Positions 1 through 64,000 of a DNA stretch of 64,000 bases are shown one piece after another. Within the stretch, counting starts at the first letter, position 1, and every line of letters starts with the position of its first letter. Where the stretch lies: positions 1 through 64,000 of the forward strand of contig CAIYRR010000072.1 of assembly GCA_903928745.1 (NCBI GenBank), written 5' to 3'. The position numbers and the translations under genes were made by a program. The notes under the pieces were generated by a model. It made no database searches. It was not told the DNA's origin and saw only the letters and a list, made by a program, of their open reading frames with translations. The stretch comes from an uncultured Actinomycetes bacterium (GTDB lineage: Bacteria; Actinomycetota; Actinomycetes; Nanopelagicales; Nanopelagicaceae).

Positions 1-2
1 AA

Positions 3-179
3 TCAGAGGATGTAAAGATTGATGCGCCAATAACTTTTGGATCATCAACAGAACTTCTTGAGGCAATCTCCGGAATTAAATCTGATGCCCCTCTATGTAT
101 GACATGCGGAGTCAAGATGCGTGCATCTGGCGCTTGCTATGTCTGCGAAGGCTGTGGCAATACTTCAGGTTGCAGTTAA
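3..179 (+). CDS. nrdJ: C-terminal fragment of vitamin B12-dependent (class II) ribonucleotide reductase; 5' end lies outside window
   Basis: Frame 3 reads ...SEDVKIDAPITFGSSTELLEAISGIKSDAPLCMTCGVKMRASGACYVCEGCGNTSGCS*; CxxC...CxxCG zinc-type tail typical of NrdJ C-termini. Confidence 0.65.
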   Translation, partial: SEDVKIDAPITFGSSTELLEAISGIKSDAPLCMTCGVKMRASGACYVCEGCGNTSGCS

Positions 180-227
180 TCTGAGGCAAAAATCGCTGAG
201 CCAAAAACTCAGGTTTTCTAAGATTAA

Positions 228-264
228 AGAAATGGTGTCGACCCACTGGGTTGGCACCATTTCT
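228..264 (+). terminator. Intrinsic terminator-like hairpin after nrdJ
   Basis: AGAAATGGTG (228-237) pairs perfectly with CACCATTTCT (255-264), followed by a T-rich tract. Confidence 0.7.
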
Positions 265-292
265 CTTATTTCTCCTATTTCTCTTATTTCTC
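263..292 (+). repeat. Short 9-bp tandem repeat (CTCTTATTT CTCCTATTT CTCTTATTT CTC)
   Basis: Three near-identical 9-mers directly after the hairpin. Confidence 0.7.
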
Positions 293-324
293 AGGCCTAA
301 GACTCTTAGGAGGAGAGTGTCCAT

Positions 325-353
325 TTGCACTTGCATACCCCCAGGGGTATGCT
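325..353 (+). promoter_or_regulatory. Sigma70-like promoter with embedded CsoR/CstR-type operator
   Basis: TTGCAC (325-330), 17-bp spacer, TATGCT (348-353). GCATACCCCC|AGGGGTATGC (333-352), a near-perfect 20-bp inverted repeat with a G/C tract flanked by A/T, overlaps spacer and -10. Confidence 0.6.
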
Positions 354-407
354 TCATCCAAGAGGAGCGGCTCCTCAAGTAAAGTCAGGAAATGGTAGGA
401 AGTACTT

Positions 408-578
408 ATGTGCAGTAGAACCACTTGTCGCAAGTGCGGAAAAGCATCATGGTCTGGATGTGGCCAACACGTGGCTCAGGTCATGAAAGGCATTCCAAAG
501 TCTCAACAGTGCCAGGGCCACCAGAATGATCCAAAAGAGCCTGGCGTATTTTCACGACTATTTGGCAAGAAGGCTTAA
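408..578 (+). CDS. Small Cys-rich putative zinc-binding protein (56 aa), copy 1
   Basis: MCSRTTCRKCGKASWSGCGQHVAQVMKGIPKSQQCQGHQNDPKEPGVFSRLFGKKA*; CxxCGKxxWxGCGxH motif; below the ORF-track size cutoff. Confidence 0.75.
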   Translation: MCSRTTCRKCGKASWSGCGQHVAQVMKGIPKSQQCQGHQNDPKEPGVFSRLFGKKA

Positions 579-580
579 CA

Positions 581-727
581 ATGTGTAGCGCTGTCCGATG
601 CAATAAGTGCGGGAAAGCCACTTGGGCTGGTTGTGGCAATCACATCGATGAAGCACTTTCCCGATTCTCTGAGAGCGAAAGATGTCAATGCAATAGTGAT
701 CTTTCTTCTTGGGTTCCTGGTAAGTAA
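581..727 (+). CDS. Small Cys-rich putative zinc-binding protein (48 aa), copy 2, paralogous to 408..578
   Basis: MCSAVRCNKCGKATWAGCGNHIDEALSRFSESERCQCNSDLSSWVPGK*; same MCSxxxCxKCGKAxWxGCGxH core, 2 bp after copy 1. Confidence 0.75.
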   Translation: MCSAVRCNKCGKATWAGCGNHIDEALSRFSESERCQCNSDLSSWVPGK

Positions 728-1510
728 TTGACGCAAACCCCTGCTGGAAATCGCTGGCGCGAATCTTTAGAAGCGTGGGCAATTCCCAAAGAGATTCTTG
801 ATCAAGCGCCAGAGAATCCTTGGATTCATCCACCAGTGATGTTCCAAATTCCTGCACACATTGAGGATTCCATTTCTCATCAACGCGCTCGTGAGGCGTT
901 GCCAAAGGGTGGCTCAATTCTTGATATTGGTTGCGGGGGAGGTATTGCCGCTTTTGCGGTTGTGCCAGAGGCTGCGCACGTGATTGGCGTGGATCACCAG
1001 AGCGAGATGCTTGAGATGTTTGCTGAAAATGCCATAGAACGTGGCGTAACTTCGGAAGTTTTTGAAGGTTTCTGGCCGATGTTGGCCGGTGAAGTTCCCG
1101 TTGCAGATGTTGCGGTAGCCCATCACGTTCTTTATAACGTTGCAAGAATCGAAGAGTTTGTACTTGCGATGAGTTCTCATGCCAGGAAACGTGTTGTGAT
1201 TGAGATTCCTCAAAGACATCCACTTACAACAGCGACACCACTCTGGAAACATTTTTGGAACTTAGATAGACCAACACAACCAACTCCAGAAGATCTGATG
1301 GCAGTCTTGGAAGAGTTGGGAATCACGGCCCACCTGGAAATGTGGGATGGCTCGATGCGAACCGAAGCAGATCTTGAATCCCAAGCGTATTTTTCTCGTA
1401 TTCGACTCTGTTTACCTGAGTCACGTGAAAGCGAAGTATGCGATTTCTTGTTATCTCAACCAAAGGTCGCGATAAGAAATCTTGCAACCATTTGGTGGGA
1501 TGTCAGTTAG
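728..1510 (+). CDS. Class I SAM-dependent methyltransferase
   Basis: SILDIGCGGGIAAFAV motif I; TTG start directly abutting the preceding stop codon. Confidence 0.75.
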   Translation: MTQTPAGNRWRESLEAWAIPKEILDQAPENPWIHPPVMFQIPAHIEDSISHQRAREALPKGGSILDIGCGGGIAAFAVVPEAAHVIGVDHQSEMLEMFAENAIERGVTSEVFEGFWPMLAGEVPVADVAVAHHVLYNVARIEEFVLAMSSHARKRVVIEIPQRHPLTTATPLWKHFWNLDRPTQPTPEDLMAVLEELGITAHLEMWDGSMRTEADLESQAYFSRIRLCLPESRESEVCDFLLSQPKVAIRNLATIWWDVS

Positions 1511-1532
1511 TAGCTAGTAATTCAAAGTGAGC

Positions 1533-1554
1533 GTTAATTCCAACCTGAATTAAC
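1533..1554. terminator. Candidate bidirectional hairpin between convergent genes
   Basis: GTTAATTC-CAACCT-GAATTAAC, 8-bp perfect stem. Confidence 0.5.
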
Positions 1555-2869
1555 TTCTCCCGAGCATTTTGCGGATCTGCTCAAGCGCCACTTTTACACG
1601 TGCTTCATAACCATGAGTTGTTGGGCGGTAATACTGCGCACCAACGAGTTCATCGGGCAGATATTGCTGGCAGGCAACGCCTAATTCCACATCATGCGGA
1701 TAAATGTAGGAGGCAGATTCTCGAGCTTTGCTGACTTGGCTATCTCGGAGTGCGCCCGAATTTGGATCACGCAAATGTGGTGGTACTGCGCCACTTTTAC
1801 CAGCACGTACATCTGCTATCGCTGATTCAATCGCCATGTATGCCGCATTGGATTTCGGTGCACATGCAAGATAAGTAACCGCCTCCGCAAGAATGATGCG
1901 TGCCTCAGGCATGCCAACAAGTGCAACTGCTTGCGCTGCTGCAACGGTTAAACCAAGAGCACTGGGATCGGCGATGCCAATATCTTCACTGGAGCTAATC
2001 ATTACTCGACGGGCAATGAAACGTGGATCCTCACCTGCTTCCAACATCCGCGCTAAATAGTGCAGCGCAGCATCTACATCAGAGCCTCGGATGCTTTTAA
2101 TAAATGCGCTAGCAACGTCGTAATGATTATCGCCACCTCTGTCATACGTTGCGATGACTCGGTCTACTGCACGGCCAAGTACATCGGCTGTAATTTCACC
2201 AGTTGCAGCACCGGCGGCGGCTTCAAGATATGTAAGTGCTCGACGTGCATCCCCTGCTGCGAGTCTGACAAGAGAGCCCAGGGCCTCTTGGGAAATGGTG
2301 ACTTCATTGTTGAGTCCGCGAACGTCTGTGATTGCTCTATTGATGAGCGTTGCAATATCGGAATCAGGAATTGCACGAAGAGTCAGAACAATAGAACGTG
2401 AAAGGAGAGGGGAAATGATGGAGAAAGATGGGTTCTCGGTAGTAGCAGCAACAAGTGTGACCCATCTATTTTCTACTCCGGGAAGGAGTGCATCTTGTTG
2501 TGCTTTGGAGAAACGGTGAACCTCGTCGATAAAGAGAACGGTTTCTTTCTTCTCTTTTTCTAGGCGCTCTTGCGCTTCGGAAAGGACTTCGCGTACTTGG
2601 GCGACACCTGAACTTACTGCTGAGAGTTCTACAAAGGCGCGCGAGTCAGAATGCGCGATCATTTTGGCGAGTGTTGTTTTTCCACTTCCGGGTGGGCCAT
2701 AGAGCAAGACGCTGGTGATGTGTTTTTCTTGCCCCTGAATTAAACGCTCTAGGGGAGAACCAGCTTGCAAGAGGTGGTGTTGGCCAAGAAGTTCTTGGAC
2801 GCTTGCAGGTCGAAGTCTGACGGCAAGTGGCGCCGTGAGATCCCGCGCATTTGTTGCTTCCATTTTCAT
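1550..2869 (-). CDS. rarA: Replication-associated recombination protein RarA/MgsA (AAA+ ATPase)
   Basis: PLAVRLRPASVQELLGQHHLL, LLYGPPGSGKTTLA, FIDEVHRFSKAQQDALLPGVE. Confidence 0.92.
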   Translation of the reverse strand: MKMEATNARDLTAPLAVRLRPASVQELLGQHHLLQAGSPLERLIQGQEKHITSVLLYGPPGSGKTTLAKMIAHSDSRAFVELSAVSSGVAQVREVLSEAQERLEKEKKETVLFIDEVHRFSKAQQDALLPGVENRWVTLVAATTENPSFSIISPLLSRSIVLTLRAIPDSDIATLINRAITDVRGLNNEVTISQEALGSLVRLAAGDARRALTYLEAAAGAATGEITADVLGRAVDRVIATYDRGGDNHYDVASAFIKSIRGSDVDAALHYLARMLEAGEDPRFIARRVMISSSEDIGIADPSALGLTVAAAQAVALVGMPEARIILAEAVTYLACAPKSNAAYMAIESAIADVRAGKSGAVPPHLRDPNSGALRDSQVSKARESASYIYPHDVELGVACQQYLPDELVGAQYYRPTTHGYEARVKVALEQIRKMLGRS

Positions 2870-2884
2870 CCCAACTTGATGTGA

Positions 2885-3499
2885 CTAGTGAAGGATGTAA
2901 TTTCCATACTTGGCCATGATGGCAATCGCCAAGGCCGAGAATATGCCGGCAACAACAACGGTGTCCCATCCGCTCATCATGCGTCGGGTGAGAGTTGCAG
3001 TGAGTTTCTCACTGAATGGGAGGTTTCCATCCAAAACGTTGATTCGGAACATGCTGGAAAAGACGGTGATTGTGGAGGTCGTTACGAGCAAGCACCATGG
3101 GCAGAAAGCACCGATAACAAAGTAGCTCTGGGAAAATAACCAACCAGCAAAGAGCAGGCCAACAAAGTAAACAGAGAGAGCGATTCGCATAAACCAGCGC
3201 GGGAATTTTGCGCCACCGAGGGCAGATATTGCCAAGGTGATGACAACGGGTTCGCAGATGAGTCCGAGAAATGAATTAGGAAAACCTAAGAGATTTGATT
3301 GCCAGGAGACGCCAACTTTGCCGCAAGAAATCACGGAGTTGATATTGCAACTCAGTGCAGAGTCGGGATTCTTTGCGAGTGCAATTGCATCGATAGAAAG
3401 AACAAGAGAGGCGGTGATGGAGATTAAAGATGAGACCAGCATGGTCCAATACGCCTTAACGTGATTTGTCGCCGATACTCGCTCTTGCGTCATACTCAT
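2885..3499 (-). CDS. Vitamin K epoxide reductase (VKOR) family membrane protein
   Basis: Conserved C...C loop (ALSCNINSVISCGKVGVSWQSNLLGFPNSFLG), CPWC motif (GAFCPWCLLVT), several TM segments. Confidence 0.85.
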   Translation of the reverse strand: MSMTQERVSATNHVKAYWTMLVSSLISITASLVLSIDAIALAKNPDSALSCNINSVISCGKVGVSWQSNLLGFPNSFLGLICEPVVITLAISALGGAKFPRWFMRIALSVYFVGLLFAGWLFSQSYFVIGAFCPWCLLVTTSTITVFSSMFRINVLDGNLPFSEKLTATLTRRMMSGWDTVVVAGIFSALAIAIMAKYGNYILH

Positions 3500-3608
3500 T
3501 AAGAACGTCCTATCTGTTATCAATCTGTTATCAATCCTTGCGCAGAGTCTACCCGTGCCTCAAAAGTGAGCAAATGTAGGGATAAAGCCCCCGTTGTATA
3601 GTTCACGC

Positions 3609-4364
3609 ATGCCAAAGAGCCTTAGGAAAATCCTCTCAGCGCTCTTGGCTCTGTCGTTTTTAGCTCTAACTCCTGCTGGATATGCCTCCCAGAAAACTAC
3701 AATCACAGTTTTTGCAGCATCTAGCCTTGCAGATAGTTTCACGTACCTTGGGAAAGCATTCGAAAAATCACATCCCGGAACATCTGTTCTTTTTTCTTTC
3801 CTGGCATCACCCAGTCTTGCTACACAGATTAATGCGGGGGCCCCGGCCGATGTCTTTGTTTCAGCATCCGGTAAAGATATTCAAAATGCCTCTGATCGAG
3901 TGCCTATTTACCAGGGCTATGTTTTTAATCGTGTAGTCCTAGCTGTACCCGTGAAGAACCCTTTCAAGATTGTGCGTATTCGCGGATTAAATACACCTGG
4001 CGTTAAATGGATTCAGTGCGCACATGAAGTGCCTTGTGGAGTGGCAGCCGACGCCGCCCTTTCATCCGATGGCACCGTGACTTCAAAGCCTGTCTCGCTC
4101 GAACCCAAATCGGCTAGCGTGATTGCCAAGCTATTGCTCGGAGAAGTAGATGCGGCAATTGTTTATCACACAGATGTTGTTAAGAATAGAAAAGCACTTA
4201 AGGAAATTGTCTTTACGGATCGCTTAGCTTCCTCGACGCGATATGCAATAGGTGTTGTGAGTGACACCAAACAGAAAGCCTTAGCAACGTCATTTATGGA
4301 CTATGTGCAAGCGCCTAAAGCAATCCTTTATTTGAGGCGAAGTGGCTTTGGAGTTATTTCTTGA
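3609..4364 (+). CDS. modA: Molybdate ABC transporter substrate-binding protein
   Basis: TITVFAASSLADSFTYLGKAFEKSHPGTSVLFSFLASPSLATQINAGAPADVFVSA. Confidence 0.9.
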   Translation: MPKSLRKILSALLALSFLALTPAGYASQKTTITVFAASSLADSFTYLGKAFEKSHPGTSVLFSFLASPSLATQINAGAPADVFVSASGKDIQNASDRVPIYQGYVFNRVVLAVPVKNPFKIVRIRGLNTPGVKWIQCAHEVPCGVAADAALSSDGTVTSKPVSLEPKSASVIAKLLLGEVDAAIVYHTDVVKNRKALKEIVFTDRLASSTRYAIGVVSDTKQKALATSFMDYVQAPKAILYLRRSGFGVIS

Positions 4365-5152
4365 CCTTGCATAAGGTTGATAAATTAACTGGCACGTTAG
4401 CCGTCCTTGCAAGTTTTTTCATTATTGCCCCCATGTTTGCTCTCTTAGTAAAAGTCCCTTGGGGATCTTTCTTACATGACCTTGCACAAACACAATCTAA
4501 GCAAGCGATCACATTGGCGCTCTGGACTTCGATTCTTGCCGCGTGCATCTGTGTTCTCTTGGGCGTTCCATTGGCATGGGTGTTGGCACGTGGAAATGAA
4601 CGAGTAACAAATATTCTGCGGCCAATAGTTTTAGCCCCAATCGTTTTACCGCCTACCGTTGCCGGGATCGCATTACTGGCGCTATTTGGTAGAGATGGAC
4701 TCCTTGGTAAGTATCTTTACCAAGCAACAGGGTGGTCAGTTCCTTTCACGAGTATTGCCGTTGTCATCACCGGGGTGTTTGTGGGAATGCCCTTTCTGGC
4801 ATTGATTGTGGAATCAAACTTTCGCCATATTCCCAAGGATTTAGAAGATGCAGCGGTGACTGATCGTGCATCACGTCGTGAAGTATTTTCACTTGTTGCG
4901 TTGCCACAGATTCGAAATGGAATAGCCACTGGTGCCGTGCTCGCTTGGGCGCGTGCGTTGGGGGAGTTTGGCGCCACCATGATGTTTGCAGGTTCATTAC
5001 CCGGGCGTACTCAAACTTGGGCGATGGAGGTTTATATGCAGATGGATTTGGATATGGGGACGGCCTACACACTCAGCGCAGTCATGTTGGTGATTGCTGT
5101 TGCCGTTGTATTTGCTCTTCGTAAACCACTCACGCAGGCATTTTCCTCATGA
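4361..5152 (+). CDS. modB: Molybdate ABC transporter permease
   Basis: PIVLPPTVAGIALLALFGRDGLLG and RALGEFGATMMFAGSLPGRTQT; overlaps modA by 4 bp. Confidence 0.9.
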   Translation: MTLHKVDKLTGTLAVLASFFIIAPMFALLVKVPWGSFLHDLAQTQSKQAITLALWTSILAACICVLLGVPLAWVLARGNERVTNILRPIVLAPIVLPPTVAGIALLALFGRDGLLGKYLYQATGWSVPFTSIAVVITGVFVGMPFLALIVESNFRHIPKDLEDAAVTDRASRREVFSLVALPQIRNGIATGAVLAWARALGEFGATMMFAGSLPGRTQTWAMEVYMQMDLDMGTAYTLSAVMLVIAVAVVFALRKPLTQAFSS

Positions 5153-6294
5153 AGATCGCGCCTTTGGTCGAACCTGGCCCAGAGCTCAGCGCAAGTGAAA
5201 TACGCAGGTATGCCCGACATCTTGTCCTGCCAGGAGTGGGAAATCTTGGACAGAGACGATTAGCAAATGCAAAAGTGCTCTGCGTCGGAGCAGGTGGATT
5301 GGGCTCGCCCGTGTTGATGTATTTAGCGGCTGCGGGAGTTGGGACACTAGGTGTAGTTGATTTTGATCTTGTCGATGAAAGTAATTTGCAAAGGCAAGTT
5401 ATTCATGGCCAGGCAGATATTGGCATGAAGAAAGTAAAGAGCGCTGAAGCGAAAATCGCGGAGATCAATCCGTATGTGAAAGTTAATACTCACGATTTTC
5501 GATTGAATCGCGAAAATGTATTGGACCTTTTCAGCCAATACGATCTCATTGTTGATGGGACGGATAATTTCTCGACGCGTTACATGATTAACGATGCGTG
5601 TGTCATAACAAATAAGCCATGCGTGTGGGGCTCTGTTTATAGATTTGATGGGCAGGTAAGTGTTTTCTGGCCCTCACACGGCCCTTGCTACCGTTGCCTG
5701 CACCCCGTGCCACCGGCGCAAGGACTTGTTCCCAATTGCGCAGAAGGCGGAGTCTTAGGTTCGCTCTGCGCGAGCATTGGATCCATACAGACAACGGAGA
5801 CAATCAAGATCATTACCGGGACTGGTACGGCGCTCATCGGATCGGTACTTATTTATGATGGTTTAGAGACCACATTCGACAAGATTACTGTTTCGAAAGA
5901 TCCCTCATGCGTCATGTGCGCAGATCCTTCAAGTGCACAATTGCTCGATGACTATGACGAATTTTGCGGGACACTGACGTACTCAAGTGAAATCACAGCA
6001 GAGGAATTAGCAGGTCGAATTCGAAGCGGTGAGAATTTTCAACTCGTCGATGTTCGTGAGCCGCACGAGTGGAATGAAGGTTACATAGAAGGAGCTGTGT
6101 TGATTCCGCAGGCTGAATTTTATGATGGACGAGCTCAGGAAAAGATTTCAAAGAAATTACCCGTTGTCTTGTACTGTCATTTAGGTATTCGATCTGCGCA
6201 TGCCCTGAGCGCGCTCAAACACAGTGGTTATGAAAATGCATCACATCTCTTAGGTGGGATTGTTTCTTGGGATGAGTACATGAGAAATGGCTAG
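5149..6294 (+). CDS. moeZ: MoeB/MoeZ-type adenylyltransferase with C-terminal rhodanese domain
   Basis: RYARHLVLPGVGNLGQRRLANAKVLCVGAGGLGSPVLMYLAAAGVGTLGVVDFD; C-terminal LVDVREPHEWNEGYIEGAVLIPQ...LYCHLGIRSAHAL. Confidence 0.9.
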   Translation: MKIAPLVEPGPELSASEIRRYARHLVLPGVGNLGQRRLANAKVLCVGAGGLGSPVLMYLAAAGVGTLGVVDFDLVDESNLQRQVIHGQADIGMKKVKSAEAKIAEINPYVKVNTHDFRLNRENVLDLFSQYDLIVDGTDNFSTRYMINDACVITNKPCVWGSVYRFDGQVSVFWPSHGPCYRCLHPVPPAQGLVPNCAEGGVLGSLCASIGSIQTTETIKIITGTGTALIGSVLIYDGLETTFDKITVSKDPSCVMCADPSSAQLLDDYDEFCGTLTYSSEITAEELAGRIRSGENFQLVDVREPHEWNEGYIEGAVLIPQAEFYDGRAQEKISKKLPVVLYCHLGIRSAHALSALKHSGYENASHLLGGIVSWDEYMRNG

Positions 6295-6853
6295 CAATTG
6301 GAGTGCGCTCATCTTGTCGGGTGGAACAAGTGGGAGATTTGGTTCTGATAAGTCAGAGGCAAAACTAGAAGGTCGTGCGTTGATAGATCTCGTTCTTGAC
6401 GCAATTCCTGGAGATGTTCCTGTCGTGGTCGTGGGTCCCAATCGCTTGGAATTCGATTCGCGTGTACAAGTTATTCAAGAGCAGCCGCCATTTGGTGGGC
6501 CAGTGGCAGGTATAGCTGCAGGAATTAGCCTGGTGAAAACAGAGCTTGTTGCTATCTTGGCAACGGATATGCCTTATGCGCCTTCAATTCTTCCTCTATT
6601 GATCGCGAATCTGGATGAGGAGATAGATGCGATCTTGCCGTTGGATGACAGTGGATTCCTTCAACCATTTTCTGGAATCTATCGAAGGTCTGCATTGGCT
6701 GCTGCTTTGGAAAAACTTGCCACGGTGGATGGTGAATCCATGCGCAATTTGGTGGCAGACCTTCGAGTGAAGAGTTTTGAACTTGCGGGCGATGCTCGTG
6801 CACTCTTAGATATTGATACCCAGGATGATTTGCAGAGAGAGGTCAAGGCATGA
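6287..6853 (+). CDS. mobA: Molybdenum cofactor guanylyltransferase-like protein
   Basis: ALILSGGTSGRFGSDKSEAKLEG...VVVGPNRLEF...ILATDMPYAP. Confidence 0.85.
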   Translation: MASNWSALILSGGTSGRFGSDKSEAKLEGRALIDLVLDAIPGDVPVVVVGPNRLEFDSRVQVIQEQPPFGGPVAGIAAGISLVKTELVAILATDMPYAPSILPLLIANLDEEIDAILPLDDSGFLQPFSGIYRRSALAAALEKLATVDGESMRNLVADLRVKSFELAGDARALLDIDTQDDLQREVKA

Positions 6854-8013
6854 GCCACGTATTACGCGAAGCTGAATGGTCTCTTGCACGCGAGGCAGCA
6901 GTATTGAGTGCGAAAGTTTTATCTGCCGAAACCTTGCCGCTATCTCAATGTACTGATCGGACTCTAGCTTGCGATGTTGCCGCACTCGTTGATCTTCCTA
7001 CTTATGAAACATCTGCAATGGATGGCTTTGCGGTAGCCGGGCGTGCACCGTGGAAAATTGTTGGGGATGTAAAAGCTGGTACGCCGATGCATGAAGAACT
7101 TCTCGAAGGCACAGCAGTGCGCATTGCCACCGGCGCAGTTATTCCGGCGGGAACTTTTGGCGTAATAAGGTGGGAAATTGCCGAAGTGGTAGATGGCATG
7201 CTCACTGGCGAAGTTCTAGCAAGGGGAGATATTCGACCTGCAGGAGTTGAATCTCGGAAGGGCGAAATCATCGCCCCCGTAGGAACAACTTTATCCCCGG
7301 CATGGATTGGCTTATTAGCATCTGCGGGCCATGACGAACTTCAAGTTACCCGTAGGCCGCGTGTTGAAATTATTTTGCTCGGTGATGAAATCCAACTCGA
7401 AGGAATACCGACAGATGGATTAGTCCGCGATGCATTGGGACCCCAGCTTCCTGGTTGGTTAACACGGATGGGTGCTGAAGTTGTCTCTCTAAATTACGTT
7501 GAAGATGAACTTTCATTAGTCGTTGATGCTATCGGCGAAGCCTCCCAACGTGCCGATGTAATTCTTACTACAGGCGGCACTGCAGATGGGCCGCGTGATC
7601 ATTTACATGAAGCGATTGCTCAACTAGATGGCGAAATTATTGTTGATCGCGTAAAAGTACGTCCGGGTCATCCAATGTTGTTAGCGCGCGTTGGGGGAGT
7701 ATCACTACTGGGTCTTCCTGGTAATCCGCAGTCGGCAATCGTTGCTCTCATGACTTTAGGAGCGCCAGTTATCGATTCATTGCTGGGCAGAACTGTAAAG
7801 GAGCTTGAAAAAGTAACGACCCGCAATGAGATTAAGGCTCGTGAGGATTTCACTCGATTGGTTTTGGGCAATGTGCGCGGAGGGATATTTGAGGAAGGCG
7901 AACATCTAGGTTCTGCCATGTTGCGCGGATTAGCTCATTCCTCGGGCTTTGCTGTGGCCACGCAACCCACGTGCGCAGCAGGATCTATCGTGGCGTGGTT
8001 ACCGCTTCCCTAA
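6850..8013 (+). CDS. moeA: Molybdopterin molybdotransferase MoeA
   Basis: DLPTYETSAMDGFAVAG; TTGGTADGPRDHL; VRPGHPMLLARVGGVSLLGLPGNPQSAIV. Confidence 0.93.
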   Translation: MSHVLREAEWSLAREAAVLSAKVLSAETLPLSQCTDRTLACDVAALVDLPTYETSAMDGFAVAGRAPWKIVGDVKAGTPMHEELLEGTAVRIATGAVIPAGTFGVIRWEIAEVVDGMLTGEVLARGDIRPAGVESRKGEIIAPVGTTLSPAWIGLLASAGHDELQVTRRPRVEIILLGDEIQLEGIPTDGLVRDALGPQLPGWLTRMGAEVVSLNYVEDELSLVVDAIGEASQRADVILTTGGTADGPRDHLHEAIAQLDGEIIVDRVKVRPGHPMLLARVGGVSLLGLPGNPQSAIVALMTLGAPVIDSLLGRTVKELEKVTTRNEIKAREDFTRLVLGNVRGGIFEEGEHLGSAMLRGLAHSSGFAVATQPTCAAGSIVAWLPLP

Positions 8014-8029
8014 CGTAGGATTCAGGATT

Positions 8030-8509
8030 ATGACAACTGAGAATTCATTCACACATCTAGATGACAAAGGCCAAGCCCACATGGTTGATGTCACCGATCG
8101 CGATGTCAGCGTTCGTACCGCCACTGCATCGGGCTCAGTAAAACTTTCCCACGCTGTTGTCGCACTACTGCGCGAGGGCGGAATTCCTAAAGGAGATGTG
8201 TTGGCCACTGCGCGCATCGCTGCGATCATGGGTGCCAAACGCACTCCAGATCTCATTCCTTTGTGTCATCCCATTGCACTTCACGGCGTGGATGTAGAAC
8301 TCGAAATTATTGAGTCCGGAGTTTCTATTCGCGTATCTGTGCGTACCGCAGATCGCACGGGTGTGGAAATGGAAGCGCTCACTGCTGTTTCTGTCGCGGG
8401 GCTAACGGTGATTGACATGGTGAAAGCTTTGGATCCTGGCGCATCAATGTGCGATGTTCGGGTGGAAGCTAAATCAGGTGGTCGAAATGGTGACTGGGTT
8501 CGGGATTGA
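8030..8509 (+). CDS. moaC: Cyclic pyranopterin monophosphate synthase MoaC
   Basis: FTHLDDKGQAHMVDVTDRDVSVRTATASG; TPDLIPLCHPIAL; GVEMEALTAVSVAGLTVIDMVKA. Confidence 0.95.
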   Translation: MTTENSFTHLDDKGQAHMVDVTDRDVSVRTATASGSVKLSHAVVALLREGGIPKGDVLATARIAAIMGAKRTPDLIPLCHPIALHGVDVELEIIESGVSIRVSVRTADRTGVEMEALTAVSVAGLTVIDMVKALDPGASMCDVRVEAKSGGRNGDWVRD

Positions 8510-8988
8510 CCAGTTATAGCGCGCAGGTAATCACCGCGAGCAATCGCGCATCACAAGGTGTCTATGAAGATCTCAGCGGAAATATTCTTGCCGAAGGTTT
8601 GCGCGCATTGGGATATGAGGTTGCCTCCGTTGTCGTTGTGCCTGATGAGGGTGCACTTATTGCGCTAGAAATCTCGAGAGCACTTGCATCTTCGATCGAT
8701 CTGATTGTGACAACGGGTGGCACAGGTGTGTCTCCAACAGATGTCACTCCTGAAGCCACAGCCCCATTCATCGAAAAACTTATCCCTGGATTTGGCGAAG
8801 CGCTACGTGCACAATCGCGCGATCGAGTACCAACTTCAGATCTCACACGCGGTTTGGCTGGCACGCATGGAACATCCCTGATTATTAATCTCCCAGGATC
8901 TCCTGGTGGAGTAAGAGATGGCCTTGTCATCATTGAACGCCTTGCAGGTCATATCTTGGAGCAAACGCGTGGAGTGGATCATTCGTGA
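8506..8988 (+). CDS. mog: Molybdopterin adenylyltransferase Mog/MoaB
   Basis: IVTTGGTGVSPTDVTPEAT...GTHGTSLIINLPGSPGGVRDGL. Confidence 0.92.
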   Translation: MTSYSAQVITASNRASQGVYEDLSGNILAEGLRALGYEVASVVVVPDEGALIALEISRALASSIDLIVTTGGTGVSPTDVTPEATAPFIEKLIPGFGEALRAQSRDRVPTSDLTRGLAGTHGTSLIINLPGSPGGVRDGLVIIERLAGHILEQTRGVDHS

Positions 8989-9398
8989 TTAGCGCGCTTG
9001 TCACGCAAGAGCGCATTGAAGTATCTACCTTCTCTGATGCGGTGAAGTCTGATGTTTATGGCGCAGTTGTCACATTCGCAGGAGAAGTTCGCGATAACGA
9101 CCAGGGCAAGAGAGTTACGTCTTTGACCTATGAAATTCATCCATCGGCACAAGAGGTTTTACTAGAAATCGTCACTGAGGTCGCGGCTAAACATGATTTA
9201 GGAAATGTTGCAGTGGCTCACCGATATGGTGCAATCGAAATAGGGGAGAGCGCATTTGTAGTTGCTGTTTCCTCGGTTCATCGAGGACCTGCATTCGCTG
9301 CTTGCTCTGAGCTTGTTGATGAGGTCAAAGCACGATTGCCCATTTGGAAATATCAAGTCTTTGCCGATGGCACTGATGAATGGGTTAACTGCGCATGA
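8985..9398 (+). CDS. moaE: Molybdopterin synthase catalytic subunit MoaE
   Basis: GAVVTFAGEVRDNDQGKRVTSLTYE...VAHRYGAIEIGE...PIWKYQVFADGTDEWVNCA. Confidence 0.93.
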   Translation: MISALVTQERIEVSTFSDAVKSDVYGAVVTFAGEVRDNDQGKRVTSLTYEIHPSAQEVLLEIVTEVAAKHDLGNVAVAHRYGAIEIGESAFVVAVSSVHRGPAFAACSELVDEVKARLPIWKYQVFADGTDEWVNCA

Positions 9399-10396
9399 GC
9401 GCTTTAATAGATTCCTATGGGCGCAGACACAAAGACTTACGCGTTTCGCTCACTGATAGATGTTCTCTTCGTTGCACTTATTGCATGCCCCATGATTTTT
9501 CCGATTGGTTAAAGTCCGATCACCTTCTCGATACCGATGAACTAATGAGCGTTATTAGCGCAGCAGTGTCGGTTGGTATTGAGGAGATTCGCTTAACGGG
9601 AGGAGAACCGCTCTTACGTGCCGACATCGTCGACATCGTTTCTCGGATTGCGGGTCTGACCAACGCCCCCAAACTTTCGTTGACTACCAACGGATTAAAG
9701 CTCAAGGAACTGGCTAAATCATTGGCTGATGCTGGCCTTGAGCGAATCAATGTGAGCCTAGATACTTTGCGAAGAGATCGTTTTGTAGCCCTAACCCATC
9801 GCGACAGAATTGATGATGTGTTCGCAGGTCTTGAGGCCGCACTTCAGGCTGGACTGGCGCCAATCAAAATCAATTCGGTCCTACTTCGTGGCATCAATGA
9901 TGATGAAGCCCCAGCACTGTTGAAATGGGCGATGAGCGAAGGGTTTTCTCTGCGCTTCATTGAACAAATGCCATTGGATGCGGGTGGAATTTGGGATCGC
10001 ACCACAATGGTTACCGCGCAGGAAATGCTTGCATCATTGTCAGATCATTTTGAGTTGTCTCCAGTACCAGATCGTGGCTCTTCACCAGCAGAGGAATTTT
10101 ATATTGACGGCACGATAGAAACAGTTGGCATCATTGCCAGCGTTACCCAACCTTTTTGTGGTGCGTGTGATCGTTTACGTTTAACTTCTGATGGCCAATT
10201 GCGTTCGTGTCTATTTTCCTTAGAAGAGATGGACTTGCGAAAAGTGTTACGCAATCCCGATCTTTCTAACCAAGAGATTGCAGAAGAGATTGCCGACCGA
10301 TTCTATAAAACAGTTGCTGGCAAGTTACCTGGTCATGGAATTAACGATCCAAGTTTCATTCAACCACGTCGTCCGATGTCAGCGATCGGCGGATAA
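9395..10396 (+). CDS. moaA: GTP 3',8-cyclase MoaA (radical SAM)
   Basis: RVSLTDRCSLRCTYCMP; IRLTGGEPLLR; C-terminal QPFCGACDRLRLTSDGQLRSCLF. Confidence 0.95.
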   Translation: MSALIDSYGRRHKDLRVSLTDRCSLRCTYCMPHDFSDWLKSDHLLDTDELMSVISAAVSVGIEEIRLTGGEPLLRADIVDIVSRIAGLTNAPKLSLTTNGLKLKELAKSLADAGLERINVSLDTLRRDRFVALTHRDRIDDVFAGLEAALQAGLAPIKINSVLLRGINDDEAPALLKWAMSEGFSLRFIEQMPLDAGGIWDRTTMVTAQEMLASLSDHFELSPVPDRGSSPAEEFYIDGTIETVGIIASVTQPFCGACDRLRLTSDGQLRSCLFSLEEMDLRKVLRNPDLSNQEIAEEIADRFYKTVAGKLPGHGINDPSFIQPRRPMSAIGG

Positions 10397-10398
10397 AG

Positions 10399-10641
10399 TT
10401 AGCCTCCAGCGAATTTAGGAAGTACATCAATCTGACTTCCGGCTTTGATCAGCAATTCACGATCATGATTGGCTACACCATTCACCAAGAACGAACATTG
10501 CGGAATAATGCGTTCGAGTTCTGGATAAGTAGTAATACATTTGTTGAGAATGTCCTGCAGAGTTGCCGAGGCAAGGTTGAGGCTCTCAGTTTTAGCAGCA
10601 GCCCTTGCAGCAGCGAAGAAGCGAACTTCAACAGTTTCCAT
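10399..10641 (-). CDS. moaD: Molybdopterin synthase sulfur carrier subunit MoaD
   Basis: 80 aa ThiS/MoaD-type ending in GG (DVLPKFAGG). Confidence 0.85.
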   Translation of the reverse strand: METVEVRFFAAARAAAKTESLNLASATLQDILNKCITTYPELERIIPQCSFLVNGVANHDRELLIKAGSQIDVLPKFAGG

Positions 10642-10658
10642 AAGGCAATTATGACCGA

Positions 10659-11435
10659 CTAAGCAACCAAAATCGATCGCTTAGAGAGCCCCATGAAGTA
10701 ACCATCGATGAGAGTTTTCGAAGGTGCATCTACTTGGGCTCCTGTACCTAGGGCAACAAATAGTGGTGTGAAATGCTCGACTGTTGGATGTGCATAGGGC
10801 ATACCAGGAGCTAATTCTTTAAATTTGGAGAGAGTATCAACATCACCGTTGGCTAAAGCTTCCGCCGCCCAAGTATCAAATTCAGATGACCAACCGGGTG
10901 CTTGTGCATTTGGGCTCCATTCGCGCAAATAGCGAAGACCATGTGTCATAAATCCAGAACCAATGATGAGGACACCTTGATGACGAAGCGGTGCAAGACG
11001 CTTGCCTAGCTCCATCAACTTAATGGGATCATGAGTCGGCATCGACAATTGCAAAACAGGAATATCGGCATCGGGATACATCACACGAAGTGGAACCCAT
11101 GCGCCATGATCCAATCCGCGATTGCTCTGATGTACGGGCTCAGTAGTGGGCATCAAAGATGCGACCAATGTGGCAAGTGCTGAAGCGTCGGGGGAGTTGT
11201 ATTCCATCTCGTAGAACTTTTGATCAAAGCCACCGAAGTCATAAATCAATGGTGTATTGGCACCAGTAGCGCTCAAAGTGATCGGCTCTGATTCCCAATG
11301 TGCAGAGACAATCAGAATCGCTTTTGGTCGGGGTAAATCCGCAGCAATTGAGCGCAGTTGGCTCGTCCATAGGGCGTCATCGAGCAACATAGGGGCGCCA
11401 TGGCCAATGTATAGAGAGGGCATCAATAAACTCAT
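10659..11435 (-). CDS. Class III extradiol ring-cleavage dioxygenase, 4,5-DOPA dioxygenase-like (YgiD family)
   Basis: MPSLYIGHGAPML; ILIVSAHWESEPITLSA; FGGFDQKFYEMEYNSP; GLDHGAWVPLRVMYPDADIPVLQLS. Confidence 0.88.
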   Translation of the reverse strand: MSLLMPSLYIGHGAPMLLDDALWTSQLRSIAADLPRPKAILIVSAHWESEPITLSATGANTPLIYDFGGFDQKFYEMEYNSPDASALATLVASLMPTTEPVHQSNRGLDHGAWVPLRVMYPDADIPVLQLSMPTHDPIKLMELGKRLAPLRHQGVLIIGSGFMTHGLRYLREWSPNAQAPGWSSEFDTWAAEALANGDVDTLSKFKELAPGMPYAHPTVEHFTPLFVALGTGAQVDAPSKTLIDGYFMGLSKRSILVA

Positions 11436-11455
11436 ATGCACATCTTATGGCAATA

Positions 11456-11473
11456 TAGTTGAAAGTTCAACTA
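11456..11473. promoter_or_regulatory. Perfect 18-bp palindrome, candidate regulator operator in the dioxygenase/dinG divergent region
   Basis: TAGTTGAA-AG-TTCAACTA; on the minus strand it overlaps TTGAAC-N17-TAAGAT upstream of the dioxygenase. Confidence 0.6.
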
Positions 11474-11515
11474 CCTTTAGCCTCGATGACACCAGCGACC
11501 TATAAGGTTGCCTGC

Positions 11516-13513
11516 ATGAGCGATATCTCCCAGCAGGTGCGAAAAGCGCTCGATGCTGCAGTAGAGGCTATTGGTGGCTCACCGCGCGAGGGTCAGATTG
11601 AGATGGCTGAGGCGGTAGCTAACGCACTCTCTGACCGCCACCATTTGATGGTTCAAGCCGGTACTGGCACAGGTAAATCGTTGGCTTACCTTGTTCCAGC
11701 GCTCGTGCATGGCAAGAAAGTTCTTGTTGCAACAGCCACCTTGGCACTTCAACGCCAGCTCGTAGAACGAGATCTTCCGCGAATCGTTCCTGCGCTCGAA
11801 AAAGTTTTAAATCGTGAAATCACCTATGGGGTCTATAAGGGCGTGGGTAACTACATCTGTTTGCAGAAGATGAATAGTGAAACCTCTGATCCCGACGGAG
11901 ATGTGTTGCTGGAAGTTTCCAGTTTGGGACAAGATGCCAAACGTCTACAAGCCTGGGCAAAAACTCCTGGCATAAGTGGCGATCGAGATGACGCCCCTGA
12001 TGTCGACCGCAGAGTCTGGATGGCCAATTCCTTATCGGGACGCGAATGCGTGGGCGCTGATGTCTGCGCATATGGGACGCAATGTTTTGCAGCGGCAGCA
12101 AAAGCTAAGGCGGCGCTCGCAGATGTTGTCGTCACCAATCACACTTTGCTTGCAATTGAAATCGTTGAGTCGCATCCCATCTTGCCCGAACGCGATGCAG
12201 TAATTTTGGATGAAGCCCACGAATTCATGGATCGAACGACACAAGCAGTGACTGAGGAACTCACTGGTCCACGTGTTTCTCGGGCAGCAGCGATGGCGCG
12301 AAAACATTTACCAGGCAAACTCTCTGATGCTTTTACAAAGGCCGCCGATGCATTCGATGATGCCATGGATGAACACGGTCAAAGCGTTCGTTTTGATACT
12401 TCGCTACAAGGCCGCTTGAGCGATATTCCATCCGGGCTAGAAGCGCCGATTCGCAAAGTTCGAGAGAGCGCTCAAGCAATTGTTAACTCAATCTCTGCCG
12501 ATGAAGAAATAGTTGATTCCGATGCAATTGCCGAACGAGCACGTGTAAAAGGCGCCGTCAACGAAGTTTCCACAACCGCAGGAAAATTGCTCAAACTCGG
12601 CAAGGGACAAGTACTTTGGTATGAGCCAACTTTTTCCACATTGCACTTGGCGCCACTGAGTGTCTCTGCAGTGCTTCGCGCCAATTTATTAACGAAGACT
12701 CCCGTTATTGCCACTTCTGCAACACTGACAGTCGGTAAAGGCTTTGACGCCATGGCACGCAACATCGGGTTTGTCGTTGGTGATGAAGCCGATGCTGAAG
12801 TTGAAGCCGGTGATATCGATCCGGCTAATGTTCAAATGCTCGATGTCGGATCTCCTTTTGATTTCGCAAACCAAGGAATGCTGTATTTGCCTAAACACCT
12901 TCCTGAACCAGGTCGCGATGGTCCTAGCGTTGAGGCTCTCACCGAACTCGGCGAACTCATTGACGCAGCTGGTGGTCGTACTTTGGCGCTCTTTTCATCG
13001 TGGCGTGGAGTTGAAGCAGCAGATGCCCATTTGCGCAAAGTGCTCGCAGAATTACCCATCAAGATTATTACTCAAAAACGTGGCGATGCAGTCGGACCAC
13101 TAGTGGAGAGATTTGCCAAAGATGAAACATCTATTTTGCTCGGCACATTGAGCTTGTGGCAAGGCGTAGATGTACCCGGACCTGCATGCATTTTGGTTGC
13201 TATTGATCGCATTCCATTTCCGCGGCCCGATGATCCCGTGATGTCTGCCAGGGCTGCCGAAGTCGATGCAGGGGGCGGGAGTGGATTCATGCAGGTCTCC
13301 ATGCCGCGTGCAGCGCTTATGTTGGCCCAAGGTACGGGACGACTTATCCGATCCATTGATGATCGAGGCGTCGTCGCCATCTTGGATTCGCGCATTGTTA
13401 CGAAGCGATACGGGTCGGTCTTGTTAAATTCGATGCCACCACTATGGCGCACCTCTGATGAGAAAATTGTAAAAGAGTCACTACGCCGCCTCGATGAATC
13501 CATGACAAAATAG
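11516..13513 (+). CDS. dinG: ATP-dependent helicase DinG/XPD-like
   Basis: MVQAGTGTGKSLAYLVPAL; VILDEAHEFMDR; LLGTLSLWQGVDVPG; LAQGTGRLIRSIDDRGVVAILDSR; Cys cluster CVGADVCAYGTQC. Confidence 0.9.
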   Translation: MSDISQQVRKALDAAVEAIGGSPREGQIEMAEAVANALSDRHHLMVQAGTGTGKSLAYLVPALVHGKKVLVATATLALQRQLVERDLPRIVPALEKVLNREITYGVYKGVGNYICLQKMNSETSDPDGDVLLEVSSLGQDAKRLQAWAKTPGISGDRDDAPDVDRRVWMANSLSGRECVGADVCAYGTQCFAAAAKAKAALADVVVTNHTLLAIEIVESHPILPERDAVILDEAHEFMDRTTQAVTEELTGPRVSRAAAMARKHLPGKLSDAFTKAADAFDDAMDEHGQSVRFDTSLQGRLSDIPSGLEAPIRKVRESAQAIVNSISADEEIVDSDAIAERARVKGAVNEVSTTAGKLLKLGKGQVLWYEPTFSTLHLAPLSVSAVLRANLLTKTPVIATSATLTVGKGFDAMARNIGFVVGDEADAEVEAGDIDPANVQMLDVGSPFDFANQGMLYLPKHLPEPGRDGPSVEALTELGELIDAAGGRTLALFSSWRGVEAADAHLRKVLAELPIKIITQKRGDAVGPLVERFAKDETSILLGTLSLWQGVDVPGPACILVAIDRIPFPRPDDPVMSARAAEVDAGGGSGFMQVSMPRAALMLAQGTGRLIRSIDDRGVVAILDSRIVTKRYGSVLLNSMPPLWRTSDEKIVKESLRRLDESMTK

Positions 13514-13517
13514 ACCC

Positions 13518-14102
13518 ATGCCTCGAATTAACACTGCAACTCTTTCCGAGCATCGTGATTGGCGACGCCAGCAACTTATTTCAGCGGCGTCGGCGATTGC
13601 GTTGCAGGAGGGGGGAAATGCTGTAACTGTCGCAGCGGTTGCAGAGAAGGCAGGACTTTCCCGTACCTCCGTGTACGAATACTTTGCGAGTAGCGCTGAA
13701 CTTGTGGCAGACCTCGTGATTGAAGAGCTGACTGTTTTTGCACATTCACTTGAGGATGCGGTGGCACTTACATCAAATCCCTACGATGCAATTGATTCAT
13801 GGATAAGTGCTGCGCTTCGATATATCGGCGATGGTCGCCACCTCTTGGCTAAAGCGCTGAGCTCTACTTCTATGCCCAAGGATCGAGCGGGAGACATTGG
13901 AGCGGCACACCGCGCGCTACTTGCACCGATGTATCAGGCCTTAAAAGAACTCGGAATTGCTGATATTGCCCAAGCGCTTACATTAATTCAAGGCGTAACA
14001 GATGCTTCCACTAAGAGAATAGAAAGCGGAAGCGATGCAGAGTTAGAGAGCATCACTGCCACCCACTTCTGCATCGCTGGAATCCGCGCTTTAGTTCCTT
14101 AA
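13518..14102 (+). CDS. TetR-family transcriptional regulator
   Basis: N-terminal HTH: AASAIALQEGGNAVTVAAVAEKAGLSRTSVYEYFASSAELVADLV. Confidence 0.85.
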   Translation: MPRINTATLSEHRDWRRQQLISAASAIALQEGGNAVTVAAVAEKAGLSRTSVYEYFASSAELVADLVIEELTVFAHSLEDAVALTSNPYDAIDSWISAALRYIGDGRHLLAKALSSTSMPKDRAGDIGAAHRALLAPMYQALKELGIADIAQALTLIQGVTDASTKRIESGSDAELESITATHFCIAGIRALVP

Positions 14103-15073
14103 ACTATTTTTAGAGTTACCTTTGAAGCAAGAGCCCCCCAAAGTGCGGGTTGGGCAGGAGCCGTTAATGAAATTAAACAGGACCCGATTTTCTTGCCCAC
14201 AACTATGGTCTTTGTTACTGAACAAATATCAGGAGTGGTTGTCGTATAGGTAACGACATTTCCGAAGTTGCTCTTGGCGGGCATGAAGTAACGTGCACCA
14301 ACTTTGGCAGAACCCGCAATGGTCCGGATACTTTGAACTCCTGTGGTTAATGCAAATGGGTAGTGAGAGGTCACTGCCTGATAGCTCAAACTTCCAGGGG
14401 AACTCAATGCGAAATCGCAATAACCAGTGGCTTTGAGAGCAGTAATGACGCTCTTTGTTACGGTGCAATCAGGCGTCGATGACTTAATGGAAACAAGGGC
14501 ACCAGAAGCACTGGTTGCGCTGATGGCAAGTGTTGCGTGGTAGCCAAGTGTTCCGGGGATAGATCCGCTGATAACAGCATTATTGATCTTTGCCGTGATG
14601 ACATCGGTTGGTTTAACGACTGTGACAGAGGCGCCAGCAAAGCTGATATTAATCGCCTGGTCTTCCGTACGATCAGTTGGTTTTGTGTGGTCATAGGTAA
14701 GAAAGATTTCGCACTGATCAACGCCACAGGTCTTGCCTTGGACTGTTCCTGTTACTGCTAGAGCGACGTCACCGATGGGTGATGCTGAAGCACCAGCTGC
14801 GTATGAGACCCACATCTGATGCGCGGTATCGCATGAAGCGGTGAGAGAACCAGCAGATGCACTTCGCAAACATTCGAGAATGTAGAGACCACCCGTTGAT
14901 GGGAAATTACTCAGGGCAATATGAACTGTGTCTCCTGCAGGATTGAGATTTGTTGTCGGACCACCTTGGAATTTTGTCAATGCAATTGCGCTGGTGGGTG
15001 TGAGTAGTAAGGCCGCCATGGACAGCGCAAGTACTGGCTTGATGATGCGACGGAGGTTTACTGCTGATTTCAT
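14099..15073 (-). CDS. Secreted protein with N-terminal neocarzinostatin/Ig-like domain, next to haem-type importer
   Basis: Signal peptide MKSAVNLRRIIKPVLALSMAALLLTPTSAIA; paired Cys; ...DQCEIFLTYDHTKPTDRTEDQAINISF. Confidence 0.55.
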   Translation of the reverse strand: MKSAVNLRRIIKPVLALSMAALLLTPTSAIALTKFQGGPTTNLNPAGDTVHIALSNFPSTGGLYILECLRSASAGSLTASCDTAHQMWVSYAAGASASPIGDVALAVTGTVQGKTCGVDQCEIFLTYDHTKPTDRTEDQAINISFAGASVTVVKPTDVITAKINNAVISGSIPGTLGYHATLAISATSASGALVSIKSSTPDCTVTKSVITALKATGYCDFALSSPGSLSYQAVTSHYPFALTTGVQSIRTIAGSAKVGARYFMPAKSNFGNVVTYTTTTPDICSVTKTIVVGKKIGSCLISLTAPAQPALWGALASKVTLKIV

Positions 15074-15083
15074 GTACTACTCC

Positions 15084-15626
15084 CTATTTCTTTGGTGTTG
15101 TAAAAGTGATGGGTAGGAAAATGTCATAAGAGCGATCGCCTTCTCGCAGATGGTCGGCGCGAACGGTAAGAGCACAGGCGACTTTTTTGCAATCAGCTAG
15201 AACTTTTCCATCAGGAGTTTTGATCACTGAAGATAAGTGCATGCGTTTGGTGAATCGTCCACCTGCAAGAAATGGCGCCGCGAGTCCTTCACCGTATGGC
15301 GGTGGATTTGATGAAATCCAATAGGAAGCATCGCCAGCGCCGCTCATATTTACCCCGCCCCCACATGGAGTCGGAATTGCACCAGTAGGTGGAACCACGC
15401 AGAAAGCTAGGTAGATCCCAACTGTTTCATCGAAATTACTGCCACGCACAGTGATACCAGAACCCGATGCAATTTTGACGCTTGAAGAAGTTAAGAGTTC
15501 TCCGTGAGTGCCTTTTGCAGAAAGAACCGATGTTGCTGCGTAAGCAGACAGGCTAGATAGGGAAGTGATCGCCGCCGCAAAGAGTGCAACTCCTATAACT
15601 CCTATAAAGCGGCGGGACTTATTCAT
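15084..15626 (-). CDS. Secreted protein with neocarzinostatin/Ig-like fold, likely diverged paralogue of 14099..15073
   Basis: Signal peptide MNKSRRFIGVIGVALFAAAITSLSSLSAYA; GSGITVRGSNFDETVGIYLAFC...CKKVACALTVRADHLREGDRSYDIFLPITF. Confidence 0.55.
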   Translation of the reverse strand: MNKSRRFIGVIGVALFAAAITSLSSLSAYAATSVLSAKGTHGELLTSSSVKIASGSGITVRGSNFDETVGIYLAFCVVPPTGAIPTPCGGGVNMSGAGDASYWISSNPPPYGEGLAAPFLAGGRFTKRMHLSSVIKTPDGKVLADCKKVACALTVRADHLREGDRSYDIFLPITFTTPKK

Positions 15627-15710
15627 GCCGAAACCTTAAACCCATGACCTGAGAAAGTTAGCCGACAGGTTTACTCATCTTGTCGGTGAATTATTTGGCA
15701 CACTACGGCG

Positions 15711-16664
15711 ATGAATATCCGTGCGGGGAAAACATTGCGTATCGCGATTTTTCTACCTATTTCTCTGATGATACTCACAGGTTGCTCATCCTCGTCGGTT
15801 TCAAAGAATTCCGTTTCTGACAAATTGGTGACTATTTCTGCGAAAGATATTTCGGGTATATCAATAGAGACTTCAGAGGTCCCCTCGAAAAAGCGCGTTG
15901 TTGCTCTGGCAAATGGAAGCGCTGAGATTATTTATGCAATGGGACTTTCATCAATTCTCGTAGGGCGCGATGTCGCAAGCACGATGCCAGGAATTGCAAG
16001 TGTTCCCATTGTGACATCTGGCCATCAAGTCATTCCCGAGAAGATCATTTCTCTTAATCCGGATGCTGTCTTGATTGATGCATCAACGGGTCCGAGTAGC
16101 GCTTTAAGCGTTCTTACCTCTAGCGCGCAAGAGGTGGTCCTTATTCCTGAGGCGTGGTCGCTTTCAGATATTGAGAAGAAAGTAACCGCTGTCGGAGTTG
16201 GCATCGGGGCACCAAAGAGTGCGACAGCTTTGAATCTTGCCTTAAGCAAAGTGGTAATCGATTCTAAAATCCTCCGCAAGCCCGCTATAAAAGTGGCATT
16301 TCTCTACGTGCGCGGAACCAGTTCGATATTTCTTTTAGGTGGACCAGGCTCTGGTGCCGATTCACTCATTAGCGCAATCGGCGCAGTTGATGTCGGTGCG
16401 CAGACTTTGCCCCATCCATTTAATGCACTCACGAGTGAAGCGTTAGTGAAGGCAAATCCGGATGTATTGCTTGTAATGTCCAAAGGAATGGAATCCGTTG
16501 GGGGCATTGAAGGTTTATTAGCTCTACCTGGAGTTGCTCAGACTTCGGCGGGGATAAACAGACGTGTTATCGCAGTAGATGACTCTTTGCTACTTTCCTT
16601 TGGACCCAGAACACCTGGTTTAGTTGGAGAACTTTCGCGCGCACTTACGAAAGTGATGGCGTGA
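15711..16664 (+). CDS. hmuT: Haem-type ABC transporter substrate-binding lipoprotein (HmuT-like)
   Basis: Lipobox LTGCSS; RVVALANGSAEIIYAMGLSSILVGRD; LLGGPGSGADSLISAIGAVDVG; GMESVGGIEGLLALPGVAQT; FGPRTP. Confidence 0.75.
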   Translation: MNIRAGKTLRIAIFLPISLMILTGCSSSSVSKNSVSDKLVTISAKDISGISIETSEVPSKKRVVALANGSAEIIYAMGLSSILVGRDVASTMPGIASVPIVTSGHQVIPEKIISLNPDAVLIDASTGPSSALSVLTSSAQEVVLIPEAWSLSDIEKKVTAVGVGIGAPKSATALNLALSKVVIDSKILRKPAIKVAFLYVRGTSSIFLLGGPGSGADSLISAIGAVDVGAQTLPHPFNALTSEALVKANPDVLLVMSKGMESVGGIEGLLALPGVAQTSAGINRRVIAVDDSLLLSFGPRTPGLVGELSRALTKVMA

Positions 16665-17662
16665 TGAAACGTTGGCTTACTTGGATTTATATCAGCGTGT
16701 TACTGCTAGCGATATTGCTAGCGCTTTCAGTTGGGGCCTCACACCTAGAACATTTGTGGCAAGTTCTATTTCATCCTTCGGCGAGAACTTTCCTTGGCGA
16801 TCACAACATCCTTTGGCAGATACGAATACCCAGAATTGTTACAGCCATACTTGTTGGAGCCTCACTCGGAGCTGCTGGAGTTATGGCCCAAGGCGCTTGC
16901 AATAATCCACTTGCCGAACCTGCAATTGTCGGCACTTCTGCCGGTGCGGCTTTCGGCGTAGTCGCAGGTTTGCTCGCAAACATTGTCACCATTGGTTCAC
17001 TCGGAGCAATAGGTTGTGGAATAGCCGGAGGACTCATTGCCTCGCTCTTGACTCTTCATCTTGCAAGAAATCGAGATGCACAGGCATCTGTCGTTTTGAT
17101 TATTGTCGGAATCGCAACATCGGCCACTATCGCGGCATTGGTCGGCATAACGACCTCCATGATTTCGCGAGCCGATGCCCGTTCTGTTTCTTTTTGGGCG
17201 TGGGGCTCCTTGGCGCTGACAACAGGGAAAGATTTATGGGTTCTCTTTCCAGTAGTCGTTATCGGAATCGGCGCAGCGTGGTTTATTGCACCTGCACTAG
17301 ATGTTCTTTCGTTGGGAGATTCCACCGCACGACATATTGGTATGGACCCAGTCAAGACGAGAAGGATTGCTTTAATTGCCTTGTCCGTACTTGTCGCAGG
17401 CTCCGTGAGTACAGTCGGAACAATCGCTTTTCTTGGCTTGGCAGCCCCGCATATTGCTCGATTAGGTTTTGGCCCGCGCCATAGACCACTCGTTCTTCAT
17501 AGTGCGCTCATCGGCGCAGTTATTTTGCTCATTGCAGATACGGGTGCGCGCACCGTTGCCGCTCCGAGTGAATTACCGATTGGACTAATTACCGCGTTGA
17601 TTGGCGCTCCAATATTGATCACTCTGGTTCGCCGAAATATCGATGTCTGGAGAGTCCAATGA
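16661..17662 (+). CDS. hmuU: FecCD-family ABC permease (HmuU-like)
   Basis: IRIPRIVTAILVGASLGAAGVMAQGACNNPLAEPAIVGTSAGAAFG; VGTIAFLGLAAPHIARLGFGPRHRPL. Confidence 0.88.
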   Translation: MMKRWLTWIYISVLLLAILLALSVGASHLEHLWQVLFHPSARTFLGDHNILWQIRIPRIVTAILVGASLGAAGVMAQGACNNPLAEPAIVGTSAGAAFGVVAGLLANIVTIGSLGAIGCGIAGGLIASLLTLHLARNRDAQASVVLIIVGIATSATIAALVGITTSMISRADARSVSFWAWGSLALTTGKDLWVLFPVVVIGIGAAWFIAPALDVLSLGDSTARHIGMDPVKTRRIALIALSVLVAGSVSTVGTIAFLGLAAPHIARLGFGPRHRPLVLHSALIGAVILLIADTGARTVAAPSELPIGLITALIGAPILITLVRRNIDVWRVQ

Positions 17663-18273
17663 TTAGCGCAAGGAAACTTTCACTTGTTCGCGGTGAGAAA
17701 ATTGTGCTGGAAAACTTTTCAATAGATATTCAACTGGGTCAAATAACCGCGATCCTGGGGCCAAATGGTTGCGGCAAGAGCACTCTTCTGGCTGCACTTT
17801 CTGGTGATTTACAACCGGCTACGGGAGATATTTCTCTTGATGATCGCCCCATAAATGAATATTCAATTGCACAATTGGCGCGAATCAGGGCCGTGTCATC
17901 GCAGAGCCAAAGATTTTCCCTTGCATTCACAGTTGAGCAGATCCTGGAAATGTCGTTGTTGCGTTCGGGTAATGAAGAAAGTACGAGCAATGCAATACAA
18001 GCGCTAAATATCGCCCACCTTCTGGGGCGAAAAGTCACAACTTTGTCTGGCGGCGAGCAGCAAAGAGTTGGAATAGCGATGGCTATTGCTCAGGCAACTC
18101 CTTATCTATTTCTTGATGAACCCTTCGCTGCCCAAGATCTTGAAAGCATCACGCGCATTCAAAAATTCTTACGAGAATTAGCCGTGCAAGGAGTTGGCGT
18201 AGTTGTGGTTGCTCACGCCCAAGAAGATTCGCTGGATTGGTGCGATGTGAAAGTTCGTTTGCCGATTCGATAA
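17659..18273 (+). CDS. hmuV: ABC transporter ATP-binding protein (HmuV-like)
   Basis: ILGPNGCGKSTLLAALSGDLQP; TLSGGEQQRVGIAMAIAQ; LFLDEPFAAQD. Confidence 0.85.
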   Translation: MISARKLSLVRGEKIVLENFSIDIQLGQITAILGPNGCGKSTLLAALSGDLQPATGDISLDDRPINEYSIAQLARIRAVSSQSQRFSLAFTVEQILEMSLLRSGNEESTSNAIQALNIAHLLGRKVTTLSGGEQQRVGIAMAIAQATPYLFLDEPFAAQDLESITRIQKFLRELAVQGVGVVVVAHAQEDSLDWCDVKVRLPIR

Positions 18274-18274
18274 T

Positions 18275-18733
18275 CTAGAAATCGCGCAGGAGGATTGCGT
18301 GAACAGCAGGCCATGATTTTGCAAAACTTGGATGCAAAGACATCGAATCAATTTCATCCCAAGGTACCCATCGCAATTCCTGCGATTCGTGGTTCATTTC
18401 ATGGGGAACTAATTCTTCGGTGACGCTGGCAATGATGGTGTCGTAGCGCCAATCACCATGGTCATCAGTATGCGTTGCAATGATGGTTACGTGCACTGGT
18501 TCGATACCAGTTTCTTCGATCGCTTCTCGGATGGCCGCCTCTGGTGGTGTTTCATGAGAATCTCGAGCCCCTCCAGGAATGCCCCAGGTATCTCCATTGT
18601 GAACCCACTCGGCGCGATGTTGAAGCATGAGCGTCTTTCCTCGCACCATCAGCAACCCTGCGGCGCCGTGAAGTCCCCAGTGCTTATTGCCACATTGGCA
18701 TTGCACCCAGCCATCCCCGTCGCGCGCGCTCAT
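18275..18733 (-). CDS. NUDIX hydrolase
   Basis: WGIPGGARDSHETPPEAAIREAIEETGI Nudix box. Confidence 0.9.
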   Translation of the reverse strand: MSARDGDGWVQCQCGNKHWGLHGAAGLLMVRGKTLMLQHRAEWVHNGDTWGIPGGARDSHETPPEAAIREAIEETGIEPVHVTIIATHTDDHGDWRYDTIIASVTEELVPHEMNHESQELRWVPWDEIDSMSLHPSFAKSWPAVHAILLRDF

Positions 18734-18823
18734 GAGTCCACCTTACGGCTATCGCTCACGGCTTTCCACAGGATTACTCGCCGCCAAGAGAGTGATTTCC
18801 AACAAAGTTTTACTCTGCCAAGC

Positions 18824-19585
18824 ATGCAAACACTTTTACCCACCCGCGTATTTTCAATACTTCTCATCTGTCCAGTGCTTCTTCTTGCCTCATTGGCCCA
18901 ACCTGAGAAAGCCGTAGCCGCCGATTGCACCGATAGTGCGTGCATTGATGTTTATGTACTTGATGGTCGACTCGTCATTGAAGCGCATAAGGGGAGCGCG
19001 AGCGCATCTTCAAAAACTTCTTCCTCGACCCCAAAACCAGTAGTAAAAACAACCAGGATCCCTAAGCCGAAAGTTACCGTTCATGCAGTTGCAACAAAGA
19101 AAGCAGCAGTGAAGAAAATCGTTATTCGTAAACCCGTTGTTCGCAAAGCAATTCCCACGCTTGCTCCTGGCGTTTCCCTTAATGACAAATTAACAAAACT
19201 CTTGCCGACTGCGTCCATCGCAAAGCAGCCAACGGGAAATGTTCTGGCAGATGTTGCCGTTATTTATTGGTGTAATTTGCCAAGAGTTTTTAATACGAAA
19301 GTTGCGATCATCGGCGAAGTCATTGATGTGACCATGCGCGCCTCATTCATATGGAGTTTTGGTGATGGCGGGTTTTACACAACGACCACTCCCGGTGGCC
19401 CTTACCCGAGTCAAGAGATTATGCACACCTATACCAATCCGGGGACATATTTAGTAACGATGCTCGCGACATGGGGAGGGACATGGACGCACAATGGAGT
19501 TGCTCGTGCAATCTCGGGTGAAGTTCGAAAAATCTCAGTAAAGACTATTCATGTAGTGAGTGCTCCGACCGTTGTTGCAAATTAA
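18824..19585 (+). CDS. Secreted PKD-domain-like protein with Lys/Pro-rich linker
   Basis: Signal peptide MQTLLPTRVFSILLICPVLLLASLAQPEKAVAA; PKD-like ASFIWSFGDGGFYTTTTPGGPYPSQEIMHTYTNPGTYLVTMLATW. Confidence 0.65.
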   Translation: MQTLLPTRVFSILLICPVLLLASLAQPEKAVAADCTDSACIDVYVLDGRLVIEAHKGSASASSKTSSSTPKPVVKTTRIPKPKVTVHAVATKKAAVKKIVIRKPVVRKAIPTLAPGVSLNDKLTKLLPTASIAKQPTGNVLADVAVIYWCNLPRVFNTKVAIIGEVIDVTMRASFIWSFGDGGFYTTTTPGGPYPSQEIMHTYTNPGTYLVTMLATWGGTWTHNGVARAISGEVRKISVKTIHVVSAPTVVAN

Positions 19586-19623
19586 TCACCGTTCATTCTT
19601 TCTCCACAACATCATTTCTAGCA

Positions 19624-20271
19624 ATGAAATTTCGTCAGTACCTCCATGCAGGCTCTGCACTTATGACAACAAATACAGATCACCAGAAAGGTTTACCTAT
19701 GTATTCACAGGATGCTGATTCAATTTCAATAGCGCAATCAATCTCCCCCCTCGCCCTCAGTACAGATGCAGTTTTTCTCGCGCAAGTAGCAAAGCGGAGT
19801 AAATCGACAAAAGTTGGAGCCGTATGCGTCATAGATTTAGCTTCACATTTCATTTCCGGCACAATTGGTAATGATTTAGTTGCCGATCAAGAGTTATCTT
19901 CACGAGTCATTTCATCAATGCGCGATATTCAAGTGCGAGATTTTGCACTCGGGTCTCACTCTGAAGCAACGTTGCAGATTTACTCGATGATGTGGAAGTA
20001 CCTATTGCGAATTGCGCCGGCTGGGTATGTGGCTCCCATTGCCTGCGTTCTGGCAGCCCTGTCCTACGAGAATGGCGATGTGCCCCTTGCTCAGAGTTGC
20101 CTGGATCGGGCATATGCCGATGAGCCTTCTTACTCATTGGCTGCTCTCTTGCGACGAGTCTTTAGCTCAAGTTGGCCTCCCGAGGCTTTCTCTCAAATGC
20201 GCAAAGAATTACATCCCAAAGTCTGCGCATCTATATTCGATGGCGCCGAGGAGCTTTCTCTTGCTCAATAA
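19624..20271 (+). CDS. DUF4192-like protein (C-terminal part resembles the family)
   Basis: ...PIACVLAALSYENGDVPLAQSCLDRAYADEPSYSLAALLRRVF resembles the actinobacterial DUF4192 C-terminus; start uncertain. Confidence 0.4.
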   Translation: MKFRQYLHAGSALMTTNTDHQKGLPMYSQDADSISIAQSISPLALSTDAVFLAQVAKRSKSTKVGAVCVIDLASHFISGTIGNDLVADQELSSRVISSMRDIQVRDFALGSHSEATLQIYSMMWKYLLRIAPAGYVAPIACVLAALSYENGDVPLAQSCLDRAYADEPSYSLAALLRRVFSSSWPPEAFSQMRKELHPKVCASIFDGAEELSLAQ

Positions 20272-20314
20272 AGTTATTTCACATACGTAGGTTCATCGCG
20301 TAGAATTGCCACCA

Positions 20315-20428
20315 GGTCACGAGTTCCAGGTATCAGCCCCGGCTTACTGGACGGCAACCCTCCATCGCGGCGGGGTGCTCTGGGTGAAGACCAGGTCGGC
20401 AGTTCTACTGCCCGGCAAGTGCGGAAGG
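20315..20428 (+). ncRNA. SAM-IV riboswitch upstream of metX
   Basis: GGTCACGAGTTCCAGGTATCAGCCCCGGCTTACTGGACGGCAACCCTCCATCGCGGCGGGGTGCTCTGGGTGAAGACCAGGTCGGCAGTTCTACTGCCCGGCAAGTGCGGA matches the recalled SAM-IV consensus (GGTCA..GAGT.CCAG...CGGCAACCCTCC..CGCGG.GGGGTGC..CGGGTGA.GACCAGG). Confidence 0.9.
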
Positions 20429-20435
20429 CTTTTTA

Positions 20436-21524
20436 ATGGCAAATTCTCTATCTCCAGATGTAACTGGTGCATGGCTGGAGAGTGATGACCCAGGTGATCG
20501 TAAATTCTTGAAAATCGGATCACTTCTTTTAGAAAATGGCGAAATCCTCGAAGATGTAACGATCGCTTATCAAAGTTGGGGCACACTCAATGCCGCACGC
20601 GATAACGCAGTCCTGATTAATCACGCTCTGACGGGATGGTCGGATGTTCCAGGGTGGTGGCCATCCATGGTCGGTCCAGGATTGCCATTTGATACAGATA
20701 AATTTTTCATTCTCTGTCCCAATGTTATTGGCGGATGCCAGGGGAGTACTGGACCATCGAGCATTGCACCCGATGGGAAAAGATATGGCTCACGTTTTCC
20801 AACATTGACGATCAGGGACATGGTTGCTGCAGAGGTTGCATTTAGCGATGCCATGGGAATTGATCGTTATCGCTTAGCCGTTGGTCCTTCTCTGGGTGGA
20901 ATGCGAGCACTGGAATGGGCGATCACTTTGCCTGAGCGCATTGGGGCAATTTGTACGATCGGATCATCTGCAGTTGCAACAGGCGATCAAATTGGCACCG
21001 CCTCTATTCAAATTCGCGCAATCAAAAGTGATCCCAATTTCAAAGGTGGCGATTATTACGAAAGCAAAAATGGCCCCCTTGATGGCCTCGGAATTGCCCG
21101 CAGAATCGCGCATCTGACCTATCGGACAGAGGCGGAGATGGATGTGCGCTTTGGCCGTGAGTTACAAGGTGATGACACAGGTCGCTATGCGGTGGAGTCC
21201 TACCTAGATCACCAGGCAAGCAAGCTGGCCCATCGATTTGATGCCAATACCTACATCTCATTGACGGAGGCCATGAACTCTCATGATGTCGGCAGGGATC
21301 GCGGCGGAGTTGCTCGGGCGCTCGCATCGATCACGGTTCCGGTCGTTGTTGTTTCCATTGATACCGATCGACTTTTTCCACCACGTTTGCAGGCAGAAAT
21401 CGCTGATTTGGTTCCGAGCGCCCTTGCGCTCACGACCATTGCCTCGCCTTTTGGACATGATGGCTTTTTAGTAGAAGTAGAGGCTGTCGGAGAGGTAATT
21501 CGTCACGCTCTCACGCTGGGGTAG
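20436..21524 (+). CDS. metX: Homoserine O-acetyltransferase
   Basis: LINHALTGWSDVPGWWPSMVGPGLPFDTDKFFILCPNVIGGCQGSTGPSS; AVGPSLGGMRALEWAI; catalytic SPFGHDGFL. Confidence 0.93.
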   Translation: MANSLSPDVTGAWLESDDPGDRKFLKIGSLLLENGEILEDVTIAYQSWGTLNAARDNAVLINHALTGWSDVPGWWPSMVGPGLPFDTDKFFILCPNVIGGCQGSTGPSSIAPDGKRYGSRFPTLTIRDMVAAEVAFSDAMGIDRYRLAVGPSLGGMRALEWAITLPERIGAICTIGSSAVATGDQIGTASIQIRAIKSDPNFKGGDYYESKNGPLDGLGIARRIAHLTYRTEAEMDVRFGRELQGDDTGRYAVESYLDHQASKLAHRFDANTYISLTEAMNSHDVGRDRGGVARALASITVPVVVVSIDTDRLFPPRLQAEIADLVPSALALTTIASPFGHDGFLVEVEAVGEVIRHALTLG

Positions 21525-21651
21525 AGAGTTTCGGGCTCAAAACGGGCTTTTCGATGTGCATTTACCCCTGTGGATAATTTATAATATAGCCATCGCTTCT
21601 TCGCGATTGGTCGGTCAAGATTAATCGGGGAAGCCAAAACAAAGGACTGCT

Positions 21652-23274
21652 GTGGCTGCAACGAGTGCGCTCAAAAACAAGGCAACTGCTAAAAAAGCAG
21701 CACCAGCCAAGAAAGCAGTAGCGAAAAAAAGCGCGCCCGTTAAGAAAGCGCCCGTAAAAGCGGTGGCAAAAAAGGCAGCAGTGAAGAAAGTTGCTAAGAA
21801 GGCGGCCCCAGTAAAGATTGCTTTGAAGAAAGATCTCACCGCTGCAGATGTTCGTTTGATTATTAGCGCGAAAGAAGCAGTTCATCGTCAAAAAGAATTA
21901 AATGAAGAACTTGCAGAGCGCGGTGTAACAAGTCTTAACCGCATTCCCAAGAAACTTGATAAGCCATTAGTTGATGAAGCGCGTGAACTCGTCGCATCTG
22001 TTCCTGTACTCGTAGAAAAACTTCACAAGATGGGTCTTGGTAGCCCTAATCGCATTCTAAAGAAGTCCGAATACGCACTTGTTGCACCCGTTGTTGTAGT
22101 TCCTGCGGTTGATGCAAAAGCGGCAAAGGCAGACGCATCAGTTGCAAAGATCGATGGCGAAGATGTTGAACTCGAAGAAGTAGAACTTGAAGACCTAGAA
22201 GCACTTGTTGCGGAAGTTTCATCAGATGAACCCGCTGAAGAAAAGGGCACAACTCCTCGCGTCGTTAACTTGGCTGAGGAAAGCAACGGTAATGAGGCCG
22301 ATGCATTTACATTGAAGGCATCTGAAGAAGATGATGCGCCGGCTCAGACAGTTATGACTGCTGGTGCAACCGCTGACCCTGTTAAGGATTACCTTAAGCA
22401 GATCGGTCGCGTTGCTCTCTTGAATGCAGAACTCGAAGTAGAGCTTGCTACACGTATCGAAGCTGGCCTCTTTGCTGAGGAAAAGTTAGCAACAGAGAAG
22501 AAGTTAGAGAAGAAACTTAAGCGCGAACTTGAGTGGATTGTTGAAGATGGAAAACGTGCGAAAAACCACCTACTAGAGGCTAACTTGCGTCTTGTTGTCT
22601 CACTAGCAAAGCGTTACACCGGCCGTGGCATGTTGTTCTTGGACCTTATTCAAGAAGGAAACCTCGGTTTGATTCGCGCCGTTGAAAAGTTTGACTACAC
22701 CAAGGGTTATAAGTTCTCGACCTATGCAACATGGTGGATCCGCCAAGCAATTACTCGCGCGATGGCAGACCAGGCCCGCACGATTCGTATTCCTGTTCAC
22801 ATGGTTGAAGTCATCAATAAGTTGGCTCGTGTTCAACGCCAGATGTTGCAAGACCTAGGTCGCGAACCCACACCAGAGGAGCTTGCTAAAGAACTTGATA
22901 TGACCCCTGAAAAAGTTGTTGAAGTTCAAAAGTATGGCCGCGAACCAATCTCGCTTCACACCCCATTGGGAGAAGAAGGCGACTCTGAGTTCGGAGATCT
23001 CATTGAAGACTCTGAAGCAGTAGTACCTGCCGATGCTGTCTCTTTCACATTGCTCCAAGAGCAGTTGCATGCGGTCCTAGATACGCTTTCTGAACGTGAA
23101 GCCGGCGTAGTAGCAATGCGCTTTGGTCTCACCGATGGTCAGCCAAAGACTCTTGATGAAATCGGCAAGGTCTACGGCGTTACTCGTGAGCGCATTCGCC
23201 AGATCGAATCGAAAACAATGTCCAAGCTTCGTCACCCATCACGCAGCCAAGTTCTGCGCGACTACCTCGATTAA
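21652..23274 (+). CDS. sigA: Primary sigma factor (RpoD/SigA) with Lys/Ala-rich N-terminal tail
   Basis: [120 protein letters not shown]. Confidence 0.96.
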
Positions 23275-23287
23275 TAGTTATTTAAAA

Positions 23288-23491
23288 GTGGCTAACCCAA
23301 CTATTTTCATCAACCCCGTAAGCGGCTCTATCAAGATCTTGGGGGCGGTGGATTTTGTCGATGCAGAGGGCAACGTTCTAGAAACTAAAGAGAACGTGAA
23401 GTTTTGTGGCTGCAGTTTAAGTAAAGATAAGCCGTGGTGTGATGGCAGCCATAAGGCAATTACCCAGAAAAACAGTGCTCCGAGCGCTTAA
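23288..23491 (+). CDS. CDGSH-type iron-sulfur protein (67 aa, GTG start)
   Basis: FCGCSLSKDKPWCDGSH matches C-x-C-x2-S-x3-P-x-C-D-G-S-H. Confidence 0.88.
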   Translation: MANPTIFINPVSGSIKILGAVDFVDAEGNVLETKENVKFCGCSLSKDKPWCDGSHKAITQKNSAPSA

Positions 23492-23498
23492 CAAGTAG

Positions 23499-23717
23499 TT
23501 AAATAACTGAAGGTGTCTCCACAAGCTTCTCGGTCTCATCTTGAATGTGAGACACGACAGGCTTAAGTTTTTCAGCATATTCCTTGGCGTGATGGCCACA
23601 GAAAAGTAACTCTCCACCCGAAAGCATTACTGCACGAACGTATGCCTGGGCTCCGCAACGATCGCAACGATCGACGGCGTTGAGGGGAGTGGTCTCAAGG
23701 ATCAATTGTTCAGTCAT
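23499..23717 (-). CDS. Small DUF7455-like zinc protein
   Basis: NAVDRCDRCGAQAYVRAVMLSGGELLFCGHHAKEY. Confidence 0.7.
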   Translation of the reverse strand: MTEQLILETTPLNAVDRCDRCGAQAYVRAVMLSGGELLFCGHHAKEYAEKLKPVVSHIQDETEKLVETPSVI

Positions 23718-23948
23718 TGCGCTCTCCTCACAGTGTGGGACCCTCGATTGGGTCTCTGTACTAGGGAACATCAAACCATGTATTACTTATTCCCCGCTCG
23801 TTAAAGAATATTTATTTTTTCGCGGTGGGATATATCACGCATGAATTCCACGCTTCACAGACGATATTCACAGCAAATATTCAATATATGAGACGACTAC
23901 GGCGCGTTTACCGTTGCATATGCCATTACGTGGCTAATCTTTGCGCCC

Positions 23949-26024
23949 GTGGCCAGTAAACAGAGTGAGACGATTGACGCAAGCTATACCGCCAAAGATT
24001 TAGCGGTGCTTGAGGGCCTAGATGCCGTACGCAAACGCCCAGGTATGTACATCGGTTCCACTGATTCGCGTGGACTCATGCATTGTTTGTGGGAGATCAT
24101 CGATAACTCAGTGGATGAAGCACTTGCTGGACATTGCAAGAAAATTGAAATTAATCTTGAATCAGATGGTTCTGTTGAAGTACATGATGATGGTCGCGGA
24201 ATTCCTGTAGATAAAGAACCAAAGACTGGCCTTACGGGTGTCGAAGTTGTTCTGACGAAACTTCACGCCGGTGGAAAATTTGGTGGAGGTTCATACGCAG
24301 CATCAGGTGGTTTGCACGGTGTAGGTGCATCTGTTGTTAATGCACTTGCTTCACGCCTTGATGCTGAAGTGGATCGCGATGGAAAGATTTACTGGATGTC
24401 ATTCCAACGCGGCACCGCGGGCATCTTTGATGGTGAGGGACCTAAAGCGCCGTTCACTCCCGCTTCGGGCTTGCGCATCGTTGGAAAGGTTGCGCATAAA
24501 GTAACCGGAACCCGCATTAAATGGTGGAGCGATAAGCAGATCTTTCTTAAAGAGGCCGAGCTGGAGCTTGAAGAGATTTACGCTCGTGCACGTCAGACTT
24601 CCTATTTGGTACCAGGGCTAACACTCATCGTCAATGACAATCGCACCAAAACAAAGACCACGGAGACTTTCTTTCACAAGGGCGGAATCGCTGAATACTG
24701 CGCATTCTTGCAACCAGATGAAGCAGTCGGCGATGTTATTCGTTTAACCGGTAGCGGTCATTACGCCGAGACAGTTCCTGTTCTTGATGACCAAGGACAT
24801 ATGGTCTCCACCGAAGTCGAACGTGACATGGGCGTTGATATCGCGATGAAGTGGGGCAATGGTTTTGATACGACCATGCGCTCTTTCGTCAACATCATTG
24901 CTACGCCAAAAGGTGGAACACATATTCAAGGTTTCGAACGTGCGATTACGAAAGCGTTTAACGAAGCGCTTCGATCGACAAAGACTCTGAAGAATTCTGA
25001 GATCGATGTAATTAAAGATGACATCATGGAAGGCCTTACGGCAGTTGTGACCGTGCGAATGTCTGAGCCACAGTTTGAAGGTCAGACGAAAGAAGTTCTG
25101 GGTACTGCTGCTGCTACCCGCATCGTTGCCGCCGTTGTAGCCGAGGAGATGAAAGCTTTCTTTGCAACAACCAAACGTATTGATAAAGCTAATGGTCGTC
25201 TCATTCTTGAAAAAGTTGCAGCGGCATCACGAACCCGAATCTCTGCACGTGCACATAAAGATTTGCAACGTCGAAAAAATGCTTTAGAAAACTCCTCTTT
25301 GCCAACCAAACTCTCTGATTGCCGAAGTGAAGATGTATCTCGCACAGAACTCTTTATTGTTGAGGGCGAATCTGCTTTGGGTACTACAAAAGCGGCACGT
25401 AATTCTGAATTCCAGGCCATCTTGCCCATCCGCGGAAAGATCCTTAACGTTCAGAAAGCGTCGCTGTCGCAGATGCTCGATAACACCGAATGTGCATCCA
25501 TCATTCAGGTAATCGGCGCTGGTTCTGGGCGCTCCTTCGAACTCGATGATGCACGTTATGGCCGAATCATCTTGATGTCGGATGCAGACGTTGATGGCGC
25601 TCATATTCGCTGTTTATTGCTGACTTTGCTCTATCGCTACATGCGCCCATTGATTGATGCAGGTCGCGTATTTGCTGCGATCCCACCCCTCCATCGCATT
25701 GAAGTCATGGGATCGGGCGGCAAGAAGGGCGACTTCCACTACACATATTCTGATGACGAAATGAAGAAAGTTTTAGCTGATCTCACTAAGGCTGGCAAGA
25801 AATGGAAAGAACCTCTTCAGCGCTATAAAGGTCTGGGCGAAATGGATGCGCACCAGTTGCGTGACACAACCATGGATCCTGACCACCGCACATTGCGCCG
25901 TGTAACGGTTTCTGATGCTGCCGCTGCAGATGCCATGTTTGAACTTCTCATGGGAAATGATGTTGCACCGCGCAAGGAATTTATATCTACTGCAGAGATT
26001 GATCGCGATCGGATTGACGCCTAA
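23949..26024 (+). CDS. parE: Type IIA topoisomerase subunit B (ParE/GyrB-like)
   Basis: LEGLDAVRKRPGMYIGSTDSRGLMHCLWEIIDNSVDEALAGHC; FIVEGESALGTTKAARNSEFQAILPIRGKILNV; RYKGLGEMDAHQLRDTTMDPDHRTLRRV. Confidence 0.9.
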   Translation: MASKQSETIDASYTAKDLAVLEGLDAVRKRPGMYIGSTDSRGLMHCLWEIIDNSVDEALAGHCKKIEINLESDGSVEVHDDGRGIPVDKEPKTGLTGVEVVLTKLHAGGKFGGGSYAASGGLHGVGASVVNALASRLDAEVDRDGKIYWMSFQRGTAGIFDGEGPKAPFTPASGLRIVGKVAHKVTGTRIKWWSDKQIFLKEAELELEEIYARARQTSYLVPGLTLIVNDNRTKTKTTETFFHKGGIAEYCAFLQPDEAVGDVIRLTGSGHYAETVPVLDDQGHMVSTEVERDMGVDIAMKWGNGFDTTMRSFVNIIATPKGGTHIQGFERAITKAFNEALRSTKTLKNSEIDVIKDDIMEGLTAVVTVRMSEPQFEGQTKEVLGTAAATRIVAAVVAEEMKAFFATTKRIDKANGRLILEKVAAASRTRISARAHKDLQRRKNALENSSLPTKLSDCRSEDVSRTELFIVEGESALGTTKAARNSEFQAILPIRGKILNVQKASLSQMLDNTECASIIQVIGAGSGRSFELDDARYGRIILMSDADVDGAHIRCLLLTLLYRYMRPLIDAGRVFAAIPPLHRIEVMGSGGKKGDFHYTYSDDEMKKVLADLTKAGKKWKEPLQRYKGLGEMDAHQLRDTTMDPDHRTLRRVTVSDAAAADAMFELLMGNDVAPRKEFISTAEIDRDRIDA

Positions 26025-26028
26025 TTCT

Positions 26029-27585
26029 TTACCGCTTTGGAATCTGCAGAACAATATTTCTATCTTCTGGTCCGCCTTGGGCCCATGCATCTACATCTTC
26101 TAATCCTGGGGCTGGGCGCTTTTGCCAGGCATTGGCGCTGAGTACTCGAGAGAGCGCAGCAATCTCTACGGGAGTTTTCGCCTCGGAATAATCGGCGCCA
26201 CCTGCATGATCGACAACTGTGAGTCCAATGTAGATATCGCCTTTGTCATCTCGTACTACTTCAACCGTGCGACTTTGTTGTGGCCAGTCCACATGAGATG
26301 CAGTCTCCACTTGCCACAGACCCGTATTGCTTTCTAGGTCGCCAATCCATTCCACGTGATGTCGATGTTCGTGACCTGCAAGCCAGAGTATGACCTTGGG
26401 ATATTTGACCAACATGACTTCAATTTCTTCTCGGCACACTCGATGCCCAACGGGGGCGTAGTCATTGAACATTTTGGTGAGTGGATGATGTGAGGCAAGT
26501 ACAACATAGCCATCGGCTGAAATGATCTGAGCCTCAAGCCATTGGAACTGTTCTTCATCCAAGGATCCTTGCCAACCACCAAAGTGATTGACGCTATCAA
26601 TGACAATTAAGCGGACAGATCCGACTTCTGTTGCGTAGTACATATTTTTATCTCGTGCATTTTGATCAGTAAAACCATGACCTTTAGGCAAGCCAGGAGA
26701 TTGAAGATGTAGCGCAGCAAATTCACCGCGCTCTACTGCCCGGCGTTCTAGGTCGGCAGTTACGGTGACGTAGGGCGCATCACTCGATGGCGGATAGTCC
26801 GCGGGCCCAATTTCATTGAAGGCCGCAAGTGTTTGTTCGAGTGTCATGGTTGATGGCAAAGTTTCGTATCGCTTGTCAGCAATCATGGCCGCTTGCGTTC
26901 CAGCGTTTGGAGTTACTGTTCCCTGTAATAGTGCATCGTGATTTCCATGAACGGCATACCAAGGAACATTAAGTCCCGTTGCGTTAAAGGGCGCGCGGCA
27001 CGAATCAAGCAAACCCGCGACAACGGGGAAACCGTACCGAGCACGTGCTTGGTCATCTTCTTTTCCTGCAGGGGTTCCATGAGGATGCCAATACTTCACG
27101 TCATAGTGGTCGGCGCCATCATCCATCACGCCTTCATAGCGATCAAATGTGCCAGAGTCCGGGCGAACACTTTGACCATCGAGCAATGCGAGATACCAAT
27201 TGACTTCATTGACTTGCGCGTTATCTGTTGTATCTCCCGTGACGATTGCAGCATGAACGCTATGCCCCGAAAGCGGCCCGCGATTTACTTTGTTGAGTGA
27301 TTGGACCATCGCTTCTACAACGTGCGCCGAGAGCATTGAGTGAGCACGATAAGTGCCGATAACGCCCACTTGCTCACGGTAGGGACTGTCAGGGTCGGCC
27401 CATCTGTCTAAAAACTCTGGACGAATAGGAGATTGCGCATCGCACACGTGGAGATCTGACAAGTGATGCATCACGAGAAGGGGAGTGCTATGTGGCGGAA
27501 AAGTTAAACCAATGTGCACTTCATCGGGTGCCTCTTCGAGATTGCGCCACCCTTTTTCATTCGGTTTGCCGCGTTTGAAGGCCAC
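26029..27585 (-). CDS. Calcineurin-like metallophosphoesterase
   Basis: MHHLSDLHVCDAQSP; AIVTGDTTDNAQ; YAVHGNHDALLQG; VLASHHPL; LAGHEHRHHVEW. Confidence 0.85.
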   Translation of the reverse strand: MAFKRGKPNEKGWRNLEEAPDEVHIGLTFPPHSTPLLVMHHLSDLHVCDAQSPIRPEFLDRWADPDSPYREQVGVIGTYRAHSMLSAHVVEAMVQSLNKVNRGPLSGHSVHAAIVTGDTTDNAQVNEVNWYLALLDGQSVRPDSGTFDRYEGVMDDGADHYDVKYWHPHGTPAGKEDDQARARYGFPVVAGLLDSCRAPFNATGLNVPWYAVHGNHDALLQGTVTPNAGTQAAMIADKRYETLPSTMTLEQTLAAFNEIGPADYPPSSDAPYVTVTADLERRAVERGEFAALHLQSPGLPKGHGFTDQNARDKNMYYATEVGSVRLIVIDSVNHFGGWQGSLDEEQFQWLEAQIISADGYVVLASHHPLTKMFNDYAPVGHRVCREEIEVMLVKYPKVILWLAGHEHRHHVEWIGDLESNTGLWQVETASHVDWPQQSRTVEVVRDDKGDIYIGLTVVDHAGGADYSEAKTPVEIAALSRVLSANAWQKRPAPGLEDVDAWAQGGPEDRNIVLQIPKR

Positions 27586-27603
27586 CGAGGGAGTGTACCC
27601 TCG
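27586..27603. promoter_or_regulatory. Inverted repeat in the phosphoesterase/TauE divergent intergenic region
   Basis: CGAGGG-AGTGTA-CCCTCG, perfect 6-bp arms. Confidence 0.35.
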
Positions 27604-27624
27604 CCTTATTCGTGGAGGTGAAAT

Positions 27625-28350
27625 TTGCTGCAGTTCTTTCTCGTTGTCCTGACGGGATTTATCGTCGGAACAATCAACGGCATGGCCGGTGGGGCTTCAC
27701 TTATTTCATTTCCTGTTTTGTTGGCCATGGGTCTGAACCCAGTGAGTGCAACGGTCACAAATGCGGTGGGAGTAACGAGTGCAAATCTCTTCGCCGTGCG
27801 GGCAAGCCAGTACAGAGCGAGAGACTTGCTACGGCAATATCGATTTCACATAGCTCTATCTGCCGTCTTCTCAATTACTGGCGCGATTCTCCTACTGGCT
27901 CTGCCATCAAAAGTATTTGAGAGCGTCGTTCCGTATCTTTTATTGGGAGCAACTCTGACGATTTTGTTGCCAGCAAAGGCACGTTCGGGCATCAAATCTA
28001 AGATCACTGAATTCGTGGCTATAGGCGCCAGCGGGCTTTATTGCGGATATTTTGGACCAGGCCAGGGTGTCATGGTTATTGCAACTTTGGCCCGGGATAA
28101 GAATCGAGATCCCGCTACTGTCAATGCCGCAAAGAATGTAATTACTGGAGTGACCAGCATTCTCTCCAACCTCATCTATATTTTTAGTGGCCGAGTTGAT
28201 TGGCTTTTTGCGGGTGCGCTTTTCCTCGGTTCAAGTTTCGGGGGAACTCTTGGTGGTCGCTGGGCCAATGTGATGCCCCGAATTTTCTACAAGTCTTTAG
28301 TTTTCGCTGTTGGAATCGTCGCCTCGATCTGGCTCTTTGTCCGTGGCTAA
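27625..28350 (+). CDS. TauE/SafE-family sulfite/anion exporter
   Basis: GFIVGTINGMAGGASLISFPVLLAMGLNPVSATVTNAVGV; YCGYFGPGQGVMVIA. Confidence 0.85.
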   Translation: MLQFFLVVLTGFIVGTINGMAGGASLISFPVLLAMGLNPVSATVTNAVGVTSANLFAVRASQYRARDLLRQYRFHIALSAVFSITGAILLLALPSKVFESVVPYLLLGATLTILLPAKARSGIKSKITEFVAIGASGLYCGYFGPGQGVMVIATLARDKNRDPATVNAAKNVITGVTSILSNLIYIFSGRVDWLFAGALFLGSSFGGTLGGRWANVMPRIFYKSLVFAVGIVASIWLFVRG

Positions 28351-28379
28351 TATCCTTCGGAAGGCATTAACCTAAGGGC

Positions 28380-29363
28380 ATGTCGATGAATTCTGATTTC
28401 AAGATCTATGCAGCAATTGGGGAAGACCAACTCGAATCTCTAGCTCCGCTACCTCTGGGTGATTACTCCAGAGAATCATTGCGCGTGGCTCTTGTGCAAG
28501 ATTCGTGGCACGGAAGCTTGGATGCGCAGATGCAATCGTTGGAAAGCGCAATCGAAGCCTGTGCGCAATATCAACCCGATCTCATAGTTTTGCCAGAACT
28601 GACCCTTTATCCATATGCATGTTGGGAACCCAATTCCGAAAGCTCCACTTTTCATTCTGAAGACCTCATGGACGGACCCTCGTTTGCCTTTGCTCAGAAG
28701 ATGGCGCGTTTGAGCAAGGCGACCGTTGTTATTTCCTTGTACGAAAATGGCGATGAAGAAAGTGACCTCGGATATAACACCGCAATTACGCTCTCACCTA
28801 CAGGCGAACTTCTCGTGCGCACCCGTAAAACACATTTACCTCAAACTGCCGGTTACTACGAAAATACGTATTTCTCTTGCGGCAATGATGGAACTCCGGC
28901 AGCAATTGTGGGAGAAGCAATCGTTGGAATTCCTACCTGCTGGGATCAATGGTTTCCAGAGTTGGCTCGCGCCTATGCTCTCGATAGCGCAGATGTTCTT
29001 ATTTATCCGACTGCAATTGGCTCAGAACCAAATTTCCCAGACTTTGACACTGCCCCGTTGTGGAAAGCAACAATGGTGGCTCACGCCATTGCCAATGGTC
29101 TATTTGTAGGAGCCGTCAATCGAATTGGCACTGAAGGTCCAAACACTTTTTATGGTTCATCTTTTATCGCCGATCCATTTGGACGCACCTTGGTTGAAGC
29201 CGGCAGAGACGAGCAAGCTATTTTGATTGCAGATTGCGAACTTGATCAGCGAAGAGATTGGCTGACGCTTTTCCCATTCTTTAAGACACGACGACCAGAG
29301 ATGTATACAACTCTTGCCCTTATGGCAGATCCAGAAGCTGCAGAAAATGGAGAAGAAGAATGA
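28380..29363 (+). CDS. aguB: Carbon-nitrogen hydrolase, N-carbamoylputrescine amidase-like
   Basis: Nitrilase E/K/C triad: LPELTLYPYACWE, RKTHLPQTAGYYENTYF, VGIPTCWDQWFPELARAYAL. Confidence 0.75.
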   Translation: MSMNSDFKIYAAIGEDQLESLAPLPLGDYSRESLRVALVQDSWHGSLDAQMQSLESAIEACAQYQPDLIVLPELTLYPYACWEPNSESSTFHSEDLMDGPSFAFAQKMARLSKATVVISLYENGDEESDLGYNTAITLSPTGELLVRTRKTHLPQTAGYYENTYFSCGNDGTPAAIVGEAIVGIPTCWDQWFPELARAYALDSADVLIYPTAIGSEPNFPDFDTAPLWKATMVAHAIANGLFVGAVNRIGTEGPNTFYGSSFIADPFGRTLVEAGRDEQAILIADCELDQRRDWLTLFPFFKTRRPEMYTTLALMADPEAAENGEEE

Positions 29364-30982
29364 CAACAGTTTTTACTAATGGGACCATTTGGACAGGAGT
29401 CCAGGAAAACCTGATTGTTGATGCCTTGGCTATCGATGGAGAAAGAATCGTCGCTGTTGGCCATGACGCCAAGCAATTGCTTTCATCGGACGCAACAGTC
29501 ATTGACCTCAAAGGTGGAATGTTGTTGCCAGGTTTTGGTGATGGACATGCTCATCCGCTCTTTGGGGGACTTGAGTCGATCGGACCACAAATCAAAGGTG
29601 CGCCCTCCATGGAGGTGTTGTTAGAAACTGTTCGAGCATTTGCGCAAGCCAACCCTGATAAAGAGTGGATCGTCGGGGCCTCTTATGAATCCTGGCATGC
29701 GCCTAATGGTGAGTTTGATGCGCAGTGGCTTGATGCCGTCGTCTCTGATCGTCCTGTTGTCTTGCGCGCGAATGATTACCACACGATTTGGTGCAACACG
29801 AAAGCCCTTGAAGTTGCTGGTGTAACAAAAGATACGCCGCAGCCTCCTTTGGGAATGATTGTGCATCGCCCAGATGGAACCCCGATGGGGACTATGCGCG
29901 AATGGGGCGCGGTGAATTTGATTATGGATCACCTACCCGAAAATTCACGCACTGAATTTCGTGAAGGATTTCGCGTTTCAACACAAACTCTTGCTGAATC
30001 AGGAATTACCTGGGTGCAAGATGCATGGATAGATCCAGGAATGCCTGAGTCATATTTAGATGCACTGGCTAATGATTTATTGGGTGTTCGCTACAACTTG
30101 GCTCTTCGTGCCGATCCTTTTAATTGGCGAAATCAGATGGAGTGGTTTGCATCAGCTCGCGAACTCGTGGGCGTTCATAGTCATCTCACCTGCAAGACGA
30201 TTAAGTTCTTTGCAGATGGTGTAATCGAAGGCGGGACCGCCGCGCTGAAGACTCCATATCTGGATGCTCCAGATTCCAAGGGAATGCCGTGTTGGGATTG
30301 GCAAGAACTCAAAGAGGCGGTTACTGCCATCGATGCGATGGGTTTCCAGCCACACATTCATGCCATTGGAGATGATGGCATTCATGCTGCGCTCAACGCC
30401 ATTGAATACGCCCAATCAATCAATAAAGAGAAATCGCACCCACGTCCTGTTATTACTCATGTGCAACTTCTGGACCCAGTAGACCTTCCTCGTTTTGCCA
30501 AACTCGGAGTGGTTGCCAATTTCGAACCGTTGTGGGCATGTAATGATTTACTCCAAAGCGAACTCACCACCCCACGACTCGGTGATGATCGCGCCTCATG
30601 GCAGTATCCGATCAAATCTCTCTTGGATGATGGGGCTGCGGTCTCCTTTGGATCTGATTGGCCTGTAACCACACAGCGGCCTTTGGATTGCCTCACCATC
30701 GCAATAACCAGGACGCATCAACTTGCTGATCATCCAACCGCCTGGATTCCCGATCAACGGATCACTATTGACCAAGCGCTGAGCGCCTACACGGCAGGTC
30801 CGGCCTTTCAAGCTGGCGATGAAGGCGTTCGTGGCACATTGCAACGCGGTTTCCACGCCGACCTTGTTTGGCTGGATAAAGACATTCGAGGGATCGATCC
30901 GGCGCTAATTCCGTCGGCGAGGATACTTGGCACCTGGTGCTTAGGTAAGAGAGTATTCACGCATACCGATTCTGCGAACTAG
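29360..30982 (+). CDS. YtcJ-like amidohydrolase (Amidohydro_3)
   Basis: LKGGMLLPGFGDGHAHPLFGG; LTCKTIKFFADGVIEGGTAAL; FGSDWPVTTQRPL. Confidence 0.85.
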   Translation: MTTVFTNGTIWTGVQENLIVDALAIDGERIVAVGHDAKQLLSSDATVIDLKGGMLLPGFGDGHAHPLFGGLESIGPQIKGAPSMEVLLETVRAFAQANPDKEWIVGASYESWHAPNGEFDAQWLDAVVSDRPVVLRANDYHTIWCNTKALEVAGVTKDTPQPPLGMIVHRPDGTPMGTMREWGAVNLIMDHLPENSRTEFREGFRVSTQTLAESGITWVQDAWIDPGMPESYLDALANDLLGVRYNLALRADPFNWRNQMEWFASARELVGVHSHLTCKTIKFFADGVIEGGTAALKTPYLDAPDSKGMPCWDWQELKEAVTAIDAMGFQPHIHAIGDDGIHAALNAIEYAQSINKEKSHPRPVITHVQLLDPVDLPRFAKLGVVANFEPLWACNDLLQSELTTPRLGDDRASWQYPIKSLLDDGAAVSFGSDWPVTTQRPLDCLTIAITRTHQLADHPTAWIPDQRITIDQALSAYTAGPAFQAGDEGVRGTLQRGFHADLVWLDKDIRGIDPALIPSARILGTWCLGKRVFTHTDSAN

Positions 30983-30996
30983 GAGCGTATAAAGAG

Positions 30997-31920
30997 ATGA
31001 CTTTGGATTTATCGTTGCCGACAACGCACGATGACTCCCAGGCACCTGGTAAGACAAGCAAATGGCTAGCAGTTGTGCCGATGGCATTTTTGTCTATGAC
31101 CGTTGCTATCCCGTTAATTATTATTTTTGTTTATTCATTCTTGGCCAGGCCTTCATTGGGAGCTGGTGTAGTTTGGAAATTTGACCCGACTCACTATGTG
31201 AAGATCTTTATCCAAGATCGTTTGGATGGAACTCGTAGTTTTGATACACGGTATTTGAAAGTTATTTGGAACTCTTTTCTTTACTCAGGGATTACAACTA
31301 TCGCCACCTTAGTTCTCGCGATTCCCGTTGCTCTCTGGATTGCAACAAGGGATCCACGCAAGAGAGTTCTGCTGGTATTTCTCGTGACTTTGCCATTTTG
31401 GACAAGTATTTTGATTCGCACATATGCGATTACAGAATTGCTCGACGAGAAAGGCGTCCTTGGTAAAATTGCGACAGCAGTTGGATACAACGGTCACTTC
31501 CAAATTCTTTACACGCCAACGGCAACGATTCTGGGATTGATTTATACATTCCTCCCATTCATGATTTTGCCTATTTATTCATCGGCAGAACGTTTTGATT
31601 TCAGGTTTGCCGAAGCAGGATATGACTTGGGTGCACGAAAAATGACCGTCCTCTTTAGGATTGTTCTCCCACAGATTGCTCCAGGAGTCATGGCCGGTGT
31701 CGCGCTGGTATTTATTCCGGGTCTTGGTTCTTTCCTTCAGCCAGATATGTTGGGTGGCGGAAAGACGAATATGATCGCAAACGTAGTTGCTAATAATTAC
31801 GGTCAAGCCCGTAACTGGCCCTTTGGCTCTGCGCTCTCGGTGCTTCTTTGCGTCATCACTTTGATTGCGACATTGATGCTTTCGGTGGCAGCACGCAAGC
31901 GGAAGGCTTCTAGGTCATGA
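30997..31920 (+). CDS. potB: Spermidine/putrescine-type ABC permease PotB
   Basis: LPFWTSILIRTYAI; FDFRFAEAGYDLGARKMTVLFRIVLPQIAPGVMAGVALVFIPGLGSFLQPDMLGGG. Confidence 0.85.
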   Translation: MTLDLSLPTTHDDSQAPGKTSKWLAVVPMAFLSMTVAIPLIIIFVYSFLARPSLGAGVVWKFDPTHYVKIFIQDRLDGTRSFDTRYLKVIWNSFLYSGITTIATLVLAIPVALWIATRDPRKRVLLVFLVTLPFWTSILIRTYAITELLDEKGVLGKIATAVGYNGHFQILYTPTATILGLIYTFLPFMILPIYSSAERFDFRFAEAGYDLGARKMTVLFRIVLPQIAPGVMAGVALVFIPGLGSFLQPDMLGGGKTNMIANVVANNYGQARNWPFGSALSVLLCVITLIATLMLSVAARKRKASRS

Positions 31921-32738
31921 CCACCGTGATAGCGCCTAGACGCAAACGTCTTGTTAATTTGCGCAACTTTCCATTTTTTACATCCATCTCTTATTTTGTT
32001 TTCTTTATTTTGTATGTTCCGCTTGCTTTGGTTATCGCTTATTCGTTTAACGAAAATCGAACTGCTCAAATCTGGACGAAATTTTCTACTCGCTGGTACA
32101 CCGATGTATTTCATAATACGGACGTTGTTAGATCCCTAAAAAACTCACTTATTGTTGGCTCGGCTGCCACAGTTCTGTCAACGATTTTGGCAATTGCTGC
32201 GGCCCTAGGTCTCTTGCGGATGGGGCGAAAGGGCAGCACTTTTGCCATTGGCCTGCTCGGAGCGCCCTTGATCATTCCGGAGATTGTTTCGGCGGTAGGT
32301 ACTCTCGGATTCTTCTTATTTGTAGGGATACCACTCGGGCACTTTGGTTTGATTTTGGCACACACCGCTTTCTGTGTGCCTTTCGCGATGTTGCCTATTC
32401 GCGCGAGGCTAGTCGCCCTTGATCGCAGCTCCTTTGAGGCTGCAGCAGACTTGGGCGCTAACGAATGGAAGATTTTTACCTGGATTACGATGCCGCTTCT
32501 GGCCCCTGGAATTATGGCTGGCGCTCTTTTGGCCTTTGCTATTTCCCTCGATGATTTCATAACATCGTTCTTTATAGCCGGGCCAGGCTCCACCACATTG
32601 CCGGTCTATATCTTCGGAATGATTCGCTCTAACGTGACACCGGCAATTAATGCCTTATCAACCTTGTTGTTACTGGTTTCAGGACTTACTCTAATCCTCT
32701 CATACACCCTTTCGTCGAGAACCCAAGATAGGAAGTAG
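31917..32738 (+). CDS. potC: Spermidine/putrescine-type ABC permease PotC
   Basis: RSSFEAAADLGANEWKIFTWITMPLLAPGIMAGALLAFAISLDDFITSFF. Confidence 0.87.
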   Translation: MTTVIAPRRKRLVNLRNFPFFTSISYFVFFILYVPLALVIAYSFNENRTAQIWTKFSTRWYTDVFHNTDVVRSLKNSLIVGSAATVLSTILAIAAALGLLRMGRKGSTFAIGLLGAPLIIPEIVSAVGTLGFFLFVGIPLGHFGLILAHTAFCVPFAMLPIRARLVALDRSSFEAAADLGANEWKIFTWITMPLLAPGIMAGALLAFAISLDDFITSFFIAGPGSTTLPVYIFGMIRSNVTPAINALSTLLLLVSGLTLILSYTLSSRTQDRK

Positions 32739-32741
32739 TCA

Positions 32742-33848
32742 ATGAAATTCTTTACCCCCAAGGTCGGTATGGCGATTGCTCTTGCCGCCGCAGTAAGTCT
32801 TGGACTTTCTGCATGCAGCAGTAGTTCATCAACGACATCTGCATCATCGAGCACAGAATTTCCTACAGCAAAAGGTGGAGAGCTCAATCTTTACAACTGG
32901 ACTAACTACATTGATCCAGCTCAACTCAAAGCTTTCACCGCCGAAACTGGCATCAAGGTAAACCTCGACACATTTGATTCCAACGAAACTCTTCTTGCTA
33001 AGTTGCAAGCCGGAGCAACAGGCTATGACGTCATCGTTCCAAGTGACTACATGGTTGCTCAGATGGTGACTCTTGGCTTGTTGGAGAAAGTTGATGTCGC
33101 ATCTTTCCCAAATGGAAAAAACATTGATCCTAACTTCATGGATGTCTACTGGGACAAGGGTCGCCAATACACAGCCCCATACATGTACGGCACCACGGGA
33201 ATTGGCGTCAACATGAAGGATCCAATCGCCTCGAAGATCACTTCATGGAAGGATTTCTTTGCAGCTGCAAAGGGAACTTCCGTTGACGTTCTCAAAGATC
33301 AAACAGAAGTTGTCTCCGCCGCACTTCGTGCAACAGGCGTAGCAGCTGCAGATCTTTGCACCGAGGATAAGAGCAAGTACGCAGCAGCGCAGAAGCTTCT
33401 TGATACATTCAAGCCAAAGGTTATTAACTCCGATGGTGGTATCGAGCGCATGGTGAAGGAATCCAGCATGGTCCGTATGGCATGGAATGGTTCCGTACAC
33501 CGCATGACCGTTGATAATCCAAACATCAAGTATGTCTTCCCATCAGAGGGCTTGAACTTCTGGGCAGATAACTTGGCAATTGCTAAGGGTGCCAAGAATC
33601 TCGATAACGCCAAGATCTTCATCAACTGGATGTTGGATCCAAAGCAAGGCGCCGTGGCAACCAACTTCACAGGTTATGCCAACGCAGTCCTAGGTTCTGG
33701 TCCATTCATGGACGAGGCAATCAAGAACGATCCTGCGATTAACACAACACCTGAGAACGCAAAGTTGGCTACACCAACTCCAAACTGCTCTACAGCAGCT
33801 CGCGATCTCTACACCGAAGTCTTTACCAGCTGGACTTCATCTCAATAA
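32742..33848 (+). CDS. potD: Polyamine ABC transporter substrate-binding lipoprotein PotD
   Basis: Lipobox LSACSS; LNLYNWTNYIDPAQLKAFTAETGIKVNLDTFDSNETLLAKLQAGATGYDVIVPSDYMV. Confidence 0.88.
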   Translation: MKFFTPKVGMAIALAAAVSLGLSACSSSSSTTSASSSTEFPTAKGGELNLYNWTNYIDPAQLKAFTAETGIKVNLDTFDSNETLLAKLQAGATGYDVIVPSDYMVAQMVTLGLLEKVDVASFPNGKNIDPNFMDVYWDKGRQYTAPYMYGTTGIGVNMKDPIASKITSWKDFFAAAKGTSVDVLKDQTEVVSAALRATGVAAADLCTEDKSKYAAAQKLLDTFKPKVINSDGGIERMVKESSMVRMAWNGSVHRMTVDNPNIKYVFPSEGLNFWADNLAIAKGAKNLDNAKIFINWMLDPKQGAVATNFTGYANAVLGSGPFMDEAIKNDPAINTTPENAKLATPTPNCSTAARDLYTEVFTSWTSSQ

Positions 33849-33857
33849 TCAGTAAAG

Positions 33858-33900
33858 AAGAAAGAGGGCGGTCGCTAATACAGCGGCCGCCCTCTTTCTT
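33858..33900. terminator. Strong bidirectional intrinsic terminator between potD and potA
   Basis: AAGAAAGAGGGCGGTCGCT / AGCGGCCGCCCTCTTTCTT, 19-bp stem with one G:U-compatible position and A/T flanks on both sides. Confidence 0.93.
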
Positions 33901-33910
33901 TTAATATCTT

Positions 33911-34978
33911 CTATGAGGCGAGAATTCGAATCGTCGCATCGATGGCATCAAGTTGCACTTGCGCGCCACGCTCTGGAACCGAGACTCCATGAGAGGGGAG
34001 AACAGCGACGATTTCTTCGGTGCCAATCATGACGTGCACACGAACGGCACTACCGGTGAAAATCACATCTCTCACGACTCCGGCAAGAATTCCTTGACTC
34101 TGAGAAATCACAAGATCTTCTGGTCGAATAGCTACAACGGAAGATCCGTTATCACCAACGACTGCGTTGCCGGCTAACAACCGTGCAGGGATTTCGTCTC
34201 CGTTGATTGAGACCACGCCCGAGTGAATTTCGCAGGGGAATAGATTCGTTTCACCAATAAAGTCGGCAACAAAACGGTTTGCAGGATTTCGATACATTTC
34301 GCGGGGAGTGTCCAGCTGAACAACTTCGCCATCACTAAAAACGGCGATGCGATCTCCCATAGACATCGCTTCCTCTTGATCGTGAGTCACGAAAACGAAG
34401 GTGATTCCTGTGTCTTGCTGCAATCTCTTGAGTTCTACTTGCATTCCTCTGCGCAATTTCAGATCTAGAGCCGAGAGTGGCTCATCGAGAAGCAACACCC
34501 GTGGGCCTTTAATAAGGGCGCGCCCTAAGGCAACTCTTTGTTGTTGACCACCAGAGAGTTGAGAAGGTTTGCGTCTCCCGTACCCTGTTAATTTAATTTG
34601 TACGAGTGTCTCTTCAACCCGCCGTGCAATTTCTTCTTTGCCAAGTTTTTCCATCTCGAGGCCAAAAGCGATATTTTCGGCAACGCTCATGTGCGGGAAA
34701 AGTGCGTAGGACTGGAAGACGGTATTTACTGGGCGGGCATAAGCGGGTTGATCATCAATGCGTTTTCCATCGAGCAAGATTTCGCCGCTATCGGGATATT
34801 CAAGGCCCGCAATTGTCCGAAGCAGCGTGGTTTTGCCACATCCTGATGGGCCTAGCAAGACGATGAATTCTCCTTGTGCGATGTCTAAAGAGACATCTTT
34901 TAAGGCTTCGACTGTTCCGCCTTCGGGGGTTACATAAGTCTTGCTGATGTTGCGAATCTTCAGAAGTGGCTCGGCCAT
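33911..34978 (-). CDS. potA: Spermidine/putrescine ABC transporter ATPase PotA
   Basis: [64 protein letters not shown]-like C-terminus. Confidence 0.88.
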
Positions 34979-35021
34979 AGGGGATTTCACTTGTCCATTA
35001 TTGACATCGCGCGCTCGGAGG

Positions 35022-36563
35022 TCAAGATTGTGAGATCTTTGTCTTTCGAGGTGTTGCGAAAGATTTGCCAACGGCGGTCAGTTCTTCGCTGACCTGGGCC
35101 TTGATGTTCTCCTCGCTTTTGAGCAAGGTCGCTAAGGCCGAAATCGTAGATTTGAGATCCTTTTGCTCGGATTCCAATTCCAATTTAGACATCTTGGTCA
35201 ATCGCCGAAGCGGCATATCCAGAATGTAGGTGGCTTGCTCATCATTGAGTTTGAATCCCTTGATGAGTGCTTCCTTTGCTTGCGCAGCATCATCGCTGCC
35301 ACGGATAATCTTGATGACCTTGTCGATATCAATAATCGCTTTAAGTAATCCATCGACCAAGGTGAGTCGAGCAGTTGCTTTGGCCTTGCGGAATTCAGAT
35401 CTGCGACGTACTACCTCGATACGGTGGGCGATGAAGACCTGGAGTAGCTCTTTGAGCCCCAATGTTTGTGGCTTACCTTTGACAAGGGCCACTGCATTGA
35501 TGGCAAATGCATCTTCCATCGGGGTGAGTTTGTAGAGCTGTTCGAGAACGGCTTCAGGTTCAAAACCATTCTTCAATTCAATGACAACGTTTGTGCCCGT
35601 CTTGCCATCGGTTAGATCAATGATGTCTGAGATTCCTTGAATCTTCTTAGCTTTAGCTAAATCCGCAATACGTTCAACAACTTTTTCAGGTCCGATTGTG
35701 AAAGGGAGTTCTTTAATCGTGATTCCCATTTTGCGAGAAGTGACTTTGCTGATTTCAACAGTTGCTCGGACTTTGAAACTACCTTTACCCGTTGCATAGG
35801 CTTCTCTAACGCCTTCAACGCCGACGAGTTCGCCGCCTGTAGGGAAATCTGGACCAGGGATGAATTTCATAAGTTGTTTCAAAGTTGCCGTAGGGTTTTC
35901 AATCAAGAACTTAGTTGCAGCAATTACCTCACCAAGATTGTGAGGTGCCATGTTGGTGGCCATACCGACTGCGATTCCCGAGCCACCGTTGACGAGCAAG
36001 TTCGGATATGCAGCAGGCAATACAAGAGGTTCCAAAATCTGACCATCGTAGTTAGATCCAAAATCGACCGTATCTTCATCGGCTTCGGCAACCATCGCCA
36101 TTGCCGGAAGCGCCAAACGTGCTTCGGTGTAGCGCATCGCTGCAGGACCGGCATCGAGTGAACCGAAGTTTCCATGTCCATCGATGAGGGGTAAACGCAT
36201 GGAGAAGGATTGAGCCATGCGCACGAGCGCGTCATAAATTGCGCCATCACCGTGCGGGTGCAATTTACCCATGACTTCACCGACAACACGCGCGCTCTTA
36301 ACGTGGCCACGTTCTGGACGAAGCCCCATATCTGCCATCTGATGAAGGATTCTGCGGTGAACGGGCTTGAGGCCATCTCGCGCATCTGGAAGTGCACGGG
36401 AGTAAATGACCGAATAGGCATACTCAAGAAAAGATTCTGACATTTCTGAGGAGACATCAATATCGACGATCTTGCCAGGAAATTCTCCTGGCTTGGGACC
36501 AATAGGTTTCTTACCTTTGGTCGCGCCTTTTTTTGCAGTCGTTGGTGTTTTCGCAGTAGCCAT
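35022..36563 (-). CDS. parC: Type IIA topoisomerase subunit A (ParC/GyrA-like), catalytic core only
   Basis: [58 protein letters not shown]; 513 aa, ends shortly after [19 protein letters not shown]. Confidence 0.88.
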
Positions 36564-36589
36564 GGCGGTGATTATGCCAAGGTCCTACC

Positions 36590-37483
36590 TTAAATCGCGG
36601 TAGTGACCTGCGGTCTGGCCCCAACGATTGCAACACAGCGGGCCGCTACCTGGATTGCTGCCAATATTGCGGTTTCAACTTCCTGATTCTCTATCCATGA
36701 TGCTATGTATCCACCAGCAAATGAGTCTCCAGCACCGGTGGAGTCAACGAGCACCGCTTTTGCTGCGGGAAATCTGCAAACAGAGCCTCCTCGTGATTTG
36801 CCGATCGCACCTTGCGCCCCGCGTTTGATAATCACTGTCGGGGTTGATTGCAACAAAATATCCAAAGCTTTCTCGATATCGATTTCTTGAGAGAGATACT
36901 TTGCTTCCTCTTCATTCATAATTAAAGTGGACATGGATGTGAGCCAGGAGAGTATTTCTTCAGTCGGAACTTGTGCCATCGCACCAATTGTCGTGGGGTC
37001 ATAAAAAATTGGCAGATGTGCACGATTAATCGCTTCGACCATTTCTAGAACGCCAGCACGCGATTGGCTATTGAGCAGGGCATATCCAGAGAGATAGACC
37101 GCATCGAAATTACTTAATTCTGGAAGGTCATTGAGTGTGAGTCCTGCATTAGCTGCAGTTTCTGGAAACATTGTGCGCTCTCCACTTGGGTCAACCAAGA
37201 TAACAACAACTCCTGTTCGAACCCCATCAATAACTTTATTTCCATGCTCAACACCAAGACGATCCAAGTCAGAAAGCACAGCAACGCCAGCGGGATCGTT
37301 TCCGACTCGGGCCAGTACATAGGAGCTCACTCCCGAGTCCTTGATCCAGGAAGCAACGTTTCCTGCAGCTCCTCCGCTATGAGTAGATACCTGCGAAGGC
37401 GTATCGCTCCCGTAGTTGATTGAGTCTGGAACCAGAGCGATGACATCAAGCATGACATCGCCTATACAAAGGACTCTGCTCAT
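36590..37483 (-). CDS. psuK: PfkB-family kinase, probable pseudouridine kinase
   Basis: GGAAGNVASWIKDSG; VIIKRGAQGAIG; VDSTGAGDSFAGGYIASW; adjacent to psuG. Confidence 0.78.
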   Translation of the reverse strand: MSRVLCIGDVMLDVIALVPDSINYGSDTPSQVSTHSGGAAGNVASWIKDSGVSSYVLARVGNDPAGVAVLSDLDRLGVEHGNKVIDGVRTGVVVILVDPSGERTMFPETAANAGLTLNDLPELSNFDAVYLSGYALLNSQSRAGVLEMVEAINRAHLPIFYDPTTIGAMAQVPTEEILSWLTSMSTLIMNEEEAKYLSQEIDIEKALDILLQSTPTVIIKRGAQGAIGKSRGGSVCRFPAAKAVLVDSTGAGDSFAGGYIASWIENQEVETAILAAIQVAARCVAIVGARPQVTTAI

Positions 37484-37488
37484 GAAAT

Positions 37489-38403
37489 CTATTGGGCGCT
37501 AGCCATTGCGATATCGGCAGCAAGGGCCGAATTGGATTTAATAATTTCGATATTTACCGCTAGTGATTCACCGTCGCTGGCCTCGTGAAAATGCTCGAGC
37601 AAAAATGGAGTAACAGCTTTGCCCACGATATTTGCTTCTTTGGCTTTGCGTAATCCACTCGCCAAAATCGCATCATGTCTTGCGTGATCCATCTCTTTTT
37701 CGACAGGATTTGCAACAATGAGAGCGCTTCTATTTGTCTGGATAAGCGCCCGTGCATGAATGATTGCGGCAATTTCATCGGCGCTCTCAACTCTATGTTC
37801 GAGCGAGAACCCCGAGTCAGTGAAATAGAAACCGGGGAAGTGGCTGGTTCGATATCCGACTACAGCAATAGCCAGAGTTTCTAATCTCTCTAGCGTTGCC
37901 TCAATATCCAAGATGGATTTAACTCCGGCACAGACAACAGTGATGTCTAGTTGGGAAAGCGCAGTGAGATCGGCTGATTCATCGAATGACTCATGAGCTC
38001 CTCTGTGGACACCGCCTAAACCACCTGTGGCAAATACTTTTATCCCCGCCAAGGAGGCAATGTGTGCAGTAGCAGCGACTGTTGTTGCTGCGCTCTTTCC
38101 TTGAGCAACGACTACTGCAAGATCGCGACTCGATGCTTTTACGATGTCATCTCTTGTCGCAATCGCGATGAGATCTTTATCGGAAAGCCCCACGTGGATT
38201 TTTCCATCAATCACAGCGATGGTCGCAGGGGTTGCACCATGGGCTCGGACGATGGCTTCAACTTCGCGTGCCACGAGAAGGTTTTGCGGCCTTGGCAGGC
38301 CATGACTAATTATTGTGGACTCGAGAGCAACTATCGGAGTTCGCTTTTCGCGTGCTGTTTTTACTTCGTCTGAATAAATTACAGGAGAATTACTTTCACT
38401 CAT
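37489..38403 (-). CDS. psuG: Pseudouridine-5'-phosphate glycosidase
   Basis: PIVALESTIISHGLPRPQNLLVAREVEAIVR; GIKVFATGGLGGVHRGAHESFDESADLTAL. Confidence 0.92.
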   Translation of the reverse strand: MSESNSPVIYSDEVKTAREKRTPIVALESTIISHGLPRPQNLLVAREVEAIVRAHGATPATIAVIDGKIHVGLSDKDLIAIATRDDIVKASSRDLAVVVAQGKSAATTVAATAHIASLAGIKVFATGGLGGVHRGAHESFDESADLTALSQLDITVVCAGVKSILDIEATLERLETLAIAVVGYRTSHFPGFYFTDSGFSLEHRVESADEIAAIIHARALIQTNRSALIVANPVEKEMDHARHDAILASGLRKAKEANIVGKAVTPFLLEHFHEASDGESLAVNIEIIKSNSALAADIAMASAQ

Positions 38404-38440
38404 GGCGCCACGATAGTGGATTTAATGGGATGATTGCACA

Positions 38441-39541
38441 GTGCATTTAGCAGATATCGGGTCATCAATATTTTCTAGCTTGGGGCTAGCCGATACCCGT
38501 GACGTGATTGGTTGCGGGGAAAGTCCCGCAGGTCGTGAGTGTCTATTCCTCGTTGATGGCTTAGGTGCTGATGTAATCGCTACATATGCGGATTTGATCC
38601 CTACGCTTTCTAATCTGAAATTCTTTGCACCCGTTGAGACCGCCTTTCCCTCAACAACTGCTACAAGTCTGACCACGCTCTCTACGGGAGTAATGCCAGG
38701 CATGCATGGAATGTTGGGGTACACCGTTCGTGTTCCCCGTAGTGGTGGCCGAATTCTCAATTCGATCAAGTGGGATGAGAGAGTTGATCCGGTGATGTGG
38801 CAATCAGTACCAACGCTCTTTGAACGCGCGATGAATCAAGGAATTTCGGTATCCCATGTGGCAGCTAAGCGATATGAAAATACGGGGTTCACTCAAGCAA
38901 CGTTCCGCGGTGCAGATTACAAAGGCGCCAACGTCCTTGCAGATATGGTGGCCCAAACTAAGAGCGCACTCAAAGGTGCCCCATCGTTTGCGTATGTTTA
39001 TGTAAATGAACTAGATGTTGCAGGACATAGCGATGGAGTGGGTTCAGAAAAGTGGATCGCGGCTTTGAAGTATGTAGATCAAGTTGCTCACATGATTATT
39101 TCCCAACTTCCACGCGGAACGAGATTTTGGATTACAGCTGATCACGGAATGATCAATGTTCAAGAGAAGATTATTTTGGGGAAAGATAATCCTCTGTTGC
39201 AGGGTGTTGCGCTGTTAGCAGGGGAGCCTCGTGCTCGCCATATTTATCTGGATGAGGATCACTTGGCAGAGCCAGAGAAAGTTGTAAGCATTTGGCAGGA
39301 ATTCTTGGGTGAACGCGCCACTGTGCTTTCTCAAGCTCAAGCAATCGAGGCAGGCTTGTTCGGCGGTGTTGTGACTTTAGATTCTCGTGATCGAATGGGC
39401 GATGTCATTGCCATTGCGCAGGAGAACGTGATTTTAATTGACCCCGATCGTGAAGATATGGAGTCAGCAATGGTCGGACATCATGGCGGAGTTACCGATA
39501 CAGAGCGATTGATTCCTTTGGGGCTACTGGAGACTGCTTAG
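38441..39541 (+). CDS. Alkaline phosphatase/nucleotide pyrophosphatase-superfamily phosphodiesterase
   Basis: FLVDGLGADVI; AFPSTTATSLTTLSTGVMPGMHGMLGY; ITADHGMINV; GHHGGVTDTERLIPL. Confidence 0.82.
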   Translation: MHLADIGSSIFSSLGLADTRDVIGCGESPAGRECLFLVDGLGADVIATYADLIPTLSNLKFFAPVETAFPSTTATSLTTLSTGVMPGMHGMLGYTVRVPRSGGRILNSIKWDERVDPVMWQSVPTLFERAMNQGISVSHVAAKRYENTGFTQATFRGADYKGANVLADMVAQTKSALKGAPSFAYVYVNELDVAGHSDGVGSEKWIAALKYVDQVAHMIISQLPRGTRFWITADHGMINVQEKIILGKDNPLLQGVALLAGEPRARHIYLDEDHLAEPEKVVSIWQEFLGERATVLSQAQAIEAGLFGGVVTLDSRDRMGDVIAIAQENVILIDPDREDMESAMVGHHGGVTDTERLIPLGLLETA

Positions 39542-40323
39542 TTTTCGTCGTCCTTCTTGGGTGTTCCAAACATAATTTCATCCCAACTGGGGACTTTGGC
39601 TCTTGCAGTCACACCATCTTTAGATGATTCCTCATCAGGAGTCTCGCGAATAGAGACCAATCGCGGACCTTCTCGACCAATCGTTGCTTCGGGCGCACGA
39701 CTTGCTGTTGGGTGATTTCCGTAAATAATTCCACGATCAAGAGGGGCGCGAGTTGGAGCGACCTCCTCACCTAGCATCCAATGGGCACCTTCATCTAGAG
39801 AGGTGAGTGCTTTGCGTGGAAGATCAAAATTCCAATCTGCACTGCCGACGCCTTCGCGATTGGGATATTCAATACGAATAATCCAGGAACCATCTTCAAG
39901 TCGCCAGGTAGACCATTCAACAGAATTCATATCAACATGACGTGGAGCCAAACGTGCAGTGACAATCTCATTAAAGGAAAGTGCTTCCTTGCCATTTTCT
40001 TTTCGAAGCAGCACGTTTTGCGCCAATCCAACAATGTACGCGCGCTCTTGAACAATAGGCCCGGCAAAACGTTCGATTTTCTCTAAAGGACAATTAGCAT
40101 CTCGAGCAATAGATTCGGCACGTTCACCAGAGCGCAATCGGGCTTGAATCTCCCTCACCGAAATGGATTCGCCCTCATCGGTCCTTACGGCGGTAAGGCG
40201 AGGTTGATTGACCGTCGCGCGAAGTGAATCGCTGATGCGAAGCGTGTATTCGCCCTCATGTGTATCGGCCAGAGTCAGATGTGTTCCATCTTCGCTCTTA
40301 CCAGTAAGTCGTAGCTCGGTCAC
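39538..40323 (-). CDS. sepH: Septation protein SepH (DUF3071)
   Basis: MTELRLTGKSEDGTHLTLADTHEGEYTLRISDSLRA...LSVREIQARLRSGERAESIARDANCPLEKIERFAGPIVQERAYIV-type N-terminal domain. Confidence 0.85.
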   Translation of the reverse strand: MTELRLTGKSEDGTHLTLADTHEGEYTLRISDSLRATVNQPRLTAVRTDEGESISVREIQARLRSGERAESIARDANCPLEKIERFAGPIVQERAYIVGLAQNVLLRKENGKEALSFNEIVTARLAPRHVDMNSVEWSTWRLEDGSWIIRIEYPNREGVGSADWNFDLPRKALTSLDEGAHWMLGEEVAPTRAPLDRGIIYGNHPTASRAPEATIGREGPRLVSIRETPDEESSKDGVTARAKVPSWDEIMFGTPKKDDEN

Positions 40324-41531
40324 AGGGTCGAGCGTAATCTATTCCAGGTGCGAAAGTAGGGAAGAGACATTGTGATGGCGCCGATAAGGCAGGCAAGTGG
40401 AACCCAGAAACCTCTTTCTGCGCCGTAATTATCAATGACCCAACCACCAATTGCACTAGCAACTGCCCCGCCAAGTGGCATTCCCGCAACGACCCAAGCG
40501 AGAGTCTCAGTTATTTGTGCGGGCGGAACTGCGGATTCTGCAACTGCGTACGCTGAAACAATCAGGGGTGCGATAGCCAGCCCATTGCAAAAGAGTGCAA
40601 TACAGAGCACCGTCAAGTTATGAACAAAAAGCAAGGGAATGGTGAGTATGGTCAGTGCAAAGAGAAATATCCAAAATCTTTGCGCGTAATTCATTTTCCA
40701 TTTGATGCTACCGGTAATGATGGCTGCAACCGCGCTACCTAAAGACCATACTGCGAGCAACCATCCCGTTGAAGGCATTGCATGATGTTCTTGGGCAAAT
40801 GCCACAACAACTATTGCAACTGCGTTGAAAAATCCTCCAAGAAAGAATGTGGTAAGAACAACTGCCTGCACTGAAACGTTGCGCATCACGGGTGGATGGC
40901 GCAGATCCTCATTACGTGGATGTGCAGGTGGTTCGGTCTTGGTTTGTAGCGCGAAGTACGTTGAACCTATTGCCATGAAGATCAATCCAACAACTAATCC
41001 GGCAGCAGGTGCGATAGATGCTGCACATGCGGTGGCAATAACTGGACCAAAAATAAAGACAAACTCGTCCATTAGTCCTTCATAGGAATATGCCGTGTTT
41101 ACTAAATCTTTATTATTTCCCAGAGCCCACAACCAGCGCCTGCGAACAAATCCACCCAAATTAACAACGGTTGATTCGGCGGCGATAATTGCGACGAACC
41201 AGGTCCACCTGGGAGCGTTCAACTGCACGAGCAAAATAAATATTGATACAAGAATGAGGCGAGAAGGGATTGCAAGCATCAACGTCTTACGTTGGCCAAT
41301 CCGATCAGAGACGCGCGACCACAAAGGCAAGACCAACGCCATGACCGTAGCGGCTACAGCAGCGAGCGCCCCTGCCAATGTGTAGGAATGGCTGGCATGA
41401 ACCACGATAAAAATGAGCGCAAGGGAATCCATAGAAATCGACATTCGACCAATAAAGGCTGCCGCTGAGAATCGGAATCCGCCGGGTGTTTGGAAAAGGC
41501 GGTGATACGGCGTCAACATGGGTGTCAGCAT
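40320..41531 (-). CDS. Major facilitator superfamily transporter
   Basis: Multiple TM helices; PLWSRVSDRIGQRKTLML. Confidence 0.78.
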   Translation of the reverse strand: MLTPMLTPYHRLFQTPGGFRFSAAAFIGRMSISMDSLALIFIVVHASHSYTLAGALAAVAATVMALVLPLWSRVSDRIGQRKTLMLAIPSRLILVSIFILLVQLNAPRWTWFVAIIAAESTVVNLGGFVRRRWLWALGNNKDLVNTAYSYEGLMDEFVFIFGPVIATACAASIAPAAGLVVGLIFMAIGSTYFALQTKTEPPAHPRNEDLRHPPVMRNVSVQAVVLTTFFLGGFFNAVAIVVVAFAQEHHAMPSTGWLLAVWSLGSAVAAIITGSIKWKMNYAQRFWIFLFALTILTIPLLFVHNLTVLCIALFCNGLAIAPLIVSAYAVAESAVPPAQITETLAWVVAGMPLGGAVASAIGGWVIDNYGAERGFWVPLACLIGAITMSLPYFRTWNRLRSTL

Positions 41532-41552
41532 ATTCCCGACTAGAGTTATCTC

Positions 41553-42326
41553 ATGACAGTCAGCGATTCTCCAGAAGATTTATTAGCCCTAGCCCTTCGT
41601 ATTGCAAAAGAGGCTGGTGATATGTTGATGAAGCGACCTGAAACTTTTGATATTTCCGTGAAATCAACTGCTATCGACTTCGCAACGCAGATGGACCTTG
41701 CTAGCGAAAAACATATAGTTTCAGCTCTCCTTGCCGCACGTCCAAATGATGGAATTATCGGAGAAGAAGGTGCATCCAGGCCTTCGACTTCAGGGATTAC
41801 TTGGGTCATCGATCCAGTCGATGGAACAGTTAATTACTTGTACGCAGTTCCCGGTTGGAATGTAAGTATTGGCGCAAAGGATGAGAGTGGCCGCCTGGTG
41901 GGAGTCGTGCATGCCCCAACGGTGAACTCGACATGGAGCGCCATAAGAGGCAAAGGAGCCTGGTTTAACGGCGCTCCGATCACCTGCAATGACCCGATTT
42001 CTCTGGACCGAGCCTTGATCGGAACAGGCTTTGCCTACGATGTCAGCGATCGCGTGGAGCAAGGTCGGATTCTGGCCAGTTTGCTCCCTCAGATTCGAGA
42101 CCTTCGCCGAATGGGTTCGGCTGCCGTGGACTTGTGTTACGTGGCCATGGGAACCTTCGATGGTTACTACGAATTAGGCCTAAAAGAATGGGATGCCGCA
42201 GCTGGCGCACTCATTGCCCAAGAAGCTGGGGCAATTGTGAGCGTGACCGAGGGCGATGTCACCATATGCGCTGGCCCTACGCTTCACCCTCAATTAGCGC
42301 GTGCGGTAGCCCCTGTGGCAAGATAG
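41553..42326 (+). CDS. Inositol monophosphatase family protein
   Basis: GIIGEEGASRPSTSGITWVIDPVDGTVNYLYAVPGWNVSIG; ELGLKEWDAAAGALIAQEAGA. Confidence 0.9.
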   Translation: MTVSDSPEDLLALALRIAKEAGDMLMKRPETFDISVKSTAIDFATQMDLASEKHIVSALLAARPNDGIIGEEGASRPSTSGITWVIDPVDGTVNYLYAVPGWNVSIGAKDESGRLVGVVHAPTVNSTWSAIRGKGAWFNGAPITCNDPISLDRALIGTGFAYDVSDRVEQGRILASLLPQIRDLRRMGSAAVDLCYVAMGTFDGYYELGLKEWDAAAGALIAQEAGAIVSVTEGDVTICAGPTLHPQLARAVAPVAR

Positions 42327-42425
42327 GCGCCTTAGCAGAGGGTCCTGGTTATTCCTAGCCATGGGCGCGATACAAATTTGGACATATCAACCTGTATGTC
42401 TAACGGATCAGAATGAGGACTCACC

Positions 42426-42872
42426 ATGAACGTGCTTGACGCGGTAGATGCTGCATCACTTCGCTCGGATATTCCAACCTTCCGTGCAGGCGATGAGCTC
42501 AAGGTTCACGTTCGAGTTATCGAAGGCAGCAAGAGTCGTCTTCAGGTTTTCCAGGGAATCGTTATTCGTCGCCAAGGCGATGGAGTTCGCGAAACTTTCA
42601 CCATCCGTAAGGTCTCTTACGGCGTCGGTGTAGAGCGCACATTCCCAGTTCACACACCTGTTATTGAAAAGTACGAAGTAGTCCGTAAGGGCGATGTTCG
42701 CCGTGCGAAGTTGTATTACTTGCGCGACCTACGTGGCAAGGCTGCAAAGATTCGTGAAAAGCGCGGAGCTCAAGAAGAAGCTCAGGCCGCATCATCTGCG
42801 CCAAAGGCAGTAGTGGTTGAGGTTGAAGCACCCGCAGCAGTTGAGGTTGAAGTACCCGCCGAGCAGGCGTAA
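42426..42872 (+). CDS. rplS: 50S ribosomal protein L19 with acidic C-terminal extension
   Basis: [64 protein letters not shown]. Confidence 0.97.
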
Positions 42873-42881
42873 CTCAACTAA

Positions 42882-43541
42882 ATGCTACGCAAAGGATCCG
42901 TCCTTCGCGAGTTTCCAATACTCGTAGTTGTTGCACTCCTTGTTTCACTCGTAATCAAAACTTTCTTGGTGCAATTTTTCTACATCCCATCTGGTTCGAT
43001 GGAAACAACGCTTCAGATTAAAGATCGCGTTGCAGTAAATAAAGTCCCCTTTATTTCTGGGCGAATTCAGCGTGGCGATATTGTGGTCTTTCACGATCCG
43101 GCGCATTGGTTACCCGATATTTCACCCAGTGGGGATCCGATTGTTCTGCAAAAGATTCGCGAAGGTCTAGTGCTCGTGGGTGTTTTGCCAGATCCAGCCA
43201 AGCAACATTTAGTAAAGCGCGTAATTGGCGTGGCCGGCGATCACATTGTGTGTTGCGATAACAACAAACTTATTACCGTCAATGGGATCCCTATACAAGA
43301 GAGATACATTTACAAAGGTGATGTTCCCAGTGATATGAATTTTGATGTGACTGTTCCAGCCGGCAAGTTATGGGTGATGGGCGATCACCGAGGTGCCAGT
43401 GCAGATTCGCGCTATCACATGGATGACATCAACAAGGGAATGGTCCCTACCAAATTAGTCGTAGGACGCGTTGTAGCAGTGATTTGGCCCTGGCGAGATG
43501 CCAAGATTGTGACGCGAATAGATGTCGTTAATCGGCTCTAG
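42882..43541 (+). CDS. lepB: Signal peptidase I
   Basis: FFYIPSGSMETTLQIKDRVAVNKV; KRVIGVAGDHI; WVMGDHRGASADSR. Confidence 0.94.
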   Translation: MLRKGSVLREFPILVVVALLVSLVIKTFLVQFFYIPSGSMETTLQIKDRVAVNKVPFISGRIQRGDIVVFHDPAHWLPDISPSGDPIVLQKIREGLVLVGVLPDPAKQHLVKRVIGVAGDHIVCCDNNKLITVNGIPIQERYIYKGDVPSDMNFDVTVPAGKLWVMGDHRGASADSRYHMDDINKGMVPTKLVVGRVVAVIWPWRDAKIVTRIDVVNRL

Positions 43542-43559
43542 ATCCGTACAAGGTAAGTC

Positions 43560-44174
43560 TTGAAAGTTATTGAGAAGATTCTTGGTGATGCAGGAATCTC
43601 ACCAATTGCCGGCGTAGATGAAGCTGGACGTGGTGCATGTGCTGGGCCGCTCCTCGTTGCTGCGGTAATTCTTAATGACCCTTTTGCCTCTGAACTGGCT
43701 CCTGTGCGTGATTCAAAAGAACTTACAGAAGTGGCAAGAGAGAAAATATTTGATCTCATTGTGGAGCATGCGTTATCAATCTGTGTCATCGAGATTTCGC
43801 CTGAGGAGATTGATGAACGCGGAGTTCATGCGGCAAATCTCGATGGAATGCGCAGAGCGGTTTTAGGCCTTAACCTCATTCCTCAATATGTTTTGACAGA
43901 TGGATATGTAATCCCGGGTTTAGGAATTCCTAACCTTGGAGTCTGGAAAGGTGATCAAGTGGTGCACGCGATCAGCGCCGCATCGATTATTGCCAAAGTG
44001 ACCCGTGATCGCATCATGCGAGACTTTGAAAAAACCTATCCTGGGTATGGATTTGATCGCCACAAGGGTTACATCACTGCGGCACATTCACTTGCCTTGG
44101 AATCCCTGGGAGTACTTCCTATTCATCGCAAATCATTCTCAAACGTTGAGGCGCTTATCAACATAAAGAATTAA
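43560..44174 (+). CDS. rnhB: Ribonuclease HII
   Basis: IAGVDEAGRGACAGPLLVAAVIL; DSKELTEVAREKIFDLI; ISAASIIAKVTRDRIM. Confidence 0.95.
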   Translation: MKVIEKILGDAGISPIAGVDEAGRGACAGPLLVAAVILNDPFASELAPVRDSKELTEVAREKIFDLIVEHALSICVIEISPEEIDERGVHAANLDGMRRAVLGLNLIPQYVLTDGYVIPGLGIPNLGVWKGDQVVHAISAASIIAKVTRDRIMRDFEKTYPGYGFDRHKGYITAAHSLALESLGVLPIHRKSFSNVEALINIKN

Positions 44175-44235
44175 CCCACAACGCTATTTTCGAGATAGCT
44201 CCTTCGTCTTACCCCAGATTTATCGTGCAAGAACT

Positions 44236-44598
44236 ATGACATCACACAATAAATCAACAGGAGCATTCGGCGAAAAAGTTATCGCTGACTTTCTCCTTGC
44301 ACGTGGAGCAACAATTCTCGATCACAACTGGCGAATCAAAGAAGGCGAGATCGATCTCGTTGCTCTGATGCCCACAGGTCGTATTGCTTTCGTCGAAGTC
44401 AAAACTAGACGTTCCTATGCATTTGGCCACCCACTGGAATCCATCACTCACGACAAAGCGCTTCGTTTGCAACGCCTTGCACTTGCTTGGCTAGCAACTC
44501 ATAAATGTTTTGGACGCGAGTACCAAATTGACTGCGTTGGAGTCTTGATCTCCGAAGATGGAAAACATGCGATTGAATACCGAGCAAATGTTCTATGA
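44236..44598 (+). CDS. yraN: YraN family (UPF0102) putative endonuclease
   Basis: GAFGEKVIADFLLARGATILDHNWRIKEGEIDLVALMPTGRIAFVEVKTRRS. Confidence 0.92.
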   Translation: MTSHNKSTGAFGEKVIADFLLARGATILDHNWRIKEGEIDLVALMPTGRIAFVEVKTRRSYAFGHPLESITHDKALRLQRLALAWLATHKCFGREYQIDCVGVLISEDGKHAIEYRANVL

Positions 44599-46115
44599 CG
44601 CTCGGGCGCAGTTTTGGAGTGGCATTAGTTGGACTTGATGGTCATGTCATCAATGTTGAGGCCGACATTGCAGATGGCCTACCCGGTTATACATTGCTGG
44701 GTTTACCAGATGCGGCTCTGACGGAGTCGCGTGATCGCGTGCGTTCTGCGCTAGTTAATTCGCAGGAGGCGTGGCCTAACAAAAAGGTGACAGTTTCACT
44801 CTCTCCTGCCTGGCTTCCCAAGAGCGGTTCTGGATTTGATTTACCAATCGCTATCGCTTTGTTAGCGGCGAGTTCGGAGTTACCGACAGAGCACATTGAG
44901 GGCGTTCTCTTCTTGGGAGAACTAGGACTCGATGGAAATCTGCGATCCATTCGTGGAGTATTGCCTTCCCTCATCGCTGCCTATAAAGCGGGGATACGTA
45001 CCGCTGTTGTCCCGTGGGTTAATCGCCTAGAAGCACAATTGATGAGCGAGATGAATATCATCGCGATGGAAAGCCTTACCCAACTTCTGCGATGGATTCG
45101 ATTGGGAGAGCGCGATGTCCCGCAAGAATTGCCATTAACAACGCAAGAATTGGAAGAGGAATTCGATTTTTCAGATGTCGCAGGTCAAGCACAAGCGCGT
45201 AAAGCTGCCGAGATTTCGGCTGTAGGTGGACATCATCTCTTGCTGATTGGGCCACCGGGTGCGGGAAAAACAATGATCGCGCAAAGACTTCCAGGAATCT
45301 TGCCTGCGCTCTCGCGCGAGGAGGCACTAGAAGTCACGGCAATTCATTCTGTGGCCGGCGGTCTCACGCAGCGGTCGGCGCTCTCCTCCCAAGCACCTTT
45401 TGTTTCACCGCATCACACGGCAACGAGAGTTGCAATGGTGGGTGGGGGAGCACATGTGATTCGACCCGGCGCATGTTCTCTTGCCCATAGAGGGGTTCTC
45501 TTCATTGATGAAGCACCAGAGTGCGGACCTGGTGTTTTGGATTCATTGCGGCAACCTCTCGAATCTGGCTCGATCACTATCGCAAGAAGCGTCGGAAGTG
45601 TTTCCTACCCCGCGCAATTCATTCTGGTGCTGGCAGCAAATCCCTGCCCGTGTGGAAAATTTACGGGCCGAGGGCGAAATTGCACCTGTACTTCAGTACA
45701 AGTTCGCCGCTATTTGAGTCGGCTCTCGGGACCACTTATGGACCGTATTGATTTGCGAGTACATGTGGACTCATTAAGTCGCGTTGAACTTACAGAGACC
45801 GAACTCGGTGAGTCCTCTAAGACGATTCAAAATCGAGTGCGAGAGGCTCGGGCAATTGCAGCAGCGCGATTTAAAGATTTGCCTTGGAGGACAAATGCCG
45901 AAATTCCAAGTCGAGCACTTCGGACCTCATTTTTACCAGAACGTGCAGGCATGAATTTTCTCCATGCCGCACTTGATCGCGAGCAGATAACTGCACGCGG
46001 GTTACATAAAGTCATGCGCACTTCCTGGAGCATTGCTGATTTAGCTGGGCATTCAGTACCAATTTTGGAAGATGTTGAACTTGCTTATGGATTAAGGGAA
46101 GGGATGCCACTGTGA
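44595..46115 (+). CDS. comM: Mg-chelatase-like ComM protein (YifB family)
   Basis: DGLPGYTLLGLPDAALTESRDRVRSAL; LLLIGPPGAGKTMIAQRLPGILP; LVLAANPCPCGKFTGRGRNCTCT. Confidence 0.92.
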   Translation: MTLGRSFGVALVGLDGHVINVEADIADGLPGYTLLGLPDAALTESRDRVRSALVNSQEAWPNKKVTVSLSPAWLPKSGSGFDLPIAIALLAASSELPTEHIEGVLFLGELGLDGNLRSIRGVLPSLIAAYKAGIRTAVVPWVNRLEAQLMSEMNIIAMESLTQLLRWIRLGERDVPQELPLTTQELEEEFDFSDVAGQAQARKAAEISAVGGHHLLLIGPPGAGKTMIAQRLPGILPALSREEALEVTAIHSVAGGLTQRSALSSQAPFVSPHHTATRVAMVGGGAHVIRPGACSLAHRGVLFIDEAPECGPGVLDSLRQPLESGSITIARSVGSVSYPAQFILVLAANPCPCGKFTGRGRNCTCTSVQVRRYLSRLSGPLMDRIDLRVHVDSLSRVELTETELGESSKTIQNRVREARAIAAARFKDLPWRTNAEIPSRALRTSFLPERAGMNFLHAALDREQITARGLHKVMRTSWSIADLAGHSVPILEDVELAYGLREGMPL

Positions 46116-46972
46116 ACGACCGTGAAGCGCGGGCGATACTGTTTTCAAGTATCGAAGGCGGACATGTTTTTTGGTCCAGAGAAATACTGATGCACGGTCC
46201 AATAGAAGTGATCGATAAAGTTAATTCTGGAATGTATGACCCAGTTAAGTATCAGAAAACGATTCTTAAGATTCGCGGTGCGCATGCAGATGGAGTGCTC
46301 GCCACGATTGATAAAACACATTCTCACTTTTTAACTCCCGAGGATGAAAAGTGGCCACCATCCCTTGATGATCTTGCTTGCCCGCCCATTGCACTCGTTG
46401 TTAAAGGCTGTGTCGACGTATTGCGAATGAAGTCATTGGCAATTGTCGGAACACGAAATCCCACTAACTATGGCGTCCGAGTTGCGGGTGATTTTGCTGC
46501 GGGATTTGTCGATCGAGAATGGGCGATTGTTAGCGGAGGCGCCTACGGAATTGATGCAGCAGCGCATCGTGGAGCGCTAGTGGCAGAGGGCGTGACAATC
46601 GCGGTAGTGGCGGCTGGTATTGATGTTCACTATCCGGCTGGACATGGAAGATTATTTGAGGAGATTGCAGAGACTGGGGCAATGGTTTCCGAAGTCATGC
46701 CCGGAACACCAGCAATACCTGCGCGTTTTCTTACTCGTAATCGCTTGATTGCGGCCCTATCTCAAGCAACATTGGTGGTTGAAGCCGCATTTAGAAGTGG
46801 CTCTCTACGTACTGCACGTGATGCGGCCGAATTAATGAGACCCGTTATGGCTATTCCTGGTCCTATTACATCTCCCACGAGCGAAGGTTGTCATCGTCTT
46901 ATTGGGGAACGAGCGGCAGAGGTTGTCACTTCCGTTGCCGATGCAATGGAGTTTGTTACATCATTTAAGTGA
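46112..46972 (+). CDS. dprA: DNA-processing protein DprA/Smf
   Basis: LAIVGTRNPTNYGVRVAGDFAAGFVDREWAIVSGGAYGIDAAAHRGAL; RNRLIAALSQATLVVEAAFRSGSLRTARDAAEL. Confidence 0.93.
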   Translation: MNDREARAILFSSIEGGHVFWSREILMHGPIEVIDKVNSGMYDPVKYQKTILKIRGAHADGVLATIDKTHSHFLTPEDEKWPPSLDDLACPPIALVVKGCVDVLRMKSLAIVGTRNPTNYGVRVAGDFAAGFVDREWAIVSGGAYGIDAAAHRGALVAEGVTIAVVAAGIDVHYPAGHGRLFEEIAETGAMVSEVMPGTPAIPARFLTRNRLIAALSQATLVVEAAFRSGSLRTARDAAELMRPVMAIPGPITSPTSEGCHRLIGERAAEVVTSVADAMEFVTSFK

Positions 46973-46984
46973 GAGACTTACCCC

Positions 46985-47902
46985 GTGAGTGAATTTCGGT
47001 CAGGTTTCGTTGCCATTGTTGGCCGACCAAATACTGGTAAATCAACATTGGTTAACGCACTCGTGGGTAGCAAGATTGCTATTACTTCTCCACATCCCAA
47101 CACCACTCGTCATGCCATTCGAGGAATAGTCCATAGAGATGACTATCAAGCCATTTTGGTTGATACCCCCGGCATCCATAAGCCAAAAACATTATTGGGA
47201 CATCGACTCAATGCAGTAGTCGGTGAGAGCCTTGATTCTGTAGACGTCATCATGATGTGTATTCCCGCTGATGAGACTTCTGGAGCGGGGGATGATTTCA
47301 TCATTGCCGAAATTGCTAAGCATCCTCGAAGCAAGAAGATCGCAGTCATTACTAAAACCGATTTGGTAAGTAAGACCCATTTAGCCGAACGCCTTATGGG
47401 AATAGTTGCAATGGCTAAAGATTTCACATGGGATGAGATCATTCCAGTTTCTGCAGCTATTCACGATCAGATAGATCTACTTTCGACTTTGATTGGTGGG
47501 TTGCTGAAACCAGGACCAGAGTTTTACCCCAAAGGGATGGTCAGTGACCAGGCGCAGGAGAAATGGATTTGTGAACTCATTCGCGAGGCAGCTCTGCGCG
47601 ATGCAAGAGAAGAACTTCCGCACTCGATTACAGTCACTATCGATGAGATGTCCGAGCGCGACGAAAAGGGAACGCGACCTTTCTATGACATCCACGCGAC
47701 TATTCATATCGAAAGAGATTCACAGCGGGGAATCTTGCTGGGCCACCAAGGTGAGCGATTGAAAGATATTGGCACAAGAGCCCGTGCCGATATTGAAAGA
47801 ATTCTCGAAGCTCGAGTTTTCTTAGGTCTGCATATAAAGGTTTCTAAGGAATGGCAACGCAATCCAAAGTTGCTCGAGCGTTTAGGTTTTGGAGAAAACT
47901 AA
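46985..47902 (+). CDS. era: GTPase Era
   Basis: VAIVGRPNTGKSTLVNALVGSKIAITSPHPNTTRHAIRGI; DTPGIHKPK; C-terminal KH domain GILLGHQGERLKDIGTRARADIE. Confidence 0.92.
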   Translation: MSEFRSGFVAIVGRPNTGKSTLVNALVGSKIAITSPHPNTTRHAIRGIVHRDDYQAILVDTPGIHKPKTLLGHRLNAVVGESLDSVDVIMMCIPADETSGAGDDFIIAEIAKHPRSKKIAVITKTDLVSKTHLAERLMGIVAMAKDFTWDEIIPVSAAIHDQIDLLSTLIGGLLKPGPEFYPKGMVSDQAQEKWICELIREAALRDAREELPHSITVTIDEMSERDEKGTRPFYDIHATIHIERDSQRGILLGHQGERLKDIGTRARADIERILEARVFLGLHIKVSKEWQRNPKLLERLGFGEN

Positions 47903-48762
47903 ACTTCGGTTTTCCTACTAGCAAAATAGGAACCGATCAAGACCATTGGCAAACCGATACCGATTCCCAAAGTTAAAGGTTCTGCCAGAAAGATGACACC
48001 AAGGATTACGGCAAAAGCGGTGTTGAGGTAGGTGACCAGGGAAGCCCTTGCTGCACCGATTTCAGCGATGATTTTGAAGAAGCCGATGAAAGCGAAAGCG
48101 GTGCACACGACGCCCAAGATGAGAAGCGAGAAGATGGCGCTAAATCCGATGTGGTGTTTTGGCCATTGCTTGATTGCGAAAGGCGTGTAAATAACCGTGG
48201 TCATCAACATCGCCACTGCATTGATAGCTATTCCAGAAACCCCCGGCAGCGCGCGCGTCACCATAATGACAGCGAAGGCGTAACCCAAGGCAGATACGAG
48301 AACGAATCCAATTGCCCATATTGGGCTTTTGCCGCTGAAGCTTTCGATACCTACGAGAGCAAGGATGCCAATGAAGCCAATGAGCATTCCTGCAAGTCTT
48401 TTCGCGTGCCAGACTGATTTATCTCCGAGCATCGCCGTGAAGATTGTTGACCAAATTGGCGTGGTAGCAACGAGTAATCCTGTCAGTCCGGAGGATATTT
48501 TTGTCTCGGCTTGGGTTATGAAAAACCAAGGGCCGATTGTTTCGCATAAGGCATAGAGGAAGACGAATTTATAACCCCGCAGAGCGGCGCCTAATGATTT
48601 CTCTCGAATGGCTAGAGGTATCAAGACCAATCCACCAATGGCAACTCGTGAAAAAACGATAAAGGCTGGGCTGAAATCGCGGATTGCTATTCGGATAAAT
48701 AGATAAGGGACGCCCCACATTAAGCCAACGGAAATAAAAAGTATCCAGTTCTTACGTGACAT
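47899..48762 (-). CDS. EamA-family (DMT) transporter
   Basis: Ten hydrophobic segments in two EamA repeats; GLMWGVPYLFIRIAI. Confidence 0.82.
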   Translation of the reverse strand: MSRKNWILFISVGLMWGVPYLFIRIAIRDFSPAFIVFSRVAIGGLVLIPLAIREKSLGAALRGYKFVFLYALCETIGPWFFITQAETKISSGLTGLLVATTPIWSTIFTAMLGDKSVWHAKRLAGMLIGFIGILALVGIESFSGKSPIWAIGFVLVSALGYAFAVIMVTRALPGVSGIAINAVAMLMTTVIYTPFAIKQWPKHHIGFSAIFSLLILGVVCTAFAFIGFFKIIAEIGAARASLVTYLNTAFAVILGVIFLAEPLTLGIGIGLPMVLIGSYFASRKTEV

Positions 48763-48784
48763 GAATGTGTTATCCCTTTTCGAC

Positions 48785-49948
48785 TTATTTGTTCAGGAGA
48801 CTGGCGTATAAATTGATGGTAGCTCTGGCAACGCTATCCCATCCGAAATCATTTTGTGCACGTAATCGTCCTGCTTCGCCATATTGAGCAAGAAGTTCAG
48901 GATCTTGCATTAATCGAGTGATGGCTTGAGTCCAACGATTTTCAAATTCGTGAGAGTCGAGGGTGTATTCGATGAGTTCGCCGGTGATGCCATCGTTGAC
49001 AACTTCAGGTATTCCTCCAACTGCAGATGCGAGAACCGCCGTGGAACAACCCATGGCTTCAAGATTCACAATCCCCAATGGTTCATAGATTGAAGGACAA
49101 AGGAATAATTGCGCAGCAGTTAACACGCTGGTGAGTTCATCGTGTGGCATCATCTTTTCAATCCACCAAATGTTCTTGCGAGTACGTTGAAGATCACGTA
49201 TCAGCTCAGCGATTTCCTCGCCGATTGCGGGCTCATCTGGGCTTCCCGCTGCAATAACCAAGCCGTAATCGCTAGGAACATTTCTCCAAGCACGCAGAAG
49301 ATGCGCGAGACCTTTTTGACGAGTTATGCGTCCGACAAAGAGGGCGTACTTACCTGTGATCGCGTACTTATTGAGGGCATCTGCATTGTGGTTGGGCGCA
49401 AACTTGGATGTATCAACGCCATTTCGAATTGTGACTACTTTGGCGGGGTCTATTTCTGGATAGGACGTGAGAACGTCATTTCTCATCCCGTCACTGACTG
49501 CAATGATTGCTGCGGCATTATGAGCAGAAGTTTTTTCGATCCATGAAGAGAGTCGATATCCGCCACCGAGTTGTTCTGCCTTCCAAGGGCGAAGTGGCTC
49601 AAGCGAATGGGCGCTCATCACATGTGGAATCCCGTGTAATTCTGAAGCGATGTGACCGGCCATATTTGCATACCAAGTGTGGGTATGAACGATGTCGACA
49701 TCAGAGAGTTCTTGCGCCATCTCCAAATCGGTTGCCATGGCCTGTATTGCGGGATTTGCATTCTTGAATTCATCTCGAATTGGGAAGCTAGTCGCATCTG
49801 CGCGTGGTTGGCCGAAACAGAAAACATCGACAGCCATTCGTTCATCTTGTCGAAGCGCTTGTGCTAACTGGACGACATGAACACCGGCTCCGCCATAGAC
49901 ATGTGGGGGCCATTCTTTAGTTACGAGTCCCACTTTTATCAATGGCAC
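48785..49948 (-). CDS. Glycosyltransferase GT4, actinobacterial GlgA/GlgM-type glycogen synthase
   Basis: MPLIKVGLVTKEWPPHVYGGAGVHVVQLAQAL; ALFVGRITRQKGLAHLLRAW; YEPLGIVNLEAMGCSTAVLASAVGGIPEVV. Confidence 0.85.
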   Translation of the reverse strand: MPLIKVGLVTKEWPPHVYGGAGVHVVQLAQALRQDERMAVDVFCFGQPRADATSFPIRDEFKNANPAIQAMATDLEMAQELSDVDIVHTHTWYANMAGHIASELHGIPHVMSAHSLEPLRPWKAEQLGGGYRLSSWIEKTSAHNAAAIIAVSDGMRNDVLTSYPEIDPAKVVTIRNGVDTSKFAPNHNADALNKYAITGKYALFVGRITRQKGLAHLLRAWRNVPSDYGLVIAAGSPDEPAIGEEIAELIRDLQRTRKNIWWIEKMMPHDELTSVLTAAQLFLCPSIYEPLGIVNLEAMGCSTAVLASAVGGIPEVVNDGITGELIEYTLDSHEFENRWTQAITRLMQDPELLAQYGEAGRLRAQNDFGWDSVARATINLYASLLNK

Positions 49949-50019
49949 GCAACTCTCCTCGCCTCGTTATTTCCCGCTAACACCTAGTCTCGCGTCTTGG
50001 AGAAGGCTATCGTTAACCC

Positions 50020-51243
50020 ATGGCTCGCCGTGAACTCCCTCTAGGAATCGTTCTCGCTGGAGGAGAAGGCAAGCGATTAATGCCACTGACCGCAGATCGA
50101 GCCAAGCCCGCAGTTCCGTTCGGTGGCTCCTATCGCCTCGTCGATTTTGTTCTTTCCAATCTCGTAAATGCCCAGATGCTCAAGATCGCGGTATTAACAC
50201 AGTACAAATCGCATTCTCTCGACCGTCACATCACAACAACGTGGCGCATGTCCACTCTGTTGGGCAACTACGTAACACCGGTGCCGGCACAACAGCGCTT
50301 GGGCCCACGTTGGTATACGGGAAGTGCTGATGCGATTTTGCAGAACTTTAATTTAATTCACGATGAAGATCCACGGCACATTTTGGTTTTTGGTGCCGAT
50401 CACGTGTATCGCATGGACCCTAGTCAAATGTTTGATCATCACCTAGAGACGGGCGCTGGAGTAACAGTGGCTGCCATTCGAGTGCCTCGCGCCGAGGCAA
50501 GTGAATTTGGAGTAATCGAATTAGCCGATGATGGCGTGACGATTAAAGCATTCCACGAGAAGCCTGCAAATCCGCCACCGATGCCAGGCTTTCCAGATTT
50601 ATGTTTAGTCTCCATGGGAAATTACATTTTCAAACGCGATGTCATGGAAGAAGCACTGATTCTCGATTCTGAAGATTTAGAAAGTCGTCATGACTTGGGT
50701 GGAAATATCATTCCGATGTTGACCGCCAATGGATCTGCGAAAGTTTATGATTTTGCAGATAACGTCGTTCCTGGTGAAACAGAGCGAGATAAAGGTTATT
50801 GGCGCGACGTGGGTTCCATCGACGCGTACTTTGATGCTCACATGGATCTAGTTTCAATTCATCCAATATTTAATCTTTATAACAGAGAGTGGCCTTTGCT
50901 CACGAATCCACCTTCACTGCCTCCCGCGAAATTTAGTGAGGGCGGAATCGCTCACGACTCAATTGTTGGTGCGGGTTCGATTATTTCCGGCGGACATTTA
51001 AATCGGACAGTTGCTTCTTACGATGTCCATATCGGTACGGGTGCATCTGTTGAAGGATCTGTCTTAATGCCATCTGTTCGTATTGGAGATCGTGCCGTGA
51101 TTCACCGTGCCATTCTCGATAAGAATGTAATCGTTGAATCCGGGGCGCAAATCGGCGTTGATCTCGAGCGAGATCGCGAACGTTTCACGATTTCCCCGAG
51201 TGGAATTGTTGTTGTCGGCAAGGGCGTGCGCGTAACACCGTAA
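50020..51243 (+). CDS. glgC: Glucose-1-phosphate adenylyltransferase
   Basis: [72 protein letters not shown]. Confidence 0.95.
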
Positions 51244-51359
51244 ACGTCGATATTGGTGAAATTCCGAGCCCTTGGGTAGGCTTACAGCACAGTCAAAGTT
51301 GACCAAAACATGGGCTTACATTGCCCGATTTCTTATGAGAAGCGTTGGAGCAAAGTGCG

Positions 51360-52385
51360 ATGCGTATAGGTGTCCTCACTGGTGGCGGAGACTGCCCCGG
51401 ATTAAATGCTGTTATTCGTGCAGTAGTACGTAAAGGCGTCAAAGAATATGGGCACGAATTTGTTGGCTTCAGAGACGGATGGCGCGGTCCACTTGAGGGC
51501 CTCACAATGCAATTGGATATCGCAGCTACTCGCGGAATTTTGCCAAGGGGCGGAACAATTCTTGGATCATCGCGTACAAATCCTTTTAAAATTGAAAATG
51601 GTGTCGAGCGCATCAAGGAAAACCTTGCAAATGCTGGAATCGATGCACTGATCGCTATTGGCGGAGAAGACACACTAGGAGTTGCCACCAAGCTCGATAC
51701 ATTAGGCGTGAAAGTTATCGGCGTTCCCAAGACCATCGATAATGATCTCAACAACACTGATTACACCTTTGGATTTGATACAGCAGTAAATATTGCCGTC
51801 GAGGCAATTGATCGTCTGCACACAACTGCTGAGTCTCATCACCGTGCACTGATCGTTGAAGTCATGGGACGTCACGCAGGATGGATTGCATTGCACTCTG
51901 GCTTAGCAGGAGGAGCTGCTTGTATTTTGATTCCCGAGCAAACATTCTCTATCGAGAAAGTGTGTGAGTGGGTTGAATCGCGTTTCAAAACTAATTATGC
52001 GCCCATCATTGTTATCGCCGAGGGAGCAATTCCTCAAGAAGGTGACATGGTTGTTAAGGATGCAACGCTAGATTCCTTCGGACATGTAAAGCTTTCAGGA
52101 ATTGGCGAATGGCTTGCTCAAGAAATTGAAGCCCGCACAGGCAAGGAAGCTCGCACATCCGTACTGGGGCACATTCAACGCGGAGGTAGCCCAAGCGCAT
52201 TTGATCGCGTGCTTGCTACGCGCTTTGGACTTCATGCAATCACAGCAGCGCATGAGGGCGATTGGGGCAAAATGGTCGCATTGCACGGAACCGACATCGT
52301 GCGAGTGCCATTAATTTCCGCTACCGAGAAACTCAAAACAGTTGATCCTGCTCTCTACAAGGAAGCAGAAATCTTCTTCGGTTAG
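51360..52385 (+). CDS. pfkA: 6-phosphofructokinase; active-site residues suggest PPi dependence
   Basis: IGVLTGGGDCPGLNAVIRAVV; GGEDT (51660-51674) and PKTIDND (51726-51746); VEVMGRHAGWIA. Confidence 0.88.
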   Translation: MRIGVLTGGGDCPGLNAVIRAVVRKGVKEYGHEFVGFRDGWRGPLEGLTMQLDIAATRGILPRGGTILGSSRTNPFKIENGVERIKENLANAGIDALIAIGGEDTLGVATKLDTLGVKVIGVPKTIDNDLNNTDYTFGFDTAVNIAVEAIDRLHTTAESHHRALIVEVMGRHAGWIALHSGLAGGAACILIPEQTFSIEKVCEWVESRFKTNYAPIIVIAEGAIPQEGDMVVKDATLDSFGHVKLSGIGEWLAQEIEARTGKEARTSVLGHIQRGGSPSAFDRVLATRFGLHAITAAHEGDWGKMVALHGTDIVRVPLISATEKLKTVDPALYKEAEIFFG

Positions 52386-52436
52386 AAGGAGAAATACCCT
52401 GCGCCCTCTCCAATAAATTCTCTACGCTAGGACACT

Positions 52437-53789
52437 ATGACCACCTCAAGCATTTTGCAGAATCTCTTCACTCCTGGGTTAGTCGCGGCCCAACAGCCGT
52501 CGTGGCCGGGTGGTCCTGAAGGCGTTGCAGTGAAATCCGCGGTGGCCGAACTCAAGGCGCTGCCTCCATTGGTTTTTGCGGGGGAGTGTGACAATCTCAA
52601 AGCTCGAATTGCAGAGGCCGCGGCAGGTAAAGCATTTTGGTTGCAAGGCGGAGATTGCGCAGAGACTTTTGCTGCAGCAAGTGCTGATTCGATTCGAAAC
52701 CGCATTAAAACGATTCTGCAGATGGCAGCTGTATTGCAGTATTACTCAAGTTTGCCCGTAGTAAAGGTTGGACGTATGGCTGGGCAATTTGCGAAGCCTC
52801 GATCCAACGATAATGAAACACGTGGAGATGTCACTCTTCCTGCTTATCGCGGAGATGCTGTGAACGGGCTTGATTTCACATCCGAATCTCGCACTCCAGA
52901 TCCTCAGCGCTTAGTCAAGGTGTACAACACTTCAGCGGCGACGCTCAATCTCGTGCGCGCGTTTACGCAAGGTGGTTTTGCAGATCTTCGCCAAGTCCAC
53001 GAATGGAATAAAGGTTTCATCCGCGACTCATCCGTGGGAGAGCGGTATGAGGAAATGGCAAAGGAAATTGGCCGCGCTTTAGATTTCATGCGCTCTGCGG
53101 GTATTGATCCTGCCGCCTTCAAGACTGTTGATTTCTTTTCCAGTCACGAAGCACTCATTCTTGAATACGAGAAAGCTCTTACGCGTATTGATTCGCGTAC
53201 GCAGTTGCCTTATGACGTATCTGCGCACTTTGTCTGGATTGGTGAGCGCACCCGTCAAATGGATGGAGCCCACGTTGATTTTGCTTCCAAGATTCGCAAT
53301 CCAATTGGCGTCAAACTTGGACCTAAATCCACAGTCGATGACGCTTTAGCGCTGATCGACAAACTTGATCCTGATCGCGAGCCAGGTCGTTTAACTTTTA
53401 TTACTCGCATGGGCGCTGGGAAAATCCGTGAAATCTTGCCGGCCCTTGTCGATGGCGTTACCAAGTCAGGTGCGCAGGTCTTATGGGTCTGTGATCCAAT
53501 GCACGGCAATACTTATGAAGCACCTAGTGGTTACAAGACGCGCCGCTTTGAGGACGTTCTCGATGAAGTCAAGGGATTCTTTGAAGTACACAAGAAATTG
53601 GGTACTCATCCAGGCGGCATTCATATTGAGTTAACTGGCGACGATGTGACTGAGTGCGTGGGTGGCGGAGAGCAGATTTCTCATGAAGACCTTGCAACCC
53701 GCTATGAGAGCGCCTGCGATCCGCGCCTTAATCATTCCCAATCTTTGGAGCTTGCCTTCCTTGTAGCGGAGATGCTTCGCGATCGTTAA
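52437..53789 (+). CDS. aroG: Class II 3-deoxy-7-phosphoheptulonate (DAHP) synthase
   Basis: FWLQGGDCAETFAAASADSIRNRIKTILQMA; VGRMAGQFAKPRS; WVCDPMHGNTYEAPSGYKTR; GGIHIELTGDDVTECVGG. Confidence 0.96.
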   Translation: MTTSSILQNLFTPGLVAAQQPSWPGGPEGVAVKSAVAELKALPPLVFAGECDNLKARIAEAAAGKAFWLQGGDCAETFAAASADSIRNRIKTILQMAAVLQYYSSLPVVKVGRMAGQFAKPRSNDNETRGDVTLPAYRGDAVNGLDFTSESRTPDPQRLVKVYNTSAATLNLVRAFTQGGFADLRQVHEWNKGFIRDSSVGERYEEMAKEIGRALDFMRSAGIDPAAFKTVDFFSSHEALILEYEKALTRIDSRTQLPYDVSAHFVWIGERTRQMDGAHVDFASKIRNPIGVKLGPKSTVDDALALIDKLDPDREPGRLTFITRMGAGKIREILPALVDGVTKSGAQVLWVCDPMHGNTYEAPSGYKTRRFEDVLDEVKGFFEVHKKLGTHPGGIHIELTGDDVTECVGGGEQISHEDLATRYESACDPRLNHSQSLELAFLVAEMLRDR

Positions 53790-53798
53790 TCTTGCGCA

Positions 53799-54293
53799 GT
53801 GACATTAATTTCCACTGCTACAAAGACACCTATAGGTACGCTTCATCTTATTTCTGATGAGCATGTTCTCTTAGGGGCGACTTTTGGGGGCATTGATTCT
53901 GCAATAGCGAACCTTGATTTGGTTGATGCGACAAGAAAAATTATCACCGCTAAGTCGATTCCAATCGTTTCAGATTTACTTGCGAGTTATTTTGACGGTG
54001 ACATAGAAGCAATCAATGCAATTGTTGTAAGGCAGCCTGGTCCAACATTTTCGCAAGCGGCATGGAAAGCGATGCGCAAAGTGAAGCCAGGGAAAACACT
54101 TTCTTATTCAGATCTCGCTGCGCGAGCTGGATCACCAGCAGCGGTAAGAGCTGCAGGTAGTGCCTGTGCGAAGAATGCAGTAGTTGTCGTAGTTCCCTGC
54201 CACCGAATCGTAAAAACAGGTGGAGCCTTGGGAAATTATGCGTACGGTTTAGATGCTAAAGAATGGTTACTTCGACACGAGGGTGCGCTGTAG
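53799..54293 (+). CDS. ogt: Methylated-DNA--[protein]-cysteine S-methyltransferase
   Basis: [33 protein letters not shown] (PCHR active site). Confidence 0.92.
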   Translation: MTLISTATKTPIGTLHLISDEHVLLGATFGGIDSAIANLDLVDATRKIITAKSIPIVSDLLASYFDGDIEAINAIVVRQPGPTFSQAAWKAMRKVKPGKTLSYSDLAARAGSPAAVRAAGSACAKNAVVVVVPCHRIVKTGGALGNYAYGLDAKEWLLRHEGAL

Positions 54294-55316
54294 AGCATCT
54301 GCAAGTACATCCGCGGCGTATTCCATAGCGGGATCATCTATATTGAGATGAGTGACAAGGCGTGCGAATTTTGGACCAAGTGCGCTAATCAAGACACCCT
54401 CAGTCTTCACCATCGCTGCAAACTCAGTTGCTGAAATCGGCAATTCTGACAAATCCAAGCCAACGATATTTGTATCAACGTGCATTGGGTCCACCACGCT
54501 TGATGAGATGGCGTGACAACGTTTGGCTAAGAATTGCGCACGTCGATGATCATGGTGGAGCAGCGATAGATTTGTGTCCAACGCGTAATGACCAGCGGCT
54601 GCAAGCATTCCGATTTGTCGCATCCCTGCGCCATACCTTTTACGCCACACTCTTGCTTTTACGACATTCTCTTTTGTCGAGAGCATGAGAGAACCTACGG
54701 GCGCACCTAAACCTTTTGAAAGGCAGACACTGACTGTGTCGAAATATTTTCCATATTCTATTAACGGTGTTTCACTCGCGATGTGTGCATTCCAAATGCG
54801 TGCACCATCGAGGTGAAGCGCTAATCCCATTTCTTGAGCGCCTTTATGTAGCGCTTGAATTTCGCTGAGCGGCTGGACCGTACCGCCGCCAAAATTATGT
54901 GTGTTCTCTACGGCAATCGCTTTTGTCGACACAAGGTACGGACCAGAATCTGGTCGAGCCACCGAAAGTGCATCGCTAGCAAAAAGCAATCCTCTCTGTG
55001 CTGGCCATGTGCGCGTTGTTATTCCCGAAAAAACTGCTGCTGCCCCAAGCTCGGCGCGAACAATATGTGAATTCGTTTCGGCGAGTAATTCTTCTCCGGG
55101 GGAGACCAGCATTCGAATACCTAATTGATTTGCAAGAGAACCCGATGGAGTAAATACTGCTGCTTCCTTGCCAAACATTTGCGCAACGCGTTCTTCTAGA
55201 GAATTGACCGTAGGGTCTTCGCCATACACGTCATCGCCAACGGGCGCGTATGACATAACTTCACGCATTTCTTTGGATGGGACTGTGACAGTGTCCGAAC
55301 GTAGATCTACTCGCAT
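54267..55316 (-). CDS. ltaE: Low-specificity threonine aldolase family
   Basis: [89 protein letters not shown]. Confidence 0.92.
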
Positions 55317-55328
55317 ATCTTTAGTATC

Positions 55329-56177
55329 TCACGCCTCTTGCAGAACAATGAGGTACATGGCAGTAACTACAAGTGCTCCGCCAAGCCCCACTTGGAGAGT
55401 CAGTCTTTCGCCACCGAAAAGCACTGCGAAGAACGCGGCAAAAACAACCTCCATCGTCAATATGACTGCAACTTTTGTCGAGGCAATATGTGCTTGTGCC
55501 CAGGTTTGGATAATGAATGCAAATGCAGTGGCAAAGAGAGCGGTGAAGATGACAACCGCCCATACGCCACCGTCAGGAGGTGCCTGGTAACCGGTGCGCA
55601 AAGTGGCAAGCCCTGCAAAGAGTGCACATGTTCCCAGTTGTACGACAGTGAGGGCGTATGCATCGCGGCCCGTACTCCACTTTTCAAGAGAGATGATGTG
55701 TCCGGCATATGCCAGCGCACTTCCTAGAACAAGAATTTCCCCCGTACCAACCGACCATCCATGTAAGGATAAGAAAGCCAAGCCAACCGTTGCAATCGCG
55801 ATGTAAAGCCAGGTTTTTCGTGTGATCTTTTGATGCATAAAGATTGCACCGATTAAGGGGGTGAGAACAACGTATAGCCCAGTGACGAAACCAGTCACTG
55901 CGGCAGTGGTGCGAGCAAGTCCAAAAGTCTGCAAGATGTAACCAGCGGCAAGAAAGCATCCAGAAAAAAATCCTTTAGCAAGAAGATCTTTCGAGAGCAT
56001 TTTCAATACCTGAGGGCGCAGTGCAATGAGCGCAACGACTGCAACGATAAAACGACTAAAGAGGAAGCTACTTACATCTTGACGCCCGATTGCATCTTTC
56101 ATCATAAAAAAGGTGGCGCCCCACAAGGCTGCCACGGCAAGAAGGGCACCAGGGGCTAGGCGTAGATGTTTCGTCAT
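55329..56177 (-). CDS. EamA-family (DMT) transporter
   Basis: [17 protein letters not shown]; two repeats of hydrophobic helices. Confidence 0.82.
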
Positions 56178-57031
56178 CCTCGAAGTTTTTTCAACAGTGC
56201 TACTTCGCGTCCATGTTCTGGTTCTTGTCCTGGTGTTTCAAGGATCAAAGGTGCATTTGCAATCGCGGGATGTTTGAGGAGTTCTTTAAAAGGATCAACC
56301 CCAATTTCGCCATCGCCAATATTCTGGTGGCGATCTTTCAGAGCGCCGCATACATCCATCGAATCATTAGCGTGAATGAGTTGAATGCGCTCTGCACCTG
56401 CGATGGAAACTAGGAGATCTAGAGTTTCCTTCATGCCGCCCTTTTTTGCGATGTCATGACCTGCTGCAAATACATGGCAGGTGTCTAGACAAATACCAAC
56501 TTTAGGATGATATTCAAGGGCTTCCAAATAATTCGTAAGATCTTCTAGCCGCTTTACCAATGATTGGCCTTGACCCGCTGTAGGTTCGAGCAAGAGCGTT
56601 GGTGAATCATCCGGAAGAGCATTGAGGATAGGCATCATTCCTTCATGGATTTGTTTCCAAGCATTTGCCACATGATTTACATCGACAGCCGATCCTGTAT
56701 GAATGACAACACCAAGTGCACCGATTTCTTTTCCGCGGCGCAAAGAGTAAGCAGTACTTGCGAGTGAATTTTCATATGTTGCAACGGTGGGGGAACCTAG
56801 ATTAATTAAGAATGGCGCGTGAACATAAGTTGCGATATCGAGTTCGGCTGCTTTGCTGGCAAAGGCCGCATCGGCATCAGGATTGCCATCAGGCATTGCC
56901 CACCCTCGAGGATTTGATGCAAAGACTTGTATCGCTTCAGCTTTGACTTCAACGGCATAGGCAATGGAGCGTTTGGCCATTCCTCCAGAAGTAGGAACGT
57001 GAGCACCAATGCGAGGACGTGTGGCAGACAT
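56174..57031 (-). CDS. nfo: Deoxyribonuclease IV (endonuclease IV)
   Basis: RIGAHVPTSGGMAKRSIAYAVEVKAEAIQVFASNPRGW; VGICLDTCHVFAAGHDI; LIHANDSMDVCGALKDRHQNIGDGEIG; LILETPGQ. Confidence 0.94.
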   Translation of the reverse strand: MSATRPRIGAHVPTSGGMAKRSIAYAVEVKAEAIQVFASNPRGWAMPDGNPDADAAFASKAAELDIATYVHAPFLINLGSPTVATYENSLASTAYSLRRGKEIGALGVVIHTGSAVDVNHVANAWKQIHEGMMPILNALPDDSPTLLLEPTAGQGQSLVKRLEDLTNYLEALEYHPKVGICLDTCHVFAAGHDIAKKGGMKETLDLLVSIAGAERIQLIHANDSMDVCGALKDRHQNIGDGEIGVDPFKELLKHPAIANAPLILETPGQEPEHGREVALLKKLRG

Positions 57032-57035
57032 TTGC

Positions 57036-58967
57036 CTACCCTACTGTGATGACGACCGTACTGCCACGTTTGACTTTTGTGCCCACGGCTGGAGAAACAT
57101 TAGTTACTGATTTCACCGTGTGCTTTCCAATTTTCTTCACGGTTACCTTGAGATCGAGATCGTTCAGGATTCCTGTGGCTTTCGCTTCGGGAAGTGAGTA
57201 CACATTTGGAATGAAGACAGATTCAGAACCTTGGGAGACCACTAAAGATATTTTGGTTCCTTTATCTGCATTAGTGCCGCCAACGGGATCTTGGCTTATG
57301 ACTGCTCCAATGGGTACTGAATCACTGTAGGTGTATGTAGATGAGACATCAAAACCGGCAGTTGTTAATTCGTTAAGTGCTTGTTCGCCACTTTGACCAA
57401 GATAAGAAGTTAATGGAACTTGTTCTATGCCTTGGCTAATTGTGATGTCGATAGTCGTGTCTCTTTTAACAGTAGTTCCTGTTGCTGGGGAAGTTCCGAC
57501 AACAAGATCTTTCGCAATGTTTGCGTTGAAGACAGGCGTGATATTTCCAATGATTAATGGGCTCTTCAACAATAAAGCTTTTGCCTCATCCACGGTGAGT
57601 CCTTGAAGTTTTGGAATGACATAACGTTCGGGACCTTTGGAAACGATGTAGGCAACAGAACCACCTTGACTTACGCGTCCGCCCCCGCCTGGTTTGGAAG
57701 AAATAATCTTTCCGGCAGGGATATCTTCACTAAATACTTTCTCGCCGACAAGTGAAGTCAAACCCAGAGGAAGCAAGGAAGCGTCAGCCTCCTTGATGCT
57801 CAGACCAGCAACGGAAGGAACTATCACTCGATTTCCCGGGCCAACAAATACGTACCAGCCACCAACTGCGATTGCTATGACAAGGAAAAGCGCAATGGTC
57901 CTATTTCTCTTTACCCGCGCACTGGTACGTCGACGAATTTCACGTGTGTTTTCACTTGTCATTTCACGCACCGGTTTCTTTTCGTTTTCTTCAATCACGG
58001 GCGCCACTGTGCCAGAGGGAGCTGGATTTTTCTCTTGTGAAACCCTGTGAGATTTGCGGGATTTATCTCTAATGGGAAGTGGCGGGAGGTCTAATTCCAG
58101 GCTCATCTGAGTTCTCTTGGGATCAAGTTCACTTTGAATGATGCGAAGTGCCTCTAAGAATTCGTTCGCGGTTGTAGGTCGCTCGTCAGGATTTGGGCTT
58201 GTCGCACTGAAAATCAATGCATCCAGAGAAGCAGGAATTCCCTTTTTCTTGGAAGAGACAAGAGGCACTCTTTCGTTCACGTGCATGTAAGCGATCTGAA
58301 TAGGGGTCTCGCCTTCAAATGGCTTAGATCCCGTGAGCATTTCAAAGGCAACGATTCCCACCGCATAGAGATCACTGCGCGCATCGGCCACACCGCGTTG
58401 CACTTGTTCAGGAGAGAGGTAGGAAACGCTTCCGAGAATGACGCTTGATTCTGCAGTCATGGTGGTACCGAGGAGTTCGCCTTTGGCTAATCCAAAATCG
58501 GCGATCTTGATTCTTCCAGAATTAGTGATCAGAACATTCTCGGGCTTTATATCTCGGTGAATTATTCCTATTTTATGTGCTGCTGAAAGTGCGCTCACAA
58601 TCGGAATGAGATAGCGGACTGTTTCAGCAGGGGATAGGGAACCTTGTTGGAAAAGGTAGTCACGCAAGGTGTGGCCATCAATAAATTCCATCACGATAAA
58701 TACAGCAGGAGTTCCGCCTTGATTCCAACCTTGATCCTGCACGGCGACAATATTCGGGTGCGAGAGAGCTGCGGCTGCTTTAGCTTCCTTTATAAAACGA
58801 TTGACAAATTCTTCGTCGTTAGCAAGGTGTGCATGCATGATCTTAAGAGCAACTTTTCGATCTAGGCGCGTATCTAGTGCCTCATAAATCGTCGCCATTC
58901 CACCACTAGCAACCTGACGCAGAAGTTCGTATCTGCCATCGATGAGTTCGCCTGATAAATCGTGCAC
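57036..58967 (-). CDS. Ser/Thr protein kinase with TM segment and extracellular PASTA repeats
   Basis: YELLRQVASGGMATIYEALDTRLDRKVALKIM; IIHRDIKPENVLITNSGRIKIADFGLAKG; TM ALFLVIAIAVGGWYVFVG; about four PASTA units. Confidence 0.93.
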   Translation of the reverse strand: MHDLSGELIDGRYELLRQVASGGMATIYEALDTRLDRKVALKIMHAHLANDEEFVNRFIKEAKAAAALSHPNIVAVQDQGWNQGGTPAVFIVMEFIDGHTLRDYLFQQGSLSPAETVRYLIPIVSALSAAHKIGIIHRDIKPENVLITNSGRIKIADFGLAKGELLGTTMTAESSVILGSVSYLSPEQVQRGVADARSDLYAVGIVAFEMLTGSKPFEGETPIQIAYMHVNERVPLVSSKKKGIPASLDALIFSATSPNPDERPTTANEFLEALRIIQSELDPKRTQMSLELDLPPLPIRDKSRKSHRVSQEKNPAPSGTVAPVIEENEKKPVREMTSENTREIRRRTSARVKRNRTIALFLVIAIAVGGWYVFVGPGNRVIVPSVAGLSIKEADASLLPLGLTSLVGEKVFSEDIPAGKIISSKPGGGGRVSQGGSVAYIVSKGPERYVIPKLQGLTVDEAKALLLKSPLIIGNITPVFNANIAKDLVVGTSPATGTTVKRDTTIDITISQGIEQVPLTSYLGQSGEQALNELTTAGFDVSSTYTYSDSVPIGAVISQDPVGGTNADKGTKISLVVSQGSESVFIPNVYSLPEAKATGILNDLDLKVTVKKIGKHTVKSVTNVSPAVGTKVKRGSTVVITVG

Positions 58968-59031
58968 CTTAAAATCCTAGGCAAGTGGGCTTGATTTCGC
59001 GGTGGCGGCGCGCGGCAATTTCAGTCAGCTG

Positions 59032-59583
59032 TTAGGTAGTAGACAGGACAAAGTCAGTATTTTCGCGCGTTTTGTCTTGCGAGAAGTGCGCATCCTCATC
59101 CATTTGCCATTGGAGCATCTGTGCAGTAATTGCTTGACCATCTCTTTCAAGTACTCGCTCTAGACCCAATTCTCGATCCACGTCCAACCAAATTGTTGCC
59201 GTGGCATACTCACGCACAATCTCTTGTGCACTCGCTACTCCTTCAAGGATGAGGAGATCGCACGGAGTAATTTCCTTAGAGGAATCAAAAGATTGCGCGG
59301 TCCAGTTGTAGATGGGCAACCACTGAGTTTTCTCTTCGGAAAGCCCTTGCAATAAATCGTGAAGTTTTTCCGTCAGAGAGAAACTCAGTGCGTTCTCCCA
59401 ACCATCATATATTTCATCAAGGTGGATGACGGTCACGGTGCGATCTTGAGCAAGAGCGAGGAAAAGTTCATGTGCCAAAGTAGTTTTTCCCGAACCTGCC
59501 CGACCGTCAATTGCAAAGACGTGAGTAGATCCACATCGCGCTGGCGAAGAAAGCAAATCTTCAAGTGCTCCAACTAAGTGCAT
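59032..59583 (-). CDS. P-loop kinase, uridine-kinase-like, function unknown
   Basis: VFAIDGRAGSGKTTLAHELFLAL; VIHLDEIYDGWENAL; LLILEGVASAQE. Confidence 0.7.
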   Translation of the reverse strand: MHLVGALEDLLSSPARCGSTHVFAIDGRAGSGKTTLAHELFLALAQDRTVTVIHLDEIYDGWENALSFSLTEKLHDLLQGLSEEKTQWLPIYNWTAQSFDSSKEITPCDLLILEGVASAQEIVREYATATIWLDVDRELGLERVLERDGQAITAQMLQWQMDEDAHFSQDKTRENTDFVLSTT

Positions 59584-59587
59584 AGTT

Positions 59588-60181
59588 CTATTCTGCCTTC
59601 TTTAACCATGTCCGCCAGCCAGCAGCGGCAATTCCCACGAAGATAAGATAAAGAAGAGCAGTGAGGTACTGACCACCATGAAAAAATTGATAGGTGTAGA
59701 CGCTATCAACGACAAACCACAGTGGCCAGGCCTCGTATCTTTGTAGGACCATGAGGATTTGGGCGATAGTGCTTCCAACAAATCCAAATGCATCCGTCAA
59801 CGAAGCTGCAGCACCGATTTTTTTGAGAACTGGATAGAGAGCGCCCCAGGCAACTACAAAAGTCACGCCCCAGATAAGGCGTTCCTTCCGAACCAATTTC
59901 GCTGGCGTTGCTCCTTTTGCGCCCCATCCAAACCAACCCCAAATACCACCTGCGATGAAAATGATCTGAAGAGCGGCACTAGCAAAATATTTCTCCTCCA
60001 AAAAGAGAACGCCATAGAGTGCGCTACTTATGTTCCACCAATGCCAAGTTTTACGTGGTCCAAGCACTGCCAATCCAACTCCCATAATCGAAGTTAAGAA
60101 AGCAATCAGTTCCAGGAAAGATAAGTGATAGTTCCATGCAGTAAAAACTGTGAACATGAGATCTATTTTCATGAGAATCAT
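59588..60181 (-). CDS. pnuT: PnuC-family transporter, predicted thiamine transporter PnuT
   Basis: WNYHLSFLELIAFLTSIMGVGLAVLGPRKTWHWWNISSALYGVLFLEEKYFASAALQIIFIAGGIWGWFGW and RYEAWPLWFVVDSVYTYQFFHGGQYLTALLYLIFVGIAAAGW; directly downstream of a TPP riboswitch. True start may be ATG near 60172. Confidence 0.85.
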   Translation of the reverse strand: MILMKIDLMFTVFTAWNYHLSFLELIAFLTSIMGVGLAVLGPRKTWHWWNISSALYGVLFLEEKYFASAALQIIFIAGGIWGWFGWGAKGATPAKLVRKERLIWGVTFVVAWGALYPVLKKIGAAASLTDAFGFVGSTIAQILMVLQRYEAWPLWFVVDSVYTYQFFHGGQYLTALLYLIFVGIAAAGWRTWLKKAE

Positions 60182-60260
60182 CCATTCCAGGTCCGCATTA
60201 CCGGACCGGTCAAACGGTCGACCTGACGATCAGGTCCTCTCAGCCACGTGGGCTCCCGTG
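60182..60260 (-). ncRNA. TPP (THI-box) riboswitch controlling pnuT
   Basis: Minus strand CACGGGAGCCCACGTGGCTGAGAGGACCTGATCGTCAGGTCGACCGTTTGACCGGTCCGGTAATGCGGACCTGGAATGGA; conserved GGGAGCC, GGCTGAGAGG, GACC...GGTAATGC. Confidence 0.9.
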
Positions 60261-60297
60261 TTTGTTACTCTACCAAGGAATTAGGCAGAATGTCCTT

Positions 60298-60630
60298 ATG
60301 GAAAAGTTTGGCTACCTAGCGATGTTGGTTTTTACTGTCGCTGGTTCTTTCTGGCTTGAAGTAGTTTTGAAGGTCGGCGTACTTCGCAGGTACAAGCGCA
60401 CATTTTTGAGTATCGCACCAGTCGCCATGCTTTTTCTTGCTTGGGATGCATTCGCCATTCACGAGAAACATTGGCATTTTGATAGCAAGCAGATACTCGG
60501 TATTTATGGGCCTTTCTCTATCCCGATTGAGGAATATCTCTTCTTTCTCGTTGTCCCACTGGCCGCCATCATGACTATCGAAGCTGTGAGAGCAGTAAAG
60601 ATCGCTTGGGTTGTTGGGGATGAGAAATGA
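60298..60630 (+). CDS. crtYc: Lycopene cyclase subunit, CrtYc-like
   Basis: PFSIPIEEYLFFLVVPLAAI (PxEEY motif) in small TM protein. Confidence 0.85.
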   Translation: MEKFGYLAMLVFTVAGSFWLEVVLKVGVLRRYKRTFLSIAPVAMLFLAWDAFAIHEKHWHFDSKQILGIYGPFSIPIEEYLFFLVVPLAAIMTIEAVRAVKIAWVVGDEK

Positions 60631-60917
60631 CGTACACGATCATTGCCATCACCGCCTTAATGTGTGCAGCGCTAGCGGATCTCTTTCTTTTCAAAACGCG
60701 ATTGTTGCAGCGCAAAGTTTTTTGGACCTCTTATGCCATCATCTTGCCTTTTCAACTCTTGACAAATTGGTGGCTTACCTCGCGCAACATTGTGATGTAT
60801 AGCGATTCGGCAATAATCGGAGTTCGGATTGCATCTGCTCCATTAGAGGATTTGTTTTTTGGTTTCGCTTTGATCCTGAGTGTTCTCGTCGGATGGGTCT
60901 ACCAAGGTAAACGCTGA
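60627..60917 (+). CDS. crtYd: Lycopene cyclase subunit, CrtYd-like
   Basis: GVRIASAPLEDLFFGFALIL (PLEDLFF motif); 4-bp overlap with crtYc. Confidence 0.85.
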   Translation: MTYTIIAITALMCAALADLFLFKTRLLQRKVFWTSYAIILPFQLLTNWWLTSRNIVMYSDSAIIGVRIASAPLEDLFFGFALILSVLVGWVYQGKR

Positions 60918-61813
60918 CGAGCTTTTAGCGCTTTTGCGTAGGCAATAGTTGCCACTCGAAGTCTCCTGGCCAAGGATGTCGTTGCTCGTTTATTGAAAAT
61001 GTCATAATCAATCTTTTCTACTTCATCCACTATTCCGCAGTAGAGCTCGCTCGCGGCTTCAATACATGGCCGACTTGTTGGATCCAGAAATGCGATTCCC
61101 GGATCAGCAACAGATTTGAGGTCACGAACACGAGAAATCTGTGCCTTCAGCGCAGAGATAATTTCGGGAGTGAGTTGGCGCTTATAGAGCATTTCCTTAT
61201 CCACGCCATGTTCTTTCAATTCCGCCATGGGTAGATAGATGCGTCCACGATCTAAGTCTTCGCCAACATCTCTAATGAAATTTGCTAATTGGAAAGCAAC
61301 TCCTAAAGTTTCTGCAGGCTTGTAAGCCTCTTGTGTGAGTGCGCCGAGAATTGGAACCATTTCCAACCCGATTACAGCCGCGGATCCGTAAACATATTTC
61401 ATTAAGTCTTCGTAGGTCTCATATTCACTCACTCGCAAGTCCATTTTCATGGAGTTCAGAAAGGCTTCAAAGTGCTCATGCGGAATGGAGAATCTTTGGA
61501 CTGTATCGATCAAAGCTTTGGCAACATGGTCATCGCTTTTTCCAGTTTTTAGACTTTGCAGAACAGAATTACCCCAAAGCTCGAGCTTCTCTTCCTTTTG
61601 GTTTACCGTGAGAGTGGAAGCAAGGTCATCAACGATTTCATCGGCATAGCGTGCAAAGCCATAAAGAGCATGAACAAATGGGCGCTTGGCTTTAGGTAAG
61701 AACAAGGTCGCAAGAAAGTAAGTCTTGCCGTGCAATGAGTTGAGTCTTTTACATTCTGCATAGGAGGCTCGCAATTGCGGGTCAGTAATTCCTGCTGCAG
61801 ATAATTCATCCAT
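60899..61813 (-). CDS. crtB: Phytoene synthase
   Basis: HGKTYFLATLFLPKAKRPFVHALYGFARYADEIVDD; AFQLANFIRDVGEDLDRGRIYLPM. Confidence 0.93.
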   Translation of the reverse strand: MDELSAAGITDPQLRASYAECKRLNSLHGKTYFLATLFLPKAKRPFVHALYGFARYADEIVDDLASTLTVNQKEEKLELWGNSVLQSLKTGKSDDHVAKALIDTVQRFSIPHEHFEAFLNSMKMDLRVSEYETYEDLMKYVYGSAAVIGLEMVPILGALTQEAYKPAETLGVAFQLANFIRDVGEDLDRGRIYLPMAELKEHGVDKEMLYKRQLTPEIISALKAQISRVRDLKSVADPGIAFLDPTSRPCIEAASELYCGIVDEVEKIDYDIFNKRATTSLARRLRVATIAYAKALKARQRLPW

Positions 61814-63298
61814 TTATTTCACCGGACCCACGATGCGCTCTGCAGCGAGTCTTCCCGAAATTAAGACCATAGGCACCCCAACTCCTGGTTGAGTGCCAGA
61901 GCCAGCAAAGACGACGTTTTCAAAACCTTGGGCGAGATTTCGCGGGCGAAATGGTCCCGTCTGCATAAATGTGTGTGCACTTGCAAATGGCGCACCGCGT
62001 TCCATGCCTTGTGCTTGCCAATCCAGGGGAGTGGTCATGGATTCGACTTCGATGGAATCCCCAAAACCTGCGTAGCCTCGAGATTCCAAAGTGGCAATCA
62101 TCTTCTTGCGGTATGGCTCTGCTTGCTTAGTCCAGTCAATATCGGCGTCGAGATTTGGCGTAGGAAAGAGAACGTAATAGGAATGTTTTCCTGGTGGTGC
62201 CAGAGTTGGATCATCCTTTGATGGAACCGTCACCAAGACGCTTGGGTCGCTCATCAAAGTTTTCTTATTTATCAGTTCATCGAACACGCCATCCCAGGAC
62301 TCGCCAAAGTGGATGTTGTGATGTGCGGTGTGTGCGTACTCCTTATTAGACCCAACCAGCAAAGTCACACATGATGGAGAGTATTTCAGTTTCTTAATTT
62401 TGTTTGGCACATGTCCTAATAAATCTCTCCATGCAACAGGTAGATCAGGGTTGAGGACTAGAACATCGCATTCAATGCGCTTATCCGTATCTGTGATAAC
62501 TGCGTGAGCGCGACCATTCTTGTAATCAATCTTAGTAACGCTGGTGTTGTAAATAAACGTGACTCCGTGCTTTTCTGCTGCAGCGGCTAGTGCACGAGGC
62601 AGTGCATGCATTCCGCCTTTCGGAAAGAAAACTCCATTAACCGAATCCATGTACGCAATCACTGCATAAATTGCTAGCGCCTGTTGAGGGCTCACGCCCG
62701 CGTACATTGCCTGAAAGGAATAGACCTTCTGCAGACGAGGGTCCTTAAGGAATTGATTTACCTTAGGTGCAAGTTTGCGAAAACCGCCCAGTGCGATCAA
62801 GCGAGCAAGGTTGGGAGTCAAGAGGTTGAACGGAGAATCAATGTTGCGGTCAATAAAATCATTCATCTCGTATTTATATAGTTTGGTGACGAAATCAACA
62901 TATCGCGCATAACCTTGTGCTTCGCTTGGACTGATTGTCCGAGCAATTTCTTCTTGCATTTGTTCAGTATTTGCATGGACATCTAATTGCGATCCATCTG
63001 CATAGAAAGCTCGGTATAGCGGAGTAACGGGCATAAGCTCGAGCCAGTCTTTCAATTCCTCACCCACGCTGTTGAAGGCATCGTTAATCAAGCTGGGCAT
63101 TGTGAGAACAGTGGGGCCAGTATCAAAGGAGTAACCATCTTTAAGTAATAGGCCATTGCGACCGCCTGGCACGCTTTCGCGCTCTATGACGGTTACTTTG
63201 CGACCAGCACCGGCTAATCGAAGGGCAGCGCTTAACCCTGCCAGACCAGCTCCGACTATTACTACATGATCGGTTGGTCCCTTAACTTGAGCAACCAT
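61814..63298 (-). CDS. crtI: Phytoene desaturase
   Basis: VVIVGAGLAGLSAALRLAGAGRKVTVIERESVPGGRNGLLLKDGYSFDTGPTVLTMP; VFAGSGTQPGVGVPMVLISGRLAAERI. Confidence 0.94.
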   Translation of the reverse strand: MVAQVKGPTDHVVIVGAGLAGLSAALRLAGAGRKVTVIERESVPGGRNGLLLKDGYSFDTGPTVLTMPSLINDAFNSVGEELKDWLELMPVTPLYRAFYADGSQLDVHANTEQMQEEIARTISPSEAQGYARYVDFVTKLYKYEMNDFIDRNIDSPFNLLTPNLARLIALGGFRKLAPKVNQFLKDPRLQKVYSFQAMYAGVSPQQALAIYAVIAYMDSVNGVFFPKGGMHALPRALAAAAEKHGVTFIYNTSVTKIDYKNGRAHAVITDTDKRIECDVLVLNPDLPVAWRDLLGHVPNKIKKLKYSPSCVTLLVGSNKEYAHTAHHNIHFGESWDGVFDELINKKTLMSDPSVLVTVPSKDDPTLAPPGKHSYYVLFPTPNLDADIDWTKQAEPYRKKMIATLESRGYAGFGDSIEVESMTTPLDWQAQGMERGAPFASAHTFMQTGPFRPRNLAQGFENVVFAGSGTQPGVGVPMVLISGRLAAERIVGPVK

Positions 63299-64000
63299 CT
63301 ATATGCTCCTGCGAATTGCAACGTTAGCGAGTTCGGATAAAAGTGCATGGGCATTCGAATCTATTTCCTCGCGATTGAGGGAATCCATAGCAGTCATCGT
63401 AAGTTTTTCAATAAGTTCTTCCACGTGTGCCTGCGCTCCTGTATCAGCAATAATTGTCCGAATCGCCTCAACACCAGCAAGATCTAAATCAGCATCACCG
63501 AAATGTGTTGCGATAACTGCTTCTTGATGGGCGTCGGCCCGATCATGCGTCATTGCCATGAGCACGGTGCGCTTACCTTCACGCAAATCATCACCTGCTG
63601 GCTTACCTGTTGTTGAAGGATCTCCGAAAACGCCAAGCAAGTCATCTCGAAGCTGGAAGGCCTCGCCCAGTGGTAAACCAAAATCGGAAAGGATTCCAAA
63701 CATGCTTTCACGAAGGTGTGAATCTTCGGTTGCTAGCGCTGCGCCAAAATGTAATGGACGCTCGATCGTGTATTTGCCAGATTTGTAACGAGCAATCTTG
63801 AGTGATCGCGCGACACTTTGCGTTGCAAGAGCTTGCTCATGAATATCAAGGAATTGACCGGCCATTAATTCCACACGCATTTCATCATGGACTGACAATG
63901 AACGCAGCAGCGCCGATGGAGTAATACCTGAACTATGAAACATTTGATCAGACCAAACAAGTGCTAGGTCACCTAACAAGATCGCAGCGGACTGTCCATA
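63299..64000 (-). CDS. crtE: Polyprenyl (geranylgeranyl) diphosphate synthase, C-terminal part; N-terminus beyond window end
   Basis: Reads in from the edge as YGQSAAILLGDLALVWSDQMF; GEAFQLRDDLLGVFGDPSTTGKPAGDDLREGKRTVLMA (second Asp-rich motif). Confidence 0.88.
   Translation of the reverse strand, partial: YGQSAAILLGDLALVWSDQMFHSSGITPSALLRSLSVHDEMRVELMAGQFLDIHEQALATQSVARSLKIARYKSGKYTIERPLHFGAALATEDSHLRESMFGILSDFGLPLGEAFQLRDDLLGVFGDPSTTGKPAGDDLREGKRTVLMAMTHDRADAHQEAVIATHFGDADLDLAGVEAIRTIIADTGAQAHVEELIEKLTMTAMDSLNREEIDSNAHALLSELANVAIRRSI

Follow-up and report, generated by a model that had tools for sequence, protein, structure and literature searches.

A predicted CstR operator before an operon of Cys-rich mini-proteins and a methyltransferase in a small freshwater actinobacterium

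The window analysed here is a stretch of 64,000 nucleotides from an uncultured actinobacterium (GenBank assembly GCA_903928745.1, contig CAIYRR010000072.1, positions 1 to 64,000 of the forward strand), and the feature under study lies close to its left end, at positions 325-353. The stretch opens with a gene fragment that encodes the C-terminus of a B12-dependent ribonucleotide reductase (3-179; NCBIfam NF005122, E 3.7e-15, matching the profile's last residues), and this upstream transcription unit is ended by a terminator-like hairpin on the plus strand (228-264), in which a T-rich tail comes after a stem of 17 pairs. Beyond it lies the predicted CstR operator GCATACCCC-CA-GGGGTATGC (333-352), an inverted repeat with perfect 9-nt arms (333-341 and 344-352) around a 2-nt centre (CA), the core of which (335-350; ATACC-CCCAGG-GGTAT) fits the consensus ATACCn6GGTAT exactly. 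The palindrome is set within a plus-strand promoter composed of a -35 box TTGCAC (325-330), read from the sequence, and a -10 box TATGCT (348-353), which the operator's right half helps to form, the two being separated by a spacer of 17 nt (331-347). The operator ends 55 nt before the first open reading frame, which starts at 408.

The promoter is followed by three tightly packed plus-strand genes that make up an operon at 408-1510, namely the Cys-rich mini-protein A (mini-A; 408-578, 56 aa, 5 Cys), the paralogous Cys-rich mini-protein B (mini-B; 581-727, 48 aa, 6 Cys), which is 44% identical to mini-A over residues 1-39 (E 1.1e-9), and a class I SAM-dependent methyltransferase of 260 aa (728-1510; Pfam Methyltransf_23/25/11). 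The methyltransferase gene starts with TTG at 728, immediately past the mini-B stop codon, and is present as a single copy in the genome, while its orthologues in relatives are found behind the mini-gene or within the cstR operon. A sequence-only reading of this region had described the palindrome, the two boxes with their 17-nt spacing and the Cys-rich character of the first downstream genes, and the sequence, the coordinates and the cysteine content all hold. Further along the window we observed a SAM-IV riboswitch (20315-20427, plus strand, 95.9 bits), far from the operator, and a run of ORFs (3594-8509) that, read by eye, resembles molybdate transport and molybdenum-cofactor genes and includes a ThiF/MoeB-like protein with a rhodanese-like C-terminal end (5149-6294, likewise read by eye).

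The mini-proteins form a family, the alignment of 52 relatives having 13 invariant columns (M1, C2, C7, C10, K12, W15, G17, C18, G19, H21, C35, G37, and H38) and the pattern MC-x4-C-x2-C-G-K-x2-W-x-G-C-G-x-H ... C-x-G/C. Pfam and NCBIfam gave no match above cut-off, none of the PDB sequences matched, and a search of PHROGs returned weak matches only; a named family such as metallothionein was considered for these proteins and set aside, as no curated profile or solved structure matched. The AlphaFold2 model shows a short core of two strands plus a helix, with a pLDDT of about 86 over residues 1-40, and a Foldseek search with it gave no PDB fold match with E <0.001.

Taken alone, the palindrome carries little weight. 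About 3 perfect 9-nt-arm inverted repeats with a centre of 0-8 nt are expected by chance per 64 kb of similar composition, the window holds 1, and shuffled versions of the window contained 4, 0, 5, 3, and 2, so that the bare repeat is not beyond chance. Neither does the promoter stand out by its consensus: a promoter/terminator consensus scan did not list 325-353 at its cut-off, and for this reason the consensus match alone is not taken as evidence. It is the comparison across genomes that makes the palindrome real, as a predicted regulatory site.

The genome, a metagenome-assembled genome of 1.65 Mb that is 88% complete, contains exactly one gene of the CsoR family (DUF156/PF02583), located on another contig (C48:7031-7318) and encoding a protein of 95 aa that matches PF02583 at 75 bits (cut-off 22.8); since the assembly is incomplete, it may have missed a further DUF156 gene. 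The protein has two cysteines, Cys43 and Cys72, which are 29 residues apart, and four residues before Cys72, at the position where copper sensors carry a His ligand, it has an Asn, as does 7mq1. Its closest PDB structures by sequence are 7mq1 and 7mq2, entered under the name 'csoR', which we take to be pneumococcal CstR structures. With the NCBIfam models for RicR, FrmR, and RcnR the protein stays far short of the cut-offs; assignments as FrmR (34.7 of 133 bits for the equivalog) and as RcnR (30.1 of 138 bits) were both rejected. Neighbouring genes on its contig encode a lipoprotein rhodanese, a CoA-disulfide-reductase-rhodanese fusion, an SQR-like protein, and a thioredoxin, so that rhodanese and persulfide-handling genes adjoin the sensor gene, their control by it being judged from gene linkage and operator position. 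Judged by its sequence, the protein would be of the CstR type, with the fold, the two cysteines about 29 residues apart, the missing copper-ligand His, the sulfur neighbours, and an operator both in its own promoter and in that of its target.

That shared operator is rare. The exact core TACCCCNNGGGGTA is expected about 0.09 times in a genome of 1.65 Mb and was observed 2 times, once in the promoter of the window operon and once in the promoter of the only DUF156 gene of the genome. The sequence-only reading had proposed to look for a CsoR-family regulator in the genome and for conservation of the palindrome upstream of orthologues, and both were found: the palindrome recurs in the promoter of the regulator gene itself, and the operator core stands before mini-gene orthologues in many genera. 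A third copy with one mismatch (C48:9397-9412) lies beside the thioredoxin gene that precedes the SQR-like gene. This one-mismatch operator (locus L094:9397-9412, and also around 8250 in L095) overlaps the thioredoxin start codon and is kept in a relative, which suggests a leaderless or an unusually repressed transcript.

Among genomes of the same family, the exact site was present in 20/20 that have a DUF156 gene and in 0/5 that do not (n=25; Fisher p=2e-5, a value that, like the other co-occurrence p-values given here, ignores phylogeny, that is, shared ancestry). A second comparison used 80 loci chosen solely by similarity to mini-A and amounting to 535 kb in total, and these yielded 62 operator matches, whereas seven control patterns matched 0-3 times in the same sequence. 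Of the 80 loci, 58 had a CstR gene or a site, and 31 had a site no more than 260 bp upstream of a mini-gene; as a rule the mini-gene either follows a site or forms part of the cstR operon. In many relatives mini-A is part of an operon in the order cstR, rhodanese, CoA-disulfide reductase, mini-A, with the methyltransferase sometimes following mini-A directly (L095, L096, L097, L100, and L101), while in the species of the window and several congeners the mini-gene is separate, behind an operator copy of its own; since relatives carry mini-A inside the cstR operon, the window operon looks like a detached piece of it. Three genomes (G007, G017, and G021) have kept the mini-gene without cstR and without the operator, from which it follows that the function of mini-A does not strictly need CstR control; their loci (L111, L110, and L112, respectively) are natural cases of unregulated or rewired mini-gene expression.

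The mini-gene also occurs on plasmids of Curtobacterium, Clavibacter, and Cnuibacter, where it adjoins or lies near genes for a rhodanese and for a protein annotated as 'metal-sensitive transcriptional regulator', and is itself unlisted as a gene in the records, the PLSDB gene tables being incomplete. On the Curtobacterium plasmid pC1a (L114:5001-5162) it stands between a DUF156 regulator and a rhodanese; the operator pattern matches twice upstream of it, and the record lists no gene at this place. Two genomes of one genus have two DUF156 genes close by on the same strand (L113:4224-4914, from G016, and G013:C98:22544-23471), and L113 has a site between its two genes. In some relatives, ORFs assigned by eye as DsrC/TusE-like and DsrE-like lie near the mini-gene (L098:5283-6128 and L102:4972-5508), neighbours that may further link it to sulfur relay.

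The loci also inform on how the site relates to the promoter. Defining a -10-like hexamer as one with at least 4/6 matches to TATAAT, we found one at an offset of exactly 12 nt from the core start in 49/55 sites, a constancy that makes the right half-site part of the -10 box. As the TAT part of the hexamer is dictated by the operator itself, the informative base is its last T, which 36/45 sites have on the gene side vs 18/45 on the mirrored side (p=2e-4). Most site-to-start distances across the loci are 35-51 nt, with a median of 39, the site in the window being at 58. Of the two boxes proposed by the sequence-only reading, the -10 box is accordingly conserved across genera, while the -35 box is conserved solely within the genus, where TTGNNN recurs at an equal offset (L004-L009), and is absent from most other loci. 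From the geometry of operator and -10 box we infer that repression would operate by promoter occlusion.

A conserved operator of this shape does not by itself identify its signal, since some CsoR-type copper sensors recognise G/C-tract palindromes of a related kind, and CsoR and RicR sites were among those from which the consensus ATACCn6GGTAT was derived (PMC7533328). The site might then belong to a CsoR/RicR copper sensor, with the mini-proteins as copper-binding, metallothionein-like products, and this would agree with the membership of the regulator in the same DUF156 family, with a G/C-tract palindrome of the kind common to copper CsoR operators (PMC10318464), and with the Cys/His-rich composition of the mini-proteins. 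We nevertheless consider it very unlikely, as the only DUF156 protein of the genome lacks the Cys-His-Cys ligand set (His is replaced by Asn), its neighbours are sulfur-transfer and thiol-redox genes, and no copper ATPase or chaperone was seen among the ORFs of its contig. When DUF156 proteins were sorted according to which residue lies four positions ahead of the second Cys and the site was sought within 400 bp, it was found near 0/14 of the His-type (copper) proteins vs 38/63 of the His-less ones (p=3e-5). The sequence-only reading had left the choice between a metal- and a sulfur-stress operon; the sulfur half is borne out by the His-less two-Cys sensor and its sulfur-transfer neighbours, whereas the metal half is unsupported, and on the same grounds persulfide or sulfane sulfur is chosen over copper and nickel.

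Two other explanations dispense with CstR. An unrelated repressor recognising a similar sequence is conceivable inasmuch as the genome has other regulators and binding by CstR is a prediction, yet the exact core stands solely before this operon and cstR and is lost together with cstR in relatives, and we consider such a repressor very unlikely as well. That the repeat arose by chance, or serves as an RNA hairpin with no regulator, fits the roughly 3 repeats to be expected per window; against it, the element keeps its exact sequence, its placement with respect to the -10 box, and its spacing from the start codon in different genera, and it also stands before cstR, the regulon's other member, so that we give this explanation almost no credence.

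Our preferred reading, to which we assign a probability of about 0.88, is that the palindrome is the operator of a CstR-type persulfide/sulfane-sulfur sensor, predicted to control the operon of mini-A, mini-B, and the methyltransferase. The closest precedent is the S. coelicolor sulfane-sulfur sensor, which binds ATACCn6GGTAT, is released by polysulfide, needs Cys37 and Cys66, and controls a rhodanese and a persulfide dioxygenase (PMC7533328). By this scheme, the reduced repressor would sit on the palindrome, filling the spacer and the -10 box and blocking transcription of 408-1510; as reactive sulfur species rise, Cys43 and Cys72 would become persulfidated or cross-linked and affinity for DNA would drop, and the operon would then be induced together with the sensor's own operon (cstR, rhodanese, and CoA-disulfide-reductase-rhodanese). 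The thioredoxin-SQR genes would probably be co-induced through their one-mismatch site. Binding and inducer are thus deduced from comparison of sequences, as are the roles of the encoded proteins.

For the mini-proteins, the constant gene partners suggest a role as acceptor, carrier, or buffer of sulfane sulfur between the enzymes of the predicted regulon, and the mini-proteins are most likely small thiol proteins, possibly supported by zinc, acting in this way: C7-x2-C10, C18-x2-H21, and C35-x2-H38 could bind zinc, with reactive thiols remaining. A more specific proposal, for which we would put the odds slightly below even, is that they are undescribed, widespread actinobacterial persulfide handlers, forming a dedicated small carrier or sink of sulfane sulfur that works with rhodanese and CoA-persulfide reductase under CstR, with the methyltransferase as a new partner.

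Within the known CstR class, sensor and operator are both ordinary. ScCsoR of S. coelicolor (SCO0620) is likewise an actinobacterial autoregulated DUF156 repressor whose two cysteines lie 29 residues apart, with the operator ATACCn6GGTAT and control of a rhodanese; its circuit, as described in PMC7533328, differs in having a persulfide dioxygenase and a TauE exporter and in the description naming no Cys-rich mini-protein or methyltransferase, whereas the partners in the genome studied here are the CoA-disulfide-reductase-rhodanese fusion, the SQR-like protein, and thioredoxin. CstR of Staphylococcus aureus and Enterococcus faecalis, with the cst operon, is similarly a two-Cys DUF156 sensor controlling rhodaneses. 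In E. faecalis its targets include a CoA persulfide reductase that carries a rhodanese domain at the C-terminus (PMC9405070), matching the fusion beside cstR in this genome, while in S. aureus it probably controls one operon directly (PMC5480029), unlike the window genome with its detached operon and new gene families. CsoR/RicR of Mycobacterium tuberculosis are also DUF156 repressors with a G/C-tract operator overlapping the -35/-10 region (PMC10318464), but their class has the copper-ligand His that the regulator studied here lacks, no copper genes were seen on the regulator's contig, and the His-type homologues are without the exact site.

What appears to be new is the content of the regulon, that is, the unnamed Cys-rich mini-protein family and the methyltransferase as predicted members of it; a small Cys-rich protein in CsoR/CstR regulons was not found in the open-access literature, and the family would be a newly recognised component of the CstR regulon whose role we infer from its gene partners. 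The operator and the sensor give a reliable functional handle on an unnamed protein family with members in many actinobacteria, place the mini-proteins and the methyltransferase in the predicted response to reactive sulfur, and would add small freshwater actinobacteria related to Nanopelagicaceae to the groups in which CstR control occurs.
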